A DNA stretch of 31,057 bases from a virus, in IMG/VR virus record IMGVR_UViG_3300031552_000013, positions 1 to 31,057 of that record, one strand, 5' to 3'. The position numbers and the translations under genes are program-made. Each line of letters starts with the position of its first letter. Position 1 is the first letter of the stretch. Of this stretch, positions 1 through 31,057 are shown in pieces. The notes beneath the pieces were generated by a model, which was not told the origin of the DNA, made no database searches, and saw nothing but the letters and a program-made list of their open reading frames with translations.

Positions 1-143
1 GCTATTATTAGAACAGTTGCTATAGAAAGTATAACTGTTACGATACTAAGTCTTGCTGTTAGTGGAGACTTTAAGAGTTTCTTAACAAAGTTAAGCAATG
101 TCTGTACTTTTTCTAAGATTGCTTCGTTCATAGAAGTGCTCAT
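1..143 (-). CDS. Small membrane protein, C-terminus cut by window edge
   Basis: The reading frame starts at an ATG (141-143), preceded in the leftward direction by AGGAAGGATTAAG, and stays open to base 1, giving about 47 residues. The first 30 residues form a charged, amphipathic stretch (MSTSMNEAILEKVQTLLNFV, then KKLLKSP). A hydrophobic stretch follows (LSIVTVILSIATVLIIA) that looks like a membrane segment running off the window. It starts next to the end of the winged-helix gene, so the two are probably co-transcribed. Function is not known. A small phage membrane protein of the holin or spanin sort is possible, but nothing seen decides this. Confidence 0.6.
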   Translation of the reverse strand, partial: MSTSMNEAILEKVQTLLNFVKKLLKSPLTARLSIVTVILSIATVLII

Positions 144-144
144 C

Positions 145-459
145 TTAATCCTTCCTTTCTTTAGGTTTAAACTTCTTATAGTATACTCTTCCTACTGTTA
201 TTATTTTAATAGTAACAAAACCACTTTCATATCTCTTTATTATAGGTTTTCCTTTTAATAAATTCTTTCCTTCTTTAGTAAGAAAGTAAGTGAACTTATT
301 TGTTCCTTCTATTTTTATATAACCTTCATCCAATAGTTTATTTATGTTCCACCATAGAGAAGGTTGAGAACAGTCTACCATTGGAAGGAGAACCTTTGTT
401 GTATTGTATCCTTCTTGTATAAGGAAGAGGATTAAGTATCGTTGTTTGTATAGGTTCAT
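145..459 (-). CDS. Winged-helix DNA-binding-like protein
   Basis: This 104-residue protein has a pattern typical of a winged-helix domain. Helices cover residues 5-20 and 25-45, with SQPSLWWNINKLLDEGYI as recognition helix and turn. A beta-hairpin wing (IKIEGTNKFTYFLTKEGKNL) ends in the 'LTKEGKxLL' signature common in MarR/PadR-like regulators. The basic C-terminus (KKFKPKERKD) could add DNA contact. It begins just after the stop of the upstream gene, with little spacing and a weak ribosome site, so translation may be coupled. Inference: a small phage transcription regulator. Its target is not visible; the dispersed palindromes and central palindrome clusters are candidates. Confidence 0.65.
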   Translation of the reverse strand: MNLYKQRYLILFLIQEGYNTTKVLLPMVDCSQPSLWWNINKLLDEGYIKIEGTNKFTYFLTKEGKNLLKGKPIIKRYESGFVTIKIITVGRVYYKKFKPKERKD

Positions 460-462
460 ACT

Positions 463-747
463 TTAATCCGAATACTTTATTGAGTTAGATATTCTACCAC
501 CACGCTTTCCAGGAAGAGGCTCTACACAGAAACAGCGGAAACCTTTACTGTCTCTTTCCCTGCGTATAGAACCGCGTTTCTTTATTCTTTTCAATGCCGC
601 TTGTAACTTTGCAGCTTCTTTATGAGAAGGGAATAGAACAGAGTCTCCTATTATCATCTTAGCTGCTGTTCTATGGAATCTATTGTCGTGTACAGCAGGC
701 ATAGGTACGTTGCGCTCTATGCTGAAACATCCTTCGTTCTCGTTCAT
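463..747 (-). CDS. Small conserved phage protein (AKMxxGDS type)
   Basis: The protein has 94 residues with an AAAGGAG site six bases before the ATG. It carries 'RNVPMP ... RTAAKMIIGDSVLF' followed by a helix and 'RGSIRRERDSKGFRCFCVEPLP'. From memory this matches a widespread small phage family whose core reads 'IPxPxxxxxKYPxAKMxxGDSFxV ... FxxRxxxxGxRVWR' (I believe DUF7303; the name needs checking). The function of that family is not established. It lies directly downstream, in the direction of transcription, of the two tRNA-like RNAs, so it probably shares their transcript. Confidence 0.65.
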   Translation of the reverse strand: MNENEGCFSIERNVPMPAVHDNRFHRTAAKMIIGDSVLFPSHKEAAKLQAALKRIKKRGSIRRERDSKGFRCFCVEPLPGKRGGRISNSIKYSD

Positions 748-772
748 TGTTGTCTCCTTTCTCCATTGTTAG

Positions 773-909
773 TGGCACTGGCAGGATTCGAACCTACATA
801 TATGGCATTATATTCTTAGTCTCATATCAAGGATAGACATTTAACTGTACGCATGCTGTACAATCTGAAATGCCAGTTCCTCTGCGTCTACCAGTTCCGC
901 CACAGTGCC
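773..909 (-). tRNA. tRNA-like RNA 1 (class II, Leu-like ends) with aberrant anticodon arm
   Basis: Read leftward, the ends fold as a class II tRNA. A perfect 7-bp acceptor stem pairs GGCACTG (903-909) with CAGTGCC (774-780), and base 773 is discriminator A. The D arm, GCGGAACTGGTAGACGC, is the textbook leucine-type arm. The T arm is GTAGG-TTCGAAT-CCTGC (781-797). The middle is far too long, 137 nt in total against about 85 for tRNA-Leu, and has no standard anticodon loop. GAGGA (878-882) can pair with TCCTT (829-833) as an anticodon stem. Between them sit an inner stem and an apical hairpin TGTAC-AGCATGC-GTACA (846-862). That hairpin has 5-bp/7-nt geometry and a central CAT, but lacks U33. 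A group I intron would be too large for this space. It could be a decayed tRNA, a tRNA with an unknown mini-intron, or a non-decoding tRNA mimic. Confidence 0.6.
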
Positions 910-914
910 ATTTG

Positions 915-1058
915 GAGCATCAGAGGGATTCGAACCCTCGAAGGTAGTGGTGAATCTATTGATCTATAGATTTTATCACCTATCCGATGGACATAGAAGG
1001 TATCAGATCATTTCCTTCTATACCCAACCCGCTTTGACCTCTTGCGGTTATGATGCTC
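915..1058 (-). tRNA. tRNA-like RNA 2 (class II Ser/Tyr-like ends) with extended anticodon and variable arms
   Basis: Leftward, AGCATCA (1051-1057) pairs with TGATGCT (916-922). An extra G1058-C915 pair gives an 8-bp stem, the layout also seen in tRNA-His. The D arm is CCGC-AAGAGGTCAAA-GCGG and the T arm GAGGG-TTCGAAT-CCCTC, preceded by the CTTC typical of long variable arms. In place of an anticodon arm there is a 13-bp hairpin (1014-1026 with 988-1000, including G-U pairs) with a 13-nt loop. A second long hairpin follows (GGTG 949-952/CACC 977-980 and AATCTAT 953-959/ATAGATT 966-972) where the variable arm belongs. It is only a few bases upstream of RNA 1, so the two form a tandem pair. No anticodon can be assigned. 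Confidence 0.55.
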
Positions 1059-1076
1059 TCAGCTAACTCGTAGGAG

Positions 1077-1334
1077 TTAAGCGAAGATAGAGGAAATCCT
1101 CTTGTTCAATTTTGCCACTCTATCCTTTTGTTCTTCGATCGACTTTGGTACTCCCTTGAGTCCCTTCTCCAGCTCAACCACAGTACTTTCAAGTTCATCC
1201 ACTACTGCTGTGAATGACTTCACTGAGTTCTGTACCTTTGTGGCTACTTCTTCAGGTGCAGAAGAGACAGTCGGCACAGGGTTACCCATTGACGTAGTAT
1301 TGGGCTTTTGTGCTCCTATGTTAATATCCGGCAT
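1077..1334 (-). CDS. Small coiled-coil protein with KRISSIF tail
   Basis: The protein has 85 residues and an ACGGAG site five bases before its ATG. The first 30 residues are low in structure and rich in P, T and S. Residues 32-80 form a continuous charged helix (VATKVQNSVKSFTAVVDELE, then STVVELEKGLKGV), probably a coiled coil. It ends in LNKRISSIFA, nearly the same as the tail of the gene at 7142-7396 (MNKRISSLFTQ). Both tails could be a shared docking peptide. It sits just upstream, in transcription order, of the tRNA-like pair. I do not recognise the family. Confidence 0.6.
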   Translation of the reverse strand: MPDINIGAQKPNTTSMGNPVPTVSSAPEEVATKVQNSVKSFTAVVDELESTVVELEKGLKGVPKSIEEQKDRVAKLNKRISSIFA

Positions 1335-1370
1335 ATATACTCCGTTCTTTCTTAAAGATTAAAATACAAA

Positions 1371-1439
1371 ACACAGATGTACGCCTGTCTATTGTTCGGT
1401 TCCCTTACCTACTTTTATATAGACAGACGTCACCTGTGT
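1371..1439 (-). terminator. Long-stem hairpin followed by T-rich run
   Basis: Bases 1371-1392 and 1419-1439 form an inverted repeat of about 20 bp (outer ACACAG/CTGTGT, inner CTGTCTAT/ATAGACAG) with G-U pairs and one small bulge. The loop is about 26 nt. Read leftward, the stem is followed by TTTTGTATTTTAAT. It lies just after the stop of the DUF669-like gene. The best reading is an intrinsic terminator or an mRNA 3'-end stabilising structure. The loop is longer than in most terminators. Confidence 0.5.
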
Positions 1440-1445
1440 CCTTCT

Positions 1446-1844
1446 TTACTTCTTCACGCTCCACTTTGATACTTTGTTGTTCACCTCTCCGTTGTACTCT
1501 TCCAACTTCAGAACGCCCCAAGCTGTCTTGTCAACCCAATCAGATGGATCGCCAGGGTTAGCAGGGTCGATACCGAAAGCCTGCATGAAGTGCTTGATAC
1601 GGAGTTTGGATAAGTACACTGTTTGTTCCTTGTCTCCTTCTTTTGGAAGGATCAGGTTTTCAAACACCGACTTCGATGCGGGATGATCTACTATCTGCAA
1701 ACCGACAAGGAGCATATCTCTTGTCTGGTCGTTGGACTTTTTCATCTGTGCGCTTACGATGCGAAGTTGGTATTCTTCACCACCTGGGACTGTAGTTGGG
1801 TCTTCGACTTGGTCAAGGTGAAGGTCGAGTAAACTTTCTGACAT
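1446..1844 (-). CDS. DUF669-like phage single-strand DNA-binding candidate
   Basis: The 132-residue protein has the plan of DUF669-type phage proteins. There is an opening 'VPGGEEYQLRIVSAQMKKSN' strand, then 'RDMLLVGLQIVDHPASKSVF' and 'ENLILP'. A helix follows that carries LRIKHFMQAFGI, and the C-terminal strand region is 'WGVLKLEEYNGEVNNKVSKW'. This family is often found beside phage recombination genes and is thought to coat single-stranded DNA with an OB-like fold. That role fits the P-loop ATPase and nuclease a little upstream (2451-4830). The ribosome site lies in AAAGAAAGGAGTAAGT before the ATG. The assignment is by pattern only; SSB function is inference. Confidence 0.6.
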   Translation of the reverse strand: MSESLLDLHLDQVEDPTTVPGGEEYQLRIVSAQMKKSNDQTRDMLLVGLQIVDHPASKSVFENLILPKEGDKEQTVYLSKLRIKHFMQAFGIDPANPGDPSDWVDKTAWGVLKLEEYNGEVNNKVSKWSVKK

Positions 1845-1881
1845 TACTTACTCCTTTCTTTCTTGTGTTATGTATAAGGTT

Positions 1882-2076
1882 TTAATACCGTAATCCTAAC
1901 TCTGATATGATTTGTAGAGCTTCTCTCAAATCTGGGTTGGAATCGAACAACTTTTCGAGCTTGTTCATCTTTACGATTTTCTCTTCTGCCTTCCTTCTTT
2001 CTGATTGTAGTCTTTCGACTATCGTAGGAGATCTACTTTCAATTTCACAGAGGGCTTTTTGACAACCGTCTTCCAT
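1882..2076 (-). CDS. Small helical/coiled-coil protein
   Basis: The 64-residue protein follows an AAAGGAG site, and ATGGAAGAC is chosen as start. Residues 15-45 are a charged helix (SPTIVERLQSERRKAEEKIV) leading to 'LEKLFDSNPDLREALQIISE'. Such 'NPDxxxxLxLIxxLG' C-termini occur in many short phage proteins of unknown role found near replication genes. One copy of the dispersed palindrome (2122-2144) lies about 45 bases upstream of its ribosome site, so it is a candidate for control by that element. Confidence 0.6.
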   Translation of the reverse strand: MEDGCQKALCEIESRSPTIVERLQSERRKAEEKIVKMNKLEKLFDSNPDLREALQIISELGLRY

Positions 2077-2121
2077 TCATTACTCCTTTCTTTCTTAGTA
2101 AAGTTATTTTGCTTGTTTGCT

Positions 2122-2144
2122 CTTTGTTCATCCGGTGAACATAG
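2122..2144 (-). repeat. Dispersed 23-bp palindrome, copy 1
   Basis: The core GTTCATCCGGTGAAC (2126-2140) is flanked by CTTT and ATAG. Read leftward it has the family orientation CTAT-core-AAAG. It is one of seven full copies in the window and lies in the leader of the 1882-2076 gene. It could be an operator for a dimeric protein or, in RNA, a 5-bp hairpin. Confidence 0.8.
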
Positions 2145-2151
2145 TGTAATG

Positions 2152-2203
2152 TTGGGTTTGTCCTCCTTTCTATTTTTTCTATAAAACCCAAGGTAACAGG
2201 GTT
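2152..2203 (-). promoter_or_regulatory. Pair of mutually exclusive hairpins in leader
   Basis: TTGGGTTT (2152-2159) can pair with AAACCCAA (2184-2191). The AACCC within the second arm can instead pair with GGGTT just beyond it (near 2199-2203). The two pairings share bases, so only one can form at a time, as in attenuators. Read leftward, the loop of the larger hairpin contains an AAAGGAGG-like ribosome site not followed by any sizeable gene. Regulation is a guess from structure alone. Confidence 0.3.
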
Positions 2204-2233
2204 GGTCGTACCTGCTTCCCTTTCATAGCACGT

Positions 2234-2443
2234 CTACTCAGGGAAGGGGCCCTCAAGCGTCTTCCCATGAGAGATAAAGGATATTATACCTTGAGTAGTT
2301 CTCTTTGAAACATAGGGTACACCATATCTTATTCCTATATTCCAAGCTACTATTAAATCTTTCTCCCAAAGATCTATATGTTCAAGTAGTTTTAAGTGAA
2401 GTGTTCTTTGACTCCACTTATATTTAGGTAGTCTTCTTACCAC
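2234..2443 (-). CDS. Small hypothetical protein
   Basis: The 69-residue frame begins at GTG, with GGAAG about ten bases before it inside the end of the upstream ATPase gene. It contains 'WSQRTLHLKLLEHIDLWEKD' and 'GIRYGVPYVSKRTTQGIISF', a mixed helix-strand pattern with many aromatic residues. I do not recognise it. The tight spacing to the ATPase gene (7 bases) and the lack of any alternative frame support it as real, but a GTG start with a weak site leaves the exact start open. Confidence 0.5.
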   Translation of the reverse strand: MVRRLPKYKWSQRTLHLKLLEHIDLWEKDLIVAWNIGIRYGVPYVSKRTTQGIISFISHGKTLEGPFPE

Positions 2444-2450
2444 GTTGTGG

Positions 2451-3296
2451 TTACTTCCAAGTTATAGGTTTATCTTGTGTATTCAATCCTGCCTTTTCCA
2501 ACAACTTCTTTATATTTGGCTCCTCTATATCCCCCAACTTACCAGACGACATCAGTTGACTACTTGCTTCATACTTTCCAGTGGAGTGTATAAGTAACTC
2601 ATGTATAGGCCCTTGACTGGTTTCCTTTTTACTTACTACATATTTTTCACTAAACAACTTAGGTATTTTGCTTCTTAGTCTTTTGTATGTGTCTAACACA
2701 GCAGTAACTTTTCCTGTTACTTCGTCTTCTACTAATAGTAGATGTGCAGTGTATATAAAGTCACAGCCTTGTGATGATGTTATCTTAATCATGTCCATTA
2801 CCATATTATACATAGGTATATAGTCTTGTATTTCTAAGTTACCTGTAAATATTTTTCCCCCAAGTTCATAATTCCTCTTCCCGCCTTTCTTCCTTGATAT
2901 ATAATTAGACATAGCTTCAAGCCAACTTGTTCCACTGTCTATAACATAAGTACCAAACAACGAAAGGAATCCAGACTTGCAGTCTTCTTGCCACTGCCTT
3001 TCCCACCTTTGATACTCAGAAGGATTTTGTGAGTTCTCATTCCAAAAAGGTCTTACTTTTAACTTACTCTCAGCCCGAAGTTGTTTAAGAACAGGATCAG
3101 ATTCTAAGAGTAACCCTCCTCTTGGGTCGAACATATCTATTAAGATAGGTAACCTACCGGTACAGGCACACCTTGTTTTTCCTGAGCCAAATATACCCAT
3201 GAGTAAACAAGAGAAATAAGTCTGTTCACCCATAAGTTCCTTGTACTTTTGTTCTATCTCTGTTATTTGTTTCTTTACTTCTAAGATTTCTTGCAT
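2451..3296 (-). CDS. P-loop ATPase, AAA_24/Sak4-like recombinase candidate
   Basis: The 281-residue protein follows a GAGGAGG site. Walker A is GIFGSGKT at residues 34-41, and a Walker B-like strand is FGTYVIDS with Asp120. 'SSQGCDFIYTAHLLLVEDE' is the sensor-type strand with the conserved T-x-H seen in phage AAA_24 proteins. These proteins include Sak4-type RecA-like annealases and generic phage nucleotide-binding proteins. Next to it are a Cas4/RecB-like nuclease (3847-4830) and a DUF669-like protein, so a recombination or replication-repair set is likely. It overlaps the end of the upstream 93-residue gene by 16 bases. The P-loop ATPase assignment is firm; the recombinase role is inferred. 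Confidence 0.75.
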   Translation of the reverse strand: MQEILEVKKQITEIEQKYKELMGEQTYFSCLLMGIFGSGKTRCACTGRLPILIDMFDPRGGLLLESDPVLKQLRAESKLKVRPFWNENSQNPSEYQRWERQWQEDCKSGFLSLFGTYVIDSGTSWLEAMSNYISRKKGGKRNYELGGKIFTGNLEIQDYIPMYNMVMDMIKITSSQGCDFIYTAHLLLVEDEVTGKVTAVLDTYKRLRSKIPKLFSEKYVVSKKETSQGPIHELLIHSTGKYEASSQLMSSGKLGDIEEPNIKKLLEKAGLNTQDKPITWK

Positions 3297-3562
3297 CTTT
3301 TTTCCTCCTCTTCTTGTAAAGCAATATAAGCTGCGTGTCCCATAGATAACGAAAGTCTTCTACGTTTTATACCAGCAGGTAATTGTTTAGATTCATTTGG
3401 AAAGTCTCGTAACATCATATCGTATAGACAGCATAATTCTATTGAGACGATCAATTTGTTCTTTTCTTTTATTACTAAATAACCTTCTTCTATAAATGCT
3501 TGTATTTTACTTTCAACTGTTTCATAGATATACGTATATCTACCCTTTTTGTTCTTACTCAT
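3281..3562 (-). CDS. Small hypothetical protein in recombination cluster
   Basis: The protein has 93 residues with a GGAAGAAGG ribosome site before ATG. Residues 8-45 alternate helix and strand ('YETVESKIQAFIEEGYLVIK'), and 'KEKNKLIVSIELCCLYDMML' follows. The end is charged (LQEEEEKRCKKS) and overlaps the start of the ATPase gene, so the two are probably translationally coupled. No family is recognised. The 'IEEGYLVIKEKNKLIVS' part resembles the wing of a winged-helix fold, but that is weak. Confidence 0.55.
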   Translation of the reverse strand: MSKNKKGRYTYIYETVESKIQAFIEEGYLVIKEKNKLIVSIELCCLYDMMLRDFPNESKQLPAGIKRRRLSLSMGHAAYIALQEEEEKRCKKS

Positions 3563-3563
3563 A

Positions 3564-3893
3564 TTAAATACCTTCTTCCTTTCTCATCTCTGCTATTCGT
3601 TCCTGCAGAGTTTTCTCTGTCTTAACTATCTCCTTCTTTTCCTTTTCTTTTTCATTAGTATCATCAGGCTCTTGACCATCAGGCATAGTAACACCAGTCC
3701 CTTCAAACTGAAACTGTGCTTGCTTCAACACCTTTAACAAAGCAGGAGTAGGATCTTCATACCTACCTCTTATCTTCCAGTCCTTATCCCTACCTAACAC
3801 AGTAAGTAGAACCTGTCCCTTTCCCTGCTTCTCAAGTACTTTAACCTTATAAGAGCCCCTTACTCTTTTCACTGTTATCAACTCGTACTTCAC
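3564..3893 (-). CDS. Hypothetical protein with charged C-terminal tail
   Basis: The 109-residue frame begins at GTG, with GGAGG ten bases upstream, inside the last 47 bases of the nuclease gene. Residues 1-50 form a strand-rich domain ('VKRVRGSYKVKVLEKQGKGQ', then 'VLLTVLGRDKDWKIRGRY'), followed by a helix. Residues 75-109 are a highly charged tail (EKEKEKKEIVKTEKTLQERI). The 47-base overlap is long for this genome, but both frames have good signals. Function is unknown. Its place between nuclease and ATPase suggests an accessory of that set. Confidence 0.55.
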   Translation of the reverse strand: MKYELITVKRVRGSYKVKVLEKQGKGQVLLTVLGRDKDWKIRGRYEDPTPALLKVLKQAQFQFEGTGVTMPDGQEPDDTNEKEKEKKEIVKTEKTLQERIAEMRKEEGI

Positions 3894-4830
3894 TGTTTAT
3901 ACCTCCTTCTGTTTTTAGCTCCACTTTATTCCCAGTATTCCTCGGGTCCCACTTTTCTATCTTAAACCCCATAGGAACGGTTCCAACTTTCTGCAGAGGA
4001 TTATGCCAAGCATGGCAGATGTCAAAGTAAGGACACATTCTATTATACTGTATACAAGACTCAGTTCTTCTTATAAAAGAGTGCATGAACTTATCGTTTT
4101 CTGATTCATGGGAAAGCCTGTCAAGGTCTTTCTCTATACAATCAAACCAATAGTTTGCATCGTATAACCACTCCTCCAGATGTTCTAAACTTTTTACACA
4201 ATGTACTCTTATATGTCCTGGTTCCTTTTTTAAAACAGTAACATCTACTATTACACCGTATACTTCTTTCAGATCGTAGAAGGAATATAGGAAGTGAGTA
4301 TATACGTCTATTTGAAACTTCATCATATATTGATCCTGAAGATATGACCAAGTAGCTCCTGCTGTCTTTGTTTCTAAGGAGAAGACACCTCTATCTCCTC
4401 TCATGATACTGTCCATGTTACCGTGTAGAGTACGACCGTTACCAATAGGCACTGCTATTCCTATCTCTGTGTATAGAACAATAAAGTTGTCGTCTTTATA
4501 CTGGTTTACATAGGTAAGGAAAGCTGCTTCAGTTCCTATAGGATTCTTTCCTCTGAAGTCTGCATCGGTATCAGGTGAGTATGTTTTCCTATACTCTTCT
4601 AAGAAAGTTTGGTATGCAAGTTGGCAGGATTCGAGGCTATAACCTTTTGTGAACAGAACATCTTTTCCTTTGTGAAAGGCTCGTCCGTATACGAGATTGT
4701 GGTTCTCGCCTTCCCTGCGGAGGTTCATTATAAACTCAAGGAAGTATAATCTTTCACAGGTCATATACTTTTGGATTTTTGTAGCGTCTTGTATTTTGTA
4801 TAGTTCTTCTGATAGGTTTAACTGCTGCAT
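3847..4830 (-). CDS. PD-(D/E)XK nuclease, Cas4/RecB-like, with Fe-S cysteines
   Basis: The start is placed at the ATG at 4830, which has AGGAGAAAAATAAA in front; an upstream ATG at 4941 lacks a site. This gives 327 residues. The PDDEXK_1 motifs are clear: 'YGRAFHKG' (His53), 'LHGNMDSI' (Asp140), 'FSLETKT' (Glu153 and Lys155) and 'MKFQIDVYTHFLY' (Gln173 region). Cys25 in 'YMTCERLYFL' plus Cys259, Cys266 and Cys272 in 'ESCIQYNRMCPYFDIC' give the one-plus-three layout of the 4Fe-4S cluster of Cas4 and AddB-type enzymes. It probably degrades or trims DNA ends for recombination with the neighbouring ATPase and DUF669-like protein. The frame continues past the start of the next gene. Confidence 0.8.
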   Translation of the reverse strand: MQQLNLSEELYKIQDATKIQKYMTCERLYFLEFIMNLRREGENHNLVYGRAFHKGKDVLFTKGYSLESCQLAYQTFLEEYRKTYSPDTDADFRGKNPIGTEAAFLTYVNQYKDDNFIVLYTEIGIAVPIGNGRTLHGNMDSIMRGDRGVFSLETKTAGATWSYLQDQYMMKFQIDVYTHFLYSFYDLKEVYGVIVDVTVLKKEPGHIRVHCVKSLEHLEEWLYDANYWFDCIEKDLDRLSHESENDKFMHSFIRRTESCIQYNRMCPYFDICHAWHNPLQKVGTVPMGFKIEKWDPRNTGNKVELKTEGGINSEVRVDNSEKSKGLL

Positions 4831-4831
4831 T

Positions 4832-5047
4832 TTATTTTTCTCCTGTGTATATAGACTTTGATTCTTTATTATTTTCTTTCCAACTTCTGAACATCTGTTC
4901 CAACAACAACTGTATCTTGATACTAATTTCTTCCTCAGCATAGGTGAAAATGCGTCTATGACTCATTCCAACTAAGGAACTAAGTATACCCTTTAATCTA
5001 TAAATAGCAAAGTTCCTTTCCCGTGCCCAACGCTTTGCAGTGTACAT
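4832..5047 (-). CDS. Small basic helical protein
   Basis: The site AAAGGAGG is followed by ATG-ACT-ATG. The second ATG (5047) has the better spacing and gives 71 residues; the first (5053) is only a base or so from the site. The protein is rich in basic residues ('YTAKRWARERNFAIYRLKGI') and in a long helix ('ISIKIQLLLEQMFRSWKENN'). Its stop almost touches the nuclease start, so coupling is likely. 'AKRWARERNFAIYRLKG' looks like a short DNA-binding helix-turn-helix of the kind found in small phage proteins, but no family is assigned. Confidence 0.55.
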   Translation of the reverse strand: MYTAKRWARERNFAIYRLKGILSSLVGMSHRRIFTYAEEEISIKIQLLLEQMFRSWKENNKESKSIYTGEK

Positions 5048-5049
5048 AG

Positions 5050-5358
5050 TCATACCTCCTTTATCATCCGTGGAGTTAACCTTCTTTTCAAATACTTCCC
5101 ATCTTTAAACAGGAGTAAGTTAAGAGGAAGATTAAGATGTCCTATGATCCAGCCTACGATACAATTAAGGCTGGCAAGAGAAGTTACCAGAATATAATCT
5201 CCCTCTTCAGCTTGTTTAAGTTTGTCTACTACCTCTCGGTAGTTCTTGTTTGCATCATAGGAAGCGACAGTTCCAGTGGTTAGGAAGATAAGTTCTCCTA
5301 TCTTCTTAGCCTCTGAGTAGTCGTGTCCACTGTCGTTTATGACAAATACTTTTGGCAT
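5050..5358 (-). CDS. Conserved small phage protein (NDSGHDYS family)
   Basis: The ATG at 5358 is chosen because the protein core starts there (MPKVFVINDSGHDYSEAKKI), giving 102 residues. An upstream in-frame ATG (5460) would read through a terminator-like hairpin. Several AAGG repeats lie ahead of the start, the nearest being AAAGGT about six bases away. The strand-helix plan with 'NDSGHDYS', 'GDYILVTSLASLNCIVGWII' and 'LNLLLFKDGKYLKR' is one I know from many phage genomes near replication genes, where its role is undescribed. It could be a Rossmann-like small domain. A frame read through the tract of AAAAGG repeats is not coding in my view. Confidence 0.65.
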   Translation of the reverse strand: MPKVFVINDSGHDYSEAKKIGELIFLTTGTVASYDANKNYREVVDKLKQAEEGDYILVTSLASLNCIVGWIIGHLNLPLNLLLFKDGKYLKRRLTPRMIKEV

Positions 5359-5399
5359 TTGTTTACCTTTTGTTTTCCTTTTCCTTTTCCTTTTGTTTA

Positions 5400-5486
5400 G
5401 AAAAAAGTACTGGTGCTTTCTTTCTATCTGTGGATAAGGAAAGGGAGTGTCCTTTTGCAACCTATAGAGGTACTTACACCAGTACT
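5400..5486 (-). terminator. Terminator with a large nested-hairpin loop
   Basis: A perfect 10-bp inverted repeat, AGTACTGGTG (5406-5415) with CACCAGTACT (5477-5486), is followed leftward by TTTTTT. It lies just past the stop of the 5503-5928 gene. The 61-nt interior is not random: leftward it contains ACCT-CTAT-AGGT and AAAGG-ACACTC-CCTTT hairpins. The whole therefore resembles a multi-branched RNA closed by the terminator stem. It could be a plain terminator or a structured RNA with a regulatory role. Confidence 0.6.
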
Positions 5487-5502
5487 ATTAACCGAAGAGA
5501 AC

Positions 5503-5928
5503 TTACATACTATCCAAGAGCGATCTCAACTCTGCCTTTGCTTTTTCTCTTTCCTCTGGACCGAGTTTATCCAGCTTGGACTTTTGTTTCTCTACAAAAG
5601 ACATTCGAGTCATGCCCTCTGTAGGTTTGTAGACATGGGTATTTTCCTGAAGGTTATAGAAGGCTTTCTGGATCTCCTTCGGTGTTTTCCCATCTGCAAG
5701 CATATTCCTAATACGTGCCTGCATATTAAACTTCACGTGACCTTTAATCATGTTGGAGCAGACTTTCTCTCCGAACAGGACAGCCTGAGCTGCCAGATCA
5801 TCTCCGAAGTCATACTGGATGTCTACGCTTGTTCCATCGTCAGGAAGACCTGCGTACTTCTCTGGATCTTTTTTCTTCAGTACCTCTACCTGATGCGCAG
5901 TAAGGGATGCGTTTACACTTTCTAACAT
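5503..5928 (-). CDS. Phage protein with GKTPKEIQ helix motif
   Basis: The 141-residue protein has a near-perfect AAAGGAGG site before ATG. A strand 'VDIQYDFGDDLAAQAVLFGE' is followed by helices and 'FNMQARIRNMLADGKTPKEI'. The last third is a charged helix (EKQKSKLDKLGPEEREKAKA). This plan, 'xYDFGDDLxxAxxxFG...Q..IR..L..GKxxEEI', occurs in many phages as a protein of unknown function near recombination genes. The gene at 12724-13194 seems distantly related (see its entry). The structured terminator at 5400-5486 follows it, so this gene ends a transcript or marks an attenuation point. Confidence 0.6.
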   Translation of the reverse strand: MLESVNASLTAHQVEVLKKKDPEKYAGLPDDGTSVDIQYDFGDDLAAQAVLFGEKVCSNMIKGHVKFNMQARIRNMLADGKTPKEIQKAFYNLQENTHVYKPTEGMTRMSFVEKQKSKLDKLGPEEREKAKAELRSLLDSM

Positions 5929-5964
5929 ATTCTTTTCACCTCCTTTCGGTTTTTTCTGGTGTTG

Positions 5965-6123
5965 CTATTTAGACTTTTCTCTTCTTTCTCTTCTTTCTCG
6001 TTCATAACTTACAGGAAACCCTGGGGACTCTACACCATAGACAGATTTATTTATGTCCCCAATGTACTCTCCAGTTTCCTCATCAAGTGTTCCATCTAAC
6101 ATCATATCTGCTATCTCGCCCAT
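5965..6123 (-). CDS. Small MGEIADMMLDG-type phage protein
   Basis: A 52-codon gene in a gap: ATG at 6121-6123 with AAAGGAGG upstream, stop TAG at 5965-5967. The start, MGEIADMMLDGTLDEETGEY, closely follows a very common small phage protein that reads 'GEIADDILDGxxCExCG'. In that family the glutamates and cysteines bind zinc; here the CxxC is replaced by 'DEETGEYIG', so the metal site is probably lost. The C-terminus is strongly charged (ERERRERREKSK). Function is unknown. It is placed just downstream, in transcription order, of the endolysin. Confidence 0.7.
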   Translation of the reverse strand: MGEIADMMLDGTLDEETGEYIGDINKSVYGVESPGFPVSYERERRERREKSK

Positions 6124-6140
6124 CTTTAACTCCTCCTTTC

Positions 6141-6590
6141 TTATACTTTCCTATACGATAAAACATCTTCGAGTGGGTAAGTTCTTATGCACACTTGATT
6201 ACTTTGGTTTCCACCGAGTATATATACCCAAGTATAAGCAGTGTCAATATAAAAGCCAACGTGCCCTTGCCAAGGCTGTGTTCCTCTCTTCAATACTACG
6301 ATACACCCTACCTTAGGTATATGTAAAGAGGTACTCCAGTTCAAGAAAGAACGAGCCATAGCATTTCCTGTACCTTCTATACCCGCCTGTTCCAAACACC
6401 AGTTTACGAAGGCAGAACACCAAGGGATAGAGTCGTCAGACTTCTGTCCTACTGTCTTTAGGTATTCATCTATTTGACTGTTGGATTCTGGTCCAGGTAT
6501 TTCTTTTATACCGATTTGTGAAAGTGCTATAATGAAGGGAGTTGGAACTGAGGATGTTAAGTTTTTAACGCTGGCTTTTTGTACGTTCAC
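6141..6590 (-). CDS. Endolysin, CHAP/NlpC-P60-like peptidoglycan hydrolase (TIGR02594-like)
   Basis: The 149-residue protein starts at GTG after CGGAGGAAACAA. It shows the run 'ALSQIGIKEIPGPESNSQID', then 'DDSIPWCSAFVNWCLEQAG' with the catalytic-type Cys58. 'GHVGFY' follows with His110, and 'ILGGNQSNQV' with Asn128 as third residue. This is the order of the TIGR02594/CHAP-type cysteine hydrolases that cut peptidoglycan. There is no signal peptide, so a holin should be needed; several small membrane peptides lie in the same leftward cluster. In most phages the lysis gene sits with or after the structural genes, whereas here it lies among early-type genes. Confidence 0.85.
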   Translation of the reverse strand: MNVQKASVKNLTSSVPTPFIIALSQIGIKEIPGPESNSQIDEYLKTVGQKSDDSIPWCSAFVNWCLEQAGIEGTGNAMARSFLNWSTSLHIPKVGCIVVLKRGTQPWQGHVGFYIDTAYTWVYILGGNQSNQVCIRTYPLEDVLSYRKV

Positions 6591-6674
6591 TTGTTTCCTC
6601 CGATTTTTGTGTTTTATTGTGGGTATAATTTACAAAATTAATTGGGAGAAATCAATACTTTTTTTGTTTACTCC

Positions 6675-6893
6675 TTATATTTCTTTAGCTACTGCCTCGA
6701 CCTCAAGGGGCACTACATAAGCATCGGAGTTTATTTCGTCTACAGTAAAGTACATTCCATCACTGAGTCGAACAAAGCCACCAGTATTTGTTTTTAGTAA
6801 AACTTCTTTACCCTTGAGAAGCTTAAAACATTCCCCTGGTTTAATACTTGATAAGGTTATAGAGCTAATCTGCGATTCGTATGAGACTTTCAT
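6675..6893 (-). CDS. Small beta-rich conserved phage protein
   Basis: The 72-residue protein follows an AAGGAG site and ATG. 'SSIKPGECFKLLKGKEVLLK' and 'GGFVRLSDGMYFTVD' give a compact beta pattern (xxGExFxxxxGxxYLKTDxGGxVRLxDG) found in many small phage proteins of unknown role. The end, 'AYVVPLEVEAVAKEI', matches the strand that closes that pattern. A gap of about 80 AT-rich bases separates it from the endolysin gene. Confidence 0.65.
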   Translation of the reverse strand: MKVSYESQISSITLSSIKPGECFKLLKGKEVLLKTNTGGFVRLSDGMYFTVDEINSDAYVVPLEVEAVAKEI

Positions 6894-6905
6894 GATATAT
6901 ACTCC

Positions 6906-7109
6906 TTACTTTTTAAAACTCATGATACAAAGTTTACCTTTTATAGATGGATGCCCTTTATATATCCTATCTACAAAAGTCCAGCCTTCTTCTTTGAAGA
7001 AGCCTTGTACTCTTTTCTCAAACAGTTCTACGTCTCTTATAACACCTACGTAGGAAGAGAATTTAACTGTGAGTCCTTCTGTTGGTTTCCTTATTTCTCC
7101 TTGACTCAA
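6906..7109 (-). CDS. Small hypothetical protein, TTG start
   Basis: The frame is open from 7145, but the first part has no ribosome site. A TTG at 7107-7109 sits eight bases after AGGAGG and gives 67 residues (start MSQGEIRKPTEG). The protein reads 'LTVKFSSYVGVIRDVELFEK', then 'VQGFFKEEGWTFVDRIYKGH' and a final strand 'KGKLCIMSFKK', an alpha-beta pattern. No family is recognised. The palindrome copy at 7136-7158 lies just upstream of the ribosome site, between this gene and the preceding one. Confidence 0.55.
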   Translation of the reverse strand: MSQGEIRKPTEGLTVKFSSYVGVIRDVELFEKRVQGFFKEEGWTFVDRIYKGHPSIKGKLCIMSFKK

Positions 7110-7135
7110 CCTTATATCCTCCTTTCTACTTTCAA

Positions 7136-7158
7136 CTATGTTCACTGAGTGAACAAAG
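7136..7158 (+). repeat. Dispersed 23-bp palindrome, copy 2 (perfect core)
   Basis: The core GTTCACTGAGTGAAC (7140-7154) is a perfect palindrome around a central G, flanked by CTAT and AAAG. It covers the stop codon of the gene at 7142-7396 and lies just before the ribosome site of the next gene. This copy is reversed relative to the leftward transcription around it. Confidence 0.85.
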
Positions 7159-7396
7159 ATGAAATACGTTTGTTCATCTCAAGGACTGTGTTCATCCTTG
7201 CATCTTGTATAACCTCTTCACTTACCAACGAGAAGTTGTTTGGTACTCTTTCTACCCCAATCACACTTACGTTCTGTATACTATTACCAAACCTTATGAA
7301 CAGCCTATCCACTGCCTTGTCCTTATCCTCCTGCACTGTTCTAAAGACACAGGGATTTTTGTCGGTAAGCTCTACGTTGAATGAGTATAGCTTCAT
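7142..7396 (-). CDS. Small phage protein with KRISSLF tail
   Basis: ATG at 7396 is chosen because AAGGAGGAACAAAA stands before it; the open frame upstream has no site. The 84-residue protein opens with a strand 'MKLYSFNVELTDKNPCVFRT', then a helix 'DKDKAVDRLFIRFGNSIQNV', and ends in EMNKRISSLFTQ. The tail matches that of the 1077-1334 protein. The stop codon lies inside palindrome copy 2, which therefore encodes the last residues. Function is unknown. Confidence 0.6.
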   Translation of the reverse strand: MKLYSFNVELTDKNPCVFRTVQEDKDKAVDRLFIRFGNSIQNVSVIGVERVPNNFSLVSEEVIQDARMNTVLEMNKRISSLFTQ

Positions 7397-7683
7397 TTTT
7401 GTTCCTCCTTTTTTATTCTCTTCTCCTCCTTTTTCCACCAATTTAAGATACGTCTTTTGTCTTTTGGAGATACCTTGAGTCCGTGTATATAGTTCACATC
7501 TTCTCTTCTTACACCTCTTTCTGTACATTTAAAACTGAAATTCCCTGATAATAGTTCTTTGTGATTCCTTGTTGTGTGAACCGAGTAGGTAGGAGTAGCC
7601 TCTCCTATATTTCTTTTCTCATTTTTTCTGTTATAATGAGAGCTTAAATCAGTTATCCTCGCCTTCACAGTTGGAGCTTTCAT
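7393..7683 (-). CDS. Basic small hypothetical protein
   Basis: The start is taken as ATG 7683, seven bases after AGGAGG; an ATG six bases earlier is too close to the site. It gives 96 residues, very rich in K and R ('MKAPTVKARITDLSSHYNRK', with a C-terminus 'NWWKKEEKRIKKEEQK'). 'VNYIHGLKVSPKDKRRIL' precedes that tail. It overlaps the next gene by four bases (ATGA type), a sign of coupling. High charge suggests nucleic-acid contact, but no family is recognised. Confidence 0.5.
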   Translation of the reverse strand: MKAPTVKARITDLSSHYNRKNEKRNIGEATPTYSVHTTRNHKELLSGNFSFKCTERGVRREDVNYIHGLKVSPKDKRRILNWWKKEEKRIKKEEQK

Positions 7684-7685
7684 CT

Positions 7686-8114
7686 TCATTCCTCCTTCCT
7701 TTCTTGTAAATGTTCAGGTATACCCACCTCATCCACAGATTCTTCTGTTTCTTTCAACAGTTCTTGTGCTCTGATAGACGGGTCTAACTCAGACAGCTTT
7801 ATCCGAACAGATTGCTTTAGCTGTTCTTGAAACGCTTGCTTTCCTACCTTTACTTCCTTTACCTTTAACCTTTTATGAAGTTGAACATAGTCAACAGCTT
7901 GCTGTGTGTTTTCAAAGTCTACAGATCTCTTTCCATCTCCCTCGAATACATCCTTGAGGATAGAGACGTATTGGTGTATGGCTATACCCAGGAGGTTTGA
8001 ACGTGATGTATACTCTACTTGAAGTTGGTCGTAGATATACGATATAGTAGCGAGGTCTACTACGTCCATCCTGACTGATACTATTGTACTGACTTGGGGT
8101 TTACTTTCTTCCAC
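7686..8114 (-). CDS. Ribbon-helix-helix-like protein
   Basis: GTG at 8112-8114, eight bases after AAAAGGAGG, is preferred over the upstream ATG at 8180, which would overlap the previous gene. It gives 142 residues. Near the start 'TIVSVRMDVVDLATISYIYD' and 'EYTSRSNLLGIAIHQYVSIL' match the ribbon-helix-helix fold, with a DNA-contacting strand, then two helices with S-R-S at the helix cap. The rest is helical and charged. It may regulate phage genes by binding short palindromes as a dimer, which makes it a candidate partner for the repeats in this genome (inference). Confidence 0.6.
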   Translation of the reverse strand: MEESKPQVSTIVSVRMDVVDLATISYIYDQLQVEYTSRSNLLGIAIHQYVSILKDVFEGDGKRSVDFENTQQAVDYVQLHKRLKVKEVKVGKQAFQEQLKQSVRIKLSELDPSIRAQELLKETEESVDEVGIPEHLQERKEE

Positions 8115-8154
8115 TTGCTTCACCTCCTTTTTTCCTTTTACTGTTCTTAAGTTA

Positions 8155-8496
8155 TTAACGAGTCTCAAGCTCCTTTTCAATAGCCGAGATCCATCTCTTC
8201 AACATTCTTATACGAGCCTTCCTTGCCTTTAACGATTTTTTATCTGTTCCAACTCGAAGCTTGTCAGTGCTTATACCAAACTTCGATATGCAATAGTATA
8301 CACACTCTATTTGCTCGAACCATTTCCAAGGACAGCTTTCGCATACGTATTGTCTCCCTGATCTACTCCCTGCCGCCTCACAAAGTGGGCAGTCTCCGCT
8401 ATCTCTTCTGTCCTCCTTGTAATACAACAGCATATTTTTGCAAGCAAGCAGCTGCACATTCAACCTATGCTTTTTTATTTTTGATAAGTCTACCAT
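8155..8496 (-). CDS. Zinc-ribbon phage protein A
   Basis: It follows an AAAGGAGG site, and the second of two ATGs has better spacing. The 113-residue protein has 'CPLCEAAGSRSGRQYVCESC' (two CxxC pairs), 'PWKWFEQIECVYYC' after it, and a C-terminal basic helix 'ARKARIRMLKRWISAIEKEL'. The gene at 9672-10025 shares this exact plan (CPLC, later C pairs, 'RLKEIPIWIKMIEDELKRR'), so the two are related copies. The family is widespread in phages with unknown role. Zinc binding by the four cysteines is likely. Confidence 0.65.
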   Translation of the reverse strand: MVDLSKIKKHRLNVQLLACKNMLLYYKEDRRDSGDCPLCEAAGSRSGRQYVCESCPWKWFEQIECVYYCISKFGISTDKLRVGTDKKSLKARKARIRMLKRWISAIEKELETR

Positions 8497-8740
8497 CATA
8501 CACCTCCTTTTTTCTTTTAACTATTCTTAACATTTTATAGTGATACCAATAGGCTATTACTTTTGATTTGGTTCCTATTCTTAGCCAACACTCTCCACAT
8601 TTCTCCTTTACTATTTTTCTGTGTCTGAAGTACATTTGTTTGTATAGTTCCAAGTTGCCTACCTTGTCTCCTATACGTATACCTCTTTCTAACTTAACAT
8701 AGTCTTTTATGTTAAGTCCATCGAACTCTTCTTTTGTCAT
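8465..8740 (-). CDS. Small phage protein, SH3-like start
   Basis: The 91-residue protein has an AAAGGAG site seven bases before ATG. It starts MTKEEFDGLNIKDYVKLERG, then 'RIGDKVGNLELYKQMYF'. This is the usual form of short phage proteins of the 'MTKEExxxLKxGDxVxxxxG' type, which fold as small beta barrels. The C-terminus is basic ('RIVKRKKEVYDGRLIKNKKA') and overlaps the zinc-ribbon gene by about 30 bases. No function is known. Confidence 0.6.
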   Translation of the reverse strand: MTKEEFDGLNIKDYVKLERGIRIGDKVGNLELYKQMYFRHRKIVKEKCGECWLRIGTKSKVIAYWYHYKMLRIVKRKKEVYDGRLIKNKKA

Positions 8741-8755
8741 GTTTATACTCCTTTA

Positions 8756-9145
8756 TTATACCTCACCGAGTATGGTCATGTAGCGTGCTGATATGGCTAT
8801 ATAGTTTCTTGCCATGTCTACACAGCAGGTTGCTCCTATACCAGCCTCTTGTATATCTCTTACCTTTATTTTTACTACTGTCAAGGGAGGATAGGCGCTT
8901 TTGCCAAAATACTCTATCCCACCGAGAAAGTTTTTCGCGGCTATGGCGTGTTCCTTCTTGAGATAGGCATGGAATCCTATTAGCATTTGGTATTCCAATC
9001 TATATGGTTTCGCCTCATACTCCACACCTATTTTGAGGTTGGAACAGTTTGCGAAGATCGAACCGAACCCTTCCTTTGTTACTACCTTATAGGCTACCTT
9101 CTTTTTCCTATACGGTTTTACATTGAAGCTTACGGACATACACAT
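8756..9145 (-). CDS. Conserved small phage protein (GFHAYLxxExA)
   Basis: The 129-residue protein starts at ATG after GAGGAGG. 'VAYKVVTKEGFGSIFANCSN', 'VEYEAKPYRLEYQMLIGFHA' and 'EHAIAAKNF' recall a common phage family with 'YKVVxxxxxSxxxxxxxxxYxxGxxxxGFHAFxxxxxA'. It continues with 'VVKIKVRDIQEAGIGATCCV' and a final strand. It is probably an all-beta protein with one helix. The family's role is not known to me. It is the longest gene in this part of the left arm. Confidence 0.6.
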   Translation of the reverse strand: MCMSVSFNVKPYRKKKVAYKVVTKEGFGSIFANCSNLKIGVEYEAKPYRLEYQMLIGFHAYLKKEHAIAAKNFLGGIEYFGKSAYPPLTVVKIKVRDIQEAGIGATCCVDMARNYIAISARYMTILGEV

Positions 9146-9172
9146 TTTTTCCTCCTCTATTATCTTATATGG

Positions 9173-9313
9173 TCATTCACTCCACTCAAGAGTATCCTCC
9201 TTCTTAGCCTCTACAGCTTTCTCTTGACTCTCGAATGGTTGAGATGTATAATTGGTATCCGTGTCGTACCAATACCAGTACTCTGAATCAGGACTGTGTT
9301 TTAGGACTATCAT
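9173..9313 (-). CDS. Tiny WYWYD-type phage protein
   Basis: A hand-found gene of 46 codons: ATG at 9311-9313 overlaps the stop of the upstream membrane-protein gene (ATGA), with AAAGGGGG as ribosome site; stop TGA at 9173-9175. The product reads MIVLKHSPDSEYWYWYDTDT, then 'NYTSQPFESQEKAVEAKKED', ending TLEWSE. Short phage proteins with 'xxWYxxxxxxFxSxExAxxxA' of this length are common and uncharacterised. Confidence 0.65.
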   Translation of the reverse strand: MIVLKHSPDSEYWYWYDTDTNYTSQPFESQEKAVEAKKEDTLEWSE

Positions 9314-9495
9314 AGCCAACCCCCTTTAGCTAAGAGACATCCTACTATGAGTCCAAAGACTGTTCCGAGTATAAATCCTACTATCAGACGGGAACTGCTG
9401 ATGTAAAAGTAAAGAGGATTCCAATTTTCTTTTTTGTCCAGTCTCAAGAGTTGAGCTAACTCAAATCCTTCTGTGAACCTTTTAAAGTTATTCAT
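9310..9495 (-). CDS. Single-span membrane protein, holin-like size
   Basis: The 61-residue protein has a charged N-terminal half (FKRFTEGFELAQLLRLDKKE). One clear membrane segment follows, LIVGFILGTVFGLIVGCLLA, with several glycines spaced as GxxxG, and a short end KGGWL. The site AGAGG precedes ATG. It could be a class III-like holin or an inner-membrane accessory. The endolysin lies about 3 kb away in the same cluster. Helix-packing glycines suggest it forms oligomers. The holin role is only a guess. Confidence 0.55.
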   Translation of the reverse strand: MNNFKRFTEGFELAQLLRLDKKENWNPLYFYISSSRLIVGFILGTVFGLIVGCLLAKGGWL

Positions 9496-9682
9496 AGCTA
9501 TACCTCTTTGCTATTTGTTCCTTCCTCTTCTGCCCAAACGACTTTTGTTTGGGGTTGAAGATATAAGAGACTACAGAAGCCAGTCCCCAAGATGGTCTTA
9601 TCTCAGATATTCTTTGTCTTTTGAGACTAAACTTCCTTTTGTTTCTAAGCTTTATCCAAGCTCTGTTATGTTTAGTGTGCAT
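9488..9682 (-). CDS. Small very basic protein
   Basis: The 64-residue protein follows GAGGAGAAAGAAAA and ATG. Roughly one residue in three is K or R ('MHTKHNRAWIKLRNKRKFSL', 'KRQRISEIRPSWGLASVVSY'). It overlaps the membrane-protein gene by eight bases and the upstream zinc-ribbon gene by 11. No family is recognised. The charge suggests RNA or DNA binding. Confidence 0.5.
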   Translation of the reverse strand: MHTKHNRAWIKLRNKRKFSLKRQRISEIRPSWGLASVVSYIFNPKQKSFGQKRKEQIAKRYSYE

Positions 9683-10025
9683 TTTTCTTTCTCCTCTTTA
9701 ACTCATCCTCTATCATCTTGATCCAAATTGGTATCTCTTTGAGGCGGCGTTTTATGAACTTTGGTTCATCTCTTAACCTTCCAGCGAAAGTACACAGCTT
9801 GTAGGCTATATCAAAACAAGTCTCTTTTGCAATAACCCAGCGGATACAATCTTTGCTTCGGCAATAATTAGAGTATCCATCTTTATTCCCACAGCTTACA
9901 CAAAGAGGACACTCTTTTAAATCTTTTCCTTTTTCATAGCTCTTCAACAGCTTCTTCAATCCAGATAGATCCTTCTTAAGACGAGCCGTTGATAAGATAC
10001 TAAAGTCTACCGGTTTTCTTTTCAT
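9672..10025 (-). CDS. Zinc-ribbon phage protein B
   Basis: The 117-residue protein has an AAGGAG site eight bases before ATG. It opens with a basic helix (ARLKKDLSGLKKLLKSYEKG), then 'CPLCVSCGNKDGYSNYC' and further cysteines, and closes with 'RRLKEIPIWIKMIEDELKRR'. The order and the C-terminal helix match zinc-ribbon protein A at 8155-8496, so the two probably arose by duplication. A terminator-like hairpin sits directly upstream, so expression may depend on read-through or on a promoter I cannot see. Confidence 0.65.
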   Translation of the reverse strand: MKRKPVDFSILSTARLKKDLSGLKKLLKSYEKGKDLKECPLCVSCGNKDGYSNYCRSKDCIRWVIAKETCFDIAYKLCTFAGRLRDEPKFIKRRLKEIPIWIKMIEDELKRRKKNAH

Positions 10026-10041
10026 CTTGTGTACTCCTTAT

Positions 10042-10080
10042 AAAAAGTGCTCCTCCTATATATAAACATAGGAGGAACAC
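10042..10080 (-). terminator. Intrinsic terminator after the 10090-10248 gene
   Basis: A 13-bp stem (10068-10080 with 10047-10059, one G-U pair) has an 8-nt loop and is followed leftward by TTTTT. It lies ten bases past the stop of the preceding gene. Its arms carry TCCTCC and GGAGGA, so the hairpin also hides an SD-like sequence. The next gene's own site (AAGGAG) follows at once. Confidence 0.75.
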
Positions 10081-10089
10081 AATCCTTGT

Positions 10090-10248
10090 TTACCCTTCTA
10101 TTGTAACAGTGAGTTTCTCAGGAGGAGCCAACCACTTTTGTACATAGATAGTACCGAGAACAGGGGGTTTTCCTTTTGTTTCTTCTGCATACCGAAAGGT
10201 GTTTTTTGTTTCTTTCTCTACCTTGAAGATAAGTGTCTGCTTTTCCAT
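10090..10248 (-). CDS. Small conserved phage protein (ETKNTFRYxE)
   Basis: A 52-codon gene found by hand: ATG at 10246-10248 after AAAGGAAAAAGT, stop TAA at 10090-10092. It reads MEKQTLIFKVEKETKNTFRY, then 'AEETKGKPPVLGTIYVQKWL' and 'APPEKLTVTIEG'. This is a well-known small phage protein type ('FxxExETKNTxRYxEx...GxLYVxKxxLxxPxxLxVTIE'), probably a beta barrel of unknown function. The strong terminator at 10042-10080 follows its stop. Confidence 0.75.
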   Translation of the reverse strand: MEKQTLIFKVEKETKNTFRYAEETKGKPPVLGTIYVQKWLAPPEKLTVTIEG

Positions 10249-10280
10249 ACTTTTTCCTTTCTTTTGTTTTTTACTGGTTT

Positions 10281-10577
10281 TTACTCCTCTACTATACCTC
10301 TTATCTTAGATATGACTCCAATGAGCAAAATTGGATTTGAAGTAAGCAACTTTACCAAAGAGTCTGCAAGAGCGTTCACTACAAAGGGATCAGAAGTCAT
10401 ACAAGATGTCATTGCTCCTGTCCTCTCACCAAAGTTTCTAACGGTAATAAGAATCCCTTCTACTTTTTCTTCTGTCATTAAATTCCGTATAGTTCTATGT
10501 GTTTTAGTAAGAACTTCATCCTGCTCTTTCTCCTCTTTAGACATACCTTCAGATGTATCCTCTGTATAGTCTTCCAT
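10281..10577 (-). CDS. Hypothetical protein
   Basis: The 98-residue protein has an AAAGGAGGTGA site before ATG. The first 40 residues are acidic (DYTEDTSEGMSKEEKEQDEV). The rest is mixed: 'VEGILITVRNFGERTGAMTS', then 'FVVNALADSLVKLLTSNPIL' and a hydrophobic end 'LIGVISKIRGIVEE'. The latter half resembles short phage proteins with a strand around 'xxVxVxxxxxGxxxxxxxG' and two helices, which remain uncharacterised. No function is proposed. Confidence 0.55.
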   Translation of the reverse strand: MEDYTEDTSEGMSKEEKEQDEVLTKTHRTIRNLMTEEKVEGILITVRNFGERTGAMTSCMTSDPFVVNALADSLVKLLTSNPILLIGVISKIRGIVEE

Positions 10578-10616
10578 ATATATTCACCTCCTTTCCTTTT
10601 CCTATATATACCCCTA

Positions 10617-10940
10617 TCAACCTTGTTTCAAACCTTCCTCTTTACAAAACATAGAACAACTTTCCTTGTGTCCTTCTCCTGTGCAAGAACAGAAGGATAT
10701 GCTTCCGCGGTTCTGGAGAACCTCTCTTACAGGAACAGTACCTTTATAAACTGTTCTCCATCTGGGTCTTTGTACAGTAGGTTTTTTACATCCACAGGCG
10801 GTATAGAACTTCAGGACATCGAAACGTGGATTCGTGCTGTAGCAAACCTTACCTATCTTAACAGCAACTTCTCTTCTTTGCTTCTCGTCCTCTATGGATG
10901 CAATAGCCTCTGCTATTTTTACAAATTCTTTCTTTGTCAT
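10617..10940 (-). CDS. Conserved phage protein with cysteine-rich tail
   Basis: The 107-residue protein begins MTKKEFVKIAEAIASIEDEK and has 'VCYSTNPRFDVLKFYTACGC'. This is a very common short phage protein ('MTKKDFxAIAxAI ... NPRFDxxRFxxAC'), with a three-helix fold and unknown role. Here it carries an additional C-terminal stretch with six cysteines ('SFCSCTGEGHKESCSMFC'), which may bind zinc and is not usual for the family, in my recollection. The ribosome site is GTGAGGAAAAGAGT before ATG. Confidence 0.65.
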   Translation of the reverse strand: MTKKEFVKIAEAIASIEDEKQRREVAVKIGKVCYSTNPRFDVLKFYTACGCKKPTVQRPRWRTVYKGTVPVREVLQNRGSISFCSCTGEGHKESCSMFCKEEGLKQG

Positions 10941-10957
10941 ATACTCTTTTCCTCACT

Positions 10958-11101
10958 TCAATAGGTTTGTATATCACAGATTGTGTTTCTTATGAAGAAT
11001 GTTTGTTGAACATACTCTATGATTTCATTGTGAGAAAGTCTATTTCTTCCACCATCTCGTATAGCTATATACATAGATCTTTTCATTCTATAGATAATCA
11101 T
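10958..11101 (-). CDS. Tiny hypothetical protein
   Basis: A 47-codon gene found by hand: ATG at 11099-11101, with AGAAGGAGGTGAGTAAAG directly before it, and stop TGA at 10958-10960. It reads MIIYRMKRSMYIAIRDGGRN, then 'RLSHNEIIEYVQQTFFIRNT' and ends ICDIQTY. The very strong ribosome site supports it. It seems to be a beta strand plus helix; the family is unknown. Confidence 0.65.
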   Translation of the reverse strand: MIIYRMKRSMYIAIRDGGRNRLSHNEIIEYVQQTFFIRNTICDIQTY

Positions 11102-11134
11102 CTTTACTCACCTCCTTCTATATAACACAGAATA

Positions 11135-11236
11135 TTAACAACCTTTTGTTAGGATAACAAGTACATAGGCTATAAGAGCAAGAGTACTCCAAATCATAAG
11201 AACCAAACCAAACAGTCTACGGAGTTTCTTGTTCAT
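11135..11236 (-). CDS. 33-residue membrane peptide
   Basis: ATG at 11234-11236 has AAAAAAGGAGGAAACAAACA before it; the stop TAA is at 11135-11137. The product begins with a basic end (MNKKLRRL) and is otherwise one membrane helix (GLVLMIWSTLALIAYVLVIL), ending TKGC. The start lies inside the last codons of the upstream gene. Small phage peptides of this form can be holins, antiholins or host-membrane modifiers; nothing here chooses between them. Confidence 0.6.
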   Translation of the reverse strand: MNKKLRRLFGLVLMIWSTLALIAYVLVILTKGC

Positions 11237-11516
11237 TGTTTGTTTCCTCCTTTTTTCCTTTTATATACTCTTCATCAAACCAAAGAGCAAATTGTTTCCT
11301 TTCTGCTTCAAGTTCATCCGAGAACTTAACAATCGGATTCTCTGTTATAGCAGTAAAAGCAAACCGTATTGCTTCTCGTATCTCCTTCCTGTCCTCAGAA
11401 TCCTCAACACTTATTCCTCCTGTTATCTCCCACTGTGCAGAGAAAATGCCGACAGAAGGATCACCAGGGTCAAAGACTGTTATAGTAAGATCTTCCCTTC
11501 TTTCATCGTTGCTCAT
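11217..11516 (-). CDS. Conserved small phage protein
   Basis: ATG at 11516 with AAAGGAG eight bases before it gives 99 residues (MSNDERREDLTITVFDPGDP). An earlier ATG at 11543 falls inside palindrome copy 3. 'FSAQWEITGGISVEDSEDRK' and 'EIREAIRFAFTAITENPIVK' match a common phage pattern ('ITxxxxGFxxxDxxxIRxxIxxAFxxIxDxPxxVxF') of unknown function. The acidic end (KKEETNNEQETP) is unstructured and overlaps the start of the small membrane peptide. Confidence 0.6.
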   Translation of the reverse strand: MSNDERREDLTITVFDPGDPSVGIFSAQWEITGGISVEDSEDRKEIREAIRFAFTAITENPIVKFSDELEAERKQFALWFDEEYIKGKKEETNNEQETP

Positions 11517-11533
11517 ATATACTTCTCCTTTCT

Positions 11534-11556
11534 CTTTGTTCATCCAGTGAACAAAG
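11534..11556. repeat. Dispersed 23-bp palindrome, copy 3
   Basis: The core GTTCATCCAGTGAAC (11538-11552) is flanked on both sides by the AAAG-type end (CTTT and AAAG), so this copy has no direction. An extra half-site, GTGAACAAAG, stands at 11564-11573. It lies directly upstream of the ribosome site of the 11217-11516 gene. Confidence 0.85.
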
Positions 11557-11573
11557 TGAAAAAGTGAACAAAG

Positions 11574-11657
11574 TTAAGAAACAAGTTGCAGGAAAACAAA
11601 ACATATAAAGAGAATAATAATATAAGCAATAGACGTATACTTAATAAAAGATAACAT
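11574..11657 (-). CDS. 27-residue membrane peptide
   Basis: ATG at 11655-11657 follows AGAAAGGAGAATAT at good spacing; the stop TAA is at 11574-11576. The product is almost a single membrane helix (MLSFIKYTSIAYIIILFICF then VFLQLVS). It is the second very short membrane peptide in this part of the cluster. The clean ribosome site is the main support. Confidence 0.5.
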   Translation of the reverse strand: MLSFIKYTSIAYIIILFICFVFLQLVS

Positions 11658-11723
11658 ATATTCTCCTTTCTATTATATATATCACTGTATAGGCATCCAC
11701 GGTTTTTCAAACCGCTGTTGCGT

Positions 11724-11924
11724 TTACTTCGGCAGTTGCTCCACATCTTTTAAAAGCCTTTCTCTAAACTTTTCTCTATCTGTACAAGACATCCTTAATA
11801 GAGTTCTTTTTGCCTTTTCTATAGGAGAAAGTTTAACATAGGCAACATACCAAGAGACAGAATAGAACGTAAACCCAAACTTTCCTATTCTTATAGGTAT
11901 TCTTATTTTGAACTGTTTTATCAT
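11724..11924 (-). CDS. Small hypothetical protein
   Basis: The 66-residue protein follows TATAAGGAGG and ATG. A basic strand-rich start (MIKQFKIRIPIRIGKFGFTF) is followed by a helix ('SPIEKAKRTLLRMSCTDREK') and 'FRERLLKDVEQLPK'. No family is recognised. It lies between two membrane-peptide genes in the same direction. Confidence 0.55.
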   Translation of the reverse strand: MIKQFKIRIPIRIGKFGFTFYSVSWYVAYVKLSPIEKAKRTLLRMSCTDREKFRERLLKDVEQLPK

Positions 11925-11941
11925 AGTAAAGCCTCCTTATA

Positions 11942-12109
11942 TTACCAGTATCTTATTCTCTTATACAAAGCTATCAATCCAACCGACCCTGCCAGTACAC
12001 CCAAGATAAATATAGCAGGCTGTACATCTGTAATCAACACAGCTACTCCCATAGCTATAGCGAGTAGAAAAATTATCGACTGTACTATCTTCTCTATTTT
12101 CCTTAACAT
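11942..12109 (-). CDS. Two-span membrane protein, holin candidate
   Basis: ATG at 12107-12109 follows AGAGGTGTGTT; the longer open frame upstream has no site. It gives 55 residues with a short basic start (MLRKIEKIVQS), a first membrane helix (IIFLLAIAMGVAVLI), a turn with D and P (TDVQPA), a second helix (IFILGVLAGSVGLIALY) and a basic end (KRIRYW). Two spans with charged ends and this length fit a class II holin, the partner needed by the endolysin. It is the first gene of the leftward cluster after the gene-poor control region, so an early-expressed membrane protein is equally possible. Confidence 0.55.
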   Translation of the reverse strand: MLRKIEKIVQSIIFLLAIAMGVAVLITDVQPAIFILGVLAGSVGLIALYKRIRYW

Positions 12110-12343
12110 AACACACCTCTGCTTTTTACAAACCATTGTTATACATGCATAAACAATGTACAAAAATAAACAACAGAAAGCAATGAAAAAATAACAGTCG
12201 ATGTATTTTGTTTTTTGTCCATTGTAATTTGTAACATCGTAATTTGTAAACATTTTTTTGTCTTTTGTAGGAGGCCCCCCCATGCAAAAACGTCCAATTT
12301 ACAATGAACATAGTTGAACACAAAAAGCAGTGTGTATACATAA

Positions 12344-12411
12344 AGCAGAGTATATATAAAGAGAAGAGTATATATAAAAGCAGAGGGGGATATATATAAG
12401 AGTATATATAT
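12344..12411. repeat. AT-rich tandem repeats (AGAGTATATATAAA type)
   Basis: Four imperfect units of 15-20 bases repeat GCAGAGTATATATAAAG, GAAGAGTATATATAAAAG, GCAGAGGGGGATATATATAA and AGAGTATATATA. The rightmost units fall inside the interval closed by the inverted repeat GCAGAGGGGG/CCCCCTCTGC (12380-12457). An easily melted run within a GC clamp is typical of origins or of promoter-dense segments. Confidence 0.6.
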
Positions 12412-12614
12412 TTTTATTTATTTTTTTTTCTCCTCTTAAAGCACCACCCCCCTCTGCATCCTTCTTTTATAGAATCTTATCATACACACCTGCAATAGCA
12501 GGTCAACTATGTTCACGTGGGAAATGCCAAAAATCGCACGTACCCCCCTCTTACAAAAAACAAAAAACATTATACAAATTACTTTATTACTTAACCTATA
12601 CCGCTCTATATACA

Positions 12615-12637
12615 CTATGTTCATTCAGTGAACAAAG
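12615..12637 (+). repeat. Dispersed 23-bp palindrome, copy 4
   Basis: The core GTTCATTCAGTGAAC (12619-12633) is flanked by CTAT and AAAG. This copy lies in the gene-poor region between the terminator of the 12724-13194 gene and the AT-rich repeats, not in front of a visible gene. Confidence 0.8.
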
Positions 12638-12659
12638 GTGAATAGGATATAAGAGGGAT

Positions 12660-12694
12660 AAAAAAAAGCCCAGACTTTTTCAAGTCCAGGCTTT
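12660..12694 (-). terminator. Intrinsic terminator of the 12724-13194 gene
   Basis: AAAGCC...GACTT (12665-12677) pairs with AAGTC...GGCTTT (12682-12694), 11 pairs with one 2x2 mismatch and loop TTTC. Leftward it is followed by a run of eight T. The position about 30 bases after the stop codon of the only gene in the control region makes it a clear rho-independent terminator. Confidence 0.85.
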
Positions 12695-12723
12695 ATAAAG
12701 TTTATTCGTTCCTATGGTTTGTT

Positions 12724-13194
12724 TTACATCTCTGCTATAAGAGCCAGAATTTGTTCTTTCGTTTTTCCCTGATCCATCATCTTTTTGATAGACCTGCGAG
12801 CTTTTTCTTCATCGGATATAGACCGTGTTTGTCGATTGTCTAACATATACCGAAGCGAGCAAGGGTACGGTTCAGTTTTGGATTGGAAGCAGTGTTTTAA
12901 TGCCTCTTCTTCTGTCCAATGTTTCAGTTCATTGTTTTGAAGCATTTTCATTGCACTGGTAGTAGAAGAAAGCATGTCTGCCGCTTCTTCAACTGTAAAG
13001 CCTGTGAAATCAAAGTCCACTGTTAAGGTGTAGTCTTTCTTCAGCGCTTCCATTTGTTCCTTTTTTTCCGCTTCGTTTTTCGACAAATCTTCTGTGTACT
13101 TCATACCCAGAAAAGTAGTTTCAATCCTGTGTACTCCGTCAAACGGTGTGGAAGCAGAAACAGGCATACTTGTCTTATTGTTTTTTTCAACCAT
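12724..13194 (-). CDS. Isolated leftward gene in control region, function unknown
   Basis: ATG at 13192-13194 follows GTGAGGAATCTT; the frame upstream of it has no site. The product has 156 residues. An N-terminal polar stretch is followed by 'YTLTVDFDFTGFTVEEAADM', helices with 'MLQNNELKHWTEEEALKHCF', a cysteine-containing segment, and an end 'DEEKARRSIKKMMDQGKTKE' plus 'QILALIAEM'. The strand-helix start and the 'I..M...GKT.EQI' end resemble the 5503-5928 protein, so they may be distant relatives. It stands alone, has its own terminator, and lies beside three groups of palindromes. A regulator or early protein is therefore likely, but no DNA-binding motif is obvious. Confidence 0.65.
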   Translation of the reverse strand: MVEKNNKTSMPVSASTPFDGVHRIETTFLGMKYTEDLSKNEAEKKEQMEALKKDYTLTVDFDFTGFTVEEAADMLSSTTSAMKMLQNNELKHWTEEEALKHCFQSKTEPYPCSLRYMLDNRQTRSISDEEKARRSIKKMMDQGKTKEQILALIAEM

Positions 13195-13307
13195 AAGATT
13201 CCTCACTTTCTTTTTTCTTGAAATTGTCAATGAACGAATAAACTTTTAAGATCTGCTATTGTAAGCATTTCTGTTTATATACATAGCAAACAACGTGCCA
13301 CAAAATT

Positions 13308-13467
13308 CTGTGCCTAAAAGCACAGGTATAAAAACAAGAATCTTACATATATGTACCATCTGTGCCTAACAACAAAACAACAAAAATGTAAGGTAGAGAA
13401 ACATACACATATAAACGTATATAATATATACAGTTAGAATAGGACAAAAACCTTACAAAAATGTAAG
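13308..13467. repeat. Two short repeat families in control region
   Basis: CTGTGCCTAA occurs at 13308-13317, where it forms the hairpin CTGTGC-CTAAAA-GCACAG, and again at 13360-13369. CTTACA/TGTAAG half-sites occur at 13260, 13342 (CTTACATATATGTAC), 13387 and as a palindrome CTTACAAAAATGTAAG at 13452-13467. Both look like protein-binding sites. Confidence 0.55.
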
Positions 13468-13474
13468 AAGATAC

Positions 13475-13591
13475 TATTCATTTCGATCTGCAATATCCCA
13501 CACTATTTTGAAATAGTATACCAGATTGAAATCCATTTCAGTCTGAAATAGGTATAACATTCTGCAATAGTACAAGCCTATTTTGAAAAGG
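13475..13591. promoter_or_regulatory. Cluster of TTTTGAAAT-type palindromes, operator candidate
   Basis: Within 117 bases are CTATTTTGAAATAG (13503-13516), CATTTCAGTCTGAAATAGG (about 13534-13552), CATTTCGATCTGCAATATC (about 13479-13497), ATTCTGCAATAG (about 13559-13570) and CCTATTTTGAAAAGG (13577-13591). All vary one theme, a TTTC/GAAAT-type half-site arranged head to head. The spacing of 20-30 bases is what tandem operators for a repressor dimer would show. Confidence 0.5.
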
Positions 13592-13783
13592 CGCTTGGGG
13601 AGAATAGGTCGGTGGCTATGTTAGTACAGATCTCCTTATGTTTTTTGTGGAGTTTTTAATGACACCATTTTGTGGTATTCTACCACTCTTATTTCTATTT
13701 CTCTTTTTCTACTATTTCTTCTCTTTGTTTGCTTTTTCTTCTCTATGTTCACTGTTTTTTTACCTTTGTTTATATTTTCTTCT

Positions 13784-13806
13784 CTATGTTCACTGGATGA
13801 ACAAAG
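13784..13806 (+). repeat. Dispersed 23-bp palindrome, copy 5
   Basis: The core GTTCACTGGATGAAC (13788-13802) is flanked by CTAT and AAAG. A half-site CTATGTTCACTG stands about 40 bases upstream (13743). The copy lies about 135 bases before the first rightward gene, upstream of the promoter candidate. Confidence 0.85.
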
Positions 13807-13849
13807 TTGAACGGGGTATATTCTGTTCATATAAATGGTATTTTGTGAC

Positions 13850-13878
13850 TTGCTTTTTATTTTTTGCTTCCTTATATT
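13850..13878 (+). promoter_or_regulatory. Weak sigma70-like promoter candidate for right arm
   Basis: TTGCTT (13850-13855), 17 bases, TATATT (13873-13878), about 60 bases before the first rightward start codon. The -10 box is good and the -35 box poor. The segment is very T-rich, so chance matches are easy. Confidence 0.3.
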
Positions 13879-13939
13879 ATAGACAGTTTTATACAACTAT
13901 CTTTTTTCTTCTGTTTTTATTTCTATAAGGAGTATTATT

Positions 13940-14305
13940 ATGAAAAGAGTTTTCTTTTTAATCCTGCTCCTACTTCTACCCTTTTCTATTCTACACAGTA
14001 CTACCTATGCAGTAACGGACTCTATTTCTGTGTCCTCTACTGGTGTGGATTCTACTTTTTCTCAAAGGTGGGTAGGGTGTTCTTTATGGTTCTTAGGTTG
14101 TGAGGGACAGGTACGCTATGCAACATCTTCTGCTGATACAAGCGGTTGGAGTTCTAAGCAGTGGACTGTTCTATCCGATGGACAGGTTATGCAGTTCTGG
14201 CCTCTTTTTCCAGACTTCCCAAGTTCTTTATATAGACTGGAGTATAGGTGTACTACTGGAACAGGTGCACTGTTTATCTCTGGTTTGAAAAATAGGAATA
14301 GATAG
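13940..14305 (+). CDS. Secreted small protein with signal peptide
   Basis: ATG follows ATAAGGAGTATTATT. The 121-residue product starts with KR and a long hydrophobic core (VFFLILLLLLPFSILHS), ending near 'TTYAVTDS', a standard signal peptide. The mature part is strand-rich with three cysteines (in 'GCSLWFLGCEGQVRY' and 'YRCTTGTG') and many S/T residues. 'WSSKQWTVLSDGQVMQFWPL' and 'LYRLEYRCTTGTGALFISGL' look like the end strands of a beta sandwich. It is the first rightward gene, followed by two more exported proteins. No known family is recognised. It may act at the host surface or periplasm rather than in the virion. Confidence 0.7.
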   Translation: MKRVFFLILLLLLPFSILHSTTYAVTDSISVSSTGVDSTFSQRWVGCSLWFLGCEGQVRYATSSADTSGWSSKQWTVLSDGQVMQFWPLFPDFPSSLYRLEYRCTTGTGALFISGLKNRNR

Positions 14306-14313
14306 GGGGTTTT

Positions 14314-16821
14314 ATGGTTAAGAAAATTATTTTTGTTCTACTCCTTATTACTACCTCTTTTCTATATGCACAGAAGGTAGAGTCAGTAACAGCGGTCAAA
14401 GGAGTTACTACTTCTGGTGATACTGTATATGTAGAGTATGTTGTAAACATCCTTGATGATCTGTTAATAACAGCAGATGGGGATACTATCAAATTGCTTC
14501 CATATAAGGATCTATATATGTTTGATATGGAGGTGAATGATAGTAGGATTTTTGCTATTGATAGTCTTGGGAATGTTGTTGCTGTTAAAAAGGTTTCTGC
14601 AGGCGATACTCTACATACTGATCTTGGATTGCGGATTAGGAATCTTGATTTGTACTATGGAGCAGGGAATAGATTCCGAACGTCAAACTCCTTTATAATT
14701 GATGATAGTCTTTTTATTGGGGCTGTTGTTACAACTGATAAAATAAATCTAAACGGTTCTACTGGAATAGGTGGCACTCTTACTATGCGTGGTGGAGATA
14801 TTGCGATGAATGAGTATCAACTTCTTAATGCCACCGCTATACAATCTACATTCTATGGATCGGATAATAGTATATCAAACGAAGAACTCTTAGGTATAGA
14901 CGATGGTACTACTGCCCAAATACCAGTAGGTGGTGGTGCAGGTTCGGCTATGGTATGGACAACTGCGACTGGAACAGGTGCGCCTGTTAGGGCAGGATCA
15001 CCAACATTTACTGGAACAACGACTGCTCCGAAGGTCAAGGCAACTACAGGAACAAAGGCAGGCTATGCAGACCTCAAAAACCAAACCACAGCGCCCTCTA
15101 CAGTTGGAACGGACTCTTCAAGAATACAAACTCTTGACGACGGTTCTAATATCCACATAGCCGTAACAACAGACGACAACACCACAGAAACAACTCGATA
15201 CCTTGCAAGCAAGCAAGACGTGATCAATGGAGATGTGGGGACGAGTTTATGGTTTGATGGATCGAATGACATTGTAACTATTGGCGCAAATAGTAATTTA
15301 GTATTTTCCACAAGTCCATTAAGTATAGTTTCTAAATTAATAACAAAAGGTAGTTCTACTGTCCAATTTATAAACCATGGTGCTACACATGCTTTTAGTA
15401 TGAGAATTAATACCAATAATACTTTAGAGGTTTTAGAAGCTGACGTTGCTTCTGTTGGAGCATCAACAAAGACAATATCAAACAATTTGTGGTCAACAGT
15501 AGGGTATACAAAAACAGGTACATCAGGCGTATATTATATAAACGGCATCAATGCAGGCACTGTTACAGATTCAAGAGATTACAGTGTTGCGGTGATAGGT
15601 TTAGGAGCAAAAACAACTGTAGATTATGCTCTGAATGGGAATATGGCTGCTAATTATTTTTTCAACCTTGCGCTTGACCCTACAGATGCTCAAGATTTTG
15701 ATATTCTCAACGGCGGTGCAATACCCTATAAATATATAGGTGCAAGCCAGACAAAAGTTTATGATGAAACATGGACAGGCAGTGCGGATAGTTGGAGTGT
15801 TGGTACTGGCATTGTCTACAATTCAAATAATATGTTAGGAACTGGAACTGGCGGCAGTATTTACACACTACGAAACGGAACTACTTTGGGTACAACATTA
15901 GGTAAGGCAGTACGCATTACTTGCGATATAACTGCTGATAATGGAGCCAATGTAAATATAACACCAGCTGCTATATTAAGAGATGCAGCTTATGCTAATG
16001 CGTTGAGTGTTACAAGTTATAGTAATAATTCATATACTTCAGACGGATCTATAAAAACATTAGTAGTTGAGGGAGTCATTACAAAAGTTGTTGATAAGGC
16101 TTATATCCAATTTGACGTATCTACAAATTCAGCCTCTTATTTAGTTGATAATTTCACAATTACAAATATCGGTTGTGTAGCCCAATATGAACCCTCTGGA
16201 ATCAACTCCTCAACTTGGGTAGAACCGAATGGTTTAACAGCAACAATTTCAGGTGCGGTTCCGGTGAACCCGATGCCACAGGTATACACGACAGGGAATG
16301 TGTTAGGTGCAACCTACGGAAACGGAAATGTTTCCTATGCAGAACTCAACTATCTCAGTGAAGTAACAAGCGATATTCAGGCTCAGCTTGATGCCCTTGG
16401 AGGTGGTACACTAAACAGTGATCTAACAATAGACTCCTCTTGGTCAAGAGTATCTATGATATATGATACAGTTGGAGCAGTAGTATATGTAGGAGATTTT
16501 GTATACTCTCCAACGGACGGAGATTATGAACTTGCATCCGCATCTGCATCTACTACATTCCCCTGTACAGGTCTTATTTGTAGATCGGCGGGGATTGATA
16601 AACCAACCTATATCCTACAGGAGGGTTATATACGTTTGAATAGTTGGGATTGGACTAAGACAGGTGGAGTTGGAGACCTTCTCTACCTAAGTACAACAGC
16701 AGGAGACGCAACCCAAACTGCTCCAAGTGGAACAGATGAGTATATACAAATAATAGGTAGGGTTGTAGGTCCAGATGTTATCTATTTTAATCCTTCTATG
16801 AATTGGGTGAAGCATGAATAG
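14314..16821 (+). CDS. Exported fibre-like protein with LamG-like lectin domain
   Basis: The 835-residue product follows GATAGGGGGTTTT. Residues 1-20 are a signal peptide (MVKKIIFVLLLITTSFLYAQ). Residues 20-300 are repetitive fibre-like strands with 'GGTLTMRGGDIAMNEYQLLN' and 'SRIQTLDDGSNIHIAVTTDD'. Residues about 307-475 are a LamG/concanavalin-like domain ('SLWFDGSNDIVTIG', 'NNLWSTVGYTKTGTSGVYYI'). A second sugar-binding-like domain follows at about 483-625. 'ELNYLSEVTSDIQAQLDAL' (near 680) is a motif typical of phage tail fibres, and the C-terminal domain ends the chain. It therefore has the build of a tail fibre but is marked for export, which is odd. DNA of the LamG part looks more AT-rich than the flanks. 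Confidence 0.7.
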   Translation: MVKKIIFVLLLITTSFLYAQKVESVTAVKGVTTSGDTVYVEYVVNILDDLLITADGDTIKLLPYKDLYMFDMEVNDSRIFAIDSLGNVVAVKKVSAGDTLHTDLGLRIRNLDLYYGAGNRFRTSNSFIIDDSLFIGAVVTTDKINLNGSTGIGGTLTMRGGDIAMNEYQLLNATAIQSTFYGSDNSISNEELLGIDDGTTAQIPVGGGAGSAMVWTTATGTGAPVRAGSPTFTGTTTAPKVKATTGTKAGYADLKNQTTAPSTVGTDSSRIQTLDDGSNIHIAVTTDDNTTETTRYLASKQDVINGDVGTSLWFDGSNDIVTIGANSNLVFSTSPLSIVSKLITKGSSTVQFINHGATHAFSMRINTNNTLEVLEADVASVGASTKTISNNLWSTVGYTKTGTSGVYYINGINAGTVTDSRDYSVAVIGLGAKTTVDYALNGNMAANYFFNLALDPTDAQDFDILNGGAIPYKYIGASQTKVYDETWTGSADSWSVGTGIVYNSNNMLGTGTGGSIYTLRNGTTLGTTLGKAVRITCDITADNGANVNITPAAILRDAAYANALSVTSYSNNSYTSDGSIKTLVVEGVITKVVDKAYIQFDVSTNSASYLVDNFTITNIGCVAQYEPSGINSSTWVEPNGLTATISGAVPVNPMPQVYTTGNVLGATYGNGNVSYAELNYLSEVTSDIQAQLDALGGGTLNSDLTIDSSWSRVSMIYDTVGAVVYVGDFVYSPTDGDYELASASASTTFPCTGLICRSAGIDKPTYILQEGYIRLNSWDWTKTGGVGDLLYLSTTAGDATQTAPSGTDEYIQIIGRVVGPDVIYFNPSMNWVKHE

Positions 16822-18127
16822 ACTTATTAAAACTATACTACTGCTATTTTTGTTATATGGTAGTGCAGTAGCAACAGTTACGCAGATAGATTCGATCGAG
16901 AATATTGTTAGTAATACCTATATAGGTGGTACAATATTCAAGGTTGGTGTTGCGTCAGATTTCTATGGAATATTATACTCTGGTACTTCTCCAAACGAAC
17001 TGTTAATATGTGCTTCTTTCTCTTGTACAAGCTCTGGAGAGTTATCAGAAACAGTTATTTCTAATCAAGGGTATGCGACTGGAACAGGGACACTTGGTGG
17101 CTACCCAGGGGCTATTCAGATACCAGCTACGGAATATTTTATAGGATCATTTTCACATGATGCTACCGGTTCCAATGACTCTACTTGGGTATTTATATTC
17201 ACAGTAGACACAAGTGATGCTACTGTTGGGGGTGTTATAGCTGAGGAGGTTATAAAGTATGCACCAACCAGAGAAAATACTATTATACAAGTAGGAGAAT
17301 CTGATTACTATATGTTGTCATATAGAAGAATAGGTTCATCAACCTGTGGTATAAAAACCTTTGCTATTGACAAAGTAACACCAGCTGTTGGTGATGTTAC
17401 TATTGATTCTATTTCAACTATTAGCGCATACTCTATAGACATAGATAGAGTTGGCGATAGTGATTTCTATGTTATATCTAATTGGTATTCAACCTTTAGT
17501 GTATCGACGAGGGAAATATCACAAGTAGATGGAACCATAGGAGCACAGATAGATAACGCTGTTATATTCTCTGAGGTGCAGCTACAGAACTCCAAGTTTA
17601 ATACCTATCCAGTTAATGATAGTATTTTTGTTGCTATAACCTGTGGGTTATCATTATCAGATCCAAGAAACTTCTGTACGTTTAAAGTAAGCCCAACTGA
17701 TGGGAGTATAACAATTAGTGATACTATTGATATAACTACAAAGTTTGAAGAGTCAACAGTAGCTGCAAATGATAGTGGTATTATCGCATTTTACTCCGGT
17801 TACTATACAGGATATGATGGATATACAACTGCTTATTCTATTGATCAAGAGGATGGGAGTATATTGGATAGGCAACAGAAGGAAACACAGTGGTCTCAGA
17901 ATCTAACAACAGCTTTCTATCCCAGTAGTCTCATGTTGGGTGATGATAGTAGATATGTATTACTCGCATATCGTGGAGCAGATACCTATGGATGGCTTAG
18001 AACTCTGTTGTTGGAGCCAAACCTATATTGGGGTCATGAGAGGGATGGTGTTTCATATCCAGATATATCCGATGTAGATGGAGTAGATATACCTAATGTA
18101 CTTGAGGTAGATGGAGTAGAGAAGTGA
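16814..18127 (+). CDS. Exported propeller-like protein
   Basis: The 437-residue product starts in the last codons of the previous gene. Its signal peptide is IKTILLLFLLYGSAVA at residues 5-20. The rest consists of repeating strand units of about 50-60 residues with 'DGTIGAQIDN', 'DGSITISDTI' and 'DGSILDRQQK' at similar places. This suggests a beta-propeller, like those used for binding sugars or proteins. The C-terminus is a run of short acidic turns (VDGVDIPNVLEVDGVEK). No enzymatic motif is seen. It may form a surface complex with the two genes before it. Confidence 0.6.
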   Translation: MNRLIKTILLLFLLYGSAVATVTQIDSIENIVSNTYIGGTIFKVGVASDFYGILYSGTSPNELLICASFSCTSSGELSETVISNQGYATGTGTLGGYPGAIQIPATEYFIGSFSHDATGSNDSTWVFIFTVDTSDATVGGVIAEEVIKYAPTRENTIIQVGESDYYMLSYRRIGSSTCGIKTFAIDKVTPAVGDVTIDSISTISAYSIDIDRVGDSDFYVISNWYSTFSVSTREISQVDGTIGAQIDNAVIFSEVQLQNSKFNTYPVNDSIFVAITCGLSLSDPRNFCTFKVSPTDGSITISDTIDITTKFEESTVAANDSGIIAFYSGYYTGYDGYTTAYSIDQEDGSILDRQQKETQWSQNLTTAFYPSSLMLGDDSRYVLLAYRGADTYGWLRTLLLEPNLYWGHERDGVSYPDISDVDGVDIPNVLEVDGVEK

Positions 18128-18134
18128 GGTAAGT

Positions 18135-18611
18135 ATGGAAGCATCTGTTGAACAACAAAGAAGTTATAGTATATCTAAGCTTTGGGGTAAGTCTAAGGAG
18201 ATTGTTAGACTATATGCCTCTGGTGTATATACACAGAAGGAAATAGCTGAGATAGTAGGCGTGTCTACTCAAACTGTTAATAATATTCTAAACAGTGCTC
18301 TTGGCAAGCAATCTCTTGCTATTTTAGAAGGCGCTGCTGATGCCGAGACTATTGACTTAGTAGCAAGGTATAAAGCTCTTGCTCCTATTGCATTACAGTT
18401 ACAGACCGAGATAATGATGGGAGAGGATACTACTAAAGCTTTGAAGAATGCGATAGCTGACAAGATACAAGATAGAGCTGGATATGTCCCAGTGAACAGG
18501 AACTTAAACATGAATGTAAATGCTGGTTTGTCTAAAGAGGATATAGCTGAGATAAAAAACAGAGCAGATGAGATTAGGTTGGTAAGAGAAGAGGAAAGGC
18601 CACAGGAATAA
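18135..18611 (+). CDS. Terminase small subunit
   Basis: The 158-residue product follows GTGAGGTAAGT. A helix-turn-helix at residues 33-53 (YTQKEIAEIVGVSTQTVNNI) should recognise the packaging site. Next come helices 'YKALAPIALQLQTEIMMGED' and 'IADKIQDRAGYVPVNRNLNM', where 'DRAGY.P' is a well-known small-terminase signature. The charged C-terminus likely contacts the large subunit. The large terminase starts two bases after its stop, as expected. Confidence 0.85.
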   Translation: MEASVEQQRSYSISKLWGKSKEIVRLYASGVYTQKEIAEIVGVSTQTVNNILNSALGKQSLAILEGAADAETIDLVARYKALAPIALQLQTEIMMGEDTTKALKNAIADKIQDRAGYVPVNRNLNMNVNAGLSKEDIAEIKNRADEIRLVREEERPQE

Positions 18612-18613
18612 GT

Positions 18614-20146
18614 ATGCTTGATCCTAAGTCTAAGAAAATACTTGAAGAGCTCATGGTAGAGTGTTATAAAAGCACTCAGTTCATGGCACAGCTTTTATAT
18701 CCAGAGGAGTTCTTTGGAGAGATGACTTCTTTGCATAAGACACTCTTTGACTTTTTAGACAACTGTAAGGCTCCTAAGAGATATATACAAGCGTTTAGAG
18801 GTTTTGGTAAAACAACAGCAAACGGATTGTTGGTAAGAAAAAAGATTCTATTCGATGAGAAGCGTTTTATTGGATACCTTACAAATAGTGGAGAGGTAGC
18901 TCAAGTTGTATCTAACTCTATAAAAATAGGTCTTATAGCCAATGATGAAGTGAGGAAGATATTTGGTGATGTTAGGATAAGTCAAGTGCAGGGAGTAGGT
19001 GAACAATGGGCACAGAAAAGTTGGATTGCTAAAGGACAGACACTTGTTCTACCGAGAGGTTATGGTCAACAGGTTAATGGTTTAAAGTGGATGTATTATA
19101 GACCAGACTTTTGGGTTATTGACGACCTTGATGATAGAGTCGAAGTTAGGAATGATGAACAGAGAAAGAAGTTAAGAGAGTGGTTCTATGGTGCTCTTAT
19201 GTATACTGTTACTCAGTATAAGTCGGAAGATGTTAAACCTGAGTTTCTTTATACAGATACTATAAAGCACCCAGATGGCTTAATCTGTCATCTTATGGAC
19301 GATCCAGATTGGGAGGGGATAACACTTTCTATATGTAACGAGGATTATAAGACTCTTGCTCCTTCTATAACAACACAAGAGGAACTTGATAAAGAGATAG
19401 AAGGACATAGAAGAAATAAAACAATGGACATCTTTGCAAGAGAGCGAATGGGTATTGCTCAGAGCAAAGAGTATGGTACGTTTAAAGCTTCTTACTTTCA
19501 GTACTACTCAGAGAACGATGATGACTTTGTTAAAATAGTAAGACCAAGGTTGATAAATATACTCTTATATGATCCGTCTAAAACAAAGAATCCTGCTAAT
19601 GCACAGTCTGCTTTTATAGTGTGGGGTCTTGACCTTGAGTATTCTAAGTTCTATATGCGCTTAGCTCTTGGAGCTTATTTAGGAGCTGGTGAACAATACG
19701 ACAAGATTATTGAGTTAGCTGAATGGTTTAGGATACAGGCTTTGGGTATAGAGGTAACAGGCTTGGAGGATCATCTTATCTATAATATAACTAATACCTG
19801 TATGTTAAAACATAAACAGTGGATTATGTCTAACTTGATTACACTTAATCCTAAAAGTGGTAAGGGAGAGTTTTCAGGATATGAAGGAGGAAAAGAAGGC
19901 AGGATTAGCTTGCTTCTTCCTTTCTATGAAAAAGGTCTTATAGTACATAATAAGGACGCTTGTGGACAACTTGAACAGCAACTGTTGGGTTCCAAACTGA
20001 GGGACGTTGCAGACGCTGCAGCCTATCTACCTCAAGCTTTGGCGAAGGGTGCTAAGTATATGTGCCCACCAGCTACTGCTGAGGAAGAAAGTGCTAACTT
20101 TGGTATGGTAGGGGTATCAGGTTTGCAAAGGAAAGTATTTGTTTAA
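18614..20146 (+). CDS. Terminase large subunit
   Basis: The 510-residue product is the DNA-packaging motor. Walker A is FRGFGKTT (residues 61-68). The Walker B strand with acidic pair is 'FWVIDDLDD' (about 165-173), and a coupling region follows. The RNase H-like nuclease domain begins with 'ILLYDPSKTK' (near 318, first metal-binding Asp), and 'KLRDVADAAAYLPQAL' near the end may hold a late acidic residue. Length is typical. A copy of the dispersed palindrome begins one base after the stop codon. Confidence 0.92.
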   Translation: MLDPKSKKILEELMVECYKSTQFMAQLLYPEEFFGEMTSLHKTLFDFLDNCKAPKRYIQAFRGFGKTTANGLLVRKKILFDEKRFIGYLTNSGEVAQVVSNSIKIGLIANDEVRKIFGDVRISQVQGVGEQWAQKSWIAKGQTLVLPRGYGQQVNGLKWMYYRPDFWVIDDLDDRVEVRNDEQRKKLREWFYGALMYTVTQYKSEDVKPEFLYTDTIKHPDGLICHLMDDPDWEGITLSICNEDYKTLAPSITTQEELDKEIEGHRRNKTMDIFARERMGIAQSKEYGTFKASYFQYYSENDDDFVKIVRPRLINILLYDPSKTKNPANAQSAFIVWGLDLEYSKFYMRLALGAYLGAGEQYDKIIELAEWFRIQALGIEVTGLEDHLIYNITNTCMLKHKQWIMSNLITLNPKSGKGEFSGYEGGKEGRISLLLPFYEKGLIVHNKDACGQLEQQLLGSKLRDVADAAAYLPQALAKGAKYMCPPATAEEESANFGMVGVSGLQRKVFV

Positions 20147-20169
20147 CTATGTTCACTCGGTGAACAAAG
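20147..20169 (+). repeat. Dispersed 23-bp palindrome, copy 6
   Basis: The core GTTCACTCGGTGAAC (20151-20165) is flanked by CTAT and AAAG and followed at once by the ribosome site GAGAGGATAT and the next start codon. In mRNA the hairpin would sit beside this ribosome site. Confidence 0.85.
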
Positions 20170-20178
20170 AGAGGATAT

Positions 20179-20340
20179 ATGCCAGCAGCTTTTGAAAAGT
20201 GTGTGAAGAATGGAGGAGAAGTAAGGAGGATGTCTGGACCGAGTAAGAGGTTTGGGTTGAAAGCTGGACAGTATATTAATATCTGCTATAGCGGTGGAAA
20301 GACTTATATTGGTGAAAAACATACGAAGGGAGAGAAGTAG
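20179..20340 (+). CDS. Small conserved phage protein (MPAAFEKCVKNGG)
   Basis: A 53-codon gene found by hand: ATG at 20179, stop TAG at 20338-20340. It reads MPAAFEKCVKNGGEVRRMSG, then 'RFGLKAGQYINICYSGGKTY' and ends IGEKHTKGEK. This closely matches the widespread 'MPxxFExCVxxGGKVRT...YxxxCxxxGKSxxGEVK' protein of phages and prophages, usually beside structural genes and of unknown role. Palindrome copy 6 and its SD stand immediately upstream. The next gene starts at the overlapping GTG. Confidence 0.8.
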   Translation: MPAAFEKCVKNGGEVRRMSGPSKRFGLKAGQYINICYSGGKTYIGEKHTKGEK

Positions 20341-21158
20341 TGTCTGCACCAGCTACACCAACAGGACTTGCTATCGACACAGTTGGAAGTAATGCTATTA
20401 TTCTTACCTGGAACAATGTAGCAGGTGAGACTGGTTTCTATATATACTACTCTACAAACGGGAGTGATTATATAAAGGAAGGAGAGGTTGCAGCAGATGT
20501 TCTTACTTTCTGGTGTGATAGGTTGTATGCTGGGACACTATACTACTTTAAAGTATCTGCTTTCAACGGAGACGGAGAGTCGGCTTTATCCTCTGCTGTT
20601 AGTGATACAACACTTGCTAAGAGTATGAAACAGTATTGGAGAGGTTCAGTAGGTCCTTTCCTATACGATGCTAATGCACTACATAAAGGAGAAGCTATCT
20701 CAGTAACAGGTGCACGATCGGAGGGAAAGATAAGGGTAGAAGGAGCTCCTACTGAGGATGAAGATGTTGCTCGTAAGACAGATGTTGAACCGTATCTTTC
20801 TCCTGGCGGTACAGAGAATAATTTAGTAGACTTTGACGCTGATGGGTTTCCTGTTGGTGATAGTGGGTTGGCTGTTTCTGATGTTTCTGGCGCTGTTGAT
20901 GAATCCCATGCACAGAATGCAGATACTGACTTAGATCCTACTTTTGAAGCCACCTTTGTTAAAAAGACTGACACTGTAAATGTGCTGTCTGATATAACAT
21001 CTGCAGGTGCTGAGATAGAAGATGCAGTTTCTAAGAAACATAGTCATACAGCACAGGCGCATATTATAGATGCAGATGGCACTTTGGCAGATATTACTGC
21101 TAAATTTAATACACTATTATCCGATCTCGAAACGCTTGGATTTTTATTGAGTTCATAG
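20340..21158 (+). CDS. Fibronectin type III-containing fibre-like structural protein
   Basis: GTG start overlaps the previous stop (TAGTG), with GAAGGGAGAG as ribosome site. The product has 272 residues. Residues 3-92 are a clear FN3 domain ('PTGLAIDTVGSNAIILTWNN', 'GFYIYYSTNGSDY', 'LYYFKVSAFNGDGES'). Then 'GKIRVEGAPTEDEDVARKTD' is a linker typical of phage tail or head fibres. 'HAQNADTDLDPTFEATFVKK' and a C-terminal helix 'ITAKFNTLLSDLETLGFLLS' complete a trimeric fibre shape. FN3 in phage virions is thought to give weak binding to cell surfaces. Confidence 0.75.
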   Translation: MSAPATPTGLAIDTVGSNAIILTWNNVAGETGFYIYYSTNGSDYIKEGEVAADVLTFWCDRLYAGTLYYFKVSAFNGDGESALSSAVSDTTLAKSMKQYWRGSVGPFLYDANALHKGEAISVTGARSEGKIRVEGAPTEDEDVARKTDVEPYLSPGGTENNLVDFDADGFPVGDSGLAVSDVSGAVDESHAQNADTDLDPTFEATFVKKTDTVNVLSDITSAGAEIEDAVSKKHSHTAQAHIIDADGTLADITAKFNTLLSDLETLGFLLSS

Positions 21159-21166
21159 GGGGAAGT

Positions 21167-21604
21167 ATGGCTACATTGTATGGACAGACAGTTTGGGAAG
21201 CGGTATCAACTGAATCATTGCCCTCCTATGAGGACGGAGCAAGGGATGGGCATTTTTTAAAACTACTTGATACTGGTGAATCTTATATACGAGTAGATGG
21301 GTCTTGGGAATATATAAACCTTGGACTGGCGTTTATAAAGGCTACTAAGAGTGGAAGAGTTACTACAGATATAAATGGAGAGGCGCATGTTGACTTTGTT
21401 GTTCCTCTTATAAATACAGAATATGGAATCATGTTGACTATACACTACCCTACTGATGGATTTGGGAATAGAAATGGTGCTGTTGCTTATAAGAGAAACT
21501 TAACTGTTGATGGATTTGATATTATAGTTTTGGATACAAAGCAGGGAGATCCATTTGAAGGTCTGTTAGTAAGTTGGTTGGCTACAAGGGACTATAATCC
21601 ATAG
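21167..21604 (+). CDS. Receptor-binding/fibre-tip-like small structural protein
   Basis: The 145-residue product follows GGGGGAAGT. 'DGARDGHFLKLLDTGESYIR' and 'VDGSWEYINLGLAFIK' form the usual N-terminal motif of phage fibre-tip proteins (xxxGHxLxLxDTGxxYxxxxGxWxxxN). The rest, 'TTDINGEAHVDFVVPLINTE' and 'YGIMLTIHYP', is strand-rich like the H-type lectin domains found at fibre tips. It probably binds the same fibre as the FN3 protein before it. Confidence 0.65.
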   Translation: MATLYGQTVWEAVSTESLPSYEDGARDGHFLKLLDTGESYIRVDGSWEYINLGLAFIKATKSGRVTTDINGEAHVDFVVPLINTEYGIMLTIHYPTDGFGNRNGAVAYKRNLTVDGFDIIVLDTKQGDPFEGLLVSWLATRDYNP

Positions 21605-21615
21605 GAGATTGTGTA

Positions 21616-21783
21616 GTGTACTATATATACGGAATATGTGAGAAATGTGGAAGAGTTGTTTCTACAGAAAAGACAAAGCAAACCGGTGATGATACAGTGG
21701 ATGGGAAGAGTTATAGGAAGGTTAGTAGTAAAGTATGTGGTTGTGGAACTCCTCCTAAACGAGTAGACATTATAGGAAGGTAA
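21616..21783 (+). CDS. Small zinc-ribbon protein in head module
   Basis: A 55-codon gene found by hand: GTG at 21616 after AGGAGATTGTGTA, stop TAA at 21781-21783. It reads MYYIYGICEKCGRVVSTEKT, then 'KQTGDDTVDGKSYRKVSSKV' and 'CGCGTPPKRVDIIGR'. Two cysteine pairs (CEKCG and CGCG) make a small zinc ribbon. It lies directly before the portal gene, whose ribosome site is inside its last codons. Its role is unknown. Confidence 0.7.
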   Translation: MYYIYGICEKCGRVVSTEKTKQTGDDTVDGKSYRKVSSKVCGCGTPPKRVDIIGR

Positions 21784-21785
21784 CT

Positions 21786-23771
21786 ATGCCAAGAACAGTA
21801 AGTCCAAATAATAGAGAAGCCAGCTTTCCAGATACTACGGGATTGAAAGCAGAGTATTCTTCTAAGTACCCAGATGGGGTTGACCTTAATCCTGATGGTG
21901 ATGTACATAGAAAACTTCTGAAGTACATACTGGATAGTGTAAAGTCTTCCTATGATGTTATGGGTGTAAGATACCCAACCTGGAAGGAGATTGAAGAGAA
22001 GCTTACTGTGTACATAGATCTTGATTCTGATGATCAGAAGATCAGAGACACAGATCCAAGTAAACCAGTAGCTATGGTTGTTCCTATATCCTATGCGACG
22101 AGAGAGGTACTTCTTACATATATGACTTCTGCTTTTATGAAGCACCCTCTTTTCCGTTATATCCCCAGTGAGGACCCAAACGATCTGATAAAGGTGATAG
22201 CACTTGAAAGTATTATTGCTCAGGATTGTATAAGATCGAAGGTAGGATTAGACCTATATACAATGTGGGGGGATGAGATAACCTTTGGCTTCGGAGTAAC
22301 CAGTCCTACTTGGGTTACTAAGTATGGGTATAGAACAGTTTATAATGATGTGGTAGATAAGATACTTGGTATTCCTTACAAAAAGAGAACTGTGAGAGAA
22401 AAGAAACAAATCGTCTCCTTTGATGGAAATGCTCTTAGGTCTGTAGATGTATATAACTTCTATCCCGACCCTGAAGTTCCTATAACAGATGTAGGAAATA
22501 TGGACTTTTGTGGTTGGATAGATAGAACTTCTTATAACAAACTGTTGATTGAAGAAAAGCAGGATGATACTATTTTCAATGTTAGGTATTTGAATAAGTT
22601 GGATAACAAGTCAAGTTCTTACTTTAATGCTACTGATGTGAATACTGGTAGATATTCTAAGACAGGTATTCCTTTTGAGAGTAATACTCCAACAAGTGGT
22701 TCAAAGCATACAGATGTACTTAACTTCTATGCTTGGATAATCCCTGCTGATTATGGGCTTTCTTCTAACGAGAGCCCAGAACATTGGTCTTTTAAAGTAG
22801 CATCAGATAGAGTTATCATAGAGGCTAAGAGGTCCAACTTTGATCATAACCAACATCCTATAGCTGTTATGGCTCCTGATAGTGATGGACACACTACTGT
22901 ACCAGTGTCCCTTTTGGAACGGGAATTTCCACTTCAACACGCTATGGATTGGCTTTGGAAAGCTCATGTAGCTAATCTTAGAAAAGCAGTGAATAATATG
23001 TTCCTTGCTGATCCTTCTCGTATAGATATTACTACTCTTACTGATACTCGATTTGGTTTACTTGCTCTGACAAGGGCATCTTCATGGGGGACTGATATAA
23101 GAAACTCTTTCATGCAGATACCTGTACAGGACGTTACTAAGGAAAATGTTAAGGATATGGGTTTTCTTATGGATATAGATAGTAGAGTATTCACGAGTGA
23201 TCAGTCTAAAGGATATATCGAAAGGAAGGGAGAAAGAGTAAGTGCTTCTGAGGCAGGAGGAGCAAGAGTTTCTTTCCTGTCTAAGATGGAAAGAAGAGCA
23301 AGGATTGGAGCTATGCAAGGGCACTATGATATAGCCAATCAGTTTGCGTCAAATACTATACAACTTAAGTCAGAGACTCAGATAGTACAGATGCTTGGCG
23401 AGTATAAAGATGTTCTTCTTAGTCAGTATGGTCTCGACTTTGACTATGCTAAGGTTGACCCTAAGACCTTGGATGTAAGGTATGATGTAGTTTCTCAGGA
23501 TGGTAGTATACCTGGAGGAGAGTTTGCAGATGTATGGGAACACCTTCTTGGTATAGCTACAAAGAGTCCTGAGGTTTATGCAGCTCTTGATCCTGTACGT
23601 ATCTGGTTACATGTTGCAAGACTGTTGGGGGCTAAAAACCCAGAGGAGTTTAAGAAAAAACCTATGACGAGTAAGGTTGCTTCTCAGGGGGAGATCGAGA
23701 GTAAAGCTAAATCAGGACAGTTTGTTAAACCTGAAGAGTTACAAGGTGCACAAAACATTGGAGAGGTATAA
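21786..23771 (+). CDS. Portal protein
   Basis: The 661-residue product follows AGGAAGGTAACT. The position after terminase, the size and the sequence ('VVPISYATREVLLTYMTSAF', 'VGLDLYTMWGDEITFGFGVT', 'FPLQHAMDWLWKAHVANLRK', 'ASEAGGARVSFLSKMERRAR') mark it as a large portal of the podovirus sort. It would form the dodecameric DNA entry ring. The C-terminus is charged and probably inside the head. The next gene starts within its stop codon (TAATG). Confidence 0.8.
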   Translation: MPRTVSPNNREASFPDTTGLKAEYSSKYPDGVDLNPDGDVHRKLLKYILDSVKSSYDVMGVRYPTWKEIEEKLTVYIDLDSDDQKIRDTDPSKPVAMVVPISYATREVLLTYMTSAFMKHPLFRYIPSEDPNDLIKVIALESIIAQDCIRSKVGLDLYTMWGDEITFGFGVTSPTWVTKYGYRTVYNDVVDKILGIPYKKRTVREKKQIVSFDGNALRSVDVYNFYPDPEVPITDVGNMDFCGWIDRTSYNKLLIEEKQDDTIFNVRYLNKLDNKSSSYFNATDVNTGRYSKTGIPFESNTPTSGSKHTDVLNFYAWIIPADYGLSSNESPEHWSFKVASDRVIIEAKRSNFDHNQHPIAVMAPDSDGHTTVPVSLLEREFPLQHAMDWLWKAHVANLRKAVNNMFLADPSRIDITTLTDTRFGLLALTRASSWGTDIRNSFMQIPVQDVTKENVKDMGFLMDIDSRVFTSDQSKGYIERKGERVSASEAGGARVSFLSKMERRARIGAMQGHYDIANQFASNTIQLKSETQIVQMLGEYKDVLLSQYGLDFDYAKVDPKTLDVRYDVVSQDGSIPGGEFADVWEHLLGIATKSPEVYAALDPVRIWLHVARLLGAKNPEEFKKKPMTSKVASQGEIESKAKSGQFVKPEELQGAQNIGEV

Positions 23772-24091
23772 TGGAGAATGAGATTATAGTATCTTCGTTG
23801 GAGTGGAAAGAGTTGCAGAACACTCCTGCGTTTAAGGTGTTCCTTTCTACTATAAGGGAAAGATTGGAACTAAAAAGAGATTCTTTGGAGGCAGGAGTTG
23901 AAGCAATATCTACTGATAAAGGAGATCATATTATTGTTACTCCTTTTGAAGATATACGTTTTATACAGGGTGAGTGTAAGTCACTGAGGTATATAGAAAT
24001 GCTTTTGATTAACAAAGAGCGTTTAACAAAGGAAGCAGAAAAAGTACAAGAAGAAAGGAAAAAGAAAAATGCCAGTACAAGTAAAGAATGA
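23771..24091 (+). CDS. Small head-module protein after portal
   Basis: The 106-residue product begins at ATG within the portal stop. It is helical: 'LEWKELQNTPAFKVFLSTIR', 'ERLELKRDSLEAGVEAISTD', then 'RFIQGECKSLRYIEMLLINK'. The end is charged and overlaps the scaffold gene by 23 bases. Similar 100-residue 'xGxxxxLRxLLxLP' proteins follow portal genes in many podovirus-like phages and may stabilise the portal or scaffold. Role not established. Confidence 0.65.
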   Translation: MENEIIVSSLEWKELQNTPAFKVFLSTIRERLELKRDSLEAGVEAISTDKGDHIIVTPFEDIRFIQGECKSLRYIEMLLINKERLTKEAEKVQEERKKKNASTSKE

Positions 24092-25103
24092 CGACAAGAA
24101 CCAGGAAAAAACCCAGATTCCTGATGACGATCTCTATAATCCTAATAATGTTGATCCTGAGGTAGAGAAACAAGAGATCGCAGATCTACTCGATCCTGGA
24201 TCACCTGTTGGTGTACAGGAAGAGAAGAAGGAAGAAGAAAAGTTGGAGGAAAAGAAGGAAGAGAAAAAGGAGGAGAAGAAGGAAGAAAAGAAAGAGGAAG
24301 AAAAAAAGGAGCCAGAGGTAAAGAAAGAAGAGAAGAAAGAGGAAAAAAAGGAAGAGGAGAAAGAGGAGAAAGAGGAGAAAGAAGAAGATAAGTTCCTCAA
24401 AGAGTTCAATCGTCTCGCTGGTTTGCTTGATAAAGAAGAGAAGGTTGAAAAGAAAGAAGAAAAGAAAGAAGAGAAAAAAGAAGAAGAGAAGAAGGTTGAA
24501 GAGAAAAAGGAAGATAGCTTTGATACCTTTGTAAAGGGTGTTCTGTCTGCTCCAGACTTTAAAGAAACTGAATTTATAAAAGCAGAGGATTTTAAAGAAA
24601 GTCTTAGTGTAGCAGAGACAGCGAAGCTGAACGAAGTTGTTAATAAGGCAGTAGTTACTGCAATAACAGAAGCAAGAAAACAAGCTCTCAAAGATGGAAT
24701 GGATGTATATCCAAGAAGTCTTGATGGAAGGATGAGAGGTATTGTTGCGGCTAATAACTTTTGGAGAGATAATAAGGATATATATACTTTATGTGAAAAG
24801 TATCCTAACTTCAAAAAGTTGATTGCGAGAATATCTAATGATGTACAGAAGAGGAATCCAAATATGTCTTTAGAACAGGTATTTAAAGAGACCGCAAAGG
24901 AGGTAAGAGAATCGTTAGGAGAAGAAAGAATGAAACAGTTCAGTGATGAGGAGGTAGACTCTTCAGTAGATGGAAATGGGAAGAAGGAAAAGGTTTCATT
25001 TGCTAAGAAACCTACTCATGCAGGTATTAAAACAGTAAAGAAAGCAGAAGCTCCTACTGAGCAAGATGAAATAGCGGAGCTTATTGAGTTTTCTCGTGAA
25101 TAA
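24069..25103 (+). CDS. Scaffold-like protein with long EK-rich segment
   Basis: The 344-residue product follows AAAGGAAAAAGAAA. Residues 1-50 are acidic. Residues about 52-150 consist almost entirely of E and K (repeats of EKKEE and KEEKK), a highly charged helical rod. Residues 155-300 form a folded helical part ('FDTFVKGVLSAPDFKETEFI', 'VAANNFWRDNKDIYTLCEKY'). The gene lies just before decoration and capsid genes, as phage scaffolds do, and high charge is usual for them. The coding strand from about 24220 to 24515 is nearly pure A and G. Confidence 0.7.
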   Translation: MPVQVKNDDKNQEKTQIPDDDLYNPNNVDPEVEKQEIADLLDPGSPVGVQEEKKEEEKLEEKKEEKKEEKKEEKKEEEKKEPEVKKEEKKEEKKEEEKEEKEEKEEDKFLKEFNRLAGLLDKEEKVEKKEEKKEEKKEEEKKVEEKKEDSFDTFVKGVLSAPDFKETEFIKAEDFKESLSVAETAKLNEVVNKAVVTAITEARKQALKDGMDVYPRSLDGRMRGIVAANNFWRDNKDIYTLCEKYPNFKKLIARISNDVQKRNPNMSLEQVFKETAKEVRESLGEERMKQFSDEEVDSSVDGNGKKEKVSFAKKPTHAGIKTVKKAEAPTEQDEIAELIEFSRE

Positions 25104-25121
25104 TAAACGGAGGAATAAAAG

Positions 25122-25478
25122 ATGTTAGATCAAGCTTATATGCAAAACCTCCAGCAAGCGATGAAGAGTAATAGTCATGTTAAGGTTATAAATAATACCG
25201 CAGCGAATGGAGATACTTATACTATTAAACCATACGAAACACAGGTTATAGTAGATAATGATAGTTCGTATACTCAAAGTTTACTTCTCCCTGCTGTAGC
25301 TGAATCTGCTGGTATGATCTTGACTATCGCTTTTCCTGACTATGGAGGTGGAGGTACTATCGAAGATCAAGATGATAGTCTTGTAACCTGGTCTACCCTT
25401 ACTAACAATGCTGATGGTGAGTACGCTGTACTTTATAATGATGGCAAGAGTTGGTTAGTTCTTGTCACCAATATGTAA
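25122..25478 (+). CDS. Head decoration/stabilising-like protein
   Basis: The 118-residue product follows AACGGAGGAATAAAAG. After a short helix ('YMQNLQQAMKSN') it is all strands: 'TAANGDTYTIKPYETQVIVD', 'LLLPAVAESAGMILTIAFPD', 'AVLYNDGKSWLVLVTNM'. This pattern ('xxxxxxDxTVxVDxSxxxxxVxLPxxAxAxGxxxxI...YSDGxxW') is common in phage capsid-surface proteins of this size located before the major capsid gene. It probably binds the outer face of the head. Confidence 0.65.
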   Translation: MLDQAYMQNLQQAMKSNSHVKVINNTAANGDTYTIKPYETQVIVDNDSSYTQSLLLPAVAESAGMILTIAFPDYGGGGTIEDQDDSLVTWSTLTNNADGEYAVLYNDGKSWLVLVTNM

Positions 25479-25490
25479 GGGAGGTGGACT

Positions 25491-26402
25491 ATGAGTTTTA
25501 TGCAAGATTTTCTTAAGGTAGGTATCGTGCCAGACTTGGATGGTTCTATAAGAGTAGAGGGCAATATCTATGCCCGAAACTTCCCAGGTATTGTTTCTGG
25601 ATATGCCAGTAAGGTATGGTATGTAGATAGTGATATATCTATAAGTGGCAATGGTAAGAGTTGGAGAAGGGCGTTCAAGACTGTTACTGAAGCTCTTGCA
25701 GCTGCTGGAGCACACGATACTATTCTTATCCAAAAGGGTATATATGACGAAGGAGCTGTACTGGAAATAACTCAAGAAGGCTTGAGACTGATTGGTATGA
25801 ATACTACCAATCGTATGTACGGGACTACTTCGTTGAAAGCAAGTGCAGCCGATCATGTTATTATAGACGTTCAGGCCAATGAAGTAGAAATAGCAAATCT
25901 TTCTTTTATACAGAACAATGCTAATATCTGTATTCAGATAGATCATTCTGCTGCTGTCTATAAAACACATATACACGACTGCCACTTTGGTGGTGGTGCT
26001 GCTACTTATAGTATCTATGCTGGTGGTACTTTTGATGCAGTTGACACTATCATAGAAAGGTGCTCATTTACTGTTAGCGCTGGTTTGGTTGGTGTTCAGA
26101 TGAATGGTACACGATGTGCTATTATTGATTGTTCCTTTCAAATAGGTACAGGAAGCACAGGATATGTACATACTCCGACTACAGGTGATAGGCCGTATAC
26201 CAGAGTAATACGTTGTCTGTTCCATACTGTTGATGTTACTGATGGGATTGGCATAACTGTTACTGGTACTCCTACTGTAGGATTTTTTACAGTAGATGAC
26301 TGTCATTTTATCTACTTTGCAGATGATGATCATGCTATGTCAAAGAGAACAGGATACTGTGGTTTGAACTATCGTGACGTTACTGTTCTTGCTGTAACGT
26401 AG
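25491..26402 (+). CDS. Right-handed beta-helix structural protein
   Basis: The 303-residue product follows GGGAGGTGGACT. It has 'ISGNGKSWRRAFKTVTEALA', 'DTILIQKGIYDEGAVLEITQ' and 'EGLRLIGMNT', the entry turn of pectate-lyase-like beta-helices. Regular coils follow with cysteine and asparagine ladders ('DCHFGGGAATYSIYAGG', 'ERCSFTVSAG', 'IDCSFQIGTG', 'DDCHFIYFAD'). No enzyme residues are obvious. Its place between the decoration protein and the major capsid gene suggests a head fibre or decoration, not a tail spike. Confidence 0.75.
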   Translation: MSFMQDFLKVGIVPDLDGSIRVEGNIYARNFPGIVSGYASKVWYVDSDISISGNGKSWRRAFKTVTEALAAAGAHDTILIQKGIYDEGAVLEITQEGLRLIGMNTTNRMYGTTSLKASAADHVIIDVQANEVEIANLSFIQNNANICIQIDHSAAVYKTHIHDCHFGGGAATYSIYAGGTFDAVDTIIERCSFTVSAGLVGVQMNGTRCAIIDCSFQIGTGSTGYVHTPTTGDRPYTRVIRCLFHTVDVTDGIGITVTGTPTVGFFTVDDCHFIYFADDDHAMSKRTGYCGLNYRDVTVLAVT

Positions 26403-26412
26403 AGGGGGTACT

Positions 26413-26553
26413 ATGAAAGATTCAAATGGAATAGAAGTGTGTCCGTTTTGTAGAGGTCCTTTACCTTGTCCACATTGTAAACCTCCTTCTGCTTGTAAAG
26501 AAAAGAAGGAAGTGGTAAAGAAACCTAAAAGAAAAAGTAAAAAGGAGGAATAA
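26413..26553 (+). CDS. Small cysteine-rich zinc protein before the capsid gene
   Basis: A 46-codon gene found by hand: ATG at 26413 after GAGGGGGTACT, stop TAA at 26551-26553. It reads MKDSNGIEVCPFCRGPLPCP, then 'HCKPPSACKEKKEVVKKPKR' and ends KSKKEE. Two CxxC pairs, one further cysteine and a histidine fit one or two zinc sites; the tail is very basic. The major capsid gene's site lies in its last codons, so its translation may set the capsid level. Confidence 0.7.
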   Translation: MKDSNGIEVCPFCRGPLPCPHCKPPSACKEKKEVVKKPKRKSKKEE

Positions 26554-26556
26554 ATT

Positions 26557-27885
26557 ATGCCTACAGCTTTTATGGGAATGAGAGGCACTGGGAATTTTGC
26601 AGATAATCAGGTTCCTGAGAGTTGGGCACAGTATATACTTCATGAGTATCCAAATGGTTCTGCTCCCTTGTTTGCCATGACTTCTATGTTCAAGCAAGAG
26701 AACGTGGATAGTTATAAGTATCACTGGTTTAAGAAAACACTGCCTACTCAATCAGGTGCTGGTTCTGTATATATAGACGCAGGTCTTGTTACTGCTTATG
26801 TCTATGCTACACATCAAGCAGCTCATGGTATTGCAACTGCTGTTGTCTATGTAAAAGTTGCCGAAGCCCTTGCGAAAGAGTTTAATAAAAATGCCCTTGT
26901 GTTGTTAAGGGATAGTGATCGTCCGGATGAAGTGGAGATGCACGGAAGAGTTGTAGATACCTACTATAACGGTGCGAGTAGTTATGTAGCAGTGAAACTG
27001 TTGGAAGATGATGATAATGGCTCTGTTGCTGCTACTTATAACCTTTCTACTGTGGATCTTCTGATGCGTTTATCCAATGCTCAGCCGGATGGTTCTGTTG
27101 CTCCCAACGCAATAGGGTACGATCCTGATGAATACTGGAACTATGTTCAGAATTTCAGAAATACTCTTGACCTTACTCAAGAAGCTCTTGCTACTCGATT
27201 GAGAACTGGCGATGCTTATAAAGAAGCGAAGAAAGATTGTGCTGAGCTTCACTCGATTGATATTGAGAAGGCTGCTTTCTTTGGTTATAAGTATGCTGGT
27301 ACAGGAGAGAACGGTCAGCCGTTGAGAACTACTCAGGGTTATATTGACTTTATTAAAGAGAATAACTCAGGGAATGTACTCAACTATGAAACCAATACTG
27401 ATGCCGCCTATGCAGGGAAGACTTGGTTACAGGCTGGTAAGAAGTTCTTGAATACTTATATCACTCAGGTTCTTAAGTATACTGATAGTGAGTGTATAGT
27501 ATGGTGTGGCGATGCAGCTCTGTTGGGTATTTCTGAGCTTGCCGAAGCTTTTGGAGATATTCAATTGAAAACTTCTGATACCTCTTATGGAATCAGTATA
27601 ACTACATGGCAGGTTCCGGCTGGTAAGATATACTTGAGAAGCCATCCTTTGTTCAGTCATGAGTCTACCAATCAAAACCTCATGGTTCTTATGCACCCCA
27701 AAGATTGTAAGTTTTGTCCTCTCGTTGGGGGTGGGTATAACTTTAGAACCAAGTTTGAGACTGATATGCAGATTCCTGGGCAACATTCCAAGGTAGACGG
27801 CTATACCACAAAAGGTGGTTGGAAGTTTGCCTCTGCGAATAAGGGTATGGTTCTTTATGGTATTGGTAAGGATAATACTGCTTAA
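26557..27885 (+). CDS. Major capsid protein
   Basis: The 442-residue product follows AAGGAGGAATAAATT. It has the length, place and signature of a podovirus-type HK97-fold major capsid protein: 'SWAQYILHEYPNGSAPLFAM' near the start, 'TQEALATRLRTGDAYKEAKK' in the middle helix, 'TYITQVLKYTDSECIVWCGD' and 'PLVGGGYNFRTKFETDMQIP' near the end. There is no protease gene nearby and no sign of a cleaved N-terminal arm. A strong hairpin follows the gene. HK97 fold is inferred from family knowledge. Confidence 0.8.
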   Translation: MPTAFMGMRGTGNFADNQVPESWAQYILHEYPNGSAPLFAMTSMFKQENVDSYKYHWFKKTLPTQSGAGSVYIDAGLVTAYVYATHQAAHGIATAVVYVKVAEALAKEFNKNALVLLRDSDRPDEVEMHGRVVDTYYNGASSYVAVKLLEDDDNGSVAATYNLSTVDLLMRLSNAQPDGSVAPNAIGYDPDEYWNYVQNFRNTLDLTQEALATRLRTGDAYKEAKKDCAELHSIDIEKAAFFGYKYAGTGENGQPLRTTQGYIDFIKENNSGNVLNYETNTDAAYAGKTWLQAGKKFLNTYITQVLKYTDSECIVWCGDAALLGISELAEAFGDIQLKTSDTSYGISITTWQVPAGKIYLRSHPLFSHESTNQNLMVLMHPKDCKFCPLVGGGYNFRTKFETDMQIPGQHSKVDGYTTKGGWKFASANKGMVLYGIGKDNTA

Positions 27886-27910
27886 TCCTTTCTTGTATGT
27901 GTAAAGTTGT

Positions 27911-27946
27911 CATAGAGAGGGTAGTTTCTATGCTACTCTCTCTATG
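27911..27946 (+). terminator. Strong hairpin after the major capsid gene
   Basis: CATAGAGAGGGTAG (27911-27924) pairs with CTACTCTCTCTATG (27933-27946), 14 pairs with one G-U and an 8-nt loop. There is no T-run after it. Its 3' arm forms the start of palindrome copy 7. It may weakly terminate or protect the capsid mRNA 3' end. Confidence 0.5.
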
Positions 27947-27964
27947 TTCATCCGGTGAACAAAG
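27942..27964 (+). repeat. Dispersed 23-bp palindrome, copy 7
   Basis: The core GTTCATCCGGTGAAC (27946-27960) is flanked by CTAT and AAAG, then GAGGATATT and the next start codon. Its core is identical to copy 1, which faces the other way. Copies 6 and 7 share the same layout of palindrome plus ribosome site. Confidence 0.85.
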
Positions 27965-27976
27965 AGGATATTAAAT

Positions 27977-29038
27977 ATGAACCTTCTACAAATAAGAACA
28001 GCTTTTGTACAGAAAAGTGGATACTATGATCTCGTGGTGGATACTACTGACTATGTAGATAATGGAGCAAATTTCTTTATACAAGCGGGACAAAGGTTTC
28101 TGGATACTGTTGTTCCTAACAGGAAGGCATTGGGGAGGTATGTTGCTACTATAGTTGAAAATCAATCGAGCTTGCTTTTGAAGAAAGTGAGGAGTATAGA
28201 CTCTGTTTATATAAAAGGGTCTGGAGAGGGTAGAAGTTATCTGGATAGAAAAGCATACTCTTGGTTGATCGAGAACTATGGAGACGACTTTGGAGAGAAG
28301 GCAAAGGGAGTGGGCACTGTTTCTGATGTTCCTTCTGATGATGAGATACTTACTATAGATGAAGAGGTCTATACCTTCAAAGATTCTCCATCTTCTACAA
28401 ACGATGTTGAGATTGGAGATACTGCATCTGAGACAATAGCTAATTTAGTATCGAAGATTAATACTAATTCTTCAGTTGCTAAAGCATATCAGTTGACTGC
28501 ATCTACTTTCCTTATAGAGTATATACTCGTTGGCACAGCAGGAAATGAGATTGTTTTTACAACAGATGCAGGTAATATTTCTTTAGATGGAAGTGGGTTA
28601 CTTGGTGGAACTGTTGCAGGAAGGACTAACGAAATAGGTACAGGTGCTCCTACTTACTACTCTCCAATAATATCCAACCCACACCCTGATCTATCTGTGT
28701 CAAACCTAACAGCGGAAGATACACACGATCTTATGTTTGGCTATGATAGATTTGCTTATGATGGTATACTGTTTATGAAGCCTGCAGATGCTTCTTATAC
28801 AATGACTATATTTGGTTCTTTCTTTAGCCAAATGATTTTAGACCCAGATGTCTCATACCATAGTGAACTATACCCTGAGTTGTTGATAATGGCAGCGAGT
28901 ATGGCAAGGGAATGTTTCTTTAGGAATACTCAGGGAGTACAAGATTGGATCGGTTCTATGCAACTTTGGTTAAAGGGCATAGATCATGATTTGGTGAGAG
29001 AAGAGATTGCACTTGCTGGAACTCAGTTGAAAGGATAG
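27977..29038 (+). CDS. Head-tail adaptor with inserted domain
   Basis: The 353-residue product follows GAGGATATTAAAT. The start 'LLQIRTAFVQKSGYYDLVVD' and 'YVDNGANFFIQAGQRFLDTV', and the end 'YHSELYPELLIMAASMAREC' with 'GVQDWIGSMQLWLKGIDHDL', belong to the common podovirus adaptor that sits below the portal. Residues about 110-210 differ: 'DEILTIDEEVYTFKD' and 'NDVEIGDTASETIANLVSKI' form a small strand-helix domain known from other phage tail proteins, here inserted into the adaptor. The insert may face outward and bind fibres. Confidence 0.7.
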   Translation: MNLLQIRTAFVQKSGYYDLVVDTTDYVDNGANFFIQAGQRFLDTVVPNRKALGRYVATIVENQSSLLLKKVRSIDSVYIKGSGEGRSYLDRKAYSWLIENYGDDFGEKAKGVGTVSDVPSDDEILTIDEEVYTFKDSPSSTNDVEIGDTASETIANLVSKINTNSSVAKAYQLTASTFLIEYILVGTAGNEIVFTTDAGNISLDGSGLLGGTVAGRTNEIGTGAPTYYSPIISNPHPDLSVSNLTAEDTHDLMFGYDRFAYDGILFMKPADASYTMTIFGSFFSQMILDPDVSYHSELYPELLIMAASMARECFFRNTQGVQDWIGSMQLWLKGIDHDLVREEIALAGTQLKG

Positions 29039-29042
29039 AGAT

Positions 29043-29243
29043 ATGACTAAGGTTATAAGAATACATGAGATAAACAAAGCGGCTGATAAACTGTTCAGTA
29101 AAAAACTGCTGGCTGTTTTGTCGAGGATAGATAGGTTGGAGAAGGACGTATCTGCTTTGAGGAATCAGATTTCTAATAACTATACAGTTATTCCTAAGGC
29201 TCTTGAAGAAGAGGAAGCTAAGATACTTGAGGTAAAGGAATGA
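29043..29243 (+). CDS. Small coiled-coil protein
   Basis: The 66-residue product follows AAAGGATAGAGAT. Residues 15-45 form a coiled coil ('VLSRIDRLEKDVSALRNQIS'), and the end is acidic (ALEEEEAKILEVKE). It is set between adaptor and tail genes and overlaps the next gene by four bases. Probably a trimeric or dimeric structural linker; the family is unknown. Confidence 0.6.
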   Translation: MTKVIRIHEINKAADKLFSKKLLAVLSRIDRLEKDVSALRNQISNNYTVIPKALEEEEAKILEVKE

Positions 29244-30889
29244 AAGAAGCCTCTAATAGGTTTGAAGGGATTTTTAATAAAGGACTGAGACCTTTTCATA
29301 AAAGAACAGTTCCTTTTCAAATCTATAATTTATTCAACTTTAGACCAACTCAATCTGGTATAATGCCATATAGTCCTGTTGTTATTCCTATCTCTGAAGA
29401 TGTGATAGAGACTAATAACTTGGATGATGAAGTGTTTCCGTTTCCTCAGCTTATCGTAGGAAAGAAACATACCTTTATAGGCTGTTCTGAAAAGATATAT
29501 GTTGTAGACCCTGAAGACTGGGATACTATAACTCAACTTACTACATATGGAACAGGTAATCCAACAGTAGCAAAGGATATAACAGCAGGGGGTATTTGGG
29601 AACTCGCAGACTTTTGGGACTCTTGGTTTCTTACTAATGGTGTATGCACAGTGTTTGGTTGTGGTAAGGACTGGATAGAAGCTCATATAGCTCAAAGAGT
29701 ATACGTATCAGATGATACTGCTATACAAGCTGCTGTTGATTATAAAGGAAGAGTTCTATTCGGAGGATTTGATGTACATAACTTTTGGTCCAGTACAGCG
29801 AAGACGTTTTTAACTGCTTGGTATAAGAAGAACTACGATACTCTATTTGATCCTTCTTTGACAACAGAAGGAGAACTTGAACTTGCTCCTGTGTATGAGA
29901 ACTTTATTTGGGGATCTTCTATAGGCGGTGGAGACGCTTTGTTGTTCTTTTTTCCTGATAAGGTCTTAACCACAGGTTTGAATACATCTTCATTTGGAAC
30001 TGATAATCCCTTTTATTTAGAGATAATGCAGAGGAATGAGCAGATATTTGCTCCCATGCCTATGCAGGGTCAGGTACTTAATTTTAGGAAACTTGGAGAA
30101 GGTCTTTGTGTATTCTCTGCTGATGGTGTGTCTCATATAAAGGCTGTTCCTTCGCCTTCCCCTACTTTTAATATACAAAGTTTACCAAAGGCAGGTGGAA
30201 TTGCCAACCGTGGAGCTGTTGCTTCTTCAGAAAGTGAGATAGTGTATGTAGATAACTCTGGTACTCTTGTTAAGATAACAGCAGGAGGAGAAGTTGTTAG
30301 ACTTGGGTATAAAGAGTATATCTACGATCTATTGGAAGCAGGTATTGTTATATCCTATAGTCCTGATCCTTATGAAGGAGGATATTTTATATCTGATGGA
30401 GAACAAACATTTGTACTTTCTGATAATGGACTGTTTGAAGTTGGGCATATTGTTACGTCTGTTTTTTATAAAGACGGAGCTACTGTTGGCATGGGCACTG
30501 CTTTGTCTGGAACAGCTAATATAGTTGGAGAGGTCGGAATAGATGCAAATGATTTTGGTTTATCTGGAGTAAAAACTCTGGAGTGGGTAAGGGTTGAGGT
30601 AGATGAAACTTCTGTAGAGGATGACCCTATTCCTTCTCTACAGGTTTCTATAGATTATCTATATACAAATGTAGGTGATGGTACTTGGGGTTCTATTGGG
30701 TACAGGAATGTTAATAAAGAAGGAGTAGTATACTTTCCTGTTACTGGTACAAAGTTTAGGATAAATATAAAGGTAAGTAATTATGCAAACCACAGCATTA
30801 TCTACGCAGAAGTTGGTATCAAACAAGGAGACAGAAGATACACAAGGCACTTTTCAGTTGGTGAAGCTAACAACAGAGCAGGTGCATAA
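29240..30889 (+). CDS. Propeller-like tail/stabilisation protein
   Basis: The 549-residue product is rich in strands with repeating units: 'FPQLIVGKKHTFIGCSEKIY', 'GRVLFGGFDVHNFWSS', 'RKLGEGLCVFSADGVSHIKA', 'SESEIVYVDNSGTLVKITAG', 'GGYFISDGEQTFVLSDNGLF'. This is the usual build of the large beta-propeller that closes the podovirus tail below the adaptors (as P22 gp10 does, by role). The last 120 residues form a jelly-roll-like end ('TLEWVRVEVDETSVEDD'). It overlaps the preceding and following genes. Confidence 0.7.
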   Translation: MKEASNRFEGIFNKGLRPFHKRTVPFQIYNLFNFRPTQSGIMPYSPVVIPISEDVIETNNLDDEVFPFPQLIVGKKHTFIGCSEKIYVVDPEDWDTITQLTTYGTGNPTVAKDITAGGIWELADFWDSWFLTNGVCTVFGCGKDWIEAHIAQRVYVSDDTAIQAAVDYKGRVLFGGFDVHNFWSSTAKTFLTAWYKKNYDTLFDPSLTTEGELELAPVYENFIWGSSIGGGDALLFFFPDKVLTTGLNTSSFGTDNPFYLEIMQRNEQIFAPMPMQGQVLNFRKLGEGLCVFSADGVSHIKAVPSPSPTFNIQSLPKAGGIANRGAVASSESEIVYVDNSGTLVKITAGGEVVRLGYKEYIYDLLEAGIVISYSPDPYEGGYFISDGEQTFVLSDNGLFEVGHIVTSVFYKDGATVGMGTALSGTANIVGEVGIDANDFGLSGVKTLEWVRVEVDETSVEDDPIPSLQVSIDYLYTNVGDGTWGSIGYRNVNKEGVVYFPVTGTKFRINIKVSNYANHSIIYAEVGIKQGDRRYTRHFSVGEANNRAGA

Positions 30890-31057
30890 GGATTGGGAAG
30901 CTATATCTGAGGCTATAGAGAAGGCTCTTCCTCCTACTGTTGCAAGTAAGGGAGAGTTGAGGATGCACAATATCTATAAGGCGCTGATGAAAGGTGTGGC
31001 AGAGTGTTGGCTTTTGGTTAACAATGAAGAAACTTGGTTATTAGGTATTCTATACTC
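30783..31057 (+). CDS. Conserved phage structural-module protein, cut by window edge
   Basis: An ATG at 30783 with AAAGGTAAGTAATT before it opens a frame that runs off the window (91 residues seen). It overlaps the tail gene by 107 bases. It reads 'MQTTALSTQKLVSNKETEDT', then 'LVKLTTEQVHKDWEAISEAI' and 'EKALPPTVASKGELRMHNIY', with 'MKGVAECWLLVNNEETWLLG' at the end. The 'LTxExVxxxWxxIxxxIxxALPP' pattern is common just after the propeller-like tail gene in podovirus-like genomes; its role is unknown. A later start (GTG near 30861) would shorten the overlap. Confidence 0.6.
   Translation, partial: MQTTALSTQKLVSNKETEDTQGTFQLVKLTTEQVHKDWEAISEAIEKALPPTVASKGELRMHNIYKALMKGVAECWLLVNNEETWLLGILY

Follow-up and report, generated by a model that had tools for sequence, protein, structure and literature searches.

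Do two neighbouring phage RNAs that keep the ends of tRNAs, with large folded middles in place of the anticodon arm, represent decaying tRNA genes, tRNAs interrupted by introns, or RNAs that are maintained for another role? The question is raised by two minus-strand elements, RNA 1 (773-909) and RNA 2 (915-1058), of a 31-kb linear virus record (31,057 nucleotides; this whole stretch, which was analysed at full length, is referred to below as the window). The window encodes a terminase, a major head protein and recombination functions of the Sak4 type. Among named phages, Desulfofustis phage LS06-2018-MD01 is the nearest relative, with 34% identity in TerL; a scan of that phage found no tRNA-like RNA. 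RNA 1 and RNA 2 are placed among small genes of an operon, together with PD-(D/E)XK, Sak4 and DUF669 genes, and the pair, separated by 5 nt, fills an intergenic gap. Scanning the window for a T arm, acceptor and U8 returned exactly these two RNAs, and scans for sigma-70 promoters and terminators gave results at chance level. A long and very stable hairpin was also observed at 1367-1443 (minus strand; -35.5 kcal/mol, z -7.0), with the DUF669 gene on one side and the ORF at 1077-1334 on the other.

Anatomy of the two RNAs

In RNA 2, the 5′ side of the acceptor (GAGCAUCA, 1051-1058, consisting of G-1 at 1058 plus 7 nt) pairs with the 3′ side (UGAUGCUC, 915-922, including C73 at 915), after which comes CAAA. 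The 8-bp acceptor with a -1 type G-C pair that the first-pass annotation had described is present and is Watson-Crick throughout, with G-1:C73 and 7 further pairs. Because CAAA follows C73, as it follows A73 in the Leu class, the end was read as His-type. The RNA has U8 and A9, and the D and T arms, previously judged to be good, bear this out: the D arm (1029-1048, ACCGC-AAGAGGUCAAA-GCGG) has a CCGC/GCGG stem and GG in its loop, and the T arm (923-939, GAGGG-UUCGAAU-CCCUC) fits the consensus. The D-loop pattern AGNGGUNNAA is Ser-type, from the comparison of pattern and nt 48, and G15 is able to pair with C48 (at 940). RNA 2 thus departs from the Leu-type RNAs described below in its Ser-type D loop, C48 and G-1:C73, and as its D loop is Ser-type but its end His-type, its amino-acid identity is uncertain.

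The place of the anticodon arm is taken by a 13-bp hairpin (988-1026), with a 13-nt loop AAAUGAUCUGAUA at 1013-1001, and the variable-arm position by a second hairpin (949-980), with the 6-nt loop AGAUCA at 965-960. Both had been reported at precisely these coordinates, and on folding alone they gave -13.6 kcal/mol (z -2.7 against shuffles) and -8.5 kcal/mol (z -3.2), respectively. The whole of RNA 2 (1058-915) folds at -50.2 kcal/mol, compared with -33.5 ± 4.1 kcal/mol for shuffled sequences (z -4.1), a value reached by 0/200 shuffles. The segment UGAUCU of the larger loop (1005-1010) is fully complementary to AGAUCA, a post hoc observation equalled in 0.18% of loop shuffles (chance 0.0018), and by this complementarity the two loops can form a candidate 6-bp kissing pair. 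Since blastn gave no homologue of RNA 2 in phages, covariation could be examined only among related RNAs.

RNA 1 is a Leu-type tRNA-ended RNA with A73 at 773. Its D arm (GCGGAACUGGUAGACGC, 884-900) contains A14, A15, G18G19 and A20a, and its T arm (GUAGG-UUCGAAU-CCUGC) lies at 781-797, with U48 at 798. A stem, S1, occupies the anticodon-stem position (829-882), in which GAGGA (882-878) pairs with UCCUU (833-829) and an extra hairpin lies within; a candidate pseudoknot stem, UGGCAUU (875-869) with AAUGCCA (809-803), spans 803-875, with a score that was reached by 13/60 shuffles and is not significant alone. RNA 1 has every feature of a Leu-type mimic: the Leu-type D arm, U48, A73, a paired acceptor and no anticodon arm. 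The exact pattern of its 5′ end had no match in viral contigs.

ARAGORN detected neither RNA. Rfam assigned RNA 1 to RF00005 (37.1 bits) with the middle 73 nt unaligned, and calls it a tRNA only because this middle is skipped; RNA 2 was not detected. At E values up to 1, RF00005 (RNA 1) and one chance match were the only Rfam results, with no match to YrlA or Y RNAs, and neither ARAGORN nor Rfam found a tmRNA in the window. Compared with an elongator tRNA, both RNAs have the 7-bp acceptor, U8, a D arm with GG and a T arm with TTCRA, as well as the elbow contacts, and in both a structured insert replaces the anticodon and variable arms, so that an anticodon arm with a 7-nt loop and a 5-bp stem is absent, whether read contiguously or after splicing. 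The motif ATGTCYATC, put forward earlier as a possible shared site, does have two copies in the window, one per RNA, yet this number was reached in 14 of 100 shuffles, and a check of other long Leu-type RNAs found it in 0/119; this suggestion was not borne out.

Related RNAs in other phages

A class pattern in which part of the Leu D arm and the T arm were fixed with a spacing of 60-90 nt identified at least 120 viral loci that have acceptor, D and T arms in common and inserts that vary. A perfect 7-bp acceptor was in the right place in 87 of 121 matches of a pattern that left the acceptor unconstrained; many of the others we read as cases in which a D-loop hairpin shifts the acceptor beyond the examined range. 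A second scan, requiring a T arm, a 7-bp acceptor, U8 and a D stem and nothing else, recovered canonical tRNAs and another size peak about 40 nt longer, and in a comparable scan of about 240 loci real acceptors gave 317 matches and shuffled acceptors 4.

Contigs related to the window through Sak4 were obtained by Sak4 alignment, and so were gathered irrespective of tRNAs. A Leu-type D arm was found in 7/9 distinct long tRNA-ended RNAs from these contigs (L004, L006, L009, L037, L045, L051 and L069; the identical L054 and L057 were entered once). The D and T arms of a Leu-type RNA in L002, the closest Sak4 relative, are only 16 nt apart, too close to accommodate an anticodon arm. No match came from scanning viral contigs with DUF669, Sak4 or TerL as single proteins. 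An extra D-loop hairpin, with GG and the D stem retained, was seen in the Leu-type RNAs of L009, L045, L051, L069, L092 and L106.

Of the 40 loci recovered from the genomes of bacteria and archaea, only part are such RNAs; clear cases came from Sphingobacterium, Epilithonimonas, Dysgonomonas and Bacteroides ihuae, some of them near a terminase-like gene. The cultured Bacteroides phage BS-TP2 carries an unannotated element (19544-19669 of PQ571275) identical to L142 that occupies the gap between two genes. No conserved neighbour gene was found for these RNAs, and the neighbouring genes that recur are mostly on the same strand. Within a single phage such RNAs can be multiple: the tRNA-ended RNAs of L148, Leu-type or related, number six and differ in their inserts but not in their ends. 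Paralogous tRNA-ended RNAs with AGUCAGG-type ends and unrelated inserts were likewise observed within L148, L154, L180, L141 and L085. At the locus L144 a GOLLD RNA (153-560; Rfam RF02032, 306 bits) was seen together with a long Leu-type RNA.

As D-loop patterns were used to collect both the Leu-type and the class-I sets, part of the conservation of D-loop letters in them stems from how they were chosen; the patterns did not include nt 48, nt 73 or nt -1. The acceptors of the class comprise 46 different sequences, all paired, in a set that was selected for pairing. Nucleotide 48 was U in 105/109 non-redundant Leu-type RNAs, and positions 4-8 nt from the insert end looked random. Because the acceptor AGUCAGG is common to many Leu-type RNAs, each acceptor was also counted once: nt 48 was then U in 43/44 Leu-type RNAs, which have A15, and C in 9/10 Ser-type and 23/23 class-I-type RNAs, both of which have G15. 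The Levitt pair 15:48 is thus kept. G-1 accompanied C73 in 12/12 RNAs and was present in 3/65 RNAs without C73 (p 1e-11). In some RNAs, such as those of L006 and L324, an encoded CCA marks the extra pair as an eighth acceptor pair, with another discriminator after it.

The inserts also carry a signal of selection on structure. Compensatory changes in insert helices numbered 12 in Leu-type RNAs, against 3.5 ± 1.9 after column shuffling, and 10 in Ser-type RNAs, against 1.7, and those in class-I-type RNAs were above column shuffling too; the counts are from truly related pairs only and, because a sequence can occur in more than one pair, are not all independent. With unrelated inserts mixed in the signal was weak (6 against 3.5). 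The best case, L147 compared with L190, has three double changes in one 7-bp stem. A generic pseudoknot score was weakly enriched (about 20% of inserts at or below 3/60 shuffles), and no recurring motif was found in the inserts. No published description of the class was found in the literature covered, with bioRxiv and most subscription journals outside that coverage; this widespread group of phage RNAs is apparently undescribed.

Proposed function and competing readings

Our leading but tentative reading is that RNA 1 and RNA 2 are phage-made, non-decoding tRNA mimics, which would mature as tRNAs do, be chargeable and act in trans as decoys. Maturation like that of a tRNA and charging independent of the anticodon are proposed because the Leu set is complete in RNA 1 and RNA 2 has the His pair. 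RNase P and the tRNA 3′-end machinery would excise the RNAs from an early transcript, and CCA would be added. E. coli LeuRS needs A73, A15-U48, G18G19, A20a and D/T-loop contacts, an E. coli tRNALeu from which the anticodon and variable arms have been removed is still chargeable, and minihelices with G-1:C73 are charged by HisRS (PMC9976931). RNA 1 may accordingly be a substrate of LeuRS through A73, A15:U48, G18G19 and A20a, and RNA 2 of HisRS through G-1:C73, and neither would be able to read codons. Leucylation fits poorly with the exceptions at nt 73 among Leu-type RNAs, which have G73 in 14 cases and U73 in 3. The folded insert might serve to keep the mimic away from the ribosome and to stabilise it. 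The least certain step is the last, in which a decoy acting in trans during infection would titrate a host factor that recognises the acceptor/CCA end or the elbow of tRNAs, for example a tRNA-modifying defence toxin. A decoy was the first choice of function because tRNA-modifying anti-phage toxins, such as CapRel, are known (PMC9712102), and the lack of a single accompanying gene fits an RNA that acts in trans. With slightly more reserve, we suggest that phages of many hosts may carry tRNA mimics that lack an anticodon, can be aminoacylated and have structured, variable inserts, a class as yet unnamed that would act in trans as decoys or as substitutes for charged tRNAs against the host.

It is also conceivable, but rather unlikely, that these RNAs are natural tRNA scaffolds, whose ends serve only for maturation and protection and whose variable middle does the work, by antisense pairing or protein binding, the kissing loop included. 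The near-constant ends and variable middles, found even among the six paralogues of one phage (L148), fit such a role, and compensatory changes do maintain the insert helices; however, the Leu- and His-type identity nucleotides would be superfluous in a pure scaffold, and no motif was seen to recur in the inserts.

More doubtful is that the RNAs punctuate transcripts, with RNase P and RNase Z sites in phage operons setting mRNA ends, as mitochondrial tRNAs do, and the middle free to vary. The way in which RNA 2 and RNA 1, 5 nt apart, fill their intergenic gap suits this idea, as do the BS-TP2 element between its two genes and the same-strand orientation of most recurrent neighbours. The acceptor/T-arm helix is generally held to be nearly sufficient for RNase P, yet the D arm, A15:U48 and the link between G-1 and C73 have all been retained, and selection acts on the insert helices.

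That the RNAs are decaying tRNA genes with accumulated insertions is highly improbable. Phages often lose tRNA genes and the inserts do vary among relatives, but perfect acceptors, the Levitt pair and the G-1:C73 link are preserved, the inserts carry compensatory changes and the architecture recurs at no fewer than 120 viral loci; at the level of the family this reading is refuted. The view of the first-pass annotation, that tandem RNAs with tRNA ends and folded middles do not reflect simple decay, is upheld by how widespread the architecture is, by the tertiary-contact nucleotides that are kept and by the compensatory changes in the inserts.

Intron-containing phage tRNAs are reported from Lak megaphages (PMC6784885), and the inserts could in principle be spliced out likewise to restore an anticodon arm. 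In the splicing test, one block was removed in silico and the remainder was checked for a canonical anticodon arm. A Leu anticodon arm was obtained from 0/108 Leu-type inserts, whereas in the positive control an arm was restored in 44% of class-I long tRNAs and in 1.2% of shuffles. There are thus two populations, one of true intron-like tRNAs, which often belong to large phages, and one of mimics that lack an anticodon; judged from sequence, RNA 1 and RNA 2 are members of the latter and not intron-like tRNAs. Although phage tRNAs with introns have been reported and the long tRNAs of class I agree with this, splicing is the least credible explanation for the two RNAs, and the intron model, with the splice site entertained earlier, was rejected for them and for the Leu-type RNAs, as single-block removal restored no Leu arm in the Leu-type set and no arm of any kind in RNA 1 or RNA 2.

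Some of the class-I tRNAs deserve separate mention. Those of L256, L257, L261, L265, L270, L280 and L283, from several large viral contigs, are interrupted after nt 28 of the anticodon stem by about 45-55 nt of extra sequence; these inserts often share a core of UARAA...hairpin...ACAGCAAC, and their excision restores Lys, Ile, Asn and Pro anticodon arms. This is possibly a new small type of tRNA intron. In a second structured class-I family (L246, L258, L276, L287 and L293, with L255, L260, L284 and L291), GGTRAAGGACC and GTAAAGCAAGCC-like segments are conserved and one stem has compensatory changes; no splicing to an anticodon arm was found. Two large phages (L297 and L308) have tRNA-like RNAs with a normal-sized, 7-nt anticodon-like loop and a giant variable arm, the helices of which covary between the two.

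Relation to known RNAs and significance

RNA 1 resembles a bacterial tRNA-Leu in its acceptor, D and T arms, U8, G18G19, A15:U48 and A73, and RNA 2 a bacterial tRNA-His in its acceptor, D and T arms, U8 and G-1:C73; unlike these tRNAs, they have no anticodon arm, carry structured inserts of about 90 nt and are negative with ARAGORN. In tmRNA, which also has a tag reading frame, the tRNA-Ala-like end is likewise charged without an anticodon, and the body contains pseudoknots, but RNA 1 and RNA 2 are about 140 nt long and match no tmRNA with ARAGORN or Rfam. YrlA and the bacterial Y RNAs are small RNAs that mimic tRNA; they were not matched by Rfam at E up to 1, and the ends of RNA 1 and RNA 2 are true tRNA acceptor ends. 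An engineered tRNA scaffold presents an RNA of interest on a stable tRNA body, at the position of the anticodon, whereas the phage RNAs are natural, retain identity elements and have variable inserts. The intron tRNAs of Lak megaphages (PMC6784885) have in common with the present RNAs that a phage tRNA gene contains extra sequence, but removal of one block leaves RNA 1, RNA 2 and the Leu-type class without an anticodon arm.

A common class of phage RNA may thus be escaping annotation, with tRNA finders either missing its members or labelling them as odd tRNAs. The cultured phage BS-TP2, which grows on Bacteroides salyersiae, and the cultured bacteria that have such RNAs in their genomes make these ideas testable. 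If the RNAs are charged and do not decode, they would offer a direct test of phage tRNA decoys against tRNA-targeting immunity; if instead the work is done by the insert, these RNAs would be a natural counterpart of the scaffold trick by which biotechnologists express RNAs.
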